Assembly: GCA_022842905.1 (NCBI GenBank)
Contig: JALHOS010000002.1
Coordinates: 1-59,226 of the forward strand
DNA from: Myxococcaceae bacterium
Lineage (GTDB): Bacteria; Myxococcota; Myxococcia; Myxococcales; Myxococcaceae
Direction of reading: 5' to 3'
DNA length: 59,226 nt
Part shown: positions 1-59,226 of the stretch, piece by piece
Layout: every line of letters begins with the position of its first letter
Position numbering within the stretch: position 1 is the stretch's first letter
The notes under the pieces: generated by a model
The model's database searches: none
What the model saw: only the letters and a program-made list of their open reading frames with translations
What the model was told of the DNA's origin: nothing
Made by a program: the position numbers and the translations under genes

Positions 1-1640
1 CGCGCGGTGGCGCGCCAGCGGTGGGGGGCGTAGCGGGGGCGCTCTCTGGGCGGGCTCAGGGCTTCGGCGGGCGTGCCGACTCGCACGAGCTGCGCTCCGC
101 CCTCGCGCCGCGCGCCGAGCCACGCCGCCTGGAAGACGGTCAGCTTGCGGTGCGCCCCGCGCACCACGCCCAGGCGCACCAGCGCGTTCGCGGGCAGCTG
201 CACCCCGCCGGGGCAGCGCAGCGTGACGCCGTCCTTCGTCACCTCGGTGACCACAGCTACCCCGCGAGGGTGGAGCTCTTCACCAGCCAACAGGAAGAGC
301 CCAGCGCCCGCGACCCACGGGAGCGCGAGCGCTTCTTGGGTGATCGTCGGGCGCCCCTTTCGTTGAGTCGGCTTCCGGGTGTCCGCCAGGAGTCTGCGTG
401 CGGTGACCTGCCCGGCGTGGATCGCCGTCTCGTCGAGCCAAGGCGGCCCCATGGCCGTCGCGCACAGGTACATACGCTGCTGCCCCTGCAGGCGCTCGAG
501 CCCCGCCACGGCATCAGCCGCGTGCGAGCCGTCGAGCGGGCACAGGCTGAAGCGCTCGAGCAGGACCTTCGCCGGGTCGGGATCGACGAGGGGGTTGACG
601 GTGACGAAGACGTCGGGCGCCTCCGCCGACAGCCGCTGAGCGGCGTTGCACCACAGCGTCGACGTCGGCGGGCCTGGCTGCTCGGGGGACGGCGCGGTCA
701 GGGTGTAGGTCCCCCAGCGCCCGCGCGCTCGAGGCAGCAGCCGCGCGTCGCGGTGCACGACCAGCCGCACGCGCCGACTCCGGCACGCGAGGAGCGCCGC
801 CTGCTCGTCAGGCTCCACCGGCTCCAGCAGCGGCAGCAGCTCCCGCGGCGCGAGCGCGACGAGCACGGCGTCCACCCGCGTTCGGCCATGACGACCCAGC
901 GCGTCCACCGCCAGCACGTCGACGTGGGTTCGGGTCCGATCGATCCCGATCACCCGCGTGTGCGGCTGGAGCGCGACGCCCTGCTTCTCGAGGCCACGCG
1001 CCCACAGCTCCACGACGTGGTGGAGGCCGCCGTCGATGACGTGGCGCACGGCGGGCGTTTCCCCCACCAGCCCCTGCGCCGACCAGACCGAGACGGCGGC
1101 GCCCATGGTGATGGCGAGCGGATCGTCTCCGGCGACGGCGGTGATGGCGCGAGCCCGCGCGCCGAACCACAGCCGCTCGAAGTCCGCGCCGTACCCTCGG
1201 CGCGCCAGGTACTGGGCCGCGGACAGCGCCGACTGCTCGGGAGACGACAGCACCTCGTGCGCGCTCTCGCGGAAGCGTGCGACGTCCTCGAGGAAGCCGG
1301 CTGCGTCCGTCACCGCAGGCCCCGGCTCCAGCTCGTCACCGCGCGTGCTCCAGGCCACGGTGCCGTCGGGCAGCACCGCCGTGGTGTCGGCGACGATCGG
1401 CCGGGTGCTGACGCCGAGCGCCCGGAGCAGCCGCGTGAGCTCCGGGCAGCGCTCGGGCGCGTAATCCGTCGCCCCGACGTCGACGCGGGAGAGCACCCCG
1501 ACCGCGTCGGCCACGTCGATGCCCAGCCGCGCGCCGCCCAGGGCCTGCGCGTCGAAGACCAAGACGTCCGCGCCGTCCGCGGCGAGCACCTGCGCCGCCG
1601 CCATGCCTGCCAGGCCCCCGCCGATGACCCCCACGCGCAT
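1..1640 (-). CDS. FAD-dependent oxidoreductase (amine-oxidase-like), 3' end outside window
   Basis: The reading frame opens at ATG 1640 and stays open to the window edge (about 546 codons seen), so the stop is missing. The N-terminus carries a dinucleotide-binding fingerprint (VGVIGGGLAGM) followed by an acidic strand end (VLVFDA), typical of flavoprotein amine oxidases and the COG2907 NAD/FAD-binding group. Around residues 380-415 a GLERLQGQQRMYLCAT...DETAIHAGQ segment resembles the second FAD-contacting motif of that family. Residues after about 430 form an extra C-terminal domain that I do not recognise; its strand-rich pattern is faintly like PilZ. It lies 39 bases after mlaF and could be cotranscribed with it. 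The substrate is unknown; a protoporphyrinogen-oxidase-like or desaturase-like role is possible but not shown. Confidence 0.75.
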   Translation of the reverse strand, partial: MRVGVIGGGLAGMAAAQVLAADGADVLVFDAQALGGARLGIDVADAVGVLSRVDVGATDYAPERCPELTRLLRALGVSTRPIVADTTAVLPDGTVAWSTRGDELEPGPAVTDAAGFLEDVARFRESAHEVLSSPEQSALSAAQYLARRGYGADFERLWFGARARAITAVAGDDPLAITMGAAVSVWSAQGLVGETPAVRHVIDGGLHHVVELWARGLEKQGVALQPHTRVIGIDRTRTHVDVLAVDALGRHGRTRVDAVLVALAPRELLPLLEPVEPDEQAALLACRSRRVRLVVHRDARLLPRARGRWGTYTLTAPSPEQPGPPTSTLWCNAAQRLSAEAPDVFVTVNPLVDPDPAKVLLERFSLCPLDGSHAADAVAGLERLQGQQRMYLCATAMGPPWLDETAIHAGQVTARRLLADTRKPTQRKGRPTITQEALALPWVAGAGLFLLAGEELHPRGVAVVTEVTKDGVTLRCPGGVQLPANALVRLGVVRGAHRKLTVFQAAWLGARREGGAQLVRVGTPAEALSPPRERPRYAPHRWRATA

Positions 1641-1679
1641 GTGCTGCTCCTCCCCCTCGGGCCCCCAAACGTCGGGGCT

Positions 1680-2456
1680 TCAGCTGCGTCGCTCCAGGTC
1701 GAACCACGTGGACAGATACGCCCGCAGCGCGGGGTTCGTGCTGTGCCGCAGCTGCGCCGGCGTCCCCTGCTCGACGATCACGCCCTGTGAGAGGAACGCG
1801 ACGTTGTCCGCCACCTTGAACGCGCTGGCGATGTCGTGGCTGATCACGACGGACGTGACGCCCAGGTGCCGCTTCGCGTCGAGGATCATCTGGTCGACCG
1901 AGTCCGTGGTGATGGGGTCGAGCCCGGTGGTGGGCTCGTCGTAGAGCACGATCTTCGGCTCGAGCATGATCGCCCGCGCCAACCCCACGCGCTTGCGCAT
2001 GCCGCCGGACAGATCTGCCGGGTAGCGCTCTTCGATCCCGCTGAGCCCCACCACCGCGAGCTTTTCCTTCACCAGCGCGCGCACCTTGGCTTCGGACAGC
2101 TCCTTGCGGTGCTCGAGCACGGGGAAGGCGACGTTCTGGTAGACGGTCATCGAGTCGAACAGCGCGGCGGCCTGGAACACCATGCCGAACTTCTTGCGCA
2201 GCTGCTCGAGCTGCACCGCGCCGTACGGGACGATGTCGTCGCCGTCGATGATCACCTGGCCCTGGTCGGGCTTCAGCAGACCGATCATGTGCTTCATCAT
2301 GACCGTCTTGCCGGACCCCGAGCCGCCGAGGATCACCAGCGTGCTGCCCTGCGGCACCTTCAGGTTGATGCCGCTGAGCACCGTGTGGGACCCAAAGGAC
2401 TTGTGGAGATCGACGATCTCGATCATCGGCCGGGCGGTCTGGTCCGCCGCCGCCAT
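1680..2456 (-). CDS. mlaF: Mla-type lipid ABC transporter ATPase
   Basis: This 258-residue ABC ATPase would power lipid movement between inner and outer membranes together with the permease encoded just upstream. Walker A is GGSGSGKT (about residues 44-51), the Q-loop lies in MVFQAAALFD, the signature is LSGGMRKR, and Walker B is KIVLYDEPTTGLDP, followed by the switch His in VVISHD. The variant signature GGMRKR and the PTTGLDPIT stretch are typical of MlaF/Ttg2A. The ATG shares one base with the TGA of the permease gene (TGATG), so the two are translationally coupled. The usual partners MlaD, MlaB and MlaC are not adjacent here. Confidence 0.93.
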   Translation of the reverse strand: MAAADQTARPMIEIVDLHKSFGSHTVLSGINLKVPQGSTLVILGGSGSGKTVMMKHMIGLLKPDQGQVIIDGDDIVPYGAVQLEQLRKKFGMVFQAAALFDSMTVYQNVAFPVLEHRKELSEAKVRALVKEKLAVVGLSGIEERYPADLSGGMRKRVGLARAIMLEPKIVLYDEPTTGLDPITTDSVDQMILDAKRHLGVTSVVISHDIASAFKVADNVAFLSQGVIVEQGTPAQLRHSTNPALRAYLSTWFDLERRS

Positions 2457-3274
2457 CAGTGCAGGATGACCCCGACGAAGTAGTCGAGCACGAAGATGCC
2501 GAGCGCCGACATGACCATGGCCTGCGTCGTGGCCAGGCCCACGCCCTTCGCGCCGCCGCTGGCGTGGTAGCCCTTGAAGCACGCGACCAGCGCCACGTAG
2601 AGGCCGAACACCGCGCCCTTGATGAGCCCCTCGGCGATGTCTTCGGGGTCGAGCCACTGCTGCGTGCGCGACAGCCAGGTGCCCGCGGACACGCCCTTGA
2701 CCAGCACCGACACGAAGTACCCGCCGGCCAGCCCCGCCGCGTCGAACAACATGACGAGCACCGGCACCATGATGAGGCCGGCGAGCACGCGGGGCACCAG
2801 CAGGTACTGCACCGGGTTGACGGCCATGGTCTCGAGCGCGTCGACCTGCTCGGTGACCCGCATCGTCCCCAGCTCGGTGCACATGGCGCTGCCGGCGCGC
2901 ATCGTCACCATCAAGGCCGAGAAGACCGGCGCCAGCTCGCGGGTGATGGTGAGCGCGACCGTCGGCCCGACGAGCGCTTCGCTGTTGAACATTTCGAACG
3001 CGCGCGCGGACTGGTGGGCGAACACCATGCCCGAGAAGATCCCCGTCAGCGCGACGATGAGCGCGCTGCCGACACCGACGAAGTCGAGCTGAGCGAAGAG
3101 GTTGGCGGCGCGAAACGGCGGCCGCACCGTCCACCGCAGCACGTCGATGAGCAGCACCGCCAGCCCGCCGATGTCCTCGACCAGCCGGCCCAACGTCAGC
3201 CCCAGCCCTTCGATGGCCTGCTTCACCGCGTTCGGCGGCTTGGGGGGCGCGTTCGTGTCGATCGGGGCCGTCAT
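2456..3274 (-). CDS. mlaE: MlaE-family lipid ABC transporter permease
   Basis: This 272-residue inner-membrane protein has the hydrophobic layout of MlaE/YrbE permeases: an amphipathic N-terminal helix (about 20-40), then about five membrane segments. Family-typical stretches are visible, including FSGMVFAHQSARAF, the conserved RELAPVFSALM and the coupling region MRVTEQVDALETM. It should pair with the MlaF ATPase in retrograde phospholipid transport or a myxobacterial equivalent. It lies 79 bases downstream of alr on the same strand, so alr-mlaE-mlaF may be one transcript. Substrate and direction of transport cannot be read from the sequence. Confidence 0.93.
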   Translation of the reverse strand: MTAPIDTNAPPKPPNAVKQAIEGLGLTLGRLVEDIGGLAVLLIDVLRWTVRPPFRAANLFAQLDFVGVGSALIVALTGIFSGMVFAHQSARAFEMFNSEALVGPTVALTITRELAPVFSALMVTMRAGSAMCTELGTMRVTEQVDALETMAVNPVQYLLVPRVLAGLIMVPVLVMLFDAAGLAGGYFVSVLVKGVSAGTWLSRTQQWLDPEDIAEGLIKGAVFGLYVALVACFKGYHASGGAKGVGLATTQAMVMSALGIFVLDYFVGVILH

Positions 3275-3353
3275 GGCGACGGCTGGAGACTCTACGGCGT
3301 CCCTGCCCGGTTCGCGCTGGTTTCTCCCAGAGGCCTTTTCAGACGCCGTCAGG

Positions 3354-4595
3354 TCAGCCGACGAGCACCCGGGGCACCCGCGCGCCGATGCCGCACATGA
3401 TCTCGTAGGGGATCGTGTCCGACAGCGCGGCCAACTCCTCGGCCGCCAGCCGCAGCCCGCCCTGCGCCCCGAGCAGCACCACCTCGTCGTGCAGCGCCGC
3501 GCCAGGCACGTCGGTGACGTCGACGAGCGACATGTCCATGGTGACGCGCCCGACGACCGGCGCCCGCTGCCCGCGGATCAGCACGCTGCCGCGATTCGAA
3601 AAGCTCCGCCCAAACCCGTCCGCGTAGCCGACCGGCAACGTCGCGAGCAGCGTGCGCCGCTGAGCCACCCAGGTGCCGCCGTAGGACACCGCCGTCCCCG
3701 GCTCGATCGTCTTGAGGTGTGTCACCCCGGTCTTCCAGCTGAGCACTGGCTCGAGCGGCGCCTTCGCCGACAGCCAGCTCGCGGGCGCCACTCCCAACAG
3801 GAGAATTCCGGGGCGCACCAAATTGACGTCGGTCTGCGGGGGCAGGCCCATTCCGGACAGCACCCCGGCGGTGTTGGCGACGTGGCGCCAGCGGGGCGAG
3901 AAGCCGTGCGCGCGCACCGCCGTGAGCGCCTGGCCGTAGCGGCGCAGCTGCTCTTCGGTCGACGGGTTGCCTGGATCGTCGGCGCTCGCGAAGTGCGACA
4001 TGAAGCCGTCGAGCTCCACGTGCGTCTGGGCGGCCGTCAGCGCGCGCAGGAAGTCGGTCAGCTCGGACAGCTGCACGCCCAGCCGCGCCATGCCGGTGTC
4101 GACCTTGAGGTGCGCCCGCGCGCGAATGCCGAGCTTCGCCGCGGCGCGCGAGAGGCCCTCGAGGTGCTCGAAGCGGAACAGCGTGGGGGTCAGCTCGTGC
4201 TGCACCATCAGCTCGTAGCCGCCCTCGTACGAGCCCCCCATGACGAGGATCGGCGCGCGGACGCCGGCGTTGCGCAGCTCGAGCCCTTCTTCCACCAGCG
4301 CCACGCCGAGCATGGCCACGCCCTCGCGCTCGAGCACCCGCGCGACGTGGACGGCGCCGTGCCCGTACGCGTTGGCCTTGACGACGGCGAGCAGGCCCGC
4401 GCCCCCGATCTGCTGCTTGACCCAGCGGACGTTGTGCCAGAGCGCGCGCTCCGACACCTCGACTCGCGTGGGGCGAATCAACAGGTCCAGCGCGCGGCGG
4501 CGGGGCAGCTCCTTGAACATGCGGTCGGCGCGCCACGGGGCGTGGCCCCACGGACGCGGGCCGGGGCACGTACCGGCGGGGATTAAGGCAGTCAA
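3354..4595 (-). CDS. alr: Alanine racemase
   Basis: PLP-dependent racemase that makes D-alanine for peptidoglycan. The PLP lysine is K73 in AVVKANAYGHG; the catalytic tyrosine is in VSYGGT, and the substrate-side VGYADGFGR and MDMSLVDVT motifs are present. The chosen start is TTG at 4595 because a perfect AGGAGG lies six bases upstream; no comparable site precedes the internal ATG (residue 26). This gives 413 residues with an N-terminal extension of about 40 residues before the usual RPTRVEV beginning. Divergent from the zinc-ribbon gene at 4671; mlaE follows on the same strand. Confidence 0.93.
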   Translation of the reverse strand: MTALIPAGTCPGPRPWGHAPWRADRMFKELPRRRALDLLIRPTRVEVSERALWHNVRWVKQQIGGAGLLAVVKANAYGHGAVHVARVLEREGVAMLGVALVEEGLELRNAGVRAPILVMGGSYEGGYELMVQHELTPTLFRFEHLEGLSRAAAKLGIRARAHLKVDTGMARLGVQLSELTDFLRALTAAQTHVELDGFMSHFASADDPGNPSTEEQLRRYGQALTAVRAHGFSPRWRHVANTAGVLSGMGLPPQTDVNLVRPGILLLGVAPASWLSAKAPLEPVLSWKTGVTHLKTIEPGTAVSYGGTWVAQRRTLLATLPVGYADGFGRSFSNRGSVLIRGQRAPVVGRVTMDMSLVDVTDVPGAALHDEVVLLGAQGGLRLAAEELAALSDTIPYEIMCGIGARVPRVLVG

Positions 4596-4601
4596 GGCAA
4601 G

Positions 4602-4607
4602 CCTCCT
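4602..4607 (-). promoter_or_regulatory. Shine-Dalgarno AGGAGG setting a TTG start for alr
   Basis: On the minus strand the bases read AGGAGG, six bases before TTG 4595. It is a full anti-Shine-Dalgarno match and is the reason for preferring the TTG start over the internal ATG of alr. Confidence 0.75.
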
Positions 4608-4670
4608 GAGACTTTGCGGCGCGTCAACGAAGCCGCGACAAGCTCCGGCTTTTCACGTTTCATTCCACGC

Positions 4671-5135
4671 ATGGTCACCCGCCCGCTCAACCCGATCCGC
4701 GTCGGAGGTGAAGTCGACGCGCTGTGCACCAAGTGTGAGCTGAACCTCGCGCACACCATTCTGGCCATGGTGGGCACCAAGGTGATCCGCGTGCGCTGCA
4801 ACACCTGCGGGGCGGACCACCAGTTCCGCGGCACTCAGCCGCTCCAGAAAGCCACGTCCTTCGCTGCGCCGAAGAAGGCGTCGACCCCGCGCACCACCGC
4901 CGCCGAGCGCGTGGTGCTCAACTTCGAAGAGCAGCTCAAACAGAAGAACCAGGTCGGAGCGCGCCTGTACTCCGTGAAGGAGACGTTCAAGCTCGACGAC
5001 GTGGTCGATCACCCCACGTTCGGCCGAGGCTTCGTCAGCGCCGTGCGCGGCGACAAGGTCGACATCACGTTCCGCACGTTCGACAAGACGCTGATCCACG
5101 GCCGCACGCCCCCCCCGGATCCGGCGGCGAGCTGA
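4671..5135 (+). CDS. Conserved zinc-ribbon protein, function unknown
   Basis: A 154-residue protein with a four-cysteine zinc ribbon near the N-terminus (CTKC about 18 residues ahead of CNTC). A polar linker then leads to a C-terminal module reading DDVVDHPTFGRGFVSAV...KVDITFRTFDKTLIHG. That module resembles the small beta-barrel tails seen after zinc ribbons in many myxobacterial proteins and could bind nucleic acid, but this is inference. An upstream in-frame TTG (4614) exists, but ATG 4671 starts right before the conserved part. It is read away from alr, and it ends 16 bases from the convergent pseudouridine synthase gene, with no clear terminator between. Confidence 0.75.
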   Translation: MVTRPLNPIRVGGEVDALCTKCELNLAHTILAMVGTKVIRVRCNTCGADHQFRGTQPLQKATSFAAPKKASTPRTTAAERVVLNFEEQLKQKNQVGARLYSVKETFKLDDVVDHPTFGRGFVSAVRGDKVDITFRTFDKTLIHGRTPPPDPAAS

Positions 5136-5151
5136 TCGCGCGCGCAACCTC

Positions 5152-5823
5152 TCAGCCGCGCAGCACCCCGAGCACCCGCTGCAGATCGTCCGGCAGCGGC
5201 GCTTGGAAGACCTGCCCCAGCAACGCGATCCGCGCGGCATGCAGCGGCGTTCGGTCCAGGAGCACCGCCTCGCCCTGCCCGCCCAGCGCCGATTCGGTCA
5301 GCGGCTCCTTCTTGCCGTACTGCGGATCGACCAGCAGCGGGTGGCCCGCGGCCTTCAGGTGCACGCGGATCTGGTGCTGCCGGCCGGTGAGCGGCTCACA
5401 GTCGACCCAGCTCACGCGACCGAAGCGTTCGGTGGGCGTCACCAGGGTGGTCGCCGGCTTCCCTTCCTCACCAGGAAACGCGGGCCGGACCTTGCCCTTG
5501 CGCCCGGGCACCAACGCCACGTCCAGCCTCAGCGGCGCGGCCACGTCACCTTCCACCAGCGCGAGGTAGCGCTTCTTCACCTCGCCGTGTTCGAAGGCCA
5601 ACGAGGCGGCGCGGTGCGTCGCTTCGTCCAGCGCGAAGAGCAGCACGCCGCTCGTGTCGCGATCGAGCCGGTGTACGACCCAGATCCGCTGCCCGAGCTG
5701 AGCCTGCAGCTCGGCGTTGAGTGGAACCTCGGGCTCCGGCCCGCGCCCGGGAATGACGACGCGCCCGGGTGGCTTGAGGACGGCGACGAGCCCGCCGGCC
5801 TGGCCGAGGACGACCAGGCTCAT
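5152..5823 (-). CDS. RluA-family 23S/tRNA pseudouridine synthase
   Basis: This 223-residue protein has the catalytic HRLDRDTSG motif (about residues 51-59) whose Asp attacks uridine, plus the family's RQHQIRVHL motif and a final YGK segment. No S4 RNA-binding domain is present, so it is a short, S4-less RluA-type enzyme, and its target uridine cannot be assigned. The ATG overlaps the stop of the upstream M16 peptidase gene by four bases (ATGA), so it is the last gene of a minus-strand run. Confidence 0.88.
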   Translation of the reverse strand: MSLVVLGQAGGLVAVLKPPGRVVIPGRGPEPEVPLNAELQAQLGQRIWVVHRLDRDTSGVLLFALDEATHRAASLAFEHGEVKKRYLALVEGDVAAPLRLDVALVPGRKGKVRPAFPGEEGKPATTLVTPTERFGRVSWVDCEPLTGRQHQIRVHLKAAGHPLLVDPQYGKKEPLTESALGGQGEAVLLDRTPLHAARIALLGQVFQAPLPDDLQRVLGVLRG

Positions 5824-7169
5824 CCCAGCGCGTCCGGCGTCAGGACCTCCACGTCGCCGTAGCGCTGGACGCGCTTGAGCAGCTGCTTCGCGTTGCCGAC
5901 GAACACGAGCGCACGCTCACGGTCCGGCAAGTACGTGCGCGCGGCCTGCGCGGCCTGCTCCCGAGTCACCGCCACGACGCGGGCGCGGTACTCCGACACC
6001 CAGTCCGCCGGCAGCCCGTAGTGCTCGATGTCGGCGATCGCGCTGCTGACCGCTTCGTTCGTCTCCACGCGCGAGGGGTACAAGCCCGCGACGTAGCGCT
6101 GCACCGTCGACAGCTCCTGCGCCGTCGGGCCGCGCTCCCGCATCTTCTTCACTTCAGCCAGCGCGACGTCGACCAGCGTGTTGATCGACTCGGTCTTGGT
6201 GAAGGACGACACCGAGAAGGTCCCCGCGCCGCTCATCATGTCCCAGCTGCTGCCGGCGCCGTAGGACAGCCCCCGCTTCACGCGGATCTCCGTGATGAGC
6301 CGGCTGGTGAAGCTGCCGCCCAGCACCGCGTTCATCATGGAGATGGGGAAATGATCCGGGTGGCCCCGCCGCACGCCGACGGCGCCGATCCGCAGCTGCA
6401 CCTGCGTCTGCTCCGGCTTGTCGATCACGAGCACGGGCCGAGGCTTGGACAGCCCTGGCCACGCGGGCGGCTGCGGGCGCTGCGCGGGCCCTCCAGTCCA
6501 CTTCCCGAACGCTCTCTCGACGAGCGGGAGCACCTGGCGGCTGGTGACGTCGCCGACGACGAACAGCTGCGCGACCTGAGGCCCAAGCCGCGTCTTGTGG
6601 AAGTGGACCAAGTCCGCGCGGCCCAGGCCCTGGACCGACACCATGGTGCCCGACGTGGGCAGACCGAACGGGTGCATGCCCCAGACGGCGCGCGAGTAGC
6701 CCTTCTCGGCGAGGTCCCCCGGATCGTCGAGCTCGTTCTGGAGCTGCGCGAGGGTGCGGCGCCGGAGCAGCTCGACCTCGGCCTCCGGGAACTCCGGGGC
6801 GAGCGCGACGTCGGCGAACACGCCCAGCATGGCGGCCAGGTGCTTCGCTGGCGTGCTGAGCGCGACGATCACGTTCTCTTCGTTCGCGTACCCGCCGACG
6901 CTGGCGCCGACGAACTCCACCGCTTCGCTGATCGCGTCGGCGCTCTTCCCCGCCGCGCCCCGGCGCAACAGCCGCGACGCGAAGTCGGCCACGCCCTGCT
7001 TGCCGGTCGGATCGAATGCCGACCCTGCGTTCATCATCAGCTTGACGGACACCAGCGGCAGCTGCGCGCGAGGCACCACGTGCAGCGTCAGCCCGTTGGA
7101 CAGCACGTGCCGCTCGTGGGGCGGCAGCTTCAACGGTCGCAGCTCGAGCCCTTCGACGCGCGCGCTCAC
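5820..7169 (-). CDS. M16-family peptidase subunit lacking the zinc motif
   Basis: A 449-residue member of the pitrilysin/processing-peptidase family. The position normally holding HxxEH reads GVADFASRLLRR, so the zinc ligands are missing, while the substrate-binding Arg/Tyr region (KRGLSYGAGSSWD) in the C-terminal half is kept. That is the pattern of the non-catalytic partner of M16B heterodimers. The partner is the preceding gene, which has an intact HxxEH and overlaps it (GTG start inside GTGA). It probably forms a zinc peptidase heterodimer; no signal peptide is obvious on this subunit. Confidence 0.9.
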   Translation of the reverse strand: MSARVEGLELRPLKLPPHERHVLSNGLTLHVVPRAQLPLVSVKLMMNAGSAFDPTGKQGVADFASRLLRRGAAGKSADAISEAVEFVGASVGGYANEENVIVALSTPAKHLAAMLGVFADVALAPEFPEAEVELLRRRTLAQLQNELDDPGDLAEKGYSRAVWGMHPFGLPTSGTMVSVQGLGRADLVHFHKTRLGPQVAQLFVVGDVTSRQVLPLVERAFGKWTGGPAQRPQPPAWPGLSKPRPVLVIDKPEQTQVQLRIGAVGVRRGHPDHFPISMMNAVLGGSFTSRLITEIRVKRGLSYGAGSSWDMMSGAGTFSVSSFTKTESINTLVDVALAEVKKMRERGPTAQELSTVQRYVAGLYPSRVETNEAVSSAIADIEHYGLPADWVSEYRARVVAVTREQAAQAARTYLPDRERALVFVGNAKQLLKRVQRYGDVEVLTPDALG

Positions 7170-8494
7170 GCGGCCACCCCCTGCGGCGCGGCGCCTTCTT
7201 GGGTGGGCACCAGCGTCACCACCGAGCGTCGCAGCGGGGTCAGGTAGCGCTTGGCCACGTCCTGCACCATGGCCGGCGTCACCGCGGCGTAGCGGCTGAC
7301 CAGCGCCAGCCCGGCCCGCCAGTCACCGAGCATGGTCTCGTAGGTCCCCAGCGCGTGCGCGCGGCCGTTGTTCGTCGCCAGCTCGCGCAGCAGGTGGGCC
7401 TCGAGGTTGTTCTTCGCCTTCTCGACTTCGGCTTGGGTCAGCCCGTCCTTCGCCACGCGCAACAGCTCCGCGTACAGCGCGTCCTCCGCGGCCTTGGGCG
7501 AGCCACCGGGCTTGAGCTCCATGGCCACCATGAAGGCGCCCTGGTCGAAGCGCCACGCCCAGTCGACGCCCACGCTCACGCACGCTTCCTGCTCGAAGAC
7601 CAGCGCGCGGGTCAGCCGACTCGACTGGCCGACGGACAGCGCGTACTGCAGCACGTCGAGGGTGAGGGTGTCGGGGTTCGCGCAGGCGGGTCCCCGCCAG
7701 GCCACCATCACCGTCGGCGCCTGCGCCGGGTGGTGCACTTCGCTGCGGCGCTCGCCCTTCTGCTCGGGCTCGGCGTCGACGACGGAGGGCACCGGCGGGC
7801 CCTTGGGGATCGCGCCGTAATACTTGGTGAGCCAGGCGAGCGCCCGCTTCGGGTCGAAGTCACCGCTCACGTAGATCGTGGCGTTGTTGGGCGCGTAGTA
7901 CGTGCGGAAGTACTCGAGGCAGTCCTCCCGGCGAATGTTCTCGATGTCCCGCATCCACCCGATCACCGGCCAGCGGTAGGGGTGCGCCTTCCACACCAGG
8001 CTGGACAGCTCTTCGTCGAGCAGGCCGCTGATCTCGTTGTCGACGCGGAGCAGCCGTTCCTCTTTGACGACCTGCCGCTCGCTCTCGAGCATCTTGGGCG
8101 TCACCTGCAGCGAGCGCATGCGATCGCTCTCGAGGTCGATCACCCGCTCGAGCGCCTCGGCCATGAAGTCCTCGTAGTAGACGGTGACGTCGTTCGACGT
8201 GTACGCGTTCGACGTGCCGCCGTTCGCTTCGAGCACCTTGTCGAACTGGCCCGGCCCGTACTTCTTCGCGCCGTTGAACATCATGTGTTCGAACAGGTGG
8301 CTGATGCCGGTGATGCCGGGCCGCTCGTTCCGGGCCCCCACCTTGAAGAACGTATAGAAGCTGCAGGTCGGCACGCCGTCGCTGGGCAGCAGGCGGATCT
8401 TCAGGCCGTTCTTGAGCGTGTGCTCGATCACCGAGTCGGCGAGGGCCTGCAGGTGGGACGGGAGCGTAGGCTTGCGAGCGGAGGGGCGTGGCAT
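7166..8494 (-). CDS. M16-family zinc peptidase, catalytic subunit
   Basis: This 442-residue protein carries the inverted zinc motif HLFEHMMF (HxxEH), with a downstream Glu in the ESERQVVKEERL region as third ligand. It is followed by the usual NAYTSNDVTVYYEDF and duplicated M16 folds. The start is placed at ATG 8494 (MPRPSARK); a longer frame would run into the upstream lipoprotein gene and adds only unconserved residues. The partner subunit begins within the stop codon (GTGA). The pair would degrade or process peptides; the N-terminus gives no strong signal sequence, so the location is uncertain. Confidence 0.93.
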   Translation of the reverse strand: MPRPSARKPTLPSHLQALADSVIEHTLKNGLKIRLLPSDGVPTCSFYTFFKVGARNERPGITGISHLFEHMMFNGAKKYGPGQFDKVLEANGGTSNAYTSNDVTVYYEDFMAEALERVIDLESDRMRSLQVTPKMLESERQVVKEERLLRVDNEISGLLDEELSSLVWKAHPYRWPVIGWMRDIENIRREDCLEYFRTYYAPNNATIYVSGDFDPKRALAWLTKYYGAIPKGPPVPSVVDAEPEQKGERRSEVHHPAQAPTVMVAWRGPACANPDTLTLDVLQYALSVGQSSRLTRALVFEQEACVSVGVDWAWRFDQGAFMVAMELKPGGSPKAAEDALYAELLRVAKDGLTQAEVEKAKNNLEAHLLRELATNNGRAHALGTYETMLGDWRAGLALVSRYAAVTPAMVQDVAKRYLTPLRRSVVTLVPTQEGAAPQGVAA

Positions 8495-8513
8495 GGGGTT
8501 CGTCGAGTCCTCT

Positions 8514-9575
8514 TCATGGGTGCGTGAGCGCTGTTGAGTGAGCGCGCAGGAAGTCGAGCACTGGCGTCCAGACGTCCTCGGCGGCGTGCTCTCCAATCAC
8601 CAAGTCCATGTGACCGTATTCGGCCTGCGCGCCGTTCGCCTTGGATATGAGCGCCCAGGCCTTGGGGCCAGCCCAAGCGCGAAAGCCGTCCTTGACAGCC
8701 GGGGTCAGCGCGATGCGATCGAACGCGCCTGCGACGACGAGGAGTGGCGTCGTCGCCCGCCCCATGTCGGCGCGCAGATCGAGCCGACCGTCGGCCGACA
8801 GGAAGCGCCCGGAGGAAGCCAGCTGGAGGAAGTGGCGCGCGACCGGGCCTGAGGTGTCCGCGGTGCCGTAGGCCATGAGCCGCTGCCACGACGCCACGCG
8901 GGTGCTCTCGCGTCGGTAGAACAGCCGCTCGAAGAAGTCGTCGGCGACGCCACCTTGAAACGGCGCGGCCACGGCCGAGCCGAAGGCGCTCGGCAACGCG
9001 CCCGACTTCGGAAGCAGCGGCGGCGCCGCCTGGGCGAGGACGCGATCGAGCACCGTGCCCCAGTCCAGTCGCGTCGGCGAGCCCAACGTCGCCGCGGCAG
9101 CGACCCCCTGCCCGCCCTGCGACAGGTACGCGTAGAGCACCATGCCGCCCATGCTGTGGCCGATGTAGTCGAGCTGCGGGGCGCCGCTCTGGGCCAGCAC
9201 GTGGCGAATGGCCGCGGGCAGATCGTGCCGCCAGTAGTCGTCGAAGGAGATCGGCCCGCGACCCAAGCGCACGTCCACCCTGCTCGACGAGCCCGTGCCG
9301 CGCAGCGACAGCGTCCAGGCCTGCCGGCCGTGGGCCGAGAGCCACCGCGCCAGGCTGTGGCCTTCGTCGAGGTCCATGTTCCGCGCGTTGGCGGAGATGC
9401 CGTGGCACAGCAGCACCGGCCGCCCCGTCACGGGCCCTTGTGCGTCGTAGCGCACCAGCTCCAGTTCCCAGCCGTCGTCCGTCGTCGCGCGCTGCACGAG
9501 GGCGCGGTCCGGCAGCGGCACCGTGCGCACGCAGGCGGACAGGAGCAGCCAGACGGCACAGGACGCGGCCTTCAC
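8514..9575 (-). CDS. Alpha/beta-hydrolase lipoprotein
   Basis: 353 residues with a lipoprotein signal (LLLSAC, Cys15) and a complete alpha/beta-hydrolase triad: nucleophile Ser in GHSMGG, Asp in AGAFDRIAL and His in YGHMDLV. The oxyanion-side LLCHGISANARN segment also fits. It is probably a membrane-anchored lipase or esterase. The start is GTG 9573-9575. This GTG sits in a copy of the 3' end of the neighbouring hydrolase gene (see the remnant at 9572-9646), suggesting that the two genes once overlapped as GTGA. It precedes the M16 peptidase pair by 19 bases. Confidence 0.85.
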   Translation of the reverse strand: MKAASCAVWLLLSACVRTVPLPDRALVQRATTDDGWELELVRYDAQGPVTGRPVLLCHGISANARNMDLDEGHSLARWLSAHGRQAWTLSLRGTGSSSRVDVRLGRGPISFDDYWRHDLPAAIRHVLAQSGAPQLDYIGHSMGGMVLYAYLSQGGQGVAAAATLGSPTRLDWGTVLDRVLAQAAPPLLPKSGALPSAFGSAVAAPFQGGVADDFFERLFYRRESTRVASWQRLMAYGTADTSGPVARHFLQLASSGRFLSADGRLDLRADMGRATTPLLVVAGAFDRIALTPAVKDGFRAWAGPKAWALISKANGAQAEYGHMDLVIGEHAAEDVWTPVLDFLRAHSTALTHP

Positions 9576-9646
9576 GGGGCCTCCAGCAACGTGGCGATGA
9601 CGGGGAACGCTTCCCGGCTCGCCGAGGGCGACGCTTGGAGCGACGA
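9572..9646 (-). pseudogene. Remnant copy of the 3' end of the adjacent hydrolase gene
   Basis: Read on the minus strand, this segment ends in FPVIATLLEAP-stop, while the intact gene at 9703-10614 ends in FPVIAAFLEAP-stop. About 24 codons align, with S-S-L-Q-A-S-P matching A-S-L-L-A-S-P upstream. Both copies are followed by the same TGAAGGCC. It is best read as the left-over end of a duplicated hydrolase gene whose body was lost, leaving the junction twice. A third short copy of GCGCCGTGAGGGCC lies between them near 9650-9663. Confidence 0.7.
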
Positions 9647-9702
9647 GGCGCGGCCCTCACGGCGCCGCCGACGGTGACTCCAGCGGCGACGCCAATCGGC
9701 CT

Positions 9703-10614
9703 TCACGGCGCCTCCAGGAACGCGGCGATGACGGGGAACACGTCCTTGGCCGCCGTGGGGGACGCGAGCAGCGACGCGTGTCCGTAGTCCTCCGCCGCGA
9801 AGAGGCGCGTGAACGTGCGGACGACGACCGGCGCCGAGGAGACCTCGCGCAGCGGGCTGGCCAGCTCCGGGGGCGCGAAGCCGTCACCCAGCGCCAGCAG
9901 CTGCAGCGTGGGCCGATCGAAGCCCTTGAGCGCGGCGCCAACCGTACTTGTGCCCAGCGGGAAGTCACCGGCCCGCATCCACGCCAGCAGCTCCGCCGAC
10001 CGCTGCGGCCCCAAGTCCCTCGCCGCCCAGCCCAGCGCCGCCCGCACGCGAGCGCCTCCGCGAACCTCCGGCGCGAAGAGCTGCGAGAAGACCTCCGCGC
10101 CGTCGGGGGACGACAGGAGCGCCGTGAAGCGGCCCTGATCGCGCAGGAAGCGCTCGGTGGCGCGGTTGGGGAGTTCGGTGAGCACCGGCGTGTTGGCGGC
10201 GACCACGCGGCGCACCGCCGGCGCGTCAGGCCCAGCCAACCGCGCCAACACCAGCGTGCCGAGCCACCCGTGCACGACGACGTCGACTGGGCGGCCAGAC
10301 TCGCTCACCGCCAGCCGGAGCACCGCCGGGACGTCCACCGTCGCGGCCTCCACGAGCCCACCGCGCGACGACGCGCTCCCCTGTCCGCGAACATCGACCG
10401 CGTAGACGGTACGCCCCCGCTCAGCCAACGCGAGCGCGAGCGGCCGCAGGAGCGTGCGCCCGAACCCCACGTCGGCGAACAGCACCACCGTGCCCACGGC
10501 GCTGCGCGGCCGGACCTTCGTCACCACGAGCCGCGCCCCATCGGAGACGACCAGCTCCCGGTGCGACACCGTCGGCCCGGCCAGAAGCAGGCCGGCGATC
10601 ACCGCGCCCAGCAT
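9703..10614 (-). CDS. Alpha/beta-hydrolase-fold protein without the nucleophile serine
   Basis: 303 residues with a short hydrophobic N-terminus (LGAVIAGLLLAG), probably a signal peptide. The fold is recognisable from TVVLFADVGFGRTLLRP, YAVDVRGQG (the strand-4 motif) and a final EDYGHASLL that supplies the His; an Asp lies in LALGDGFAP. At the nucleophile elbow the sequence is VVVHGWLGTLVLAR, where GxSxG is expected, so the serine is replaced by Trp. It may be a non-catalytic hydrolase-like protein. The ATG shares one base with the stop of the upstream response-regulator gene (TGATG), so the two are coupled. Confidence 0.8.
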   Translation of the reverse strand: MLGAVIAGLLLAGPTVSHRELVVSDGARLVVTKVRPRSAVGTVVLFADVGFGRTLLRPLALALAERGRTVYAVDVRGQGSASSRGGLVEAATVDVPAVLRLAVSESGRPVDVVVHGWLGTLVLARLAGPDAPAVRRVVAANTPVLTELPNRATERFLRDQGRFTALLSSPDGAEVFSQLFAPEVRGGARVRAALGWAARDLGPQRSAELLAWMRAGDFPLGTSTVGAALKGFDRPTLQLLALGDGFAPPELASPLREVSSAPVVVRTFTRLFAAEDYGHASLLASPTAAKDVFPVIAAFLEAP

Positions 10615-11276
10615 CACAGCTGCACGATCCCCGCCTTGAGCGCCGCGACGACGGCCTCCACGTGGGAGTTGACGCCCATCTTCCGGTAGATGTGGCCCAG
10701 GTGGGTCTTCACCGTGCGCCGCTCGATCGCCATGACCTGGCCGACCTCGGCGTTGGACAGGCCCTTGGCGACGTAGCGCAGCACGTCGAACTCGAGCGGC
10801 GTCAGCCCCCACGGGTTCTCGACGCTCTGCTTCTTGGCCTGCACGGCTTGGAAGTAATTCCAGAAGCGCCGGGCGATCACTGGCTCGAGCACCGTGCCCC
10901 CCTGGAGGACCTCGGCGATGCCGGCGCGAATCTTGTCCGGGCCCACGCGCTTGACGAGGTACCCGCTCGCGCCGGCCTGCATGGCCTCGTACACCTTCTG
11001 CTCGTCGTCGAAGGACGTGAGGATCAGCACTTCGACCTGCGGGCAGCGGACCTTGAGCCGACGCGTCACCTCGATGCCGTCGATGCCGGGCAGCTCCAGA
11101 TCGAGCAGCACGACGTCCGGGAGCAGCTTGCCGATCTGATCGACCGCGCTCTCCCCTTCCTGCGCCGTGCCCACGACCTCGAGCTCGGGGAACGCCGAGA
11201 GCACCTTGAGCACGTTCTTCAGGAGCACCGGCTGGTCTTCGACGACGAAGAGGCGGTGGGGCTTGGCGGCGTCCAT
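10614..11276 (-). CDS. NarL/LuxR-type response regulator
   Basis: A 220-residue two-component response regulator. The receiver domain (about 7-125) has acidic residues E13/D14, phospho-acceptor D59 in VVLLDLELPG, a Thr in LILTSFDD and the conserved Lys in GYLVKR. The C-terminal LuxR helix-turn-helix (about 150-215) includes LTPLEFDVLRYVAKGLSNAEV and RTVKTHLGHIYRKMGV. No histidine kinase lies nearby; instead the preceding gene encodes a pseudokinase. It is coupled to the following hydrolase-like gene by a TGATG overlap, so output and hydrolase are probably made together. Confidence 0.92.
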   Translation of the reverse strand: MDAAKPHRLFVVEDQPVLLKNVLKVLSAFPELEVVGTAQEGESAVDQIGKLLPDVVLLDLELPGIDGIEVTRRLKVRCPQVEVLILTSFDDEQKVYEAMQAGASGYLVKRVGPDKIRAGIAEVLQGGTVLEPVIARRFWNYFQAVQAKKQSVENPWGLTPLEFDVLRYVAKGLSNAEVGQVMAIERRTVKTHLGHIYRKMGVNSHVEAVVAALKAGIVQL

Positions 11277-11370
11277 GGTCTTGGGGTCCTCGCGGGGCTT
11301 CGAAAGCGCTCACACTCTGCCCGCGCGCCGGGCGAGCGTCGACAGCGCCGAGTGGGGAACGTCAGCGGCC

Positions 11371-12894
11371 TTAGAACGCGACCAGCTTCGCCGTCTTCCC
11401 CGCTTCGATCGTCACGAAGCTCTCCTGCTCCGCGCCGTCCTTCGGCTCGCGCACCCAGACCTGCCGCTCGCCGACGTCGACGCTCACCTTCGCGACGTCG
11501 CCGCACAGCCGGCGCCCGTCGATCTGCACCTCGACGGGGACCGACGAGACGATCAACAACGTGCCGCGCTCCGGTCCGGTCGCCTCGTAACAAGGCGCGC
11601 TCGGATCCGCGCCGCGCCGCAGGCTCCCGACGACGGCCTTGGGCGGTCCAGGCGCCTTGGGTTTGGCGCCCCGCTTCTCGGCGAGCACGCGCTCGAGAGG
11701 CCCGGGCAAGTACGAGATCAGCGCGCCGAGGTGATCGTCGGTGGACAGCGCCCAGAACGTGATCATCGCCCCGAGCATGACGATCAGCGCCGTGAAGCCC
11801 GCCCGCGCGGCGTAGCGCTCACGGCGCTCGGCGACCCGTCGCCAGAACGCCACGTCCGGCGGGAGCACGTCGCCTTCCTTCTGGAACGGCATGGCGTACT
11901 GGCGCCGCGTGGGCGCGGGCGGCGCGGGCGTGGACACGACGACGGGCGGCGCGGGCTTGGGCCTGGCGCGGGCCTCGCGGATCGACGGCGGCTCGACGAC
12001 GGTCGCCGGCACCTGCGTCTGCTCTGGCTCCGGCGGCGCTCGAGGCGCGGGCTCAGGCTCAGGCAACGCGTGGCTGCGGTCCGTCGCGGCGTCGAAGGGC
12101 TCGGTGTGCTCCAGCTTCAGCTCGCCCCGCAGCTCCCTGGGCACCCGGGCGTCGTCGAGGACCGTCGCCGCGCTGGTCAGCCGAGTCTCGAGCAGCCTCC
12201 GCCACACCTCCAACGGCGCCGCGCCGCCGGTCGCGTCCAGCGCGTCGACCAAGGCCCTGGCGAGCGCGGAAGCAGACGAGAAGCCCCGCGCCGGCGACGG
12301 ATCGATGCTGCGGAGCACGACGCTGAGCGCCTTGGGCTGCAGGCCGGGCACCTGCTCGGCGAGCGCTTCGGGCTCCGGCGGCGGCGTCGGCGGTTCCTTC
12401 CCAGTGAGCGACCGGTACAGCAGCCGGCCGACGTCCTGCACGTCGCCCAGCGCCCCGCGGCCCTTCGTACGCCCGAAGCCGGACAGCCGGACCTGGGCAT
12501 CCTTCGACAGGTGCACCAAGCGCGGCTCGAGGCGCCCGTGCACCAAGCCGACGGCGTGCGCTTGGGCGAGCGTCTGCGCGAGCGACGCGGCGATGGCGAG
12601 CGCGACCGGCGGCGGGAGCACGCCCGTCGCCAGCACGTGGTGGAGCGTGCCGGCCCCGAAGGCCGCCCGGACGATCGCAGTGCGCCCGGCGACGACGCCG
12701 ACCTCATGCACACGAACGACGCCGCCCTGGGTGAATGTCTGCGCGGTGACGGCCGCCCGCGCCTGGGCCCGGCGCTGGACTTCGTCGCCGAGGCCGGGGC
12801 TCCACAGCTCGACGACCACCGGCGCGCCGTCCAGCTCCGCGGCGAACTCGTCGGCCCCTTCCGTCCCCTGCAGTCGCGAGAGCACGCGCAGCAC
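11371..12894 (-). CDS. Membrane pseudokinase with PEGA-like C-terminus
   Basis: About 507 residues resembling myxobacterial Ser/Thr kinases, but the catalytic residues are changed. The catalytic loop reads VHGRLEP instead of HRDLKP, the metal-binding DFG is SGFGRT, and no VAIK lysine is seen (PVVVELW). The domain (residues 1 to about 230) is followed by a Pro/Glu-rich linker, one membrane span (ALIVMLGAMITFWAL) and an extracytoplasmic PEGA-like segment (VPVEVQIDGRRLCGDV). The start is uncertain: GTG 12894 is chosen; a CTG at 12918 overlapping the previous stop is an alternative. It probably acts as a scaffold or allosteric partner rather than an active kinase. Confidence 0.75.
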   Translation of the reverse strand: MLRVLSRLQGTEGADEFAAELDGAPVVVELWSPGLGDEVQRRAQARAAVTAQTFTQGGVVRVHEVGVVAGRTAIVRAAFGAGTLHHVLATGVLPPPVALAIAASLAQTLAQAHAVGLVHGRLEPRLVHLSKDAQVRLSGFGRTKGRGALGDVQDVGRLLYRSLTGKEPPTPPPEPEALAEQVPGLQPKALSVVLRSIDPSPARGFSSASALARALVDALDATGGAAPLEVWRRLLETRLTSAATVLDDARVPRELRGELKLEHTEPFDAATDRSHALPEPEPAPRAPPEPEQTQVPATVVEPPSIREARARPKPAPPVVVSTPAPPAPTRRQYAMPFQKEGDVLPPDVAFWRRVAERRERYAARAGFTALIVMLGAMITFWALSTDDHLGALISYLPGPLERVLAEKRGAKPKAPGPPKAVVGSLRRGADPSAPCYEATGPERGTLLIVSSVPVEVQIDGRRLCGDVAKVSVDVGERQVWVREPKDGAEQESFVTIEAGKTAKLVAF

Positions 12895-12914
12895 GATCAG
12901 ATCCGCTCGTGGGC

Positions 12915-13229
12915 TCAGGCCGACCGCGGCGTCCGCACCCGGCGCTTCTTCGCCGCGCGCGCGAAGACTTCGTCCCTCAGCTTGAGCCCCGCGAAGACGA
13001 AGCCGCACCACACGCAGGTCGGCTTCCGGTAGCCCTTGGGGAGCGGCACCGTGCAGCCGGGGCACCGCCGGCCTTGGGGTTTGGGCAGCGGCGGCAGCCC
13101 GAGCGTCTTGCGCACCGTAGGCTTGCGGACCTTGTCCTCGACCTTGAGCAGCCGCGCCTCGAGCAACGCCACGCGCTGGAGCAAGTCCCGGGTCTCCTCG
13201 GCAGAAAGGCCTCTGGTGCGCTTGCTCAT
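12915..13229 (-). CDS. Small zinc-ribbon protein with N-terminal coiled coil
   Basis: A 104-residue basic protein. The N-terminal third is a predicted coiled coil (LLQRVALLEARLLKVEDK), then a two-pair zinc ribbon (CPGC, about 20 residues, CVWC) and a lysine/arginine-rich tail (AAKKRRVR) that could bind nucleic acid. The start is ATG 13229; an upstream GTG would add seven residues. It is the first gene of the minus-strand run through the pseudokinase and response regulator, and is divergent from the nucleotidase gene. Function unknown. Confidence 0.7.
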   Translation of the reverse strand: MSKRTRGLSAEETRDLLQRVALLEARLLKVEDKVRKPTVRKTLGLPPLPKPQGRRCPGCTVPLPKGYRKPTCVWCGFVFAGLKLRDEVFARAAKKRRVRTPRSA

Positions 13230-13273
13230 CGTCGGTAAGAAGCGTGCCACGACCTCTTCGAGAAGGAAAAAAC

Positions 13274-14932
13274 GTGAACTCCATTCATGGCGGGCTCCGT
13301 GGCGAGAGTGACGCGGAGCGCGTGGCGCAAGCGCAGCGGCGGGCGCAGGCGCTGCTGTCGGACCCGACGCTGGGCAAGATCTTCCAGGCCCGCTCGGGCC
13401 GCGACGTGCCGGTCGCGCGGCAGGTCTTCGTCAACCGCAACCTGCACCTGGGCAAGGTCGAGGCCGTCGGCTTCGACATGGACTACACGCTGGCGATCTA
13501 CCACCTGCGGCGGATCGAACAGCTCAGCTACGACATGACGATCGAGCGGCTGGTGACGCACAAGGGCTACCCAGAGGAGCTGCGCAAGCTCACGTACGAT
13601 CACGCCGCCGTGATCCGCGGGCTCTTCATCGACAAGCGCTACGGGAACCTCCTCAAGATCGACCGCTTCGGCCACGTGGGGCGCGCGTTCCACGGGAGCG
13701 ATCCGCTCAGCGAAGAGCAGCTCGACAAGCTGTATCGAAACGAGCGCATTCGGCTCAAGAACGACGACTACGCCTGGCTCGACACCCTCTTCGCGCTGCC
13801 CGAAGGCGCGATCTTCCTGGGCTGCGTGGACCTGTTCGAGAAAGAGCTCCAGCGCCCGCTCGACTACCGCAAGCTCTTCGACGACGTGCGCGAGTCGATC
13901 GACACGGTGCACCGCGACAACACGCTCAAGGCCGTCATTCGCCAGGACATCGCCAAGTACATCTACAAGGACGAGGAGCTGGGCCCCGCGCTGCACAAGC
14001 TGCGGTCCGGCGGGAAGAAGCTCTTCGTGCTGACGAACTCGCTGTGGGACTACACGCAGGCCGTCATGAGCTACCTGCTCGACGGGCTCTTGCCCGAGTA
14101 CCCGAGCTGGCGGAACTACTTCGACGTGGTGATCACCGGCGCGGCCAAGCCCGCGTTCTTCAGCGAAGCGCGGCCGTTCTTGGAGATCGACGCGAGCACC
14201 GAAGCGAACACCGTCTTGGGCGAAGCGGAGTCCCTCGAGCGGGGCAAGGTGTACCAGGGCGGAAACCTGGCGGCCTTCGAACGCATGACGGAGATCGCCG
14301 GCGGCGCGGTGCTCTACGTCGGCGACCACATCTACGGCGACATTCTCAAGTCGAAGAAGACGTCGATGTGGCGCACCTGCATGATCGTCCAGGAGATCGA
14401 AGACGAGATCACCTACCTCGAGTCCCGCCGAGACGAGGTGACCCGGCTGGCGGATCTCGAGCTGCTGCAGAGCCGGCTGGACGACGAGGTGCAGCGGCAC
14501 AAGACGCAGCTCAACCAGATCGAGCGCAAGCTGGAGCGCGAGGCGACGGCGCCGCTCGAGCAGTCGGAGCTCGAGGCCGCCTTCAAGGCGGTCAAGGGTG
14601 AGCTCGATCACCTCCGCAAGTCGCACAAGGACTGCATGGGGCTGGCCCGCACGCTCGAAGAGGACATCGAACGAGGGTTCAACCCGCGCTGGGGCCTGCA
14701 CTTCAAGGAAGGCGTCGAGAACTCGCGCTTCGGCGAGCAGGTCGAGCAGTACGCCTGCCTGTACACCAGCCGCGTCTCCAACTTGGGCAGCTACAGCCCC
14801 ATGCACACCTTCCGCTCGGCCCGCGAGCAGATGCCGCACGAGCTGGCCGGCGCGCTGTCAGCCAAGCTCGGCGCGCTGGGCAGCGAAGGGCTCCCGAAGG
14901 CGGCCAACCGCGCCCCGACCGACATTCCGTAG
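13274..14932 (+). CDS. HAD-superfamily 5'-nucleotidase (HAD-IG type)
   Basis: 552 residues of the cytosolic purine 5'-nucleotidase type. HAD motif I is GFDMDYTLAIY with the nucleophile and acid/base Asp pair, motif II is VLTNS, and the C-side VLYVGDHIYGDILKSKK carries the motif III Lys and motif IV Asp cluster. A long charged coiled-coil-like stretch (about residues 375-460) is inserted before the C-terminus, as in the HAD-IG family. The start is GTG 13274, seven bases after AAGGA; an in-frame GTG at 13244 lacks such a site. It would dephosphorylate IMP/GMP-like nucleotides; the precise substrate is unproven. Confidence 0.9.
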   Translation: MNSIHGGLRGESDAERVAQAQRRAQALLSDPTLGKIFQARSGRDVPVARQVFVNRNLHLGKVEAVGFDMDYTLAIYHLRRIEQLSYDMTIERLVTHKGYPEELRKLTYDHAAVIRGLFIDKRYGNLLKIDRFGHVGRAFHGSDPLSEEQLDKLYRNERIRLKNDDYAWLDTLFALPEGAIFLGCVDLFEKELQRPLDYRKLFDDVRESIDTVHRDNTLKAVIRQDIAKYIYKDEELGPALHKLRSGGKKLFVLTNSLWDYTQAVMSYLLDGLLPEYPSWRNYFDVVITGAAKPAFFSEARPFLEIDASTEANTVLGEAESLERGKVYQGGNLAAFERMTEIAGGAVLYVGDHIYGDILKSKKTSMWRTCMIVQEIEDEITYLESRRDEVTRLADLELLQSRLDDEVQRHKTQLNQIERKLEREATAPLEQSELEAAFKAVKGELDHLRKSHKDCMGLARTLEEDIERGFNPRWGLHFKEGVENSRFGEQVEQYACLYTSRVSNLGSYSPMHTFRSAREQMPHELAGALSAKLGALGSEGLPKAANRAPTDIP

Positions 14933-14957
14933 GCCGTCGGGACCGCTCGCAGCGACG

Positions 14958-15911
14958 TCAGGGGGAACCGGCGTCGACGGCAGGCGCTGACCGCGGCGCG
15001 TGGGGCACTTCCCGCGCGACCTTGCGCACGTCGTCGTAGGCGGCGTCGTCGGCCGGCGTGAACCCGTTGATCTCCAGCGGCCCCAAGATCTCCCGCCCGG
15101 CCCGCTCGCTGCCGGACAGCGCCAAGAGCGCGCGGCTGATCGCCTCACCGACCTCGAGCGGCACGTCGCGCCGCAGACAGAAGATGTCGCGGGGCATGCG
15201 CTGGGTCTTGGCGATCACCCGAAAGCTCCGCGGGTCGACGCCCCGGGCCCGGCGCAGCGCCGCGAACGCGCCCTGGTACGTCGCGCCCACGTCGACGCGG
15301 CCTTCGAGCACGGCCAGCAACACCGCTTCGTGGTTGCCCAAGAACTCCGTCGACGCGAGCGTCACCGGGTTGAACTTGCGGTCGCGCAGCAGCTTCATCG
15401 GGTACAGGTAGCCCGACGTGGAGTCCGGATCGACGAAGCCGAAGCGCGCCCCGACGAGCTCTTCGATCGACCGCCGGGGGCTGTCGTCGCGCACGAACAC
15501 GTAGCCCGACGCGGTGGCCGAGCCGTCGGCGATGCTCTGCACCAGGCAGTTGAGCTTCACCTCGTCGGTGGCCTGCGTGTACGCGTACGGGCTGAGCGAC
15601 ACGAGATCGTACTCCCCGGCCTTCACCTTGTTGATCGCGTCGGCGTAGGTGTCCGGCACCAGAATGTGCACCGGCACGGACAGCTGCCGCTGCAGGTACT
15701 CCCCGAAGCGCGCGTACGACTTGCGCAGCGTGTCCGTCGCCAGCGACGGAATGACCCCCAGACGCAGCTGCGTGAAGCCCTGGGGCGGCGCAAAGGACTT
15801 CGGCGCCTTGGGCGCGGCGCGTCGAGCGGGCACCGAGCGCTCCGGGAGCGGCTCACACGCGCCACCGGCGACCACCACGAGCAGCCAGCAGGTGAGCGAA
15901 CGCAGCGTCAC
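14958..15911 (-). CDS. PhnD-like phosphate/phosphonate-binding lipoprotein
   Basis: A 317-residue lipoprotein (lipobox ending GGAC, Cys19) with the type-2 periplasmic-binding fold of the PhnD group. LRLGVIPSLATDTLRKSY opens the fold, AGEYDLVSLSPYAY is a ligand-site segment, and GFVDPDSTSGYLYP plus VDVGATYQGAF follow. In transporters this protein delivers phosphonate or phosphite to PhnCE, but no transporter gene lies beside it. Instead its GTG start is inside the stop (GTGA) of a membrane diguanylate cyclase gene, which suggests that it may feed ligand information to that enzyme. A free-standing binding protein for a distant transporter is the alternative. Confidence 0.88.
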   Translation of the reverse strand: MTLRSLTCWLLVVVAGGACEPLPERSVPARRAAPKAPKSFAPPQGFTQLRLGVIPSLATDTLRKSYARFGEYLQRQLSVPVHILVPDTYADAINKVKAGEYDLVSLSPYAYTQATDEVKLNCLVQSIADGSATASGYVFVRDDSPRRSIEELVGARFGFVDPDSTSGYLYPMKLLRDRKFNPVTLASTEFLGNHEAVLLAVLEGRVDVGATYQGAFAALRRARGVDPRSFRVIAKTQRMPRDIFCLRRDVPLEVGEAISRALLALSGSERAGREILGPLEINGFTPADDAAYDDVRKVAREVPHAPRSAPAVDAGSP

Positions 15912-17188
15912 GCCGGCCCCTTGGTGGTCATGACCCGGTTACGGCCCGAGCGCTTGGCCAGGTACATGGCCTGGTCCGCGGCTTCGAGCAGCGCTTCGCC
16001 CGTCGTGCCGTCTTCGGGGAACGTGGCGACGCCAATGGAGACGGTGATGGTCTGCTTCCACTGCTCGGTCCCGTTGAGCTTGGCCTCCACCGCGCCGCGC
16101 ATGCGCTCCGCCACCTGGATCGCCTCGGCCTTCGTCGTCTCGGGGAGCACGACGGCAAACTCTTCGCCGCCATAGCGGGCGATGAGGTCGGTCTGGCGCA
16201 GGTCTCGGCTGAGCACCTCCGCGAGGCGCCGCAGCAGCTCGTCCCCCGCCGGGTGCCCGAGCGTGTCGTTCACCTTCTTGAAGAAGTCGACGTCGACCAT
16301 GAGCACGCCCATGGGCCGCTTGTGCCGCAGCGCGCGCAAGAGCTCGGCCTGCAGGACTTCGTGAAAGCGGCGGTGGTTGAACATGCCGGTCAGGCCGTCG
16401 GTCACGGCGAGCCGCTCCAGCCGGGCGTTGGCTTCCGACAGCTCGCGCGTTCGCTCGGCGACGGCCCGCTCCAGGTTGTCCCGCTCGGCCTGGAGCGCGG
16501 CGGCCATGCGGTTGACGGTCTCGGAGAGCTCGCCCAGCTCGCGGCTCTTCAGCGGCGGCACGCGCGTCGTCAGGTGGCCTTCGGCGATGCGGCGAACGGC
16601 CTGCTGCAGCGTGCGGATCGGGCGGATCACCAGCCGCTCGAGCCCGACGAGCTGCACGGCGGCCAGCAGCAAGAACAGCCCGAACAGCGCGCTGCCGACG
16701 AACATGCGCGTGCGGGAGATCTGCGCTTCGACCCGTTCGAACGAGAAGCGCGCCACGACCGTCGCCCAGCGAATGCCGGACTTGGCTGGCACGCCGATCA
16801 CCAGCTCGTGGCCGCGGTGGGCCCACACGGTCGAATCGGTGTCGATCGCCTCGCTCACCAGCTCGTCCGTCAGCACGGTGTTGAAGCGCTCGGTGTCGGT
16901 GTGGGCGAGCACCCGGGCTTGCTCGTCGACGACGGCCAGATCGATCAAGTCGCGGCCCTTGAGGCTCTCCGACAGGTGGGCGACCAGCGTGTCCAGGCCG
17001 CCGAGATCGTTCTGCGCCACGAAGACGGCCGCGGTGACGCCGATCGCCTGCACCAGCTTCTCGTTGCGCGTCCGGAAGTCGACCAGCTCGTCGCGGCGCA
17101 GGAGGTCGAAGAAGAGCAGCGCGCCGAACGTGAGGCTGGCGGCGAGGATCGCCTGCACCAGCCACAGCAGTCGGCTCCGGAGACCCAT
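15908..17188 (-). CDS. Membrane diguanylate cyclase with extracytoplasmic sensor and HAMP
   Basis: 426 residues: membrane span about 8-30, periplasmic region about 31-160, second span about 163-181, HAMP-like linker 182-235, short coiled coil, then a GGDEF domain. The active site is GGEEF (340-344) and the inhibitory I-site RQTD (331-334) is present, so an active, product-inhibited cyclase making c-di-GMP is expected. The periplasmic part has no motif I recognise. It is followed, with a four-base overlap, by the PhnD-like lipoprotein, and lies 67 bases after the DmxA-like cyclase gene. Confidence 0.93.
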   Translation of the reverse strand: MGLRSRLLWLVQAILAASLTFGALLFFDLLRRDELVDFRTRNEKLVQAIGVTAAVFVAQNDLGGLDTLVAHLSESLKGRDLIDLAVVDEQARVLAHTDTERFNTVLTDELVSEAIDTDSTVWAHRGHELVIGVPAKSGIRWATVVARFSFERVEAQISRTRMFVGSALFGLFLLLAAVQLVGLERLVIRPIRTLQQAVRRIAEGHLTTRVPPLKSRELGELSETVNRMAAALQAERDNLERAVAERTRELSEANARLERLAVTDGLTGMFNHRRFHEVLQAELLRALRHKRPMGVLMVDVDFFKKVNDTLGHPAGDELLRRLAEVLSRDLRQTDLIARYGGEEFAVVLPETTKAEAIQVAERMRGAVEAKLNGTEQWKQTITVSIGVATFPEDGTTGEALLEAADQAMYLAKRSGRNRVMTTKGPA

Positions 17189-17255
17189 GGACGGGCTGGA
17201 CCCTACGGCTCCACGTTCAGGGGACCAAGTGAGATCCGAGCGGGCTTCGCGCGAC

Positions 17256-19439
17256 TCAACCGGCCTCGGCGACGCGGCGCCCGCCGGCCTGCATGTGCTG
17301 CACGGTGACCGACTGGTTTCGCCCGTGGCGCTTGGCGAAGTACAGGCACTGATCCGCCAGGTCGATCAGCTGCTGCTTCTGCTCGCCGACGTCCGGACAG
17401 GTGGCGATGCCCAGCGACAGCGTCACCTTGAGCGGGCCCTGCTCCGACTGAAACACCTCGGCCATGACGCGCTCGCGGATCCGCTCGGCGATCACCTGGG
17501 CGCCCTTGGTGTCCGTCTCCGGCATGATGATCGCGAACTCTTCGCCGCCGTAGCGCGCGACGAGATCGGTGTCCCGCGCCGTCTCCCTGAGGATCCGCGC
17601 GACGCCCTTGAGCACCTGGTCGCCGGTCGGGTGGCCGTAGGTGTCGTTGACGGACTTGAAGTGGTCCACGTCGGTGAGGATCACCGACAGCTTGCGGCCG
17701 TAGCGCTTGGCGCCCGCGAGCGCGTCGTCGAAGCGGCCCTGGAAGGTGCGGTGGTTGAGCAGGCCGGTGAGCCCGTCGGTGGTCGCCATGCGCTCCATCT
17801 GTTCGAACAGCTGCGCCCGCAAGACCGCCTGCGCGGCGGACAGCGCGACGACCTCGAGCATGCGCAGCTCGTCGCTGTCGAACGCCGCCTTCTTGCGCGA
17901 CCCGGCGACCAAGGTGCCCAGGCTCCGCCCGCCGGCCACCAGCGGGAAGATCTTGAGCGACTGGAGCCCGCGGATCTGCGTGTCGTCGTCGAAGATGATC
18001 TGCCGATCCATCGCACCGGCGTCTCGGCCCGGCAGCGGCGCGCCATAACGCACCACGTTCGCCACCAGCCCGTTGTTGTCGGCGAAGGACCGGCCTTCGA
18101 GCGCGCGGCCGGCATTGGTGACGCCGCTCATGCGCATGATCTTGTGCAGGCGCTTGCCCTGCTCTTCGGCCACCAGCGTCACCGCGCAGAAGTCCAGCGG
18201 CGCCAAGTGCCGCGCGCTCTCGAGCACGGCCAGGAACACCTGGTCCGGCGACCCGGCGCGGTTGAGCTCTTCGAGCGCCTTGAAGAACCGGTCCTTCTCG
18301 TCGCGGGACCGGCGAATGTACGACATGACCCGCTCGACCTCGATCGAGCGCAGCACCTCGGCCGCCACCGTCGTCAGCAGGCGCTCCTCGTCGTCGGTGA
18401 AGGGCGAGTTGTCGAGCCGGTCCGCCACCAACACGCCGCGCACGTGCCCGCTGCCCTCGACGATCGGCACCGCGCAGATCGCCCGCACCTCAGGCCCGCC
18501 GGGCTCGTAGTGCGTCACGCCCTTGACCCCACCGTCCGCGTTCATGCGCAGCGGCAGGCCGCGCTTGAGCAGCGCCCCGAACACGCCTTCACCGGCCGGG
18601 AAGCGCTCCCGCTGCACCCGCTCGGACGCCGACCGACAGTCGTGCAGCTTCAAGCCCCGGTCGTCCTGCGTGAGGAGGAACACCCCCACCGTGTGCGCCC
18701 GCACCGCCAGCTCGGCGATCTCCAGCGCCGACCCCGTCGCCCCTTCGATCTCCTTCACCGCGGCGACCAGCCACTTTTCCTGCTCCTGCACGCCGGGGAG
18801 GCTGTCGTGGGAGCCGCTGGAGACCAGCCGGAACGTCCGCGCCCGTTCTTCGAGCTCGCGGATCTTGTTCTTCACCGCGTCGTGCTCCGCGCGCTGGGAC
18901 GCCAGCAGCCGAGCGCGCAGCACCAGGTGGTACAGGCCCGCGAACAAGCCGAGGAAGGCCACCCGCGCCAGCCACACGCCCCAGCGCTCCGGCAGCGTCA
19001 ACAGCGCGTCGAAGAGCACCGCCATGCCCACCAGCGTCAGCCCCGCCGGCCGCGACAGGAAGGACACCAGGAAGGCCATGAGCAGGTAGATGAGCGGGTA
19101 GGCCGTGTCGCCCAGCAGCGCCACGACGACGAAGGACGCGGCGAGCAACGTCGCCCCCAGCTCGAGCTCGTCGCGCAGCAGGAGCGCCGCGCCGTGCATG
19201 GCCCGGCGCACCCGCCGCACCATGGCCAGCGCCCCGCCCAGCAGCAGCACCGTCAGCGCCAGCGCGTCGAGCCAGCCCAGCGCGTGCACCGTGCGGAAGT
19301 GCCCCTGCGCGAGCAGCGCGAAGACGCTCAAGACGGAAAGCCCAGGGACCGCGCGGACCAGGTGCTGCGCCCACTTGCCCGGGGTGAACGCCAGCGGCCG
19401 GCCCAGCCGCATGCGCGGCAGCGAGTTCGACGGTGTCAT
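17256..19439 (-). CDS. Membrane GAF-GAF-GGDEF diguanylate cyclase, DmxA-like
   Basis: 727 residues with about six N-terminal membrane spans (25-175), a short coiled coil, two GAF-like domains (about 205-370 and 385-545) and a C-terminal GGDEF domain. The active-site loop is GGEEF (631-635) with an I-site RDTD (622-625), so it should synthesise c-di-GMP. This order matches Myxococcus xanthus DmxA, a cyclase that localises to the division site late in the cell cycle. The ATG overlaps the stop of ftsB (ATGA), which supports a division-linked role. Orthology is inferred from architecture and context, not from an alignment. Confidence 0.9.
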   Translation of the reverse strand: MTPSNSLPRMRLGRPLAFTPGKWAQHLVRAVPGLSVLSVFALLAQGHFRTVHALGWLDALALTVLLLGGALAMVRRVRRAMHGAALLLRDELELGATLLAASFVVVALLGDTAYPLIYLLMAFLVSFLSRPAGLTLVGMAVLFDALLTLPERWGVWLARVAFLGLFAGLYHLVLRARLLASQRAEHDAVKNKIRELEERARTFRLVSSGSHDSLPGVQEQEKWLVAAVKEIEGATGSALEIAELAVRAHTVGVFLLTQDDRGLKLHDCRSASERVQRERFPAGEGVFGALLKRGLPLRMNADGGVKGVTHYEPGGPEVRAICAVPIVEGSGHVRGVLVADRLDNSPFTDDEERLLTTVAAEVLRSIEVERVMSYIRRSRDEKDRFFKALEELNRAGSPDQVFLAVLESARHLAPLDFCAVTLVAEEQGKRLHKIMRMSGVTNAGRALEGRSFADNNGLVANVVRYGAPLPGRDAGAMDRQIIFDDDTQIRGLQSLKIFPLVAGGRSLGTLVAGSRKKAAFDSDELRMLEVVALSAAQAVLRAQLFEQMERMATTDGLTGLLNHRTFQGRFDDALAGAKRYGRKLSVILTDVDHFKSVNDTYGHPTGDQVLKGVARILRETARDTDLVARYGGEEFAIIMPETDTKGAQVIAERIRERVMAEVFQSEQGPLKVTLSLGIATCPDVGEQKQQLIDLADQCLYFAKRHGRNQSVTVQHMQAGGRRVAEAG

Positions 19440-19717
19440 CGGCCCTCCAGGCTCAAGACCAGCTCACCTTGTTTGACGAAGCCCAGCTCTTCGCGCGCGG
19501 CGCGCTCGATCGTCGGCAGGTCGTCCTGCAGAGCCTGCGCTTCTCGCCGCAGCCGCGCGTTCTCGTCGGTCAGCTTGGCCCTGCGCTCTTCGAGCGCGCG
19601 CACGTCGCCCTGGAGCTTCCAGTAGCGACGAAAGCCACCCTTGGCGACGACGGAGGACGCCAGCAACACGAGCGCGACGATCACTGCGCCCCACAGGAAG
19701 TGCCGCTGCCGCGTCAT
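19436..19717 (-). CDS. ftsB: FtsB/DivIC-type division protein
   Basis: A 93-residue bitopic membrane protein: short basic N-terminus, one span (about 6-24, LWGAVIVALVLLASSVVA), then a periplasmic coiled coil (LEERRAKLTDENARLRREAQ) and the family-typical end EELGFVKQGELVLSL. FtsB bridges FtsL and FtsQ in the divisome and helps activate septal peptidoglycan synthesis. The start is ATG 19717; a longer frame to 19747 adds only ten residues before the basic part. Its stop overlaps the ATG of the DmxA-like cyclase gene by four bases. Confidence 0.9.
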   Translation of the reverse strand: MTRQRHFLWGAVIVALVLLASSVVAKGGFRRYWKLQGDVRALEERRAKLTDENARLRREAQALQDDLPTIERAAREELGFVKQGELVLSLEGR

Positions 19718-19762
19718 GCACGAGCGAAGGTACCAACGGGCCTTCACCCCGCAAGAAAACCG

Positions 19763-21184
19763 CTACAGGCGCGTGTCGCCGGCTACAGCGCCGCCGAAGA
19801 GCTGCAGCACCGCCCGGCGGTCCACCTTGCCGCTGGCCGTCCGCGGGAGCTCTTCGACGACGAGCAAGCGCTTGGGGAGCTTGAAGCTGGCCAGGAAGGC
19901 CTGCGCGTGCCGCTGCAGCACTTCGAGCGTCGGCGCCGCGCCGCGCGGCACCACCACCGCCGCGGGGGCCTGGCCCCAGCGCTCGTCCGCCACCGGCACC
20001 ACGCAGACGTCGCCGACGCTCGGGTGCGACGCCAGCACCCGCTCGACCTCCACCGGGTACACGTTCTCACCGCCGCTCAAGATCAGATCGACCCGCCGCG
20101 CGTACACGGTCAGCCGGCCCCGCTCGTCGAGCGCGCCCAGGTCTTTGGTTTGAAGCCACGGGCCGAGCGCCTTGGCCACGGTGGCGCCGCGGACCTGGAT
20201 CTCCCCCACCTCACCCACGAGCGCGTCGGCGCCGTCTTCGCGCGCGATGCGGACCTCGACGCCGGACAGCGGCCGGCCCGCCGTCGACCCGTCGGCCTCC
20301 GCTGGCGACTCGGTGGTGACCTGTGAGCACGCCTCCGTCAGACCGTAGGTCTGGAGCACCGGCAACCCGAGCGCTCGGGCGCGCGCGAGCACGTCAGGGC
20401 GACAGGGCCCGCCGCCGACGAGGACCGCCTTCACGCCGCGCACCGGCTCGGTCAGCTCGCCGAGGAGCCGCTCGAGCATGGTGGGCACCACGCTCAAGTG
20501 ACTCACCTCACCGGCGCCCAGGCGCAGCGCCAGGCGCGCCGCGTCGAAGGAACGCTCCAGGAGCAGGCCCGCGCCGTCGTGAGCGCAGCGGTAGAGCATG
20601 GCCAGGCCGCCCACGTGAAAGAGGGGCAGCGTCAGCAGCCAACGATCGTCGGGGCTGGCCCCGAGGTTCCGCGCAGACGCCTCCGCGCTCGCCGTGAAGT
20701 TCGCATGGCTCAGCTCGATCAGCTTGGGCGTGCCCGTCGTCCCCGAGGTGAAGAGGCCACACCACGGCTGCTCCGCGTCGACCTCGGCACCTTCGCCTTC
20801 TGGGGGTTGCTCCGCGGTGAAGAGCCCCGCCAGCGGCTCCCCTTCGAGCGCGGCCGACAGCCCGTTCGCCACGAAGCAGCGCGTCGTCCCGGCTTGCGCG
20901 AGCAGCGCCTGAAGCTCGGTCGACCGAAGCCGGGCGTTGAGCAGCACCGCGCAGGCCCCCAGCCGCCCGAGCGCGAACAGGGCCGCGACGAGCTCGACGC
21001 TGTTCCACGAGAGGATCGCCACGCGCTCGCCGGCACGGACGCCCCGCGCCGACAAGGCGGCCTGCGCGCGGCGCACGTGCAGCTCGAGCGCGCGCCAGCT
21101 CCACCGCGCGCCGTCGTCGACGTCGAGCGCCAACGCGTCCGGCGCCCTCGCGGCTTGCAGCGCCACCGGGCAGACGCGCTTCAC
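19763..21184 (-). CDS. menE: o-Succinylbenzoate-CoA ligase
   Basis: A 473-residue ANL-family adenylate-forming enzyme. The AMP-binding P-loop reads FTSGTTGTPKL, followed by QTYGLTEACSQ, the hinge-region DLILSGGENVYPVEVE and the C-terminal catalytic Lys in RTASGKVDRR. Family membership alone would fit many acyl-CoA ligases, but its place directly after menC (GTG start within GTGA) identifies it as MenE, which activates o-succinylbenzoate with CoA before ring closure by MenB. It is the last men gene of the minus-strand operon. Confidence 0.92.
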   Translation of the reverse strand: MKRVCPVALQAARAPDALALDVDDGARWSWRALELHVRRAQAALSARGVRAGERVAILSWNSVELVAALFALGRLGACAVLLNARLRSTELQALLAQAGTTRCFVANGLSAALEGEPLAGLFTAEQPPEGEGAEVDAEQPWCGLFTSGTTGTPKLIELSHANFTASAEASARNLGASPDDRWLLTLPLFHVGGLAMLYRCAHDGAGLLLERSFDAARLALRLGAGEVSHLSVVPTMLERLLGELTEPVRGVKAVLVGGGPCRPDVLARARALGLPVLQTYGLTEACSQVTTESPAEADGSTAGRPLSGVEVRIAREDGADALVGEVGEIQVRGATVAKALGPWLQTKDLGALDERGRLTVYARRVDLILSGGENVYPVEVERVLASHPSVGDVCVVPVADERWGQAPAAVVVPRGAAPTLEVLQRHAQAFLASFKLPKRLLVVEELPRTASGKVDRRAVLQLFGGAVAGDTRL

Positions 21185-22239
21185 GTGGGCAAACCCCAGC
21201 CGGGCGCGTCCGGCACGGTGAGCACCCCGTCCCGCGGCGTGTACGGATCGGCCAGCACGTCGGCGAAGAGCTCCACCGTCGCCAGCCCGTGGGCGTACCC
21301 GTCGGCGGGGAGCACGGCGGCCAGCTGTGCCGCGGCGGCCCGAGCCAGCGGCCCGTCCATGAGCGTCGTCACGTACGCGTGCACGCCGCGGGGCAACGCG
21401 TCGAGCGCCAGCCGCAGCGTGGGCAACAGCCCGCCGAGCGCCATGGGCTTGAGCACCAGCACGTCGACCGCCGCGGCGGGGCTCAGCGCCAACATGGCGT
21501 CGACCGCGCCGGGGCGGAGCACGGACTCGTCCGCGGCGATCTGACAGGGCACCTGCCGACGCAGCCGCCGCAGCCCTTCGATGTCGGCGGCGCCGACGGG
21601 CTGCTCACACAGCTCCAGGTTGAGCGCCTCGAGGCCGCGCAGCGCCGACCGCGCGTTGGCTTCCGTCCAGCCACCGTTCGCGTCGATGCGGATCTGCACG
21701 CCGTCGCCCACCACCCGACGGATCGCGAGCAGCCGCTGGGCTTCGATCGCCAAGGGCCGCGCGGCGACCTTCACCTTGACGACCTTGTAGCCCGCCCGCA
21801 TCGCCGCCTCCGCCGAACGCGCGAGCCCCGCGGCGTCTTCCCCTTCGAGGATGGTGTTGACCACCAGCTGCCGACGCAGCGGCGCCCCACCCGCGAGCAG
21901 CGAGGCGACCGACTGCTTGCTCTGGCGCGCGAGGTGCTCCAGCAGCGCGCACTCGAGCCCGAAGCGCGTCGCCGGCGTCCCCTGCACCCCTTGCAGCGCG
22001 ACCTCGACGTCTTCGACGGTGTCGAGCCGCGCCGGGCCTCGAAAGCGCTCCAGCGTGCGCCGCGCCGCGTCCAGCGACTCCGTCCCGAAGCCCTCCAGCG
22101 GCATCACCTCGCCGCGACCTTCCACGCCGCCGGCGCGCGCGGTGACGATCCACCCCAGCCGCTCCAGCATGGGTCCGCGCGCCGTCTGGATCGGCTGCTT
22201 GAGCTTGAGCGCCAACGGCGCGAAGGACACGTCGATCAT
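21181..22239 (-). CDS. menC: o-Succinylbenzoate synthase
   Basis: 352 residues of the enolase superfamily, MLE/OSBS subgroup. The catalytic Lys pair is in YKVVKVKVA; metal ligands are the Asp in RIDANGGW, the Glu in CEQPV and the Asp in AADESV; a further Lys lies in LVLKPMALGG. It dehydrates SHCHC to o-succinylbenzoate. The start is ATG 22239, overlapping the stop of menA by four bases (ATGA); the gene itself overlaps menE in the same way. Full length and no changed active-site residue seen. Confidence 0.94.
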   Translation of the reverse strand: MIDVSFAPLALKLKQPIQTARGPMLERLGWIVTARAGGVEGRGEVMPLEGFGTESLDAARRTLERFRGPARLDTVEDVEVALQGVQGTPATRFGLECALLEHLARQSKQSVASLLAGGAPLRRQLVVNTILEGEDAAGLARSAEAAMRAGYKVVKVKVAARPLAIEAQRLLAIRRVVGDGVQIRIDANGGWTEANARSALRGLEALNLELCEQPVGAADIEGLRRLRRQVPCQIAADESVLRPGAVDAMLALSPAAAVDVLVLKPMALGGLLPTLRLALDALPRGVHAYVTTLMDGPLARAAAAQLAAVLPADGYAHGLATVELFADVLADPYTPRDGVLTVPDAPGWGLPT

Positions 22240-23135
22240 CGCGACAACCCCACGGCGAAGAGGAGGCCGAAGACGAGCTGCAGCTTGGCCGTGCCGGCGA
22301 GCGCCACGTTGAGCGCCGCCCCACTCGCGCTCGCCACCAGCCTGCCCGGCCCAACCGACAGCGGCAGCGAGAGCGCCGCCAGCAACACCCAGGCGCTCGT
22401 CCAGCCCGACGCCGCGAGGAGCACCGGCACCACGAAGGCGGCGCCGACCATGGTGAACCACTCGGCGCGACCGAAGCGCGAGCCGAACCGGACCACGAGC
22501 GTTCGCTTGCCGGCGCGCTCGTCCGTCTGCTGATCGCGCGTGTTGTTGACGGCCAACAGCGCGACGCCGAGGCACCCGACCGGCAGCGACGCGACCAGCG
22601 CCGTCCGCGTCACGTCATGGGCCTGGACGAAGTACGTGCCGCACACCGCGACGACCCCAAAGAACACCAGCACGAACAGGTCGCCCAGCCCGTTGTACGC
22701 CAGGGGAAACGGACCGCCGGTGTACGCGTAGCCGGCGGCCAGCGACACCAGCCCCACCACCATGATCGGCCAGCCGGCGTGAGACACGAGGTACACGCCG
22801 ACGACGAACGCCAGGCCGAAGGCCGTCAGCGCCCCCATGAGCACGGTCTTGGGCGCCAGCCAGCCTTGCTGACTGGCGCGCTGGGGCCCCAGCCGGTCGC
22901 CGGTATCGGCCCCGCGCACGAAGTCGAAGTAGTCGTTCGCCAGGTTCGTGCCGATCTGGATCAGCAGCGCCCCGACGAGGGCGGCCAGCGCCGGCAGCGC
23001 AGCGAAGGACTGAGCCTTCCACGCGAGCGCGGACCCAACCGCGACGGGCACGGCGCCCGCGACGAGGGTGCGGGGCCGGCTGGCCAGGAACCACGCCTTG
23101 AGCGCGCCGGGCGGCATGGGAGCGAGGGCGTCCAT
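22236..23135 (-). CDS. menA: 1,4-Dihydroxy-2-naphthoate polyprenyltransferase
   Basis: A 299-residue integral membrane prenyltransferase of the UbiA superfamily with about eight hydrophobic segments. The first Asp-rich, Mg-prenyl-diphosphate motif is NLANDYFDFVRGADTGD; the second is NNTRDQQTDERAGKRTL. It attaches the polyprenyl tail to DHNA to give demethylmenaquinone. A 70-base gap separates it from menH upstream, the only real gap in the men operon; menC follows with an ATGA overlap. Confidence 0.94.
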   Translation of the reverse strand: MDALAPMPPGALKAWFLASRPRTLVAGAVPVAVGSALAWKAQSFAALPALAALVGALLIQIGTNLANDYFDFVRGADTGDRLGPQRASQQGWLAPKTVLMGALTAFGLAFVVGVYLVSHAGWPIMVVGLVSLAAGYAYTGGPFPLAYNGLGDLFVLVFFGVVAVCGTYFVQAHDVTRTALVASLPVGCLGVALLAVNNTRDQQTDERAGKRTLVVRFGSRFGRAEWFTMVGAAFVVPVLLAASGWTSAWVLLAALSLPLSVGPGRLVASASGAALNVALAGTAKLQLVFGLLFAVGLSR

Positions 23136-23205
23136 GATCGAAAAGGCGCGTCCCCCTAGCAGCCCAGCGCCTCACGCGCCTCGTGGAAAAGGCAGCGCGC
23201 CGCGT

Positions 23206-24048
23206 TCAGTGCACGAAAGACCACTCGGCCGCGATGAAGCTGCGCAGCTCGTCCGCGTACGCAGCCGGGCACTCGAGGTGCGGCGCATGCCCGACGCCGT
23301 CGAAGGTCTTGCGCCACGCGAGCGGCAGGTCGTGCGCCATGCGCCGCGCCACGTGCGTGTACTTCGCGTCGAGCGCGCCGGTCAGCAGCAGGACCGGCAT
23401 GCGCAGCCGCTGCAGGCTGCCCCACATGTCCGGCTGCACGCCCTGCCCCAGCACGCGCAGCGCCCCGGCCAGCCCGCGGGGGTGGTGGCTGGTGCGCCGC
23501 GCCTTGAGCGCCTGCTGCTCGGCTTCCGGCAGCCGCCGCAGCCCCGCGAACAACGGCAGCCGCTCCCACGCGTCGATGAACGCTTCGACGCCGTGGGCTT
23601 CGGCCTGCCGAGCGCGTAGCTCGTCGTCCAGCCGCCGCAGCACGCGGACGTGCCGGTGGCGAAGTCCGGGGGAGCCGCTCTCGAGCACCAGCCGGCTGAC
23701 GAGCGCCGGGTGCCTCGCCGCCAACACCAACGCCACGCGGGCGCCCTGTGAATAGCCGACGACCACGTGCGGCTTGGTCAGCGTCTGGGCGATCGCGTCG
23801 ACCGCCTCGATGAAGCCGCTGGCGCCTTCCCGCGTGGGCAGGCCGGCGCCGCGGTGACCGGGCAGATCGACGCAGGTCGCCGTGACGACGTCGCCCAGCA
23901 GCGGCGCGAGGTGATCGAAGGACTGGGCGTTGCCCGTGAAGCCGTGGAGGAACAGCACCGGCACCGGGCCTCGGCCCCACGAGTGCGCCTGGACTTGATA
24001 CGCCGCGGGGTGAGGGAGCGGCACGGCGGGGGTCAGCTGGACGTTCAT
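23206..24048 (-). CDS. menH: SHCHC synthase, alpha/beta hydrolase
   Basis: A 280-residue alpha/beta hydrolase with LFLHGFTGNAQSFD (the oxyanion-side motif of MenH), DLPGHRG, the nucleophile Ser in VVGYSQGARVALV, Asp in LTGALDAKYT and His in DGVGHAPHLE. MenH eliminates pyruvate from SEPHCHC to give SHCHC. Its ATG overlaps the stop of menD by four bases, which makes the MenH assignment much firmer than the fold alone. Confidence 0.9.
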   Translation of the reverse strand: MNVQLTPAVPLPHPAAYQVQAHSWGRGPVPVLFLHGFTGNAQSFDHLAPLLGDVVTATCVDLPGHRGAGLPTREGASGFIEAVDAIAQTLTKPHVVVGYSQGARVALVLAARHPALVSRLVLESGSPGLRHRHVRVLRRLDDELRARQAEAHGVEAFIDAWERLPLFAGLRRLPEAEQQALKARRTSHHPRGLAGALRVLGQGVQPDMWGSLQRLRMPVLLLTGALDAKYTHVARRMAHDLPLAWRKTFDGVGHAPHLECPAAYADELRSFIAAEWSFVH

Positions 24049-25742
24049 GGGATCTGGACCTCGGCGACGGACGACAGGGCGTTGAAGTAGCGCTTGTGTA
24101 GCTCGACGTTCTCTTTGCGATCGGTCTTCACTTCGATGAGGTGCACGCCGCCGTCGAGCCCGGTGGCGATCGCCCGGCGGAAGCCGACCAGCTCGGCCGG
24201 CCGGTGGAGCTGCCCCCCGGCGAGCGCGGCGACGTGCGCCAGGTCCACGCCGTGGGGCGTCGCGAAGAGCCGCTCGAAGTGCCGCGTGCGCTCGGCGATC
24301 GGCAAGAAGTTGAAGATGCCGCCGCCGTCGTTGTTGCTCACCACCAGCGTCAGCGACAGCTTGTGCTGCCGAGCGATCAACAGGCCGTGGAGATCATGCA
24401 GCAAGGCCAGATCGCCCAGGTACACGACCGCGCGCCCTTCGGAGCCCGCGGCGATGCCGAGCGCCGTCGACACGATGCCGTCGATGCCGTTGGCGCCTCG
24501 ATTGGAGAACAGGCGCAGCGGCCCCTGTGAGCGCGGCGCGAACGCGTCCACGTCTCGAATGGGCATGCTGCTCGACACCATGAGCGACACGCCGGCCGGC
24601 ACCCCGGCGACCAGCGCGCGGGCGGCGGTCGGCTCGTCCAGCTCCTGGCTGAGCGTGTGGAGGCGCCCTTCGACGTGGCCCTGCACCCGCAAGAACGTCT
24701 CGCGGTACTCGGTGCTGCGCGGCAGCCCGGCGGCCAGCTCTCGGCACACGTCGAGCGCCGACGCGGCGATGAACTCCTCCGCGCGGTGCTGAGGGTCGAA
24801 CACGAGCCCGTCTTCGACGACGTGGAAGACGCGGGCCGGCGACTCGTCGAGCCAGGCCTGCGGCGTCTTCGACGTCAGCCCGCCGCCGAAGCGCACCACC
24901 ACGTCCGGCCGCATCACCTCGGCGAAGCGCGGGTTGCGCAGCATGGCGTCGTAGCAGGCGACGCTCTCCGGGAAGCCGTAGCGCACGTTCGACGCCGCTT
25001 CCGCGAGCACCGGTGCCCCCCAGCGCCAAGACAGGCGGTGCACCGCATCAGCAAAGCCGTCGAAGCGCTCGCGGGGACCGCAGACGAACAGGCACCGCTT
25101 GGACGCCTCCAGCGCCTTCTTCAAACCGCTGATGTCGGGCTGCGTGCGCCGCTCGCTGAACACCGGCGGGTTGACGTACGCGGGCTCCAGCTTCCCCGCG
25201 TCGGGCGGCGCCAGCGGCTCCCGGAAGGGCACGTTGACGTGCACCGGCCCTCGGTGGCTGCCCTGCGCCGTGGCCACTGCGCGTGCGATCACCGCGACGA
25301 GGTGGTTGAGCGACGCCTCGCTCTCCTCGGGGCTGGTCAGCAGCTCCACGCGCCGGGCAAAGCGCCCGAAGAGCGAAGACTGATCGATCGTCTGCGCGGC
25401 GCCGAAGCCCTGCAGCTCCCACGGACGATCCGCCGTCAGCACGAGCAGCGGCACCGCACCGTGGGACGCTTCGATGACCGCCGGAAGGAAGTGGGCCCCC
25501 GCGCTGCCCGACGTGCACACCAGCGCCACGGCCTTCTGCGTCGCCTTAGCCAGGCCCAGCGCGAAGAAGCCGGCGCTCCGCTCGTCGACGATGGGCCACA
25601 CCGTCAGCTCGCTGCGCTCCGCGACGGCCAAGGTCAGCGGAGTCGAGCGGGACCCCGGGCACACCACGACGTGCCGCACCCCAGGGGCCACCAGCGCGCC
25701 GACCAACTGCGCCGCCCAGCGCTGATTCAGGCGGTCACCCAT
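24045..25742 (-). CDS. menD: SEPHCHC synthase (ThDP-dependent)
   Basis: 565 residues of the MenD thiamine-diphosphate enzyme family, which joins isochorismate and 2-oxoglutarate. The N-terminal VVCPGSRSTPLTLA and VDERSAGFFALGLA (with the conserved Glu) are typical, as are GSAGAHFLPAVIEASH and the C-terminal ThDP-binding GDLALLHDLHGL...VVSNNDGGGIF. It overlaps menF by eight bases and menH by four, so translation of all three is likely linked. Confidence 0.95.
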   Translation of the reverse strand: MGDRLNQRWAAQLVGALVAPGVRHVVVCPGSRSTPLTLAVAERSELTVWPIVDERSAGFFALGLAKATQKAVALVCTSGSAGAHFLPAVIEASHGAVPLLVLTADRPWELQGFGAAQTIDQSSLFGRFARRVELLTSPEESEASLNHLVAVIARAVATAQGSHRGPVHVNVPFREPLAPPDAGKLEPAYVNPPVFSERRTQPDISGLKKALEASKRCLFVCGPRERFDGFADAVHRLSWRWGAPVLAEAASNVRYGFPESVACYDAMLRNPRFAEVMRPDVVVRFGGGLTSKTPQAWLDESPARVFHVVEDGLVFDPQHRAEEFIAASALDVCRELAAGLPRSTEYRETFLRVQGHVEGRLHTLSQELDEPTAARALVAGVPAGVSLMVSSSMPIRDVDAFAPRSQGPLRLFSNRGANGIDGIVSTALGIAAGSEGRAVVYLGDLALLHDLHGLLIARQHKLSLTLVVSNNDGGGIFNFLPIAERTRHFERLFATPHGVDLAHVAALAGGQLHRPAELVGFRRAIATGLDGGVHLIEVKTDRKENVELHKRYFNALSSVAEVQIP

Positions 25743-26952
25743 GCGTGTTGACTCCCAACCCGTTCATCATCGCCCTGGCCTTCCGCTCGGTTTCTTCCCA
25801 CTCGGCCTCGGCGCTCGATCCACGCACGATTCCCGCGCCGGCGAAGACGATTGCCTCCTGCTTTCTCAGAAGTGAAGAGCGAAGCGCGACGAAAGCGGTG
25901 AACTTGTCCGAGCCTCGGGCGGCGACGACCCCCGTGTACCACCCGCGAGCGAAGCGCTCGTGGGCGCGCAGCCAGCTGCGGGCGGCGTCGGTCGGGGTGC
26001 CACAGACCGCGGGCGTCGGGTGGAGGGCGCGGGCCAAGAGCCGAGCGTCGGTCGGCGCGCGCAGCGTCGCCTGCATCGGCGTGTGGAGGTGGACCACGTT
26101 GGCCAGCGCGCGAACCGACGGACGTGCGGGCCGGTCGACGGCGTGAACGAAGGGCCGCAGCCGCGCCTCGAGCGCGTCGACGACGAACTGGTGCTCGGCC
26201 AGGTCCTTCGCCGAAGCCAGCAGCGCCGCTTCCTGGCCGGGCGCCGCGCTCCCCGCGAGCGCTTCGGTGCGCAGCCGCTGGGCGCGCAGGTCGACCAGCA
26301 GCTCCGGCGTCGCGCCGAGAAAGACCGAGTCGTCCAGGCCGCGGAACGCGAAGACGTGGCAGCCGCGCTGAGCAGCGCCGAGCGCCTCGAGCACCGTGCG
26401 CTCGTCGAAGGGGCGCGCGGCGGCGACCAAGAGCTCACGGGCCAGCACGATCTTCTGCACGAGCCCGCCGTCGATCGCCGCGAGCGCGTCGCCCACCAGC
26501 CGCGTCCAAGCCTCGCGTGAGGACGCAGCGCTGACCTTCGCGTCGGAGGGCGCGCTGACCGACGCCTCGGACACACGTTCGAGTCCGGCGATCAGTGGCG
26601 CACGCGCTTCCCCCTCCACGCCAAACGCCGCGGCGAACGTCCGCCCGCCCGCTTCCCAGACGAGCAGCGCCGGCAACACCCAGCGCTCCGCAGGAAAGCC
26701 CGGCCAGCCGCGCGCCTCGTCGAACGCCCACCCGCCGAACCAGGGCCCGGGAGGCTCGACCGGCGGCGCGCCACCGTCAGCCCAGTCCACCCGCCCCTCA
26801 CCTTCGCCGGCCACGCCCAAGCCCACGGCCCGCTCCCCCAGCGCGTCATTCAGCCAGGCCACCTGCAGCGGCGCGGGGCCGACGCGCGTGAGCGGCAGCG
26901 CCCCCACCTCGCGCCAGGCGCCGATGAACCGCTGAGAAGGACTCGCTTTCAT
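25735..26952 (-). CDS. menF: Isochorismate synthase
   Basis: 405 residues of the chorismate-utilising enzyme family. The catalytic core shows KIVLARELL, RGLDDSVFLGATPELLV, the Thr/Glu segment RTEALAGS, VHLHTPMQATL and the final VFAGAGIVRGSSAEAEWEE with metal-binding Glu residues. It converts chorismate to isochorismate, the committed step of the pathway. It could in principle serve a siderophore, but its position as first gene of menF-D-H-A-C-E fixes the role. Divergent from the DAHP synthase gene 103 bases away. Confidence 0.93.
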   Translation of the reverse strand: MKASPSQRFIGAWREVGALPLTRVGPAPLQVAWLNDALGERAVGLGVAGEGEGRVDWADGGAPPVEPPGPWFGGWAFDEARGWPGFPAERWVLPALLVWEAGGRTFAAAFGVEGEARAPLIAGLERVSEASVSAPSDAKVSAASSREAWTRLVGDALAAIDGGLVQKIVLARELLVAAARPFDERTVLEALGAAQRGCHVFAFRGLDDSVFLGATPELLVDLRAQRLRTEALAGSAAPGQEAALLASAKDLAEHQFVVDALEARLRPFVHAVDRPARPSVRALANVVHLHTPMQATLRAPTDARLLARALHPTPAVCGTPTDAARSWLRAHERFARGWYTGVVAARGSDKFTAFVALRSSLLRKQEAIVFAGAGIVRGSSAEAEWEETERKARAMMNGLGVNTHG

Positions 26953-26983
26953 GACCGTGGAGGGGCGCTTGGTGTTTCTGGCG

Positions 26984-27011
26984 TTGTCTTCTAAGCCAAG
27001 GCCGCTATAGA
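26984..27011 (+). promoter_or_regulatory. Possible sigma-70-type promoter for the DAHP synthase gene
   Basis: TTGTCT at 26984-26989 and TATAGA at 27006-27011 are separated by 16 bases, in the divergent region between menF and the DAHP synthase gene. Each box matches its consensus at four of six bases. A start near 27018 would put the inverted repeat at 27022-27041 in the leader or at the start site. Confidence 0.35.
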
Positions 27012-27021
27012 TGCATCACTC

Positions 27022-27041
27022 AGTTCAAAACCGCTTGAACT
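27022..27041. repeat. Perfect 7-bp inverted repeat before DAHP synthase
   Basis: AGTTCAA, six bases, then TTGAACT: a perfect palindromic pair just downstream of the TATAGA box and 15 bases before the start codon. It could be an operator for a dimeric repressor, or a small hairpin near the ribosome-binding site AAGGAG at 27047-27052. Confidence 0.5.
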
Positions 27042-27055
27042 CGGGAAGGAGTTCC

Positions 27056-27919
27056 ATGTCAGCGACGCCCAATCAAGTGCTTCGCCAGGCCGGCCAGCGG
27101 ACCACCGAGGTGCCGCTGGGCCACGGCGTGCGGATCGGCGGGTCGGGCTTCGTGGTGCTGGCAGGCCCCTGTGCGCTGGAGGGCCAGGAGCAGGTCGAGC
27201 GGACGGCGGCGGCGGTACACCACGCCGGCGCGCACGTGCTCCGCGGCGGCGCGTTCAAGCCACGCACGAGCCCGTACTCGTTCCAGGGGCTGGGCGAGCC
27301 GGGGCTCAAGCTGCTCAAGGACGCGGGGCACCGGCTGCGGCTGCCGGTCGTCTCGGAGGTCATGGACGCGCAGCAGCTGCCGGTGATGCTCGACTACGTC
27401 GACGTGCTGCAGATCGGCGCGCGGAACATGCAGAACTTCTCGCTGCTGCGCGCGGTGGCGAAGGCTGGGCGGCCGGTGGTGCTCAAGCGCGGGTTCGGCT
27501 GCACGCTCGAGGAGTGGCTGCTCGCCGCGGAGTACCTGCTCGACGGCGGCCAGCCCAACGTCGTGCTGTGTGAGCGCGGCATTCGGTCCTTCGACAACAC
27601 GCTGCGCAACACGCTGGATCTGGCCGGCGTCGCGTGGATGAAGGAGCGCAGCCACCTGCCGGTGATCGTCGACCCGTCACACTCGACCGGCCAGCGGAGC
27701 CTCGTCACGCCGATGGCGCTCGCGGCGGCGGCGGCTGGCGCCGACGGCCTCATGGTGGAAGTCCACCCCACGCCCGAAGCCGCGCTGTGTGATGGGCCAC
27801 AAGCGCTGACCCCGACGCTGTTCGAAGGCCTCATGCAGGCGTTGGCGCCGGTGCTCGCCGCGGTGGGTCGCCCGCTCTTCGGCCAGGAGCTGCGCCGAGC
27901 CGTCGGCGGGGCACGGTAA
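27056..27919 (+). CDS. aroF: DAHP synthase, type I-beta
   Basis: A 287-residue 3-deoxy-D-arabino-heptulosonate-7-phosphate synthase of the short (KDO8P-synthase-like) class. Conserved blocks are [52 protein letters not shown] and [10 protein letters not shown], covering the PEP, E4P and metal ligands. No regulatory ACT or chorismate-mutase domain is attached. ATG 27056 follows AAGGAG by three bases. Its place between menF and menG suggests that it supplies chorismate for menaquinone as well as for aromatic amino acids. Confidence 0.93.
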
Positions 27920-27937
27920 AGCCGAACGAGGAACGAC

Positions 27938-28627
27938 ATGAGCGAGCAGGTCCACACCATGTTCAGCCAGATCGCCCCGCGCTACGACGCCGGGAACGAT
28001 CTGCTTTCCTTCGGCACCCACCGGCTGTGGCGACGCCGCGCCGTTCGCGCCGTCGGGGCCCGCACGGGTGAGCACGTGCTCGACTGCGCCACGGGCACCG
28101 GCGATCTCGCGCTGGCCTTCAAGCGGGCGGTGGGCCCGACGGGCTCGGTGCTGGGCACGGACTTCAACGCCGACATGCTCAAGACGGCGCCGGACAAGGC
28201 GCAGCGGGCCGGGCTCGACGTGCGCTTCGAGGTCGCCGACGCGATGAAGCTGCCGTACGAGGCCGCGCGCTTCGACATCGCCTCCATCGCGTTTGGCATT
28301 CGCAACGTGGATGATCCGAGCGTGTGCCTGAACGAGCTGTCGCGGGTGGTCAAGCCCGGAGGCCGCGTGCTGGTGCTCGAGTTCGGCCAGCCGAGCGGCG
28401 CGTTCGGCTACGTGTTCCGACCGTACGCGCGGCACGTCATGCCCCGCTTGGGTCAGCTGGTGACGGGCAACCGCGCCGCGTACGAGTACCTGCCGCGCAC
28501 GTCCGCCGCGTTCCCGTCTGGCGAGCGCTTCGTGGAGCTGATGCGAAAGACCGGTCGGTTTTCGCAGGTCAACGCTCAGCCGCTGCTGTTCGGCGTCGCG
28601 TTCATCTACCTCGGCGTCGTGGCCTGA
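27938..28627 (+). CDS. menG: Demethylmenaquinone methyltransferase
   Basis: A 229-residue SAM-dependent methyltransferase of the UbiE/MenG family: the N-terminal signature MFSQIAPRYDAGNDLLS, motif I LDCATGTGDLAL, AFGIRNVDDP, and VVKPGGRVLVLEFGQP near the family signature. It performs the last methylation of menaquinone. In an organism with a complete men operon the MenG role is favoured. It lies 18 bases after the DAHP synthase gene with GAGGA before the ATG, so the two are probably cotranscribed; the last 22 bases overlap the convergent DedA-like gene. Confidence 0.94.
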   Translation: MSEQVHTMFSQIAPRYDAGNDLLSFGTHRLWRRRAVRAVGARTGEHVLDCATGTGDLALAFKRAVGPTGSVLGTDFNADMLKTAPDKAQRAGLDVRFEVADAMKLPYEAARFDIASIAFGIRNVDDPSVCLNELSRVVKPGGRVLVLEFGQPSGAFGYVFRPYARHVMPRLGQLVTGNRAAYEYLPRTSAAFPSGERFVELMRKTGRFSQVNAQPLLFGVAFIYLGVVA

Positions 28628-29298
28628 GGGCCCCCGCTCGCGAGCCGCGGCCGCCACCGCGCGCTGAGCCAGCGCGTCAGCAGCGCCACCAGCAGCGCCC
28701 CGCCGGCCGCGAGCGCCGCACGGAGGACGACGTCCGACCCACCCTTGGCACCGTCGACGAGCACCGACGCGAAGTACGTGTAGACGAGCGCGTTCGGCAG
28801 TACGCCCAGGGCGTTGCCCAGGACGAAGGCCGGCCACGGCACCGGTGACGCGCCCGCCGCGACGTTCACCCCCAGAAACGGCAGCGGGAGCTGGCGGACG
28901 ATCACCACCGACAGCGCCCCGCGCCCGGACAGCTCCAAGAGCAGCCAGCTCCAGCCGCGGCGCTCGAGCGCGCGCTTGACCGTGTCGCCACCGAGCCAGC
29001 GCCCGACGCCAAATTGCACGTTGGCCGCGAGGTTGACCCCGAGGAGGCCGAGCAAGAGCCCCTTGGAAAAGCCCCATGCGGCGCCCGCGGCAGCGAAGAA
29101 GGCGATCGCCGGCGCGAACAGCCCCGAGCCCATGAGGAAGCCGACGAGAAACGCTGGAATGGCCCAGGGGGACTCGGCGACGGCGCTCAGCGACTGGGCC
29201 ACGCGCGGGGCGTCGACGGGGCCCAGCTTCCAGCGAGCCAGGCCCACGACGCCCACCGCCGCCAGTGCCGCGATCGTGACACCCACACGCCTACGCAC
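28606..29298 (-). CDS. TVP38/DedA-family membrane protein
   Basis: 230 residues, with an N-terminal span and about four further hydrophobic segments. The central part resembles the SNARE-associated/VTT domain: FFAAAGAAWGFSKGLLLGLLG, ANVQFGVGRWLGG and VVIVRQLPLPFLGVNVAAG with its Arg and Pro residues. VTT proteins are linked to lipid scrambling and membrane homeostasis. The start is GTG 29298. It is divergent from the citrate synthase gene and overlaps menG tail to tail. Confidence 0.85.
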   Translation of the reverse strand: MRRRVGVTIAALAAVGVVGLARWKLGPVDAPRVAQSLSAVAESPWAIPAFLVGFLMGSGLFAPAIAFFAAAGAAWGFSKGLLLGLLGVNLAANVQFGVGRWLGGDTVKRALERRGWSWLLLELSGRGALSVVIVRQLPLPFLGVNVAAGASPVPWPAFVLGNALGVLPNALVYTYFASVLVDGAKGGSDVVLRAALAAGGALLVALLTRWLSARWRPRLASGGPQATTPR

Positions 29299-29352
29299 GG
29301 CTCGACCTTCTTTTTCGTTGAAATGGCCCCTTCATCGTGGAATTTCCCGAGC

Positions 29353-30648
29353 ATGGCCAAGGACTCCCTGACAGTCACCGACAACCGCACCGGCAAGACC
29401 TACGAGCTTGCGATCGACAACGGCTGCATTCGCGCCATGGACCTCCGGCAGATCAAGAGCGGAGCCGAGGACTTCGGTCTGATGGCGTACGACCCGGCGT
29501 TCCTCAACACCGCGAACTGCAAGAGCGCGATCACCTTCATCGACGGCGACAAGGGGATCCTCGAGTACCGCGGGTACCCGATCGAGCAGCTGGCCGAGCA
29601 CTCCACGCACCTCGAGGTGGCCTACCTGCTCATGAACGGCGAGCTGCCGAACAAGAGCCAGCTCGAAGAGTTCACCGCGAGCATCACCACGCACACCTAC
29701 GTCCACGAGAACATCAAGGGCTTCATGGACGGGTTCCGCTACGACGCGCACCCCATGAGCATGCTCGCGTCGACGGTCGCGGCGCTCTCGAGCTTCTACC
29801 CGGAAGCGAAGAACGTGCGGTCCAAGGAAGTCCGCCGCCGGCAGATGATTCGGCTCATCGCCAAGATGCCGACGATCGCCGCGTTCGGGTACCGCCACAG
29901 CCAGGGCCTGCCCTACATCTACCCGAACAACGATCTGGGCTACGTCGAGAACTTCCTGACGATGGTGAAGTCCATCGGCAAGCAGAACTGGCGCTCGCAC
30001 CCGGCGCTGGTCAAGGCGCTGGAGATCCTCTTCATCCTCCACGCGGACCACGAGCAGAACTGCTCGACGACGGCGACGCGCGTGGTGGGCAGCTCCGAAG
30101 CCGACCCCTACTCCGCGGTCGCGGCGGGCATCACCGCGCTCTACGGCCCACTGCACGGCGGCGCCAACGAGGCGGTGCTCCGCATGCTCCGGGAGATCGG
30201 CGACAAGAAGAACATTCCGGAGTTCATCAAGAAGGTGAAGGACAAGGACGGCGACAAGAAGCTCATGGGCTTCGGCCACCGCGTCTACAAGAACTACGAT
30301 CCTCGGGCGAAGGTCATCAAGAAGGCCTGCGACGAGGTGTTCGAGGTGACGGGCAAGAACCCGCTGCTCGACATCGCCGTGGAGCTCGAGCGCATCGCGC
30401 TGCAAGACGACTACTTCGTGCAGCGCAAGCTGTACCCGAACGTCGATTTCTATTCGGGGCTCATCTACGAGGCCATGGGCTTCCCGGTGGACTTCTTCAC
30501 CAACCTCTTCGCGATCCCGCGCACCGTCGGCTGGGTGTGCCAGTTCGAGGAGATGATCTCCGACAACGACCAGAAGATCGCCCGCCCGCGGCAGATCTTC
30601 ACCGGTCAGCGCAAGCGCGACTACGTCGCCATCGAGAAGCGCGGCTAA
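29353..30648 (+). CDS. gltA: Citrate synthase
   Basis: 431 residues of type-II, GltA-like citrate synthase. The N-terminal ITFIDGDKGILEYRGYPIEQL and the catalytic His regions FILHADHEQN, LYGPLHGGANEAV and MGFGHRVYKNYDPR are complete, and the C-terminal Asp lies in LYPNVDFYSG. It condenses acetyl-CoA with oxaloacetate. ATG 29353 is chosen; an ATG 33 bases earlier adds MAPSSWNFPS and cannot be excluded. mdh and icd are about 3-5 kb away on the other strand, so much of the oxidative branch is encoded in this region. Confidence 0.95.
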   Translation: MAKDSLTVTDNRTGKTYELAIDNGCIRAMDLRQIKSGAEDFGLMAYDPAFLNTANCKSAITFIDGDKGILEYRGYPIEQLAEHSTHLEVAYLLMNGELPNKSQLEEFTASITTHTYVHENIKGFMDGFRYDAHPMSMLASTVAALSSFYPEAKNVRSKEVRRRQMIRLIAKMPTIAAFGYRHSQGLPYIYPNNDLGYVENFLTMVKSIGKQNWRSHPALVKALEILFILHADHEQNCSTTATRVVGSSEADPYSAVAAGITALYGPLHGGANEAVLRMLREIGDKKNIPEFIKKVKDKDGDKKLMGFGHRVYKNYDPRAKVIKKACDEVFEVTGKNPLLDIAVELERIALQDDYFVQRKLYPNVDFYSGLIYEAMGFPVDFFTNLFAIPRTVGWVCQFEEMISDNDQKIARPRQIFTGQRKRDYVAIEKRG

Positions 30649-30679
30649 AGGCTCGAGCCCGCTGAGCACCACACACGCC

Positions 30680-31069
<390 letters not shown>

Positions 31070-31148
31070 CGAGCGCGGTCGGTGAGAACCGGCGCGCGCC
31101 GCTTGCGTGCGCACGGAGCCGACGACGGCGTCAGTCAGTGGACATGAG

Positions 31149-31183
31149 AAAGCCCGGCCCCCCCTCCCAGGTGGCCGGGCTTT
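31149..31183. terminator. Bidirectional hairpin terminator
   Basis: AAAGCCCGGCC at 31149-31159 pairs perfectly with GGCCGGGCTTT at 31173-31183, an 11-bp stem with a 13-base loop. A-run and T-run on either side let it work in both directions, between the plus-strand acidic protein gene and the minus-strand DUF4870 gene. Confidence 0.85.
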
Positions 31184-31201
31184 CCCGTTCTTCGGGGCTG
31201 C

Positions 31202-31582
31202 TTAGAGGTTGATCTTGTCGGCCAGGTCCGCGACGACCGGCAGGCGCCAGCGCTCGCCCTTGAGGGCCTTCATGATCGCCATGATCGACAGGCCGAGCGC
31301 CGCAAGCGGGTACAGGCAGCCCGAGATGATCCAGCCGATGACGGGGATCATGCCGATCACGGCGGCGGCGACGCCGGCCACGATGAAGGCGAAGAACAGT
31401 ACAAGCCCCTGCTTGGCGTGCCACTTCACGTAGTCGCTGTCCTTCACGGTCAGCAGCGGGATCAGCGAGAACAGGCCGAAGTACGCCAGGACGAGCATGA
31501 TCTTGTCCTGGTCGCGCACGGCGTCGTTGCCCGCGCTCTGAATCAAAGGAGCCTGCTGTTGCTGCTGGTCTTGCGGCGTCAT
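31202..31582 (-). CDS. DUF4870-family membrane protein
   Basis: A 126-residue protein with a Gln-rich N-terminus and three hydrophobic segments. The signature DQDKIMLVLAYFGLFSLIPLL, then VKDSDYVKWHAKQGLVL, is the hallmark of DUF4870 (Tic20-like small membrane proteins). Start at ATG 31582; a longer frame runs into upstream DNA without a better site. Function unknown in the family. The bidirectional hairpin follows its stop. Confidence 0.85.
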   Translation of the reverse strand: MTPQDQQQQQAPLIQSAGNDAVRDQDKIMLVLAYFGLFSLIPLLTVKDSDYVKWHAKQGLVLFFAFIVAGVAAAVIGMIPVIGWIISGCLYPLAALGLSIMAIMKALKGERWRLPVVADLADKINL

Positions 31583-31667
31583 GGCGTCCGGCCTCGCGAT
31601 CGTGGACTTCCGGTTGGAAAGCAGCCGCGGGTCGTAAGAGGCGTCGCGGATCAAGTCAAGGCTGGCG

Positions 31668-32738
31668 TCACGGCGGCAGCGCGACGCCGTCGATCGTCAA
31701 GACACTGACCGAGTGCAGCGTGCGCGCGGCGTGGCGGAGCAGGTTTCGCTCGTTGGGCCGCAGCCGGCCGCCCGGCGGCAGTTTGAGCTCGACCTCGCGC
31801 AGCGCGTGTGCGCGCAACTGCCGCAGCACTGACGCCGCTTCGGCGATGCGGCGATCGAGCCCGTGCACGTCCTGGTCGGTGTCGATCTCCAAACGCCCGA
31901 AGCCGCCGCGCGCGTCGCGGACCAGCGCGTAGGTCAGCTCGCCGCGCCTCAACGCCCAACGCTGCCCGTTGCTCCACCGCTCGACGATCGCCGGCTCGTC
32001 GGCGATCCGCAGCCAGCTCATCACCGACTCGAAGTTCACGCCGTACTCGACCCGCACCTCGAGCTCGTCCACCAGGGCGAGCAGGCTCGGCTGCCGCCCG
32101 ACCGCTTGCCTCAGCTCCGTCGCGACGATCTGGTTGAAGAAGTCGATCGGCGCCAGCTGCAGCCGCCGCACCCCCGAAAGCAGCGGCGTGTCGAGCGCGC
32201 GGACGACGTCGGGCAGATCGTCCACGCCGGTGCCCCAGCTCGACACCGAGAGCTGCCTCAAGCGAAAGGGCGGCGTCACCGTCGCGACCGACTGCAGCAA
32301 GGGCAGCCCGGCGCGCAGCCGCTCGACGTGCCGCAGCACCGGCGCGGCCAGGAATTGACCGGTGGTCGGCATCAGCGGCGTCAGGGGAAAGACCAGCGAG
32401 CGCACCGTCGCGAGCCGCGGCTCGTTCACCACGGCCTTCCACGCGCTCGGATCGTGCGCGTGGCGAAACGTGAGCGCCGACGGGAAGCCACCTTCCCACT
32501 CGACGTGTCCCACGTCGCACACCGCGGCGAGGGGCCCCAGCCAAGCCGCGCCGTGGGCTTCGGTCAGCTTCTGGAGCCGGCGCTTGGTGGACAGGCTGGG
32601 GCTGACCTGCGCGCCCAGCGAGATCGCCTCGCCGCGGGCGTCACCGCGCTCGAGCAGGAAGTCCGCGTAGACGCCGCGCAGCCCCGGGTCGAAGGGGCGC
32701 TGCGCCAGCGCTTCCAAGATGGCTTGCTCGTCTTGCAC
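31668..32738 (-). CDS. TIGR02996-domain protein
   Basis: A 356-residue cytoplasmic protein starting at GTG 32738. The N-terminus (ILEALAQRPFDPGLRGVYADFLLERGDARGE, read as two adjoining halves) is the TIGR02996 repeat-companion domain common in myxobacteria and planctomycetes. The rest has leucine-rich, irregular repeat-like segments (SVLTIDG, LRQLSVSSWG) but no enzyme motif. Function unknown; such proteins are often large paralogous families. Confidence 0.8.
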   Translation of the reverse strand: MQDEQAILEALAQRPFDPGLRGVYADFLLERGDARGEAISLGAQVSPSLSTKRRLQKLTEAHGAAWLGPLAAVCDVGHVEWEGGFPSALTFRHAHDPSAWKAVVNEPRLATVRSLVFPLTPLMPTTGQFLAAPVLRHVERLRAGLPLLQSVATVTPPFRLRQLSVSSWGTGVDDLPDVVRALDTPLLSGVRRLQLAPIDFFNQIVATELRQAVGRQPSLLALVDELEVRVEYGVNFESVMSWLRIADEPAIVERWSNGQRWALRRGELTYALVRDARGGFGRLEIDTDQDVHGLDRRIAEAASVLRQLRAHALREVELKLPPGGRLRPNERNLLRHAARTLHSVSVLTIDGVALPP

Positions 32739-32801
32739 GGGTGAGGCCTGCTCCGTGCGGACTCTACGACCAACCGCAGCGGAGCGCCCCCAGCCGGTCC
32801 G

Positions 32802-33815
32802 TCAGCCCAACATCGACTTGATCGCCTCGCGCTCTTCTTCGAGCTCCTTGAGCGTGGCGTTCATCTTGCCGCGGCTGAACTCGTCGATCTCCAGGCCCTT
32901 GATGATCTCGTAGCGCCCGCCCGTGCACAGGCACGGGAAGCCGTAGATCACGTCCTGCGGAATGCCGTAGTCGCCGTTCGACGGCACGCCCATGGTGACC
33001 CACTTGGTGCCCGCGCCCATCCACCAGTCGCGCATGTGGTCGATCGCCGCGTTCGCTGCCGACGGCACCGACGAAATGCCCGACGCGTCGATGATCGCCT
33101 TGCCGCGCTGGCCGACGGTGGGAATGAACGTGTCCTTGAGCCACGCGTCGTCGTTGACGAGCGTCTTGACGGCCGCGCCGCCCGCCGTCGCGAAGCGAAT
33201 GTCCGGGTACATGGTCGGGCTGTGGTTGCCCCACACCGCGAGCTTCTCGAAGGCCTCGACCGGCTTGCCGGTCTTCTTCGACAGCTGCGCGAGCGCCCGG
33301 TTGTGATCGAGCCGCAGCATGGCCGTGAAGTTCTCGCGCTTGAGGTTGGGCGCGCTCTTCATGGCGATGTACGCGTTGGTGTTGGCCGGGTTGCCCACCA
33401 CCAGCACCTTGCAGTCGCGCTTGGCGACCTCGTTCAGCGCGCGGCCCTGCGCGATGAAGACCTGCGCGTTCTTCGTCAGCAGGTCGCGCCGCTCCATGCC
33501 CGGCCCGCGCGGCGTGGCGCCCACGAGCAGCGCCACGTCGATGTCCTTGAACGCCACCTTCGGGTCGTCGGAAGCGCTGACGCCCTGCAGCAGCGGAAAC
33601 GCGCAGTCGTCGAGCTCCATGAGCGCGCCCTTGAGGCCCTTCATGGCGCTGAAGGTGACGTTGCCCTGGGCGTCCTTGACGTCGGGGACCTCGAGCAAGC
33701 TCAAGATGACGGGCTGGTCCTTGCCCAACATCTCACCGGAGGCGATCCGGTACAGCATGTGCGTGCCGATGCGGCCGGCGGCTCCGGTGACTGCGACGCG
33801 AACGGGTGACTTCAT
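32802..33815 (-). CDS. mdh: Malate dehydrogenase
   Basis: A 337-residue NAD-dependent enzyme of the type-2 (cytosolic-like) MDH group. The Rossmann motif is [11 protein letters not shown], with [18 protein letters not shown] carrying substrate Arg residues, [10 protein letters not shown], the catalytic region [11 protein letters not shown] and the His of VWGNHSPTM. It oxidises malate to oxaloacetate, the co-substrate of the citrate synthase encoded nearby. GAGGAG precedes ATG 33815. It lies 60 bases after icd on the same strand, probably one operon. Confidence 0.95.
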
Positions 33816-33875
33816 GGTGCGCTCCTCTTTTCGGGGTCTCTTGGGGGTGAAGACGTCGGCCTTACGGCCTTCGGG

Positions 33876-35159
33876 TTACATGTTCTTGATGATCGCCTGA
33901 CCGAACTCGCTGCACTTCACCTCGGTCGGGTTCTGCCCTTCGTTCTTCATCAGCCGGGCGAAGTCGTAGGTGACGGTCTTCTGCGCGATCGCCGCGTCCA
34001 TGCCCTTGATGATCAGGTCCGCCGCCTCGCCCCACACCAGGTGCCGGAGCATCATCTCCGAGGATAGGATCACCGAGCCGGGGTTCACCTTGTCCAGGTT
34101 GGCGTACTTGGGCGCCGTGCCGTGGGTGGCTTCGAACACCGCGTGGCCAGTCACGTAGTTGATGTTGCCGCCCGGCGCGATGCCGATGCCGCCGACCTGC
34201 GCCGCGAGCGCGTCGGACAGGTAGTCGCCGTTCAAGTTGAGCGTGGCGATGACGTCGAACTCGTCCGGCCGCGTGAGCACCTGCTGCAGGCTGATGTCGG
34301 CGATCGCGTCCTTCACCAGCACCTTGCCGGCCTTCAGCTGCTCCTTCTGCTCGGCGTTGGCGGCTTCTTCACCCTTGGCGGCCTTGGTCTTCTCCCACTG
34401 CTGCCAGGTGTACACGCGGTCGCCGAACTCGCGCTCGGCCAGCTCGTACCCCCACTTCATGAAGGCGCCTTCGGTGTACTTCATGATGTTGCCCTTGTGG
34501 ACGATCGTGACCGACTTGCGCTTGAGCTCGAGCGCGTAGCGGATCGCCGCGCGAACCAGCCGCTCGGTGCCTTCCTTGGACACCGGCTTGATGCCCAGGC
34601 CCACGTTGTCCTTGAAGCGGATCTTCTCGTAGTCCTTCGGGAACTCGGCCTTGAGGAAGTTGGCGAGCTTGATCGCCTTCTCGGTGCCGGCCTCGTATTC
34701 AATGCCCGCGTAGATGTCCTCGGTGTTCTCCCGGAAGATCACCATGTCCACCTTCTCTGGCGCCTTCACCGGCGACGGCACGCCCTTGAAGTAGCGGACC
34801 GGCCGCAGGCAGACGTAGAGGTCGAGCATTTGCCGCAGCGCCACGTTGAGCGACCGAATGCCGCCGCCGACGGGCGTGGTGAGCGGGCCCTTGATGCCGA
34901 CGAGGTAGTCGCGAAACGCCTGCACCGTCTCGTCGGGCAGCCAGTTGTTCTTCAGCTTGAACGCCTTCTCGCCGGCGAGGACCTCCATCCACTCGATCTT
35001 GCGCTTGCCGCCGTAGGCCTTGGCGACCGCCGCGTCGACCACCGCCTGGGACGCGCGCCAAATGTCGGGGCCGGTCCCGTCTCCTTCGATGAAGGGGATG
35101 ACGGGGTTGTTCGGGACGAACAGCTTGCCGTCCTTGAGCGTGATCTTGTCGCCAGCCAT
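33876..35159 (-). CDS. icd: Isocitrate dehydrogenase (NADP-type)
   Basis: 427 residues, close to the Escherichia coli enzyme in layout. [13 protein letters not shown] contains the serine that is phosphorylated by AceK in enterics, [10 protein letters not shown] and [17 protein letters not shown] are substrate and metal sites, and [11 protein letters not shown] lies near the cofactor site. It converts isocitrate to 2-oxoglutarate, also the co-substrate of MenD. ATG 35159 follows GAGGAG by five bases and fits the usual MAGDKIT-like start; a longer frame is unlikely. mdh follows. Confidence 0.95.
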
Positions 35160-35296
35160 GTGTGCTCCTCGAAGATGAGTTCCAGTCCAAACGCCGAAAG
35201 GCGGCGCATACAACGGTGCGACCGCGCGCCCGTCAACACCTCACTGGAAAGCGCGTTTGAGCTTGAATCAGTGCTCGTGTAGTCACCCATTCGCAC

Positions 35297-36640
35297 ATGG
35301 CAGCGACGGAGCGACTTCAACACGCGGCGGCCCTGGTTCGACTGGACCGCGCGTCGGGCACGCTCAAGGAGCGCCGCTACCAAGCGACCGTGGTGTTCGG
35401 GCCGGATCTGGGCCTGACCCGGGAGATCACCGGCCGGCTGACAGTGGGGACCCACGTCGACGCGGGGCTGCCGCTCAAGGACACCACCGTGTCCCGGTAC
35501 CACGTCGAGTTCGAAGCCAAGCCCGACGGCGTGCGCGTGCGCGATCTCGAGTCGACCAACGGGACGTACCTGGGCGCGACGCGGATCAGCGAGGTCGTCG
35601 TCGAGCACGAGGCGGTGCTCAGCGTCGGCAAGACGCAGCTGAAGATCAGCATGCTCGAAGCAGATCTGGGGCTGCCCACGGCCGAACCGAACTTCGGCGC
35701 GGCGGTCGGCGCGTCGACGGCCATGAAGCAGCTGTTCGGGATCCTCCACAAGGTGTCCCCCACCGACTCGACGGTGCTCTTGCTCGGCGAGACGGGCACC
35801 GGCAAGGAAGTGCTCGCCAAGGCGATCCACCAGCACTCCGGCCGGGCGAACCAGCCGTTCGTCGTCGTGGACTGCGGCGCCGTCGCCCCCACGCTCATCG
35901 AGAGTGAGCTGTTCGGTCACGTGCGCGGCAGCTTCACCGGCGCCGTGGCGGATCGAAACGGCGCGTTCCTGGAAGCCGACGGCGGCACGATCTTCCTCGA
36001 CGAGATCGGCGAGCTGCCGCTGGAGCTGCAGCCCAAGCTCTTGCGGGCGCTCGAGGCCGGGCAGATCCGCCGAGTGGGCGAAGACAAGACCCGCCGCGTC
36101 GACGTGCGGGTGATCGCCGCGACGCACCGCGACCTCGACAAAGAAGTGGAGAGCGGCCGCTTCCGCCGCGATCTGTATTACCGGCTGGCCGTGGTGCTCG
36201 TCAGCGTCCCGCCCTTGCGCGACCGGCTCGAAGATCTGCCGCTGCTCGTGTCCCACTTCGTCCATTCCATGGGGCGCGGCGACTTCGAACTCAACCGCCA
36301 GCTCATGGCGCGCTTCGCGAGCTACCACTGGCCGGGCAACGTCCGCGAGCTGCGCAACCTGATCGAGCGGGCGCTGGCCGGGGCAGACGTCGACCCGCGA
36401 CCTCCGACGGAAGCCGCCGCGACCAAACCCCGCCCCGTACCCGCGGGTGGCGAGCTGACGGACCTGCCGTTCAAAGAAGCCAAAGAACGCCTCGTGGAGT
36501 CCTTCACCAAGGACTACCTGGTGGCGCTCCTCGAGAAGTGTGACGGGAACATCTCCCAGGCGGCGCGGGAAGCCGGCATCGCCCGGAACTACGTCCACCG
36601 CCTGGTGCAGAAGTACTCGCTCAAGGCGACCGGCGAGTAA
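35297..36640 (+). CDS. FHA-domain sigma-54 enhancer-binding regulator
   Basis: 447 residues: N-terminal FHA domain (about 45-115, with VSRYHVEF and [10 protein letters not shown]), AAA+ domain (about 135-365) and C-terminal Fis-type helix-turn-helix ([20 protein letters not shown]). Walker A is [10 protein letters not shown], Walker [11 protein letters not shown], and the sigma-54 contact loop reads GSFTGA, a Ser variant of GAFTGA. There is no receiver domain, so input is expected through a phosphothreonine bound by FHA, i.e. from a Ser/Thr kinase. No kinase gene is adjacent. Confidence 0.93.
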
Positions 36641-36734
36641 GCCGCCGTAAGGCTGGCGCAGCGCACGCGGACCGAGGCGTCGAGCACACGCCGATCCGGA
36701 GCCGCGACTGCGGCGGCGTCGAAGTGCGCGCCCG

Positions 36735-37634
36735 TCACATGCCCGAGTCGCCGCTCCCGGCGTCGGTCGGGCCTGCGTCAGGGTCGCCGGCGTCGGTCCC
36801 AATACCGGCGTCGACGCCTCCAGTGCCCGCGTCGTCGGGGCCCGCGTCTGGAGGACCAGCGTCTGGTGCACCCGCATCAGGAGGGACTGCGTCCGGCGGG
36901 CCTGCGTCGGGCTCTCCCGCATCGGGCGGTCCGGCGTCCGGCGATCCCGCATCGGGAGGACCGGCGTCGGCTGGCCCTGCGTCGACACCGCCGGCATCTG
37001 GAGCGCCGGCATCGAAGCCGCCAGCGTCAGGACGACCGGCGTCCGGAGGGCCTGCGTCGAGTGGACCTGCGTCCGGGCGCCCGGCGTCGGGCCGACCCGC
37101 ATCGGGGATCGGGGGAATGACGATGGCGCCGCCCGCGTCGCGGGTGCCGGCGTCGACCGAGATCGGCACGCCGCCGTCGGTGAGCCGATCGGCGCGGTAC
37201 AACATGAACACGCCGAGTGCGGACGACTCGCCGCTCGCGCGGCGCAACACGCGGTCGACGCGGGGGGCGTCCAGCGGCGTCCACTCAGCGGGCTCTTGGC
37301 GGAAGACGCGGAGCACCTGTTCGTTGGGCAGCGTGTCGAGCGTCAGCCCGTCGTACGCGAAGGACACCGTCACGGGCAGCCGCAGCTCGACGGCGCCGCC
37401 GAGCACGTCGACGGCCACCGCGTCGGTCAGCGAGAACGGTGGCCGCTCGGCGGTGACCGACAGGCGCGCGCTCACTTCGCGGGGCAGCGCGCCGGACGGG
37501 AAGCTGACGCAGACGCGCCGCCCGTCGAGGCACAGCTCCGCGCCGGTGACGGGGACGAGCACTTGGGACGAAGCCCCACCGCAGCCGACCGCGAGGGTCG
37601 CCAGGCCGAGCGCGCTGAGGGTTCGTGGGGACAT
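36735..37634 (-). CDS. Lipoprotein with long P-D-A-G repeat tail
   Basis: 299 residues with a lipobox (LATLAVGC, Cys18). Residues about 25-155 form a beta-rich region (LCLDGRRVCVSFPSGAL and so on) resembling ZU5-type domains of surface proteins. From about residue 174 to the end the protein is tandem PDAG units (PPDAG, RPDAG and similar), probably an extended, Pro/Asp-rich outer-surface linker or calcium-tolerant spacer. Such DAG-repeat lipoproteins are frequent in myxobacteria; the role is unknown. It is convergent with the FHA regulator gene. Confidence 0.85.
   Translation of the reverse strand: MSPRTLSALGLATLAVGCGGASSQVLVPVTGAELCLDGRRVCVSFPSGALPREVSARLSVTAERPPFSLTDAVAVDVLGGAVELRLPVTVSFAYDGLTLDTLPNEQVLRVFRQEPAEWTPLDAPRVDRVLRRASGESSALGVFMLYRADRLTDGGVPISVDAGTRDAGGAIVIPPIPDAGRPDAGRPDAGPLDAGPPDAGRPDAGGFDAGAPDAGGVDAGPADAGPPDAGSPDAGPPDAGEPDAGPPDAVPPDAGAPDAGPPDAGPDDAGTGGVDAGIGTDAGDPDAGPTDAGSGDSGM
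36738..37113. repeat. 15-base tandem repeats encoding PPDAG units
   Basis: About 25 imperfect 15-base units (plus a few 12-base ones), in the form CCGGCGTCnGGnnGn on the plus strand, all in frame with the lipoprotein. Codon third positions vary, which indicates old repeats maintained at the protein level. Confidence 0.85.
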
Positions 37635-37731
37635 GAGGGTGGCGCAGCATAGCCGCAAACGAATGGAAACTCGGCCGAGCCGCGCTATAGACGGCCGGTC
37701 GTTTCTTGCTCACTTGAGGGAGGCCACGAAG

Positions 37732-39333
37732 ATGAGACGGTACTTGGCAGGGCTGGGCTGTGCGCTGGCGCTTGGGTGCGCTGGTGGCGAAGACAAGAAC
37801 AAGGACGGGGTGGCCGACGGCGTCCGCGTGCCTGACTCCGTGTCGGTGGTCGCGGCGACGCAGGCCGTGGGCTCGATCTCCGGGCAAATCGTCGACGCCA
37901 AGCTGGCGCCGCTGGCCGACGCCGACATCGTCGTGGTGCTCGGCAAGCCCGAAGGCGCGTCGTCGTACAAGACCAAGTCCGACGCCGAAGGGAACTTCGC
38001 GCTCAAGAGCCTGCCCGCGCCTTCGAGCGTGCAGATCATCGTCAGCAAGGCGGACTTCGGCACCGTGCGCGTCAACTCGAACGTCACCGGGGCCACCGGC
38101 AACTTCCCCGTCAACGACGCCAACACGAACGTGGGCCAGATCGGCCTGTTCAAGCTGGACGGGACGTTCCGGGTGAACGTGTTCCTGCCCAACGGCCGCC
38201 CTGCGGCGCGCGCGAAGGCGTTCATGGAAGTGTCGAGCGCCGGATTCCAGGCGTTCAACGGCACCTACGGCAGCTCCGCGGGCACCGTTTCCCTCGAGGC
38301 GACGGTCGACGACCAGGGCGTGCTGACGTTCACCAAGCTGCCCAATCTCGTGGACCTGGCCCGCATGCAGACCAACGCCTTCTCGACCACCTTGGGCCTG
38401 GTCATCGCGGGCCTCGACGAGGACAACGACGGCCGCTTCGAGTTCGTGGGCACCAACGTGAACTACACGCCGCGGAACTACATCACCCAGGGAGCCACGC
38501 CGATCATCCTCACCGACGGCCGGGCCACGACGACGCTCTCCGTCGTCGGGTCCAACGTGGACACCCTGGCCGGCGGGTCGGCGGCGCCGCTGCGCAACCT
38601 GCTGCGCGCCAGCGAAGCCATCACCGTGTTGTTCAACCAGCCGGTGGTCGAAAGCACGATCCAGGTGCGCATCACTGAAGAGAACTGCGGCACGGCGGTG
38701 GCCAGCACCAAGACCCTGCGCGCGGGCTCGCTGTTGACGATCGCCCCGACCGCCGGCTGGGTCGCCAACAAGGAGTACAACATCGCCATTCGCGCGACGA
38801 GCGCCGACAACGGTGGGCTCTTCAGCCGCACGGGCTTCTTCTTCGTCGGCGAGCTCAACTCGCCCACGGCGCTCGAAGCCACCGCGCAGTGGGGGGTCAA
38901 GAAGGCCATGGGGAACACCATGGGTGACCGGCTCCAGACGGGGGACGACCTGTGGGTCATCTTCAACACGCCGATCCGGAAGATCGGGAGCACCGCCGAC
39001 GCCAAGGTCTTCGTGTCGGCCGACCTGAACAACAACGGCATGGTGGGCGGCATGAACGACAACGGCGAGTTCGGCTCGACGGTGTCGACCATCACCATCA
39101 CCGCCGACGAGCCCACGTTCGACGTGAACAACGGCACCTTCGGCTGCACGGCGTCGAACTACACGACGCGGTGGCGCGTGACGAACCTGCCCGTCCCGAC
39201 CATGGGCCTGCCGATTCCGACCAACATGAAGGTCCTCCTCCCGAAGGACATCAGCACCACGGCCGGGTACCAGACGATCTGGGGCGCGCCGTTCGCGCTC
39301 GAGGTCACTGGGGCGCTCTCGATCCTGCCGTGA
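37732..39333 (+). CDS. Large secreted lipoprotein with carboxypeptidase-like repeat domain
   Basis: 533 residues. The lipobox (LALGCAGG) puts a Cys at about residue 16, followed by an Asp/Lys-rich DKNKDGVADG patch resembling a calcium-binding type-3 repeat. VGSISGQIVDAKLAPLADADIVV begins a carboxypeptidase-regulatory-like beta-sandwich (about 45-110); the remainder is Thr/Asn-rich with further beta domains, including a Big_5-like stretch. ATG 37732 follows GAGGGAGG. A CTATAGAC box about 45 bases upstream may be its -10. The M23 peptidase gene starts one base after its stop. Structural or adhesive surface role inferred. Confidence 0.8.
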   Translation: MRRYLAGLGCALALGCAGGEDKNKDGVADGVRVPDSVSVVAATQAVGSISGQIVDAKLAPLADADIVVVLGKPEGASSYKTKSDAEGNFALKSLPAPSSVQIIVSKADFGTVRVNSNVTGATGNFPVNDANTNVGQIGLFKLDGTFRVNVFLPNGRPAARAKAFMEVSSAGFQAFNGTYGSSAGTVSLEATVDDQGVLTFTKLPNLVDLARMQTNAFSTTLGLVIAGLDEDNDGRFEFVGTNVNYTPRNYITQGATPIILTDGRATTTLSVVGSNVDTLAGGSAAPLRNLLRASEAITVLFNQPVVESTIQVRITEENCGTAVASTKTLRAGSLLTIAPTAGWVANKEYNIAIRATSADNGGLFSRTGFFFVGELNSPTALEATAQWGVKKAMGNTMGDRLQTGDDLWVIFNTPIRKIGSTADAKVFVSADLNNNGMVGGMNDNGEFGSTVSTITITADEPTFDVNNGTFGCTASNYTTRWRVTNLPVPTMGLPIPTNMKVLLPKDISTTAGYQTIWGAPFALEVTGALSILP

Positions 39334-39334
39334 C

Positions 39335-40180
39335 GTGGTGCTCTCAGCCCTCGTCGCCCTGACGGCCTCAGCCGCGCCGGTGCTGCACGTGCAGCCCGGC
39401 CAGGCCCGCCCGGGCGACGCGGTGCTGATCGCCGTCAGTGGCAGCGCGGTGATGCCCGAGGGCACGCTCGGCGCCACGCCGCTCAGCTTCGTCCCCTGCC
39501 CGCTGGGAGCCTGCGCGTTCCTCGGGCTGGGGGTCGAGCACCCCGCGGGTGAGCTCCCCGTCGAAGTCGTGGTCGCGGGCGAGCGCAGCTGGGTGCTGCG
39601 CGGCAGCATCGACGTGCTGCCGGCCAATTTTCCCAAGCGCCAGCTCAAGGTCAGCCGCCGGTTCACCTCACCCAGCCGCAAAGACCAACAGCGCTCAGCC
39701 CGCGACTCGGCCGCGTTCGCGGACGCGTTCGACCGCGACTTCGAAGCGCTCTTACCTGTCGACGGATTCGGCTGGCCCCGACCGCCGGTGATCACCGCCC
39801 CCTTCGGCGACCTGCGGCTGCTCAACGGCAAGAAGAAGAGCCAGCACTTCGGGGTCGATCTCGACGGCGAGACGGGCGCGCCGATCTACGCGTCGGCCGA
39901 CGGCGACGTGGTGCTCGTGCGCGACTGCTTCGCGTCCGGAAATACGGTGCTGGTCCACCACGGCGCGCGCGTCTTCACCGCGTACTTTCACCTGTCCGCG
40001 TTCGAAGTGGCGCAGGGCCAGCAGGTCAAACGCGGGGACCGGCTCGGGCGCGTCGGCAAGACTGGGCGCGTCACCGGGCCACACCTGCACTTCGGCGCGA
40101 AGATCGACGGGCGCTGGGTCGACCCGCTGAGCCTGCTGCGCCTCGACCTCGAAGCGCCGGCTACTCGGTCTTCCCGGTGA
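39335..40180 (+). CDS. M23-family (LytM) peptidase, secreted
   Basis: 281 residues starting at GTG 39335 (or 39338), with a signal peptide (LSALVALTASAAP). The catalytic M23 domain (about 150-270) has the zinc ligands in QHFGVDLDGE and the second HxH in GPHLHFGAK, so it should be an active peptidoglycan endopeptidase or DipM-like hydrolase. An N-terminal beta domain (about 20-95) precedes it. Its last 20 bases overlap the end of the convergent lipoprotein gene. Confidence 0.92.
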   Translation: MVLSALVALTASAAPVLHVQPGQARPGDAVLIAVSGSAVMPEGTLGATPLSFVPCPLGACAFLGLGVEHPAGELPVEVVVAGERSWVLRGSIDVLPANFPKRQLKVSRRFTSPSRKDQQRSARDSAAFADAFDRDFEALLPVDGFGWPRPPVITAPFGDLRLLNGKKKSQHFGVDLDGETGAPIYASADGDVVLVRDCFASGNTVLVHHGARVFTAYFHLSAFEVAQGQQVKRGDRLGRVGKTGRVTGPHLHFGAKIDGRWVDPLSLLRLDLEAPATRSSR

Positions 40181-41792
40181 TGCCGCTGTAGAGCGACACC
40201 GTCGACTTGTACGCGTCGAGCTGCGAGGCGGTGAACGAGCAGACCACCGTCTGTCGAAAGTCGATGCCGCCCATGCCGTTGGTGATCGGGTTCCGCGGCC
40301 GCACCTGGTCCGCCGGGAGGTTCGGATCGCGCCGGTCGCTGACGATGCCTTCGACGATGACGCCGGGCGGGTACGTGAAGCGCAGTCCCGCGTTCAGCAG
40401 CCGCGGGAGCAGCTTGATCGGCGCCTGCTCGGGGTCGACGATCGAACACCCGTCGCCTTCCGAGTTCTGCGCGATCGAGTTGAACCAGGGGTCGGAAATG
40501 TAGAACTTGAGCGGCACCGGCGGCCCCGCCTGCGAGCACGGTCCGGTCGTCGGGCAGAGCAGCGTGATCGGCGCGGTCGGCTCGGTCACGCGAAACAGCG
40601 CCGTGTCCGACAGCCCACTGCCAAAGTTGGGAATGCCCACGTTGGGCACCCCCGTCCACAACACGCGCTCCATGGTCCAGATGAGCGTGTTGCCGTCCCA
40701 CACGCCGTTCTTGGGCGTGAACGCCTTGTCGCCGTTCACGTCGATGAAGCGCTCGTAGGGGTCCCATTTGCCGTTGTCGTCGACGTCGATGAAGGGTTCG
40801 GACAGGTCGTCGAACGCTTCGGTGTCGTCGTACTTCCCGTTGTTGTTCGAATCGGTGAACCCTTCTTCGCCGGCCGTGAAGGCCATCAACGTCACCAGGT
40901 TGTCGCGGGGGTTGTTCTCGTAGCGCCCGCTCGCCGTGACGGGAGGCGCGAACTGGTAGATGCCCGCCACCCCGGGCTTCGTCGTGCGCACGGGGTCCTG
41001 CCGCCGCGGCTCTTCACCGGTCGGGTTCGTCGTGTCCGTCTGATCTCGCTTCCAAGTCCAGGGGAACATCCACAGGGGCGCGGCCAGCTCGCCGGTCTGG
41101 CTGTCGTTGGGCACCGTGAAGTTGAAGCGCTGGATCGGCGCCACGTCGAAGGGCAGCGGGTAGGACGTCTTGTGGAGGATCTTCGCGTCGCCGACCTGGT
41201 TGGCCAGCGAGACCTCGGACGGGCCGATCGCACCGGCTTCGGTCATGAACGAGACGACCGCGCCGGGCACGCCGTCGCCGTTGCGGTCAGCGACGTGCGC
41301 GGTGCACTCGAGCTTGATGCCGGCGATCAGGTTGCGCGACTCGTCGTACGCGCCGATCGCGTGTCGACCACCCGACGCCTCGGCGCCGATGCGGCCGCAC
41401 TGGAAAGTGAATTGCCGCCCGTGGGGCACCGAGCCTGCGAAGCTGATCGACGGCAGGACGATTGACTTGTCGCCGCTCGAAGCCCGAACGATCACCGAGC
41501 CGGCGCGATCCTTGGCGACCAGCTGCGTCTCGGCGATACCGCTCCCCTTGCTGGTCAGGGCCGACGGTGGGTTCAGGGTGACGGCGGGGTTGGGCGTCTG
41601 CAGCACGAAGTTGACCGGCACGCCGGCCAGCGGCAGGCCACGCGAGTCCAGCAGGCGCACTCGGATCGTCGCGACGTCACCGATCCGCGGCTCCTGCGGG
41701 CTGACCTCGACGAACTCCAACACGGAGACTTCTGGCCCCCCGCAGCCCACCGACACCACCCCCACCGCCACCAGAAGCCCCAAGACCCGCAT
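40161..41792 (-). CDS. Lipoprotein with bacterial Ig-like domain
   Basis: 543 residues, lipobox VSVGCGG with Cys17. After the signal comes an Ig-like (Big_1-type) domain (about 20-110: PRIGDVATIRVRLLDSRGLPLAGV). The middle has two Asp/Asn-rich loops (DSNNNGKYDD, DVDDNGKWDPYER) like calcium-binding EF-type turns, and many paired Cys residues towards the end. The role is probably outer-membrane or surface structural; nothing enzymatic is visible. The ATG at 41792 is chosen because it precedes the signal peptide; an in-frame upstream start (41879) would bury it. Confidence 0.8.
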   Translation of the reverse strand: MRVLGLLVAVGVVSVGCGGPEVSVLEFVEVSPQEPRIGDVATIRVRLLDSRGLPLAGVPVNFVLQTPNPAVTLNPPSALTSKGSGIAETQLVAKDRAGSVIVRASSGDKSIVLPSISFAGSVPHGRQFTFQCGRIGAEASGGRHAIGAYDESRNLIAGIKLECTAHVADRNGDGVPGAVVSFMTEAGAIGPSEVSLANQVGDAKILHKTSYPLPFDVAPIQRFNFTVPNDSQTGELAAPLWMFPWTWKRDQTDTTNPTGEEPRRQDPVRTTKPGVAGIYQFAPPVTASGRYENNPRDNLVTLMAFTAGEEGFTDSNNNGKYDDTEAFDDLSEPFIDVDDNGKWDPYERFIDVNGDKAFTPKNGVWDGNTLIWTMERVLWTGVPNVGIPNFGSGLSDTALFRVTEPTAPITLLCPTTGPCSQAGPPVPLKFYISDPWFNSIAQNSEGDGCSIVDPEQAPIKLLPRLLNAGLRFTYPPGVIVEGIVSDRRDPNLPADQVRPRNPITNGMGGIDFRQTVVCSFTASQLDAYKSTVSLYSGITGKTE

Positions 41793-41910
41793 GTCGCGCT
41801 CGCTTTCGCCCTGATTTCGAAGACGTCCGCCGAAGAGAAACGGCTGCGGCATCTTCCGGGGGACATTTGGGTGGGTCAAGGCCGAAGGCCATCGGCCAAG
41901 AGGCCGGCCG

Positions 41911-44391
41911 TCAGCGCCCGAATGTCCCGAACCGTGACACCGACACCGTCAGGCCCACGCTGAGCGGGTTGCTCACGTACAGGGCGTAGGTGTTCGGTCG
42001 AAGATCGAACTGCTGCACGAAGGTGGCGTCGATGCGCCAGCAGTCGCAGCTCGGGGACACCCCCACCGCCAGCTGGTGCTGCGCCGGCGTCAGCTCGAGC
42101 GGCCCACCGGCACGCCAGGGCTTGCCCAACAACAGCGCTTCGTAGCGCAGGTCCAGCGGGCCAGCCTTGCCTTGCAGGCCAGCGCGGAGGAGTTGCGGGC
42201 GAGAGGAGGCCCCCGCGGGCACGGGGTCGCCGAACAGCAGATCGACGGGCTGCCGCGCGCGCTGGGTGCCGTCGTCGAGCAGGTTCTCGTACTCGGCGAA
42301 CGCGGCGAAGCGATCGCCCAGCCGCAGGCCGAGCCCCGCCGTCAGCCGAGTGACGCGCCCCTGCGGAAGCGACGCGCGGACCTGCCCGCGTGCCCACAGC
42401 GCCGGCAGCTCGACGGCCAGCCGGGCGTAGCTCTCCGCGAGCCGCCCGTGCAGCAGATCGAGCCCCTGGCCGAGGTCGAGCCTGGCCGCTTCGGCCCGGC
42501 GCCCCCGTGCACCCGCCAACAGCCGCTGCGAGAGCTCCACGGCGCCCTGCACCCGCGGCTGGCCGTCGGGCACGGCGCGATCGACCTCGTCGTGCGGCGC
42601 GACGTCGGTCTGGCCGAGCACCACGGGCACGGCCCTCACCACCAGCGTCGGCCGGACCTGGTGCACCAGCCCGCCGAAGTCCCGCTCCACCAGGGTGTCG
42701 AGCTGCGCGCCCAACACGGGGTGCCCGCGCTGGCTCACCTTGCCGGTCGCCTCGCTGAGCCACACGTCCTGCCGCCAGGCCGCCCAGGCCCGCGCCGACG
42801 CGACGCCGAAGAGCGACCCGCCGAGGCCGAGGCGCGGGAGCACGTCGAGTCGCGAGCGGGCCTCGCGTTCCCCCGGTTGGAACACGCCGTCGGCCAGGCC
42901 GAGCTTGTCGAGCGCGCTGAGCCCACACGCCGGAAGCGAAGGATCGTCGAAGGGGACGAAGAGCCGCGCGCGCAGACACTCCGCGGTCAGCTCGTTCCCG
43001 CCGAGGAACGCCCGCCCTTCGTTGGCGAGCACCCCTTCGTCGCCGGTGCTCCCGGACAGCGGCGCCAGGCGCACCACGCTCGCGTTCAGATCGAAGCTCA
43101 AGGGGCCCACCAGCTTCAGCGTCGGGACCGTCAACGTGAGCGCGGGCAGCCGCTGCAACGTCGAAGGCCCGCGCGCCGGCGTCGACGGCGAGAGCTGCTG
43201 GTGCCGACCGAAGAGATCGTACCCCCACTGAATGTCCTGCCGGAGCACGGTGTCGAGGACCACCAGGTGGTGCGGCCCGCGGTGCGCCAGCGCCGCGCTC
43301 GAGCGCAGGTAGCCCGCCCCGCGCGCGACGACGTCGATCGTCCCGTCGCGGTTGTAGAAGCCGTCCGAGTGCACCTGGGCGTCGACGCGGGCCGAGAACC
43401 CGCCGCCGAAGTCCTGGGTGTGCTGCCAGCTCGCCTCGCCGCGCAGGCCCCGCTGCGAACCCGTCAGGAAGCGGCTGGGCAGCACCGCGTCCCGACGCTC
43501 GAGGAAGTCGTAGAGCAAGGCGAAGGCGGCGCGGCCTTGGATCGTGGTCGCGGGCGTGTACCGAAGCTCCACCCCCAGCCGAGGTCCCGCCCAGCCGGTG
43601 CCGTCGGCCGGACGGGCGCCGAGCGGCCCGGTGAAGACGCCGGGGGTCAACGTGAGGTCCGCCGAACGCCCGAGGGTGACGTAGACCGGCTGCTCCAGCG
43701 CCAGGCCGAAGCCCGGGCGAAAGTCCGGCTTGGGGAAGAGCAGGCCGGTCTGGCGATCGGTCAGGGGGATCGACAGCCACGGCAGCCAGAGGATCGGCAC
43801 CGTGCCGACGTAGATCGTGGGCCCCACGACGGACGCGCGCTCTTCCTGCAGATCGACGGTGGCGGCGCTCGAGCGAATGCTCCACGTCGGCTTGGTGACG
43901 TCGCAGTCGCAGGGCACGAGCGCCAGCTGCTCCACGCGCCAGACCGAGCCGTCGCGCACCAGGTGGTTGCCCTGCAGGGAAATGGCCGGCGTGCCCGCGG
44001 CGGCGAGCTTCTCGGCGGTGTTCGCGGCCAGCAGCGCTTCGGCCGTCGTGCCCTTGCGCGAGACCGCCGTGCCTTCGTGAATGAACACCTCGGTGAGCTG
44101 CCCGGCCGAAAAGCGCAGCGTGATGACGTCGGCCGTCATCGAGACGAGCTGGCCTTGGGCCAGGCGCACCAGGACGTGCCCGACCGCGGTGACGACGTCC
44201 TGGCGCTGGTCGTAGGTGATCCGCTCGGCGTCTACCGCGAGGCCTTCGCTGGTCAGCGCCGCCTGCCCCTCGGCCGTCGTGCGTTCGTGCTGGGTGTCGT
44301 GGAGCACACGCTGGGCGGTCAGGCGCACCTCGCGCGCTGGCGCCGGCGTGGCCAGCAGCGACAGCCCAAGCGTGATGGCGAAGCAAGACAT
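41911..44391 (-). CDS. lptD: LPS-assembly outer-membrane protein LptD
   Basis: 826 residues with a signal peptide and an N-terminal OstA/LptA-like beta-jellyroll (about 20-140: VRLTAQRVLHDTQHERTTAEG, read as adjoining parts), followed by the long LptD beta-barrel. PKPDFRPGFGLAL in the barrel start is typical. The periplasmic side has a CDCD cluster and the barrel end a CDC cluster, so the disulfides that LptD needs can form between N- and C-terminal pairs. It inserts lipopolysaccharide in the outer leaflet. The AMIN-domain gene precedes it by 44 bases. Confidence 0.9.
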   Translation of the reverse strand: MSCFAITLGLSLLATPAPAREVRLTAQRVLHDTQHERTTAEGQAALTSEGLAVDAERITYDQRQDVVTAVGHVLVRLAQGQLVSMTADVITLRFSAGQLTEVFIHEGTAVSRKGTTAEALLAANTAEKLAAAGTPAISLQGNHLVRDGSVWRVEQLALVPCDCDVTKPTWSIRSSAATVDLQEERASVVGPTIYVGTVPILWLPWLSIPLTDRQTGLLFPKPDFRPGFGLALEQPVYVTLGRSADLTLTPGVFTGPLGARPADGTGWAGPRLGVELRYTPATTIQGRAAFALLYDFLERRDAVLPSRFLTGSQRGLRGEASWQHTQDFGGGFSARVDAQVHSDGFYNRDGTIDVVARGAGYLRSSAALAHRGPHHLVVLDTVLRQDIQWGYDLFGRHQQLSPSTPARGPSTLQRLPALTLTVPTLKLVGPLSFDLNASVVRLAPLSGSTGDEGVLANEGRAFLGGNELTAECLRARLFVPFDDPSLPACGLSALDKLGLADGVFQPGEREARSRLDVLPRLGLGGSLFGVASARAWAAWRQDVWLSEATGKVSQRGHPVLGAQLDTLVERDFGGLVHQVRPTLVVRAVPVVLGQTDVAPHDEVDRAVPDGQPRVQGAVELSQRLLAGARGRRAEAARLDLGQGLDLLHGRLAESYARLAVELPALWARGQVRASLPQGRVTRLTAGLGLRLGDRFAAFAEYENLLDDGTQRARQPVDLLFGDPVPAGASSRPQLLRAGLQGKAGPLDLRYEALLLGKPWRAGGPLELTPAQHQLAVGVSPSCDCWRIDATFVQQFDLRPNTYALYVSNPLSVGLTVSVSRFGTFGR

Positions 44392-44435
44392 GTGCGTGCG
44401 CTGGGCGGCGCGCTTAGCAGGCGCCCTGGGCCACG

Positions 44436-46196
44436 TCAGTCGGGTCTGGAGAACTCCACGGTCAGCTCGTTGCCCGCCTGGCTGGCGCGGTAGGCGACGG
44501 CCTTCTTCAGGGAGATCGTCACGCGCACCTCGCCGTCAGCCGCCTCGGGCCGGATCAGCGAGACCGCGGTGTCGAAGAAGGACGTGTCGAGCAGCCGCTG
44601 GTTGTTGGGCAGGCCGATCTCGGCGTTCGCCAAGGTGAGGACCACGTTGCGGCGAGCGTCTTCACCGACCGAGTAGCGCACCGGGGACGACGTGCGCAGC
44701 GACACGCGCCCGACGCCCTTGGCCTGCTGGAAGCCCACGAAGGTCACCTTGGCCGGCCGCCGGGCCAGCTCTTCGGGTGACGGCGTCGTCGCCACCGACG
44801 CCTCCAACTCGTCGGCCTTGGCGCGCTTGGCGGCGGCCTCCGCCTCGAGCACACGCGGTGCGGGCGTGCTGGCGACTGACGCTTCGAGCGCGCGCTGCTG
44901 ATCCACCCGCGTGGCCTCGGCGCGGCGGGCCTCGGCGGCGGCCAGCGCCTCGGCGCGCGCTCGGGCTTCGGCTTCCCGGCGGGCGGCTTCGGCCTGCGCT
45001 GCCTGCCGCGCGGCCTCCTCCTTCTGGGTGCGCTCCGCCTCCGCCCGGGCCAGCGCGTCCGCTCGCTTCTTCGCGGCCGCTTCCGCCTTGAGCCGCTTGG
45101 CTTCGTCTTTGGCGCGGCGCGCGTCCTCCTTCGCCTGGCGCTCGGCGTCGGCGCGGGCCTGCGCCGCCGCCCGCTTGCGCTCCGCCGCCTCGGCCTTCGC
45201 GCGAGCGAGGGCCGCCTTGCGCTCCTTGGCCTCCTCGAACTTGGCCAGCCGCTCGGCGTCGGCCCGCGCCTTGGCTTCGGCGGCGAGCCGGGCTGCCTCT
45301 TCGCGTTGCGCGCGCTCGGCCTGGGCTCGGGCGAGGCGCTCGGCTTCCAGCTTGGCCGCGGCCTCGGCCTTGAGCCGCGCCTCTTCTTCGCGACGGGCCC
45401 GCTCGGCCTCGACGCGGGCGAGGCGCTCGGCCTCGAGCTTCGCCGCCGCCTCGGCCTTCTGTCGGGCCTCCTCTTCCTTGCGCAGGCGCTCGGCCTCGAG
45501 GCGCGCCAGCCGCTCCGCCTCGAGCTTCGCCGCCGCGTCGGCCTTGCGCTTCTGCTCTTCGTCCTTCTGGGTACGCTCGGCCTCGAGCCGGGCCAGCCGT
45601 TCAGCCTCGGCCTTGGCCGCAGCTTCGGCCTTGAGCCGCGCCGCCTCTTCGGCGCGCTGCGCCTCGAGTTCCTTCCGCGCCGCTTCTTCTTTGGCGCGCG
45701 CGAGCGCCTCTTCCTTCGCCTTCACTTCGGCCAGCTTCGCCGCCTCCTCGCGCTTGGCCTTCTCTTCGGCGACCTTCGAGAGCGCCGCAGCCTTCGGATC
45801 GGCCGGCAGCTTGACGATGAGCCGCGTGTCCTGGCTGACGACGTCGGGCTCGAGCTCCCGCTCCAGGCCGATCACCACCCGCGCGATCGCCGAGGCCGCC
45901 GAGCCGTAGCTCATGGTCTTGATCGTGGTGACGGTCCCGTCGTTGACCACGACTTCCTTGGGCACGCCTTGAAACGTGGCTTCGGACAGGTCGATCACCA
46001 GCCGGGCGGGCTCGCCCAAGGTGAACGTCGTGAAGCTGGGCCGCTTGCTGCCGACGATCTCGACGGCGCCGCCCTTCACTTCGATCTTGGTGATCGCGTT
46101 GAGCCGAACGGTGTCCTGGCCGGACGCAGGCCAGGCCACGGCCACGCAGGCCAAGGCCCAGCCCCACCGCCACAGCCGAACACAGCCCTGTTGCAT
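44436..46196 (-). CDS. AMIN-domain protein with long charged helix
   Basis: 586 residues with a signal peptide. An N-terminal AMIN-like domain (about 30-125: FTTFTLGEPARLVIDLSEATF) is followed by some 300 residues of Ala/Glu/Lys/Arg repeats forming a single charged alpha helix or coiled coil (LEAERLARLEAER units), and a second AMIN-like domain (about 480-580). AMIN domains bind peptidoglycan and localise PilQ, AmiC and other envelope proteins. It could span the periplasm as a rigid tether. It precedes lptD. Not PilQ, since no secretin domain is present. Confidence 0.85.
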   Translation of the reverse strand: MQQGCVRLWRWGWALACVAVAWPASGQDTVRLNAITKIEVKGGAVEIVGSKRPSFTTFTLGEPARLVIDLSEATFQGVPKEVVVNDGTVTTIKTMSYGSAASAIARVVIGLERELEPDVVSQDTRLIVKLPADPKAAALSKVAEEKAKREEAAKLAEVKAKEEALARAKEEAARKELEAQRAEEAARLKAEAAAKAEAERLARLEAERTQKDEEQKRKADAAAKLEAERLARLEAERLRKEEEARQKAEAAAKLEAERLARVEAERARREEEARLKAEAAAKLEAERLARAQAERAQREEAARLAAEAKARADAERLAKFEEAKERKAALARAKAEAAERKRAAAQARADAERQAKEDARRAKDEAKRLKAEAAAKKRADALARAEAERTQKEEAARQAAQAEAARREAEARARAEALAAAEARRAEATRVDQQRALEASVASTPAPRVLEAEAAAKRAKADELEASVATTPSPEELARRPAKVTFVGFQQAKGVGRVSLRTSSPVRYSVGEDARRNVVLTLANAEIGLPNNQRLLDTSFFDTAVSLIRPEAADGEVRVTISLKKAVAYRASQAGNELTVEFSRPD

Positions 46197-46256
46197 GCGC
46201 AGTCGGCGAAGTTACCCGACGCGGCCCACCCCGCCAGTTTTGGACCGGACTTCGCT

Positions 46257-47507
46257 TCAGCGAATGCGCGGGAGCGACGGCGCGCGCGCGCGGTGCACCT
46301 TCGCGTACTCGACCAAGTTCTTGATGTCGTAACAGATCTGCCGAATGTCGTGCCCCATGGTCAGCTCGATGTGGCTGTTGCCCTTCACGGGCCGCCACAA
46401 CAGGTACTCCGACTTGGCCGAGCGGTAGACGGACTTGGTGGACTGCAGGCTGGCGAGCGGATCTTCGTCGCCGAAGATGATCGCCATGGGCACGCGGATC
46501 TTCTCGAAGCCGCGCTTGAAGTCGTAGCCGGTGCGGTAGCAGACGGTCTCGTTGTTGCGGATCCACCGGGCGAACTGCTCGACCACCTTGCGCGGCGCGC
46601 GCTCGCCGCCTTCCTTGAGCAGCCAGCGGACGTTGTCCATCTGCATGCGGTCCCACCGCGCCAGGTAGTTGATGCGGCTGGCGAGGAGCCCCAGCACCGG
46701 GCTGCGCTCCGCGTACCCGAGCGCGCTGGCGGCGGACTTGAGCCAGTCGTCGATCGGCAGGAATTGGAACCGCGCGAGCTGAGGCTCCGTCGCCTCGGGC
46801 TTGCGCGTGAGCTTGCTGACCAGCGCCTGGCCCAGGTGCGCGACCTGCTTGCGCGCGTTGAGCGCGAAGATCGCGGTGTCAATCGACGAGCCGATACCCG
46901 GCTCGAGGTGCGCCAACAGCTTGAGGAACGGGCTGCCGCGGCCCAGCTCAGCCGGCGCGCCGATGGTGACGATGCCCTCGAAGTGATCGTGGATGCCGGC
47001 GTAGCCGTACCCCAGGATCCCTCCCATGGAGTGCCCGCAGTAGAAGATCCGCTCCCGCCGGGTGATGCGCCGCACCCCGGCGACGGCCGCCGGCAGGTCG
47101 TAGAGGAAGTAGCTGTCGATGTCCCAGCCCCACTCGAGATCCGCCGGAGGGTGCCGGCCGAAGTGCGCCGCCCGCTCGCGCTGGAAGTCGATGGAGCTCT
47201 TCCCGTGGCCGCGCAGCTCGAGAATGTGAATGTCCAGGCCGAAGAAGAGGAGGTTCTTGACGAACTCCCCGCTCGTCCAGGCGTGCCGGTTCTGGCTGAA
47301 GCCGTGCACCAGCAGCATCGGCTCCCCGAAGAGCGGCTGCGCGAACGGCTGCGGCGTGGGGCGGTAGCGGGTGATCACCAGCGACCAACCGTCAGCCGTC
47401 TCCACGACGTACTTGGTCTTCTTGTACAGCGCGCGGAACTCCACCTCGTCGACGGTGGGGTGCGGGCGCGCCGGGGCCGGCGGCGCAGACGGGGCGGGGC
47501 TGCTCAT
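46257..47507 (-). CDS. Alpha/beta hydrolase, lipase-like
   Basis: A 416-residue protein without an obvious signal peptide (Pro/Ala-rich N-terminus). The triad is complete: LLVHGFSQNRHAW, Ser in FYCGHSMGGILG, Asp in IIFGDEDPLA and His in GNSHIELTMG. LELRGHGKS is the strand-4 motif. It is probably an esterase or lysophospholipase-type enzyme; the substrate is unknown. It follows the HmuY-like gene by 34 bases on the same strand. Confidence 0.88.
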   Translation of the reverse strand: MSSPAPSAPPAPARPHPTVDEVEFRALYKKTKYVVETADGWSLVITRYRPTPQPFAQPLFGEPMLLVHGFSQNRHAWTSGEFVKNLLFFGLDIHILELRGHGKSSIDFQRERAAHFGRHPPADLEWGWDIDSYFLYDLPAAVAGVRRITRRERIFYCGHSMGGILGYGYAGIHDHFEGIVTIGAPAELGRGSPFLKLLAHLEPGIGSSIDTAIFALNARKQVAHLGQALVSKLTRKPEATEPQLARFQFLPIDDWLKSAASALGYAERSPVLGLLASRINYLARWDRMQMDNVRWLLKEGGERAPRKVVEQFARWIRNNETVCYRTGYDFKRGFEKIRVPMAIIFGDEDPLASLQSTKSVYRSAKSEYLLWRPVKGNSHIELTMGHDIRQICYDIKNLVEYAKVHRARAPSLPRIR

Positions 47508-47541
47508 GGAGGGCGCTGCGGGGAACAGAGGACTTCGTACG

Positions 47542-48165
47542 CTAGTTCGGCCCGGCGATCGCCTGGTAGCGAAGGTTGATGCGCGCCGGGCTGCCGGCTT
47601 CGTCGTAGTAGCTGAGGAACTTGAGCTTGAAGTACCGGCCCGCGCTGGACTTGACCACGTACGTCAGGTCGGCCCGCGCCGTGAGCCGGTGCACGCCCAA
47701 GTCGTACACGTACCAGCCGCCCTCCGCCTCGTTGAGCACCGTCTGGCTCGCGTCCTGGCGGTAGCCGTCTGCAGGCGCCCGCGTCAGCGAGTCGAAGGCG
47801 ACGTCTTTGAGCACGGCGATCGCCACCTGGCCCTTGTTGTCCGTAGCCGGGCCTCCGTTCGAGGCGACGTTGTCCCGCTTGAAAGCGAGGTCCCAGCCGT
47901 TCGTGGCCAGCGCCTCGTCGACCGTCAGCTCGGCGTCGGCGTCCAAGTCCAAGTGGACCCGCGCGGTCTTGCTGGTGGCGTCGACCAGCACGTCGCGCAC
48001 CCCGGCGTCGTCGTCGAGGCGAATGGAGATCTTCGGGCCTTCGGCGCCGCCGCCCTGCCCCGCGCAGCCGCGGTCGCCGTCGAACGGGTGATCACAGCGC
48101 AGGTCCGGCGCGCAGCCGACGAGCACCACGAGCGCGACGAGTGAAGAGGTCAAGCGGAGGATCAT
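47542..48165 (-). CDS. HmuY-like lipoprotein, probable haem-binding partner of the TonB receptor
   Basis: 207 residues with a lipobox (ALVVLVGC, Cys18). The C-terminal domain carries the HmuY-family pattern NGWDLAFKR..., then GGWYVYDLGVHRL..., LTYVVKSSAGRYFKLKFLSYYD. HmuY proteins collect haem at the surface and pass it to a TonB receptor. The axial ligands known in Porphyromonas are His; only one suitable His is visible here, so the ligand may differ. It starts five bases after the receptor gene's stop. ATG 48165 is chosen over a longer frame because it begins the signal peptide. Confidence 0.85.
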   Translation of the reverse strand: MILRLTSSLVALVVLVGCAPDLRCDHPFDGDRGCAGQGGGAEGPKISIRLDDDAGVRDVLVDATSKTARVHLDLDADAELTVDEALATNGWDLAFKRDNVASNGGPATDNKGQVAIAVLKDVAFDSLTRAPADGYRQDASQTVLNEAEGGWYVYDLGVHRLTARADLTYVVKSSAGRYFKLKFLSYYDEAGSPARINLRYQAIAGPN

Positions 48166-48169
48166 GGCT

Positions 48170-50170
48170 TCAGTACTCCAGCTGCGCGCCGCCGATGACA
48201 CCGCGCGGGGGCCGAGGGTTGAACTGCGCGTCGCCGCCGTTGAGCAGGTTGTAGCCGTTGACGAACAGCTTGAGCCACCCGCGGAAGGTGTACGTGACCT
48301 GCACTTCGAGATCGACGTAGGCCGGCGCCATGACCGTCGTCGAGCTGCCGTAGCCCAGCACGTTGGTGACCGCGCCGCCGCCGGTGCCCAGGTAGAACGG
48401 CCGCGCGCTGTGCAACGTGCCTCGCACCAGCGCTTCGAGCCCGCTGGGCCGGTACTTCATGGACAGCTGCACGTTCGCGCGGTGGGGGCTGCGGCCTTCC
48501 AAGGGGCGCCCGCGGGTCAGATCGCGCGCGTCGAGGCCCATGTAGCCCAAGTCCAGGTACGTCCCTTTGCTCAGGCGCAGCCGGGCCGACAGCTCGACGC
48601 CCTGCGTGTAGGCGTTGGACACGTTCTCGTAGGTGAACACCGACGGGTTGTCCGGGTTGGGCGGCGTGCTCCCGGTGACGTTGATGAGGTTGGAGAGGCT
48701 CGTGTGCCAGGCGCTGGCCGAGAAGACCCAGCCGTCGAGCGGTGGCGGCCGGTAGTCGACGCCGACGTTCACGCTGCTGCTCTTCTCGGCGATGAGGCCC
48801 TGGTTGCCCTGCACGATGTAGCCGATCGCCGCGTTGACCAACCGGAAGTACAGCTCGGTGAAGGTGGGCGGGCGGAAGCCCAACCCGAACGCCGTGCGCA
48901 GCGTCACCGCCGACGACGGGTCGAGCTTGAGCGCGAGCCGAGGCGACGGCGCCGCGCCGAACTGCGTGTCCGCGTCGACGCGAATGCCGGGGAGAATGGT
49001 GAGCTTGGGGAAGCCGGTGTCGGGCTTGATCACCCACTCGTCCTGAACGAACGCGGCGAAGCGCCCGCGCGTGGGCTGAGCGATCTCCAGGCGGTTGGAC
49101 AAGAGCAGCTCGTAGAAGCCCTCGAGCCCCGCGGTGAGCGTGTGCGCGCCGAGCTTCTGATCGAGCTGCGCGTACGCCTCGTACAGCCGCGCGATCGACT
49201 GGCTGTAGTCGTCCAGATCGCGCGCGCCGCGCTGATCGAACAGGAACTGGTCGCGGAACATGCCGTAGTGGCCGCGCACGGTGAGCGACGCGCCGGCCCA
49301 CGGCTGCCCCTGCGCGCCCAGCCACAAGTCGAACTGCTCGGTGCGCTGCCGGCGGTCGAAGATCGCGCGGCTGTCGGAGATGTCGATGCCGTCGAGATCC
49401 ATCCACACGTAGCCGGCGCGGGCCCAGGCGCGGAACTTGTCCGACGGCGCGACGGCCACTTCCACGTCGTAGTCGAAGCGGCGCTGGCCCGGCAGGCTCG
49501 TGGCCACGTCGCCTACGGGCGTCTTGCCGTCCGCAGCCAGCCGAGGCGGGTCCCAGTCGTACGGCTGGCGAGTGCGGTAGCCGCCGCCGGCGCGCAGCTC
49601 CAGCGGTCCGAGCTTGGACGCGACGTGGCCGCGCACGTCACCTTCGAGCAGCGTTCCGAACATGCCGCGGATCGACGCTTCGAACGGCTTCTTGGGCTTG
49701 CGGGTGATGAGGTTGATGACGCCGCCCATGGCCTCCGCGCCGTAGAGCGCAGCGCCCGGCCCCTTGACGATCTCGACTCGCTCGAGCTCGCGCAGGCTGA
49801 AGCGGGAAATGTCGACCGCCGGCCCTGCCCTCCCCGCCACGCGCTGCCCGTCGATGAGGATCAGCGTGTACTCGGGGTCGAGCCCCTGCAGGCGAATGCC
49901 GACCGAGCGGTTCGAGTTCACCATCTCCACGCCGGGCTGCTGCTGGAGCAGCTGCACCAGGTCGCGCGCGCCGGTCTGCTCGATCTGCGGCCGCGTCAGC
50001 ACTTCGGTGCTCACGACCGCGTCCTCGAGCTTTCGCTCCGCCCGCGTCCCCGTCACCACCGTCTGGCGACGACGATCCGTGTCCTCGTCCACTCCGGCGT
50101 CGACTGAACTTGTCCCGAGCAGACCTGCATCAAGCTGCGCCACCAGGGTTACTGCGACGAACCACACCAT
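48170..50170 (-). CDS. TonB-dependent outer-membrane receptor
   Basis: 666 residues: short signal peptide, TonB-box region (RRQTVVTGTRAE, about 34-45), plug domain with RLQGLDPEYTLILIDGQRV and VEIVKGPGAALYGAEAMGGVINL, then a 22-strand-type barrel ending in a terminal aromatic (QLEY). Paired with the HmuY-like lipoprotein, it probably imports haem or a haem-like compound, but the substrate cannot be read from the barrel. No TonB/ExbB genes are nearby. Confidence 0.93.
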   Translation of the reverse strand: MVWFVAVTLVAQLDAGLLGTSSVDAGVDEDTDRRRQTVVTGTRAERKLEDAVVSTEVLTRPQIEQTGARDLVQLLQQQPGVEMVNSNRSVGIRLQGLDPEYTLILIDGQRVAGRAGPAVDISRFSLRELERVEIVKGPGAALYGAEAMGGVINLITRKPKKPFEASIRGMFGTLLEGDVRGHVASKLGPLELRAGGGYRTRQPYDWDPPRLAADGKTPVGDVATSLPGQRRFDYDVEVAVAPSDKFRAWARAGYVWMDLDGIDISDSRAIFDRRQRTEQFDLWLGAQGQPWAGASLTVRGHYGMFRDQFLFDQRGARDLDDYSQSIARLYEAYAQLDQKLGAHTLTAGLEGFYELLLSNRLEIAQPTRGRFAAFVQDEWVIKPDTGFPKLTILPGIRVDADTQFGAAPSPRLALKLDPSSAVTLRTAFGLGFRPPTFTELYFRLVNAAIGYIVQGNQGLIAEKSSSVNVGVDYRPPPLDGWVFSASAWHTSLSNLINVTGSTPPNPDNPSVFTYENVSNAYTQGVELSARLRLSKGTYLDLGYMGLDARDLTRGRPLEGRSPHRANVQLSMKYRPSGLEALVRGTLHSARPFYLGTGGGAVTNVLGYGSSTTVMAPAYVDLEVQVTYTFRGWLKLFVNGYNLLNGGDAQFNPRPPRGVIGGAQLEY

Positions 50171-50218
50171 GGGCCGAACCTCTTACCCACAGCGTGCAGC
50201 GCTCGTGCAGCAGAAGTG

Positions 50219-51127
50219 TCAGCGGTTTGTCGGGAGCACGCGGCGACGGCGCAACCTTTGCGCGGCGAGCAGGAACAGGCCGAGCGGCGCGCCCGAAGAA
50301 GCCGAGCAGTCGATGCGGCCCTTCACGCGGGTCGTCTGCGCGGCGAGCTCGTCGCAGGGCACCGGCGGGCGGCTCTTGGGGTACGTCAGGCAGAAGCCGG
50401 TCGCGGTCCCGTGATCGATGACGCGTTTGCGCGTCTCCCCCAACGGCGCCGTGGGCGCCATGGTCGACGACTCTTCCGGGACGTGATCGAGCCCCACCAC
50501 GTGGCCGATCTCGTGGGTCAGCGTGTTCTGGAGATCGTTGGCGACGCACAGCGCCGAGCTCGCGCCTTCTTCACAGACAGGCTCGGACACGGTGGTGAAG
50601 AGGAAGCCGCCGCCGCTCGTGCCGGGCGACGCGTTCAGCTCGATGTCGGAGTCGGTGATGATCCCCGTGCGCGTCGAGTACGTCGACGTCGTCAGGCCGA
50701 TCGTCAGCTCGGAGTGATCCCAACAAGCGTGCACGTTGGAGCAGGTGTTGTCCGAGAGGCAGGGGTCGCCGAGCGGGACGACCTGGCGGCAGGAGCGCTC
50801 ACGAAACGTGATCACGTTGCTGTCGTTGCTGCCGGCGCCGACGCGAGGGCGATCGATTCGCGGCCCGCGGACGAACTTGAAGTCCGAGCAGGTGTCGGAC
50901 ACGGCCTGCCAGGTCGAGAACGCCTGATCGATCGCGATGAACTCGTTGTCGCCGGGGATCTGCCGGCTGCCGGCGGCGTCCACCCGGTACACGTACTCGC
51001 GCTTGTTCCACGTGACGCAGGTGACCGTCTCGGCCACGCCCACGCCCTGGGCGATGGTGCGCACGTAGTCCTGCGCCAGGGCCGGTGCGCCCACGACGAG
51101 GATCAGCGCTGGCACCCACGAACGCAT
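50219..51127 (-). CDS. Secreted matrixin-like metalloprotease
   Basis: 302 residues with a signal peptide (ALILVVGAPALAQD). The zinc site is HEIGHVVGLDH (HExxHxxGxxH), followed by the Met-turn region SSTMAP, as in metzincins of the matrixin type. Many Cys residues suggest disulfides. The C-terminus has a Cys (IDCSASSG), a short hydrophobic stretch (LGLFLLAA) and an RRRR cluster, resembling the MYXO-CTERM sorting signal. It is a tandem paralogue of the next upstream gene, seven bases away. Extracellular digestion of prey or host proteins is likely but inferred. Confidence 0.87.
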   Translation of the reverse strand: MRSWVPALILVVGAPALAQDYVRTIAQGVGVAETVTCVTWNKREYVYRVDAAGSRQIPGDNEFIAIDQAFSTWQAVSDTCSDFKFVRGPRIDRPRVGAGSNDSNVITFRERSCRQVVPLGDPCLSDNTCSNVHACWDHSELTIGLTTSTYSTRTGIITDSDIELNASPGTSGGGFLFTTVSEPVCEEGASSALCVANDLQNTLTHEIGHVVGLDHVPEESSTMAPTAPLGETRKRVIDHGTATGFCLTYPKSRPPVPCDELAAQTTRVKGRIDCSASSGAPLGLFLLAAQRLRRRRVLPTNR

Positions 51128-51134
51128 GCGCGCC

Positions 51135-52028
51135 TCAGGTCCCCTTCCGCCGACGCCGCGTGAGGCCCCACAGCCCGACGAGCGCCACCGTCGCCGGAAC
51201 GCCGACCACACCGCAGCCCCGCGCCGTCACCCCGAGCTGGCTGTCGGCCTTCTTGAGCACACACTGCACGGCGTAGCCGTTCTTCGGGTACACCTCACAC
51301 AGGAAGCGCTTCGAGTCCGCGTCGAGCACGCGCTTGCTGGTCTCGCCGGGGACGGCCTCCGCGCTCATCGTCGAGCTGCGCGAAGGCGAGTGCGCCAGGC
51401 CGAGCAGGTGGCCCACCTCGTGCGTCATGGTGTTCTGCAGATCCGTCGCGACGCAGTCCTGGCGGCCCGTCCCAGCGGGGCACGGTGGCGAGTCGACGAC
51501 GGTGAAGATGAAGCGGGACCCGTTCGAGTTCGGCGCCGCGTTGAGCTCGATGTCGCCGTCGAAGATCTGCCCGGTGTTCGGGCTGAAGAACGTCGTCGTC
51601 ACGGCGATCGCCGTCAGGCTGTGGTCCCAGCACTGGTACTCGTTGGCGCACCCGTCGACCCGCTGCCAGCACGCCGCCGTCGCTGGCGCCGCGACGGTGC
51701 AGCGTTTGGTCTTGAACACCACCACGTTTTCGTTGCTCCGCGCCGAGTCGTACGCGACGTCCGTCGTCGTGGTTCGCGCCCCTTCCGTCAGCTTGAGGCT
51801 CGCGCATTTCCCAAGCTCGGTGTTCCAGGCGTCGAACGCCTCGCGCACCTCGGTGAACTCGCGGTCGTCCATGATCTCCATGTTCCCGGCCTGGTGCTGC
51901 CGGTACACGATCTCCGTGCCTTCCTTCCACCACAGGCACGGCGAGGTCGACGACGAGTCGTTGACGCGGCTGCGCACGTACTGGCCCTGGGCAACGGCCA
52001 CCAGCGCGACCAGCACCAGCTCGCTCAT
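51135..52028 (-). CDS. Secreted matrixin-like metalloprotease, tandem paralogue
   Basis: 297 residues. It shares the layout of the preceding entry: DIELNA...GSRFIFTVV, then CVATDLQNTMTHEVGHLLG with the active site HEVGHLLGLAH and SSTMSAE. Both have the CWDHS motif, so they are clear paralogues. The C-terminus reads RGCGVVGVPATVALVGLWGLTRRRR: Cys, hydrophobic helix, Arg cluster, as in MYXO-CTERM proteins. Its ATG overlaps the stop of the upstream secreted-protein gene (ATGA). Confidence 0.87.
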   Translation of the reverse strand: MSELVLVALVAVAQGQYVRSRVNDSSSTSPCLWWKEGTEIVYRQHQAGNMEIMDDREFTEVREAFDAWNTELGKCASLKLTEGARTTTTDVAYDSARSNENVVVFKTKRCTVAAPATAACWQRVDGCANEYQCWDHSLTAIAVTTTFFSPNTGQIFDGDIELNAAPNSNGSRFIFTVVDSPPCPAGTGRQDCVATDLQNTMTHEVGHLLGLAHSPSRSSTMSAEAVPGETSKRVLDADSKRFLCEVYPKNGYAVQCVLKKADSQLGVTARGCGVVGVPATVALVGLWGLTRRRRKGT

Positions 52029-52630
52029 TGCTTCACCGCCGGGGTGGGCGCTGGCAGGCGCGGCACGGGCGTCAGCGGTGCTTCTTGCGGGGCAGGACCA
52101 ACGGAGCGCCGGACCAGCGCGCTGAGCGCGTCGAGCGTCATCGACTGCGCTTTGACCGACGTGGGCTGCCGGGTCGCGGGATCCAACAACAGCGCGTCGA
52201 ACTCGTCGGCCTGCCGCGCGAAGGCGGCCTTGCCGTCCGAAGACCGCTCGACGGTGAACTTGCCCTGCGCCATGCCGGTGACGGTGAAGAACGGGCCCCG
52301 GCGCTCGAGGAACAGCACGACCTCTTCGCCGACCGTGAACTTCGCCACGCCCGACACCCGCTGGCCGACGTCGCCGATCTCCCCGCCGGGCTGCGTCACC
52401 TGCGCCACGGCCCCCACGTCGCCCTTGAGCGGCTGGAGCACCTCGACCTGCGCGACCGTGAAGATGCGGGTCTTGTCCTGCGACCACTGCGGCTCGACCT
52501 TCGTGACGCGACCGCGCAGCACGACGTCGGAGACCTGCGTGAGACCGGGTACGTCGAGCGCGATGAGCGTCGTGGCCCACGCCACGCTCGACGCCACCAA
52601 GAAGCCTGCTGCCAGCGTGTGCTTGCGCAT
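52025..52630 (-). CDS. Secreted protein of unknown function, first gene of the protease operon
   Basis: 201 residues with a signal peptide (MRKHTLAAGFLVASSVAWA). The mature part is beta-rich: LVLRGRVTKVEPQWSQDKT-like segments, GDVGAVAQVTQPGGEIG, FTVGEEVVLFLERR. It resembles small OB-like secreted proteins of myxobacteria but no family is certain. As first gene of the run, coupled to the tandem proteases, it could be an inhibitor, chaperone or accessory factor; this is inference only. Confidence 0.75.
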   Translation of the reverse strand: MRKHTLAAGFLVASSVAWATTLIALDVPGLTQVSDVVLRGRVTKVEPQWSQDKTRIFTVAQVEVLQPLKGDVGAVAQVTQPGGEIGDVGQRVSGVAKFTVGEEVVLFLERRGPFFTVTGMAQGKFTVERSSDGKAAFARQADEFDALLLDPATRQPTSVKAQSMTLDALSALVRRSVGPAPQEAPLTPVPRLPAPTPAVKQ

Positions 52631-52865
52631 GTCGTTCCCTTGAAGTCCTGCCGCGTACCGCCAAACCGCCCCTGCTGTCACCACGCCTTCCGACGAGGCA
52701 AGAACCCTGCCGAATTCAAGGCTTGCCGCAAGTAACGAGAATCGGTCGCGGCGCCACGCCAGCCTCCATTCACGACGCGGCGGCCCCGCCAGAGCAAGCG
52801 CGTCGACCGACAGAAACGCGGCACCTTTACGGCACGCGATCCGGCTGGTAGGCGCGCGCAACTCC
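52631..52865. other. Divergent intergenic region, protease operon/gltX
   Basis: 235 bases between two divergent start codons. No RNA gene, clear sigma-70 or sigma-54 box, or coding frame stands out. Promoters for both directions must lie here. The gltX side has no good Shine-Dalgarno site before ATG 52866. Confidence 0.5.
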
Positions 52866-54311
52866 ATGAAACCACGCGTTCGCTTCGCACCCTCCCCGAC
52901 GGGCTACCTCCACATTGGCGGAGCCCGAACGGCGCTCTTCAACTGGCTCTACGCGCGCCGCCACGGCGGCACGTTCATTCTGCGCATCGAAGACACGGAC
53001 CAAGAGCGCAGCACGCCCGAGTCGGTGCAGGCGATCCTCGACGGGCTCAAGTGGCTCGAGATCGACTGGGACGAAGGCCCCGGCGTCGGCGGTCCGTTCC
53101 CGCCGTACACCCAAATGGAGAAGCTCGGGCGCTACACGCAGGTGGCGCAGCAGCTCATCGACACCGGCTGGGCGTACCGCGACTATACGACGGAAGAAGA
53201 GGTGGCCGCCGCCCGCCGCGCCTTCGCCCAGAGCAAGGGCATCACCGACGAGAAGGAGCTGCGCTCGGCCGGCTTCAAGTTCACCAGCCCCTGGCGGGAC
53301 AAGCGGGACGTGAAGGACGGGCCGTTCGTGGTGCGGTTCAAGATGCCGGCGCGCGAAGGCACGTTCGGCTTCGAAGACATGGTGCTCGGGCGCATCACCA
53401 AGCCCTTCGAGGATCTCGACGACTTCGTGCTGCTGCGCTCCGACGGGGTGCCGCTCTACAACTTCGGCTGTGTCGTGGACGATCACGACATGCAGGTGAC
53501 GCACGTCGGCCGCGGACAGGAGCACATCAACTCCACCTTCCCGCAGCTCATGGTCTACGAGGCGCTCGGCTGGGCGCCGCCGCAGTTCGCGCACTTCCCG
53601 CTCATTCTCGGGCCGGACCGCGAGAAGCTGTCCAAGCGCAAGCACCCCGAAGCCGACGTCATGCGGCACAAGCAGAACGGCGTGCTGCCACACGCGCTGT
53701 CGAACTTCGTCATGCGGCTGGGCTGGAGCCACGGGAACGACGAGCTCTTCACGCGGCAGCAGCTGATCGAGCTGTTCGACTTCAAGGACGTGGGGCACTC
53801 GTCGGGCGTGTGGAACCCCGACAAGCTCAGCGCGACGAACGAACACTGGCTCAAGCAGAGCCCGGTGGACGACGTCGCCGCGCGGCTCTTGCCGTTTCTG
53901 CACTCGGCCGGCGTGGTGAGCGCGAGCCTCGACGACAAGCTCAAGAAGGGCGTCGTCTGCTTCCGCGAGCGCAGCAAGACGCTGGTGGAGATGGCCGAGA
54001 AGCTCGTGCCCTACTACGCGCACGGCGTGACGCTGGATCCAGCTGCGGCGGCCAAACACCTGACCGCGGACGGCAAGGTGATGCTGGGCAAGGCGCGGGA
54101 GTTCCTGCAGGGCGTGAGCACCTGGACGCAGCCCAACCTCGAGCCGGTGGTGGACACGCTGGCGAGCGCGACGGGCGCGAAGAAGGGCGCCATCGCCCAG
54201 CCGATCCGCGTCGCGGCGACGGGCGGAACCGTGAGCCCCGGCATCGGAGACACGCTCGAGCTGCTGGGGCGTGAGGAAGCGCTCTACCGCATCGACCTGG
54301 CCCTGAAGTGA
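52866..54311 (+). CDS. gltX: Glutamate-tRNA ligase
   Basis: 481 residues of class-I glutamyl-tRNA synthetase. The HIGH motif is HIGG in SPTGYLHIGGARTALFN, the second site KLSKRKH corresponds to KMSKS, and ILRIEDTDQERS and the anticodon-binding C-terminal half are present. The family's VVRGDDHLSNT segment is altered to VGRGQEHINST, which is divergent but still recognisable. It charges tRNA-Glu, possibly also tRNA-Gln if the cell uses the amidation route. The CPBP protease gene overlaps its stop (TGATG). Confidence 0.94.
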   Translation: MKPRVRFAPSPTGYLHIGGARTALFNWLYARRHGGTFILRIEDTDQERSTPESVQAILDGLKWLEIDWDEGPGVGGPFPPYTQMEKLGRYTQVAQQLIDTGWAYRDYTTEEEVAAARRAFAQSKGITDEKELRSAGFKFTSPWRDKRDVKDGPFVVRFKMPAREGTFGFEDMVLGRITKPFEDLDDFVLLRSDGVPLYNFGCVVDDHDMQVTHVGRGQEHINSTFPQLMVYEALGWAPPQFAHFPLILGPDREKLSKRKHPEADVMRHKQNGVLPHALSNFVMRLGWSHGNDELFTRQQLIELFDFKDVGHSSGVWNPDKLSATNEHWLKQSPVDDVAARLLPFLHSAGVVSASLDDKLKKGVVCFRERSKTLVEMAEKLVPYYAHGVTLDPAAAAKHLTADGKVMLGKAREFLQGVSTWTQPNLEPVVDTLASATGAKKGAIAQPIRVAATGGTVSPGIGDTLELLGREEALYRIDLALK

Positions 54312-55105
54312 TGGAAGGGTCGACGCGCCCGGGCGTCGTGCGCCGCACGCTGCGGTGGCTGCGCGCGGCCCTCATGGGCTTCGGCGGTGAGCCGACGGTG
54401 ATTCTGTGCGCGGTGCCGGCGCTGCTGATCGTCTCGCACTACCAGGGGAACACCGGGTACTACCGGACGATCCTCGGCGATCGGCTCGACGCGGCCCCGT
54501 ACGCGCCGGCGCTGGGCCACTTCTGGTGGTTCGGCATGTCGCTGTGCCTGTACTTCGTCACACCGCTGCTGCTCGCGTACGCGACGAAGGGCAGCTTCTT
54601 CCGCCGCTACGGGCTGGGCTTGGGCGACTGGAAGGCGGGGCTGGGGCTCACCGCGCTGCTGCTGACGGTCATGCTCCCGGCGACCTGGTACGCGTCGACG
54701 CTCGAGTCGTTCCGCGGCATCTACCCGCTGGCGGGCCAGGCTGCGTACAAGCTCGCCATCGACGGGCAGCAGGTGGTCTCGCTCGAGCTCTTCCTCGCCT
54801 ACGAGCTGGGCTACTTCGCGTACTTCATCGGCTGGGAGTTCCTCTACCGCGGGTGGATGCTCAACGGCCTGATGAAGCACTACGGCAAGGCCGGGGCGAT
54901 CCTGATCCAGACGGTGCCCTTCGCGATCATGCACCTGGGCAAGGCCGAGCTCGAGGCCTTGGGCAGCATCGTCGCGGGGCTCGCGCTGGGGCTGCTCGCG
55001 CTGCGCACGCGCTCGTTCTGGTACGGCGCGCTCCTGCACGGCGTCGTCGCGGTGTGGATGGACTGGCTGGCCGCGAAGAGCGCCCTGTTCCCTCCGTCAC
55101 CTTGA
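54311..55105 (+). CDS. CPBP-family intramembrane protease
   Basis: 264 residues with about seven to eight membrane segments. CPBP/Abi motif 1 appears as GWEFLYRGWML (the WEFxxRG variant of EExxxR), motif 2 as FAIMH (FxxxH), and motif 3 as LLHGVVA. These carry the catalytic Glu and His residues. Within this superfamily the myxosortases process MYXO-CTERM tails; two such tails are encoded about 2 kb away, so a sorting role is plausible but unproven. It is coupled to gltX by a one-base TGATG overlap. Confidence 0.85.
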   Translation: MEGSTRPGVVRRTLRWLRAALMGFGGEPTVILCAVPALLIVSHYQGNTGYYRTILGDRLDAAPYAPALGHFWWFGMSLCLYFVTPLLLAYATKGSFFRRYGLGLGDWKAGLGLTALLLTVMLPATWYASTLESFRGIYPLAGQAAYKLAIDGQQVVSLELFLAYELGYFAYFIGWEFLYRGWMLNGLMKHYGKAGAILIQTVPFAIMHLGKAELEALGSIVAGLALGLLALRTRSFWYGALLHGVVAVWMDWLAAKSALFPPSP

Positions 55106-55137
55106 CTGCGTTCGACTCCTTGGGTTTGGTGAGCGCC

Positions 55138-55485
55138 GTGCGTCTCGTGAGCCTCTTCGTCCTGGGTCTGAGCTTCTCGTCGGCGGCCGAGTCGGACCTG
55201 GGCGCGCCGCTGCCGGACAACGCGCGGAAGGTCGGCGAGCACCGCTACCGCGCCGCGACGGACTGGGAGTTCACGATGAAGTGGCTCAAGACCGCCTACC
55301 CTGCGGGTCAGTACCCGCGCCGCGCCATCGTCAACCAGCCCGGCATCAAGGCCATTCACCTGCAGAACACGACGGGCAAAGGGCAGTGGGAAGGCCTCAA
55401 CGTGTACCAAGCCAACGACGAAGTGCGGATCTATGTTGTCCCCGCCGACGGAGTTGGTAAGAAGGGCGGCGCAAAAGCGCCGTAG
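55138..55485 (+). CDS. Small secreted protein, unknown function
   Basis: 115 residues from GTG 55138 (GTG 55129 is an alternative). It begins with a signal peptide (RLVSLFVLGLSFSSAAE) and has a compact domain with conserved-looking WEFTMKWLKTAYP and GQWEGLNVYQ, ending in a Lys/Gly-rich tail. No known family recognised. It lies 32 bases after the CPBP gene and five bases before tRNA-Gln, so it may be read through into the tRNA. Confidence 0.65.
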   Translation: MRLVSLFVLGLSFSSAAESDLGAPLPDNARKVGEHRYRAATDWEFTMKWLKTAYPAGQYPRRAIVNQPGIKAIHLQNTTGKGQWEGLNVYQANDEVRIYVVPADGVGKKGGAKAP

Positions 55486-55489
55486 TTGC

Positions 55490-55560
55490 TGGGGAATCGT
55501 CCAACGGCAGGACTCCAGACTCTGACTCTGGCTATCTAGGTTCGAATCCTAGTTCCCCAA
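55490..55560 (+). tRNA. tRNA-Gln (anticodon CTG)
   Basis: A complete cloverleaf of 71 bases. Acceptor TGGGGAA pairs with TTCCCCA, D-stem GTCC/GGAC, anticodon stem CCAGA/TCTGG with loop CTCTGAC (anticodon CTG), a four-base variable loop, and T-stem CTAGG/CCTAG around TTCGAAT. CCA is not encoded. The downstream neighbour is a phage integrase, so this gene is the likely integration target. Confidence 0.95.
55541..55559. other. Candidate phage attachment core in the 3' end of tRNA-Gln
   Basis: TTCGAATCCTAGTTCCCCA, the T-loop to acceptor end of the tRNA. Tyrosine integrases of this type commonly use this part of tRNA genes as core. Only one copy is in the window; the second should lie at the other end of the element, outside it. 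Confidence 0.45.
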
Positions 55561-55673
55561 AGGTCGAACTCCCGAAGGGCTGTTTCCCGAGGGAGAAGGG
55601 CAAGAAGAGGGCGCAGAAGTAACAGTCGAACTTGCGCCTTCGGACTGCGGACTGACGACGTTGTTGGTGGGCT

Positions 55674-56852
55674 TCATGTGGTGCGGCCTTTCGTGGTGCT
55701 GCCGGTTGAACGACGGTGGGACTGCCTGGTGGGACTGCTCTTCGTGCTGCCTGCTGCTGTTGAGGGGCCGGGGCGTGTGTCACCACGCTTCGGCCCCTCG
55801 TCTTTCCTGCGCTGACTCCGCGCAGGCAAGGGACTTGCGGACTCTGGCGGCGGGTCCAGTCCTTCAATGGCGCTGGCACCGACGCGCGCGCCCATGAGGC
55901 TCCGCAGGTAGACCGCCGTCTTCTCCAGCGAGGCATGGCCCAGAAACTGGCGGATGGTTTCCTCACCCTTCCCCGCTGTCCACAGCTCGACGGCCACCGT
56001 GTGACGGAAGACGTGCCACAGGCTGCCCTCTGGGAAGTCGGCCGGCGCGACACCGCGCAGCCGCGCGCCCAGCGCCGCCAGCTCGTCCGCGCGGAAGGGG
56101 AAGCACAGCTCGGTGGTGTGCAGCGTCTGCCCGCCGTGCCCCGTCCACACCTGCGCATTGCCCTCGCGCCGCAGCTCCGCCAGCGCGTCGGCCAGCTCGC
56201 GACGCATGGGCAGCCGGCGCCGCGCTGCCTCGGACTTCAGGACGCGCGTGCACTCCAGCGAGTTGGGCCGGCGCCGCTGCTGGTCCACGGTGAGGTAGCC
56301 CGCCACCGCGTCCACGTGCCGCCACTCCAGCCCCAGCGCTTCCCCGCGCCGCAGGCCTGCGAAGCGCAGCACGCACAACAGCGCGCGCTCCCGCTGCGTC
56401 GCGCAGACGCCCAGCAGCCACGGCCAAATGCCGTGCACGTCCTTCAACGCGCGCCGCTGCGGCACCACGCGACGGAAGGGCACGTGCGCAACGGGGTTTG
56501 CGGTGCACCAGCCGCACGCCTGCGCCGCGCGGTAGAGGTGCATGAGGTGCCCGCGGAGCACGGACACCGTCCCATCCGCCAGCGGGCCCCCGTCGCGCCC
56601 GCCGCCCGTGCGCAGCTCCGACAGCCACCGCGCCACGTCCTTGGGCGTTGGGTGCGACGGCAGCGGGCGCACCTGCGCCGCGCCCTTCGTCGCGAGCGCA
56701 AGACAGTAGCGGACCCCTGCGAGCGTGGACGGGGCCTTGCCCGCACACAGCTGCGCGAGGAACAGCTCTCCCAGCTCCGCCAGCGTCGCGCCCGCTGGCT
56801 GGTAGACGGGCAGCGTCTTCGCCGCTCCGCCCAGGTAGACGACTTCTCCCAT
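55674..56852 (-). CDS. int: Tyrosine-type site-specific integrase
   Basis: 392 residues. The N-terminal SAM-like core-binding part (about 20-120) precedes the catalytic domain with Arg168 (FAGLRRGEALGLEW), His280 and Arg283 (LWHVFRHT), His306 (RQFLGH) and the nucleophile Tyr315 (KTAVYLRSL), so all key residues are present. About 65 residues of low-complexity, Ser/Arg/Pro-rich tail follow. GAGAGGGG lies a few bases before ATG 56852. It is read towards tRNA-Gln, which is 113 bases past its stop, as expected for an integrase beside its attachment site. Confidence 0.93.
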   Translation of the reverse strand: MGEVVYLGGAAKTLPVYQPAGATLAELGELFLAQLCAGKAPSTLAGVRYCLALATKGAAQVRPLPSHPTPKDVARWLSELRTGGGRDGGPLADGTVSVLRGHLMHLYRAAQACGWCTANPVAHVPFRRVVPQRRALKDVHGIWPWLLGVCATQRERALLCVLRFAGLRRGEALGLEWRHVDAVAGYLTVDQQRRRPNSLECTRVLKSEAARRRLPMRRELADALAELRREGNAQVWTGHGGQTLHTTELCFPFRADELAALGARLRGVAPADFPEGSLWHVFRHTVAVELWTAGKGEETIRQFLGHASLEKTAVYLRSLMGARVGASAIEGLDPPPESASPLPARSQRRKDEGPKRGDTRPGPSTAAGSTKSSPTRQSHRRSTGSTTKGRTT

Positions 56853-57105
56853 GGTGCCCCTCTCGGTTGGTGCTGCGTCCAGAAAGTCGAAGGCCCCTCG
56901 CCGACACCGGGCAGGGTGCCGACGAAGGGCCTTCCAAGCCCTCGCGCGAGCGTGAGCCGTTTCCTTCTACGCGCTCGGTGTCCTGCCCGACACTGAACGC
57001 CTATTCCGTCTTGCTTGGCACGCTGCCGTGACGCTGGCCCGGCGTCAAGATGGGTCTGAATCGACCCGCTTGAAAGCGCTTGGCGGAGTCGATCTAACGC
57101 CCTCC
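56853..57105. other. Intergenic region between integrase and phage lipoprotein gene
   Basis: 253 bases. It contains an inverted repeat AAGGCCC (56890-56896)/GGGCCTT (56927-56933) upstream of int and a possible plus-strand promoter at 57070-57098. The repeat could be a regulatory site for int or a terminator; there is no T-run, so an operator or attachment-related role is as likely. Confidence 0.4.
57070..57098 (+). promoter_or_regulatory. Possible promoter for the phage lipoprotein gene
   Basis: TTGAAA (57070-57075) and TCTAAC (57093-57098) with a 17-base spacer. The -35 is one base from consensus, the -10 two. A start about seven bases downstream would fall at or next to ATG 57106, implying a very short or absent leader. 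Confidence 0.4.
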
Positions 57106-57483
57106 ATGACCAAGCCCACCTCCGCCGTGCTCTCCGTCGTCCTCCTGCTGTCGTCGTGCGCCACCTTCGGCCACTCCTCGAAGGCTCCAGACGCCCGCCA
57201 AGTGGTGGCCGGCGACACACTCCAGTGCGCTGCGGCTGCGCAGCGCACTACCATCGCCGCGGCGCTGGTGTCCGTTGGAACCAGCGCACTCGCTACGACG
57301 CTCGGCAGCTACGACAGGACGACTGGCGGTCAAATCGGCTCAGTCACCCTTGCCGTCGGCTCCCTCGTGGCGGCGCTCGTGTCCGGCGTCGCTTTTGGCC
57401 ACTCGGTGGCCTACCTGGACCGCGCTGGCAAAGTGCTCTCCGGCGCCAGCGCCGACGGATGCAAGCCGCCTGCTGGGGACTGA
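57106..57483 (+). CDS. Phage-borne lipoprotein of unknown function
   Basis: 125 residues: lipobox LLLSSC (Cys18) and two later Ala/Val/Gly-rich hydrophobic stretches, each flanked by small polar residues (TIAAALVSVGTSALATTL and GSVTLAVGSLVAALVSGVA). It is on the strand opposite to the lysis cassette and the integrase, which is typical of a separately expressed cargo gene of a prophage. Superinfection exclusion or another surface effect on the lysogen is possible but only inferred. It ends five bases before the stop of the convergent Acb2-like gene. Confidence 0.65.
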   Translation: MTKPTSAVLSVVLLLSSCATFGHSSKAPDARQVVAGDTLQCAAAAQRTTIAAALVSVGTSALATTLGSYDRTTGGQIGSVTLAVGSLVAALVSGVAFGHSVAYLDRAGKVLSGASADGCKPPAGD

Positions 57484-57488
57484 CCCAG

Positions 57489-57689
57489 CTACGGCAGCAC
57501 CGCGCGCACGGCCGCGTCTTTCGCCTCCAGGAGCTTGCGGAGCGCGACGCTTCGCTCTGCGTTCCGCGGACACGTCGCCACCACCAACAGCGCCAGCTCT
57601 CCGAAGGGCTGCGAGACGGTGCGCAGCGGCTCCGGCAGGTGCGCCGCGTTGAAGAAGCGCAAGATGGGCTCTTCGGTTGGCTGGCTCAC
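57489..57689 (-). CDS. Small phage protein resembling the Acb2/Tad1 hairpin family (putative anti-CBASS)
   Basis: 66 residues starting at GTG 57689. The pattern FFNAAHLPEPLRTVSQPF, then ELALLVVATCPRNAERSVA and ALRKLLEAKDAAVRA, is what I recall for the Acb2/Tad1 hairpin family, whose members bind and sequester cyclic oligonucleotides made by CBASS immune systems. The helical-hairpin build fits: two helices joined at CPRN. The match is from memory of the family pattern, not from an alignment. The GTG lies within the stop of the preceding small membrane protein gene (GTGA). It is the last gene of the cassette. Confidence 0.6.
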   Translation of the reverse strand: MSQPTEEPILRFFNAAHLPEPLRTVSQPFGELALLVVATCPRNAERSVALRKLLEAKDAAVRAVLP

Positions 57690-57880
57690 CAGACACCCCC
57701 GGCCCCGCGGTAGCCGGCGCCGGTGGCCGTCACCACCTTGGGCGACTGCGCGCTCCCGGAGGCCTTCCCGCCATGGAAGGGCAGGTGCACGTTGGGGTTG
57801 TCGCGGTTGGCGTACGCCCACCACAGGAAACCAGCCGCCACCCCCGCCGCGCCCAGCACCATGCCACCCAGCCACTTCAC
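57686..57880 (-). CDS. Small phage membrane protein
   Basis: 64 residues from GTG 57880: one N-terminal membrane span (LGGMVLGAAGVAAGFLWWAY) and a short polar tail (NRDNPNVHLPFHGG). The start sits in the stop of the upstream lipoprotein gene (GTGA), and the stop sits in the start of the Acb2-like gene. Possibly a holin or lysis accessory protein; no family recognised. Confidence 0.65.
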   Translation of the reverse strand: MKWLGGMVLGAAGVAAGFLWWAYANRDNPNVHLPFHGGKASGSAQSPKVVTATGAGYRGAGGVW

Positions 57881-58047
57881 GGCGCACCGCCGTCGCGCTG
57901 AAGCTCCACCGCCGCTTGCGTCTCGACGCGCAGCGCGCCGCTCTGGTCCGCCTCCACGCACACCCGCCCGCGCGCGAGCGCCGCCATGGTGGCGCACGAG
58001 CTGCCCACCGTCACCGCCACCACCCACACCCAAAGAAGCCGCGTCAT
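57877..58047 (-). CDS. Tiny phage lipoprotein, spanin-like candidate
   Basis: 56 residues: MTRLLWVWVVAVTVGSSC is a lipoprotein signal with Cys18, followed by 38 residues. GAGGAG lies seven bases before ATG 58047. Small lipoproteins placed next to a holin and endolysin are often outer-membrane spanins (Rz1-like), but this one is not Pro-rich and no inner-membrane partner is certain. Overlaps the following small gene by four bases. Confidence 0.6.
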   Translation of the reverse strand: MTRLLWVWVVAVTVGSSCATMAALARGRVCVEADQSGALRVETQAAVELQRDGGAP

Positions 58048-58077
58048 GCCCACTCTCCTCGCCCACGAAATGCGAAC

Positions 58078-58106
58078 GGCCGGGCCCGCGCTCTGCGAGC
58101 CCGGCC
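58078..58106. repeat. GC-rich hairpin in the phage cassette
   Basis: GGCCGGGC at 58078-58085 pairs with GCCCGGCC at 58099-58106, between the holin-like and lipoprotein genes. There is no T-run, so it may be an attenuator, an RNA-processing hairpin or a weak terminator. Confidence 0.5.
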
Positions 58107-58119
58107 GCCGCGCCGGTTG

Positions 58120-58239
58120 TTACTTCGACGACGCTTCGCGGAGCTTCTGCGCCGCGTACGCGCCCACCATGCCGCCGATGGCGCTCCCGAAGCCCATGAA
58201 GACGCCCACCACCATCGCCTGCTTCCAGTTGATGCCCAT
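58120..58239 (-). CDS. 39-residue single-span membrane protein, holin-like
   Basis: From ATG 58239, eight bases after a GGAGGG site: MGINWKQAMVVGVFMGFGSA and then a Gly/Ala-rich continuation form one membrane helix, with a short polar end (QKLREASSK). It lies between the endolysin and the small lipoprotein gene, the position of holins, although most holins have two or three spans. Too short for firm assignment. Confidence 0.6.
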   Translation of the reverse strand: MGINWKQAMVVGVFMGFGSAIGGMVGAYAAQKLREASSK

Positions 58240-58293
58240 CGCCCACCCTCCTTCGTTTCGTCGCGCCCCATGCGCGCCCGTTGTCTCCGGCGT

Positions 58294-58950
58294 TCAGCCC
58301 GAGACGCCCAGCACCTGCTTCGCCCGCGCGTAGCGCGCGTCCCTGTCGGCCTTGCCGTTGAGCCCGCCGTTGATGCGGCGGGTGATGGCGTCGAAGCTGC
58401 GCGCGTCCGCCAGGGCGTTCAGCGCGTGCTTCGTCCAGTACCAGGCCGACACCTTGAAACCCCACTCAGGCAGCTCCGCCAACTCCGGCCGCGCCACCAA
58501 GTCCACACCCAGCGCAGCACTGGCCGCCGCGTAGTTGGCGCGGCCCGTCACCTGGATGGGCCCGCGCCCACGGAAGCGCACGCCGTCGCCCGGTTGCACG
58601 TTGCCCAAGTCGCGCCTGCCTTCGTACGCTTCGCCGCTGGCCAGCTCTCGGAAGTAGCGCAGGCTGCCCGACTCGTGCCCTACCTGCGCCAGGAAGGCCG
58701 CGAGCCTCAGCGGCGTGGTGACTTCCGCTTGTTCCACTGCCGCCAGCAGGTGCGGAAGCAGCTGCTCGGCGCGCGCCGTCGCCAGGCCTGGCATCACGGC
58801 CACCAGCTGCGCCACCGTCAGCAGCGGCACGGCCGGCGCTGGCGTCGTCGTCATCACGTCAGCACTCTCCTTGCCGCGTCGCCACAGCCACCAGCCCAGG
58901 CCGCCACCCACCACCACCACACCGCCCGCCACCAGCGCGCTACGGGACAC
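58294..58950 (-). CDS. GH19-type phage endolysin with signal-anchor N-terminus
   Basis: 218 residues from GTG 58950. Residues 3 to about 22 are a Gly/Ala/Val-rich hydrophobic segment ending in WWLWRRGK, like the weakly hydrophobic SAR signal-anchor of some phage endolysins. The catalytic part has the GH19 chitinase-like pattern: AFLAQVGHESGSLRYFRE with the catalytic Glu, then RFRGRGPIQVTGRANYA and RRINGGLNGKADR. It would cleave peptidoglycan. ATG 58854 would remove the anchor and leave a cytoplasmic form needing a holin. It overlaps the preceding tiny gene by 11 bases. Confidence 0.85.
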   Translation of the reverse strand: MSRSALVAGGVVVVGGGLGWWLWRRGKESADVMTTTPAPAVPLLTVAQLVAVMPGLATARAEQLLPHLLAAVEQAEVTTPLRLAAFLAQVGHESGSLRYFRELASGEAYEGRRDLGNVQPGDGVRFRGRGPIQVTGRANYAAASAALGVDLVARPELAELPEWGFKVSAWYWTKHALNALADARSFDAITRRINGGLNGKADRDARYARAKQVLGVSG

Positions 58951-59101
58951 CGGCCACCCCCGCCACCGCCCGCGCCACGGCCGCGCACAACTCCCTCGCC
59001 GGCTCCGGCCACCACGGACACGACGCAGCCAGCGCCGCACCGGTGGCCAGCACCAGCAGCCGCTGCGCCCACGTCGGGAGTCGTCGCCGCTGTCGCTTCA
59101 C
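58940..59101 (-). CDS. Tiny phage protein with signal/lipobox-like N-terminus
   Basis: 53 residues from GTG 59101: basic start (KRQRRRLP), hydrophobic stretch (LLVLATGAALAASC, lipobox-like with Cys28) and an Ala/Val-rich tail. The GTG lies in the stop of the preceding gene (GTGA) and its end overlaps the endolysin start. No family recognised; coding is supported mainly by the exact overlaps. Confidence 0.55.
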   Translation of the reverse strand: MKRQRRRLPTWAQRLLVLATGAALAASCPWWPEPARELCAAVARAVAGVAGVP

Positions 59102-59226
59102 CGCCCGCCCCCGCCGAAGAGTCCACCCAGCACCCGCCCCACCGCACTCAGCAGCCCGCGCCCCACGTCCTTCGCCACCTTCACCGCCGCTTCGTGCGCC
59201 GCCCAGGCCTCGCGCTCTTCGGCCGT
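59098..59226 (-). CDS. Phage gene, C-terminal end only
   Basis: Open from the window edge to TGA 59098, 42 codons: a helical, Ala/Glu-rich part (EEREAWAAHEAAVKVAKD) ending in a Gly-rich tail (LGGLFGGGGR). Such tails occur on small phage structural or membrane proteins. The start is outside the window and no function can be given. Confidence 0.55.
   Translation of the reverse strand, partial: TAEEREAWAAHEAAVKVAKDVGRGLLSAVGRVLGGLFGGGGR

Follow-up and report, generated by a model that had tools for sequence, protein, structure and literature searches.

Sequence comparisons support a distant relationship between a small myxobacterial prophage protein and the Acb2/Tad1 hairpin proteins

Does the small gene that closes a phage cassette in a Myxococcaceae bacterium encode a sponge for cyclic nucleotide signals, and if so, is that sponge of the Acb2 type? 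The locus lies in a window of 59,226 nucleotides (contig JALHOS010000002.1, the whole stretch of DNA that was analyzed), in which a sequence-only reading had noticed a 66-residue gene at the cassette end with an HLPxxLxxVSxPF pattern and had proposed it to be an Acb2-like anti-CBASS gene. We found the gene and its pattern to be present, but on the minus strand: the single real ORF of this segment runs from the GTG at 57689 to the TAG at 57489 and encodes a 66-aa protein (VSQPTEEPILRFFNAAHLPEPLRTVSQPFGELALLVVATCPRNAERSVALRKLLEAKDAAVRAVLP*), and the translation of the plus strand is unrelated to it. The GTG shares bases with the TGA stop of the preceding gene (GTGA), an arrangement resembling that of translationally coupled phage genes, and is supported as the start codon by relatives with a matching start position (e.g., L017, MTQPTEHILQFF). 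These relatives belong to phrog_1761, a phage family of unknown function that matches residues 3–65 of the protein with E=3.9e-23. Given this match, the many relatives found by tblastn and in IMG/VR, and the invariant columns described below, the ORF is a real gene, far beyond chance.

By tblastn, 324 phage records contain phrog_1761-type relatives, with 50–65% identity for the closest of them, and family members were found in at least 424 IMG/VR stretches as well as in 192 stretches among one-per-species bacterial genomes. Alignments of 40–44 diverse relatives contain 15–18 invariant columns, and the window copy shares with its relatives the core motif HLPxxLQxVSxPFxxLA...PRNxERTVALRKLLEAKDAAVRA. 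The invariants proper to the family are H15, L16, S24, R49-K50, L51-L52-E53, K55-D56 and R60, of which R49, K50, K55, D56 and R60 show near-absolute conservation in 149 diverse sequences. Elsewhere, the neighbors of family members vary between endolysin, portal, terminase, RecT or polymerase genes and between differing types of phages, and such mixed neighborhoods suit an accessory gene better than a single, constant module. In the Ochrobactrum phage vB_OspP_OH (L083:765-1130), the family member is fused behind a CxxCxGxG zinc ribbon (anti-TRAP/DnaJ-like) and is annotated as “anti-TRAP domain-containing protein.” One divergent member (L171 / L254:5483-5830, minus strand), from a complete genome within the host's own family, has its two hairpin helices separated by a long insertion, which recalls the long inter-helix loop of PaMx33 Acb2. 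A literature search for the phrog_1761 family or its motif found no paper.

In the window, the gene is the last of a minus-strand lysis cassette that reads endolysin, 39-aa membrane protein, 58-aa lipoprotein-like protein, 64-aa membrane protein and then the 66-aa protein, whose start is overlapped by the 64-aa gene (Table 1). The 58-aa protein is possibly a small phage lipoprotein, judging from its first residues, and a PHROG search gave no match for the 64-aa, 58-aa or 39-aa proteins. The tRNA-Gln(CTG) gene adjoins the integrase gene and is likely the attachment site of the prophage; a second copy of its 3′ end, which would mark the second attachment site, was not found in the fragmented host assembly. 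Because the contig ends at 59226 and cuts the prophage, a single prophage edge is visible. Between the 66-aa gene and the integrase lies a convergent ORF (57107-57483, plus strand) with a lipoprotein signal (LLSSCATF) and hydrophobic segments, for which no convincing PHROG match was found. Farther away, two adjacent minus-strand genes (50219-51211 and ~51295-52300) encode metalloprotease-like proteins with HExxHxxGLxH motifs (HEIGHVVGLDH and HEVGHLLGLAH), both with C-terminal hydrophobic-Arg tails similar to myxobacterial sorting tails.

Table 1. Features of the prophage end that contains the 66-aa gene
Feature	Coordinates	Strand	Evidence or remark
tRNA-Gln(CTG)	55490..55560	+	ARAGORN
Integrase, prophage edge	55674..56852	-	phrog_1 integrase, E=8e-31
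66-aa Acb2/Tad1-hairpin-like protein (phrog_1761 family)	57489..57689	-	GTG overlaps upstream TGA
64-aa small protein, single membrane span	57686..57880	-	Span read from sequence; ORF list
58-aa protein, signal/lipobox-like start (GSSCATM)	57877..58053	-	ORF list, sequence
39-aa membrane protein (MGINWKQAMVVGVFMGFGSAIGGMVGAYAAQ...), holin-like candidate	58120..58239	-	Read from sequence
Endolysin, exact start uncertain	58294..59040	-	phrog_181 endolysin, E=1e-64

As to the Acb2-like label, the Pfam model PF24729 (Acb2/Tad1 hairpin domain), the first check that the sequence-only reading had suggested, scored 13.3 bits (E 0.096) against the 66-aa protein, under the curated gathering cut-off of 27 bits, compared with 66 bits for PaMx33 Acb2. 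The cut-off was reached by none of 44 relatives and by none of 10 chosen diverse ones (best relative scanned, 18.0 bits); by the curated Pfam definition, the protein is not an Acb2. In addition, BLASTP gave no pairwise alignment with PaMx33 Acb2, which belongs to a different PHROG, phrog_717. Other candidates were set aside: a weak NCBIfam PopD match (E 0.011) was treated as chance, weak Pfam matches to TetR_C_11 and DUF7917 were dismissed as helical background, and searching the sequences of solved structures, whether with the 66-aa protein itself or with the family profile, returned nothing beyond chance matches (ribosomal L23 and others).

A more remote kinship emerged when families were compared. 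The 66-aa protein by itself matches phrog_1454 (E 1.7e-4), which is also matched by 15 of 15 canonical Acb2-type sequences, a set gathered from one PF24729 match above the cut-off. Aligning 152 family sequences with 72 canonical ones, hhalign returned E 2.4e-6 (Prob 89, score 34.3) over 49 columns that cover the F-x-Y..H-x-P motif and the P-x-[SN]-x-E..A-x-x-K-L-x-E hairpin motif, and a smaller, independent comparison of profiles yielded E 5e-6. Hairpins of two helices are a widespread fold, and one could suspect a chance likeness of two helical-hairpin families with no common descent. We hold this to be very improbable, given that the hhalign score is twice the best obtained among 40 composition-preserving column shuffles (17.0; reversed control, 9.8), that the motif alignment of the two families runs ungapped through the turn, and that reciprocal HMM searches matched 68 of 72 and 138 of 152 real sequences, with only 3 of 1512 and 2 of 3192 decoys (5 of ~4,700 in all). 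The profile alignment, the reciprocal searches with their decoys and the phrog_1454 match together support the view that the 66-aa protein and the Acb2/Tad1 hairpin proteins are distantly related, phrog_1761 being a sister family in its own right. In the course of these comparisons, the canonical Acb2-type profile found its best PDB match in a chain of 9ptq named “Acb2 homolog 43,” for which a literature search found no paper.

The predicted structure points the same way. The AlphaFold2 model, built with 40 family sequences (pLDDT 93.9), places helices at residues 6–11, 18–37 and 42–61, the first of them short and N-terminal, the other two paired in a hairpin whose turn carries the conserved P-R-N-x-E-R. 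The Acb2 protomer consists of one short N-terminal helix and two long antiparallel helices (PMC12043709, PMC10419184); the model shows this topology, and a fold other than a two-helix hairpin, which would have spoken against the original proposal, was not predicted. It thus resembles PaMx33 Acb2 (p26, PDB 8h2j/8ixz) and T4 Vs.4 (PDB 7uq2) in its predicted short helix and antiparallel hairpin (PMC12043709). The model of a canonical relative has helices at 12–33 and 38–61, and its turn proline falls in register with that of the 66-aa protein. A match to a solved Acb2 structure, also anticipated by the sequence-only reading, was absent: Foldseek against the PDB retrieved no Acb2 or Tad1 with the window model, although T4 Vs.4 ranked first with the canonical control model. 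What Foldseek and VIA-align did return from the PDB were weak, unrelated, generic helical hairpins, a result that counts on the side of chance likeness. Against BFVD, the close family was followed by many models named “Acb2/Tad1 hairpin domain-containing protein,” with weak E values (0.055 and up). The evidence from the fold is supportive of Acb2 kinship, not decisive. Remote kinship with Acb2, seen in the profile alignment, the reciprocal HMMs, phrog_1454, the topology and BFVD, is therefore the part of the label that held, and curated Acb2 membership the part that fell.

How the protein departs from its better known relatives bears on what it may bind. It agrees with canonical PF24729/phrog_1454 members in size, predicted hairpin register and the core P-x-[SN]-x-E-[RQK]-[ST]-x-A-L-x-K-L-x-E, and differs from them in its shorter N-terminal loop, in its Pfam score under the cut-off and in the replacement of Y (RY), R (IR), SRE, T, W, N and I. 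Tad1 (Thoeris anti-defence 1; PDB 7uav, 8kbb) has a C-terminal hairpin of the same motif class as the canonical Acb2-type members (SREnaxAlThxEEA); unlike Tad1, the 66-aa protein is a bare hairpin, with few residues before the first helix and no N-terminal antiparallel beta-sheet domain. The near-invariant residues of the canonical sequences are Y (FTYH), R (IR), S-R-E, T, W and N, and the aligned phrog_1761 positions are Y/F/W/H at 13, S24, N41-x-E43, R49, A57 and V59; where the canonical sequences have IR, SRE, T, W and N, phrog_1761 carries S24, R44, R49, K55-D56 and R60 of its own.

In T4 Acb2, Y8 is required for cyclic dinucleotides, F82 stacks on them, and the Y8A mutation disrupts dinucleotide binding (PMC12657218). 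Position 13 of the family, which we equated with T4 Y8 through the profile alignment, is Y/F/W/H in 388 of 400 relatives (~97%), which favors a retained nucleotide-stacking role in the family. The window copy, with Ala13, Ser24 and Gln25, is among the ~3% that have no aromatic residue there, and the stacking aromatic of the dinucleotide pocket is absent from it. As for the basic pocket residue, the equivalent of the Arg of the canonical IR is Ser24 throughout the family, the window copy included. In PaMx33 Acb2, the corresponding residues are Y11 and K26; both the Tyr and the Lys of the dinucleotide pocket are missing in the window copy. The neighboring position 25 is K/R in 101 of 149 relatives and Gln in the window copy, and Gln25 recurs in 5 of 5 members of this set with a non-aromatic residue at 13. 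The association, strong in this set, weakens in a larger one: among 400 sequences (one misaligned left out; relatedness uncorrected), Gln25 occurs in 6 of 11 non-aromatic members vs. 29 of 388 aromatic ones, and the 13–25 pair ranks 139th of 1540 by mutual information (400 sequences), so that a linked change of the two positions is no more than suggestive. Judging from its residues, the window copy has probably lost the cGAMP-type pocket or has it in altered form. The Acb2 of phage T2 reportedly has a probable dinucleotide-site mutation, and Panoptes has been discussed as what it responds to (PMC12657218); a Panoptes-like pressure behind the pocket change in the window copy is speculation.

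These replacements weigh on the original idea of an anti-CBASS sponge that takes up cGAMP-type messengers in a dinucleotide pocket, in the style of PaMx33 and T4 Acb2. The remote homology to Acb2 speaks for it, as does the host group, in which CBASS is common: CBASS-type SMODS cyclases are above cut-off in 50 of the 145 genomes of the host's order. Against it stand the Ala13 in place of the stacking Tyr, whose change to Ala in T4 Acb2 (Y8A) disrupts dinucleotide binding, and the Ser24 in place of the basic K26/R equivalent, as well as the host assembly, in which neither an SMODS cyclase nor AGS_C was found; the SAVED search of the host, in which the controls gave no match, was set aside. We thus regard this reading as quite unlikely. 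Across genomes carrying family members, CBASS is above cut-off in 11 of 42, a fraction that has no usable baseline for comparison and was given no weight. The phrog_1761 family itself is rare in the order, occurring in 3 of its 145 genomes, one copy being split by a frameshift, and canonical PF24729 occurs in 2 of the 145. The literature presents Acb2 as relatively uncommon and limited to certain phage groups (PMC11722364). The split copy, in a related genome, extends over two frames (G092:C347:2796-2995; L172, L173) and reflects either gene decay or faulty assembly. Given that PF24729 stays under its cut-off, that no Acb2 was recovered from the PDB and that two pocket residues are replaced, an anti-CBASS gene, and with it a CBASS pressure on the phages of this group, are matters of inference rather than findings, and anti-CBASS activity of the protein is at most plausible.

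In the window copy, helix 2 retains its charged face. Another possibility is that the protein is a superfamily relative that no longer binds nucleotides and has another role in the phage, for example as a small partner of a lysis or packaging protein, its invariant charged face (R49-K50, K55-D56, R60) binding protein or nucleic acid. Near-absolute conservation of these five residues would agree with such a role, and so would the endolysin, portal or terminase genes that are often adjacent and the zinc ribbon fusion of one phage; mixed neighborhoods with no single constant partner, and the aromatic residue that most of the family retains at the stacking position, argue against it, and we consider it unlikely. 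We slightly favor, at somewhat better than even, a nucleotide sponge with a specificity unlike that of Acb2, formed by a protein that belongs to the Acb2/Tad1 hairpin superfamily as a divergent member. Such a sponge would be made late, along with the lysis genes, and would form small oligomers, probably hexamers, with pockets between the subunits that would hold cyclic nucleotide alarm signals and so keep the host effectors from being switched on. Because Ala13, Ser24 and Gln25 make an atypical dinucleotide-type pocket, the ligand of a sponge would more likely be a cyclic trinucleotide or other signal than the cGAMP bound by PaMx33 and T4 Acb2.

Extended to the family as a whole, this reading becomes tentative, and we put it at below even: phrog_1761 may be an unrecognized, widespread sponge family with a ligand other than those of Acb2 and Tad1, which it would recognize through its own invariant residues (H15, S24, R49-K50, K55-D56, R60), and in which the aromatic-less minority, often with Gln25 and including the window copy, would have a further shifted specificity, possibly under pressure from defenses such as Panoptes that penalize the sponging of cyclic dinucleotides. 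The sister family, which Pfam misses, occurs in hundreds of phages whose hosts differ widely. If its members also sequester nucleotide signals, counter-signaling by phages would be broader than catalogued, and the family would offer ready, natural pocket variants with which to map specificity; if they bind no nucleotides, the Acb2 fold would have been reused for another purpose.
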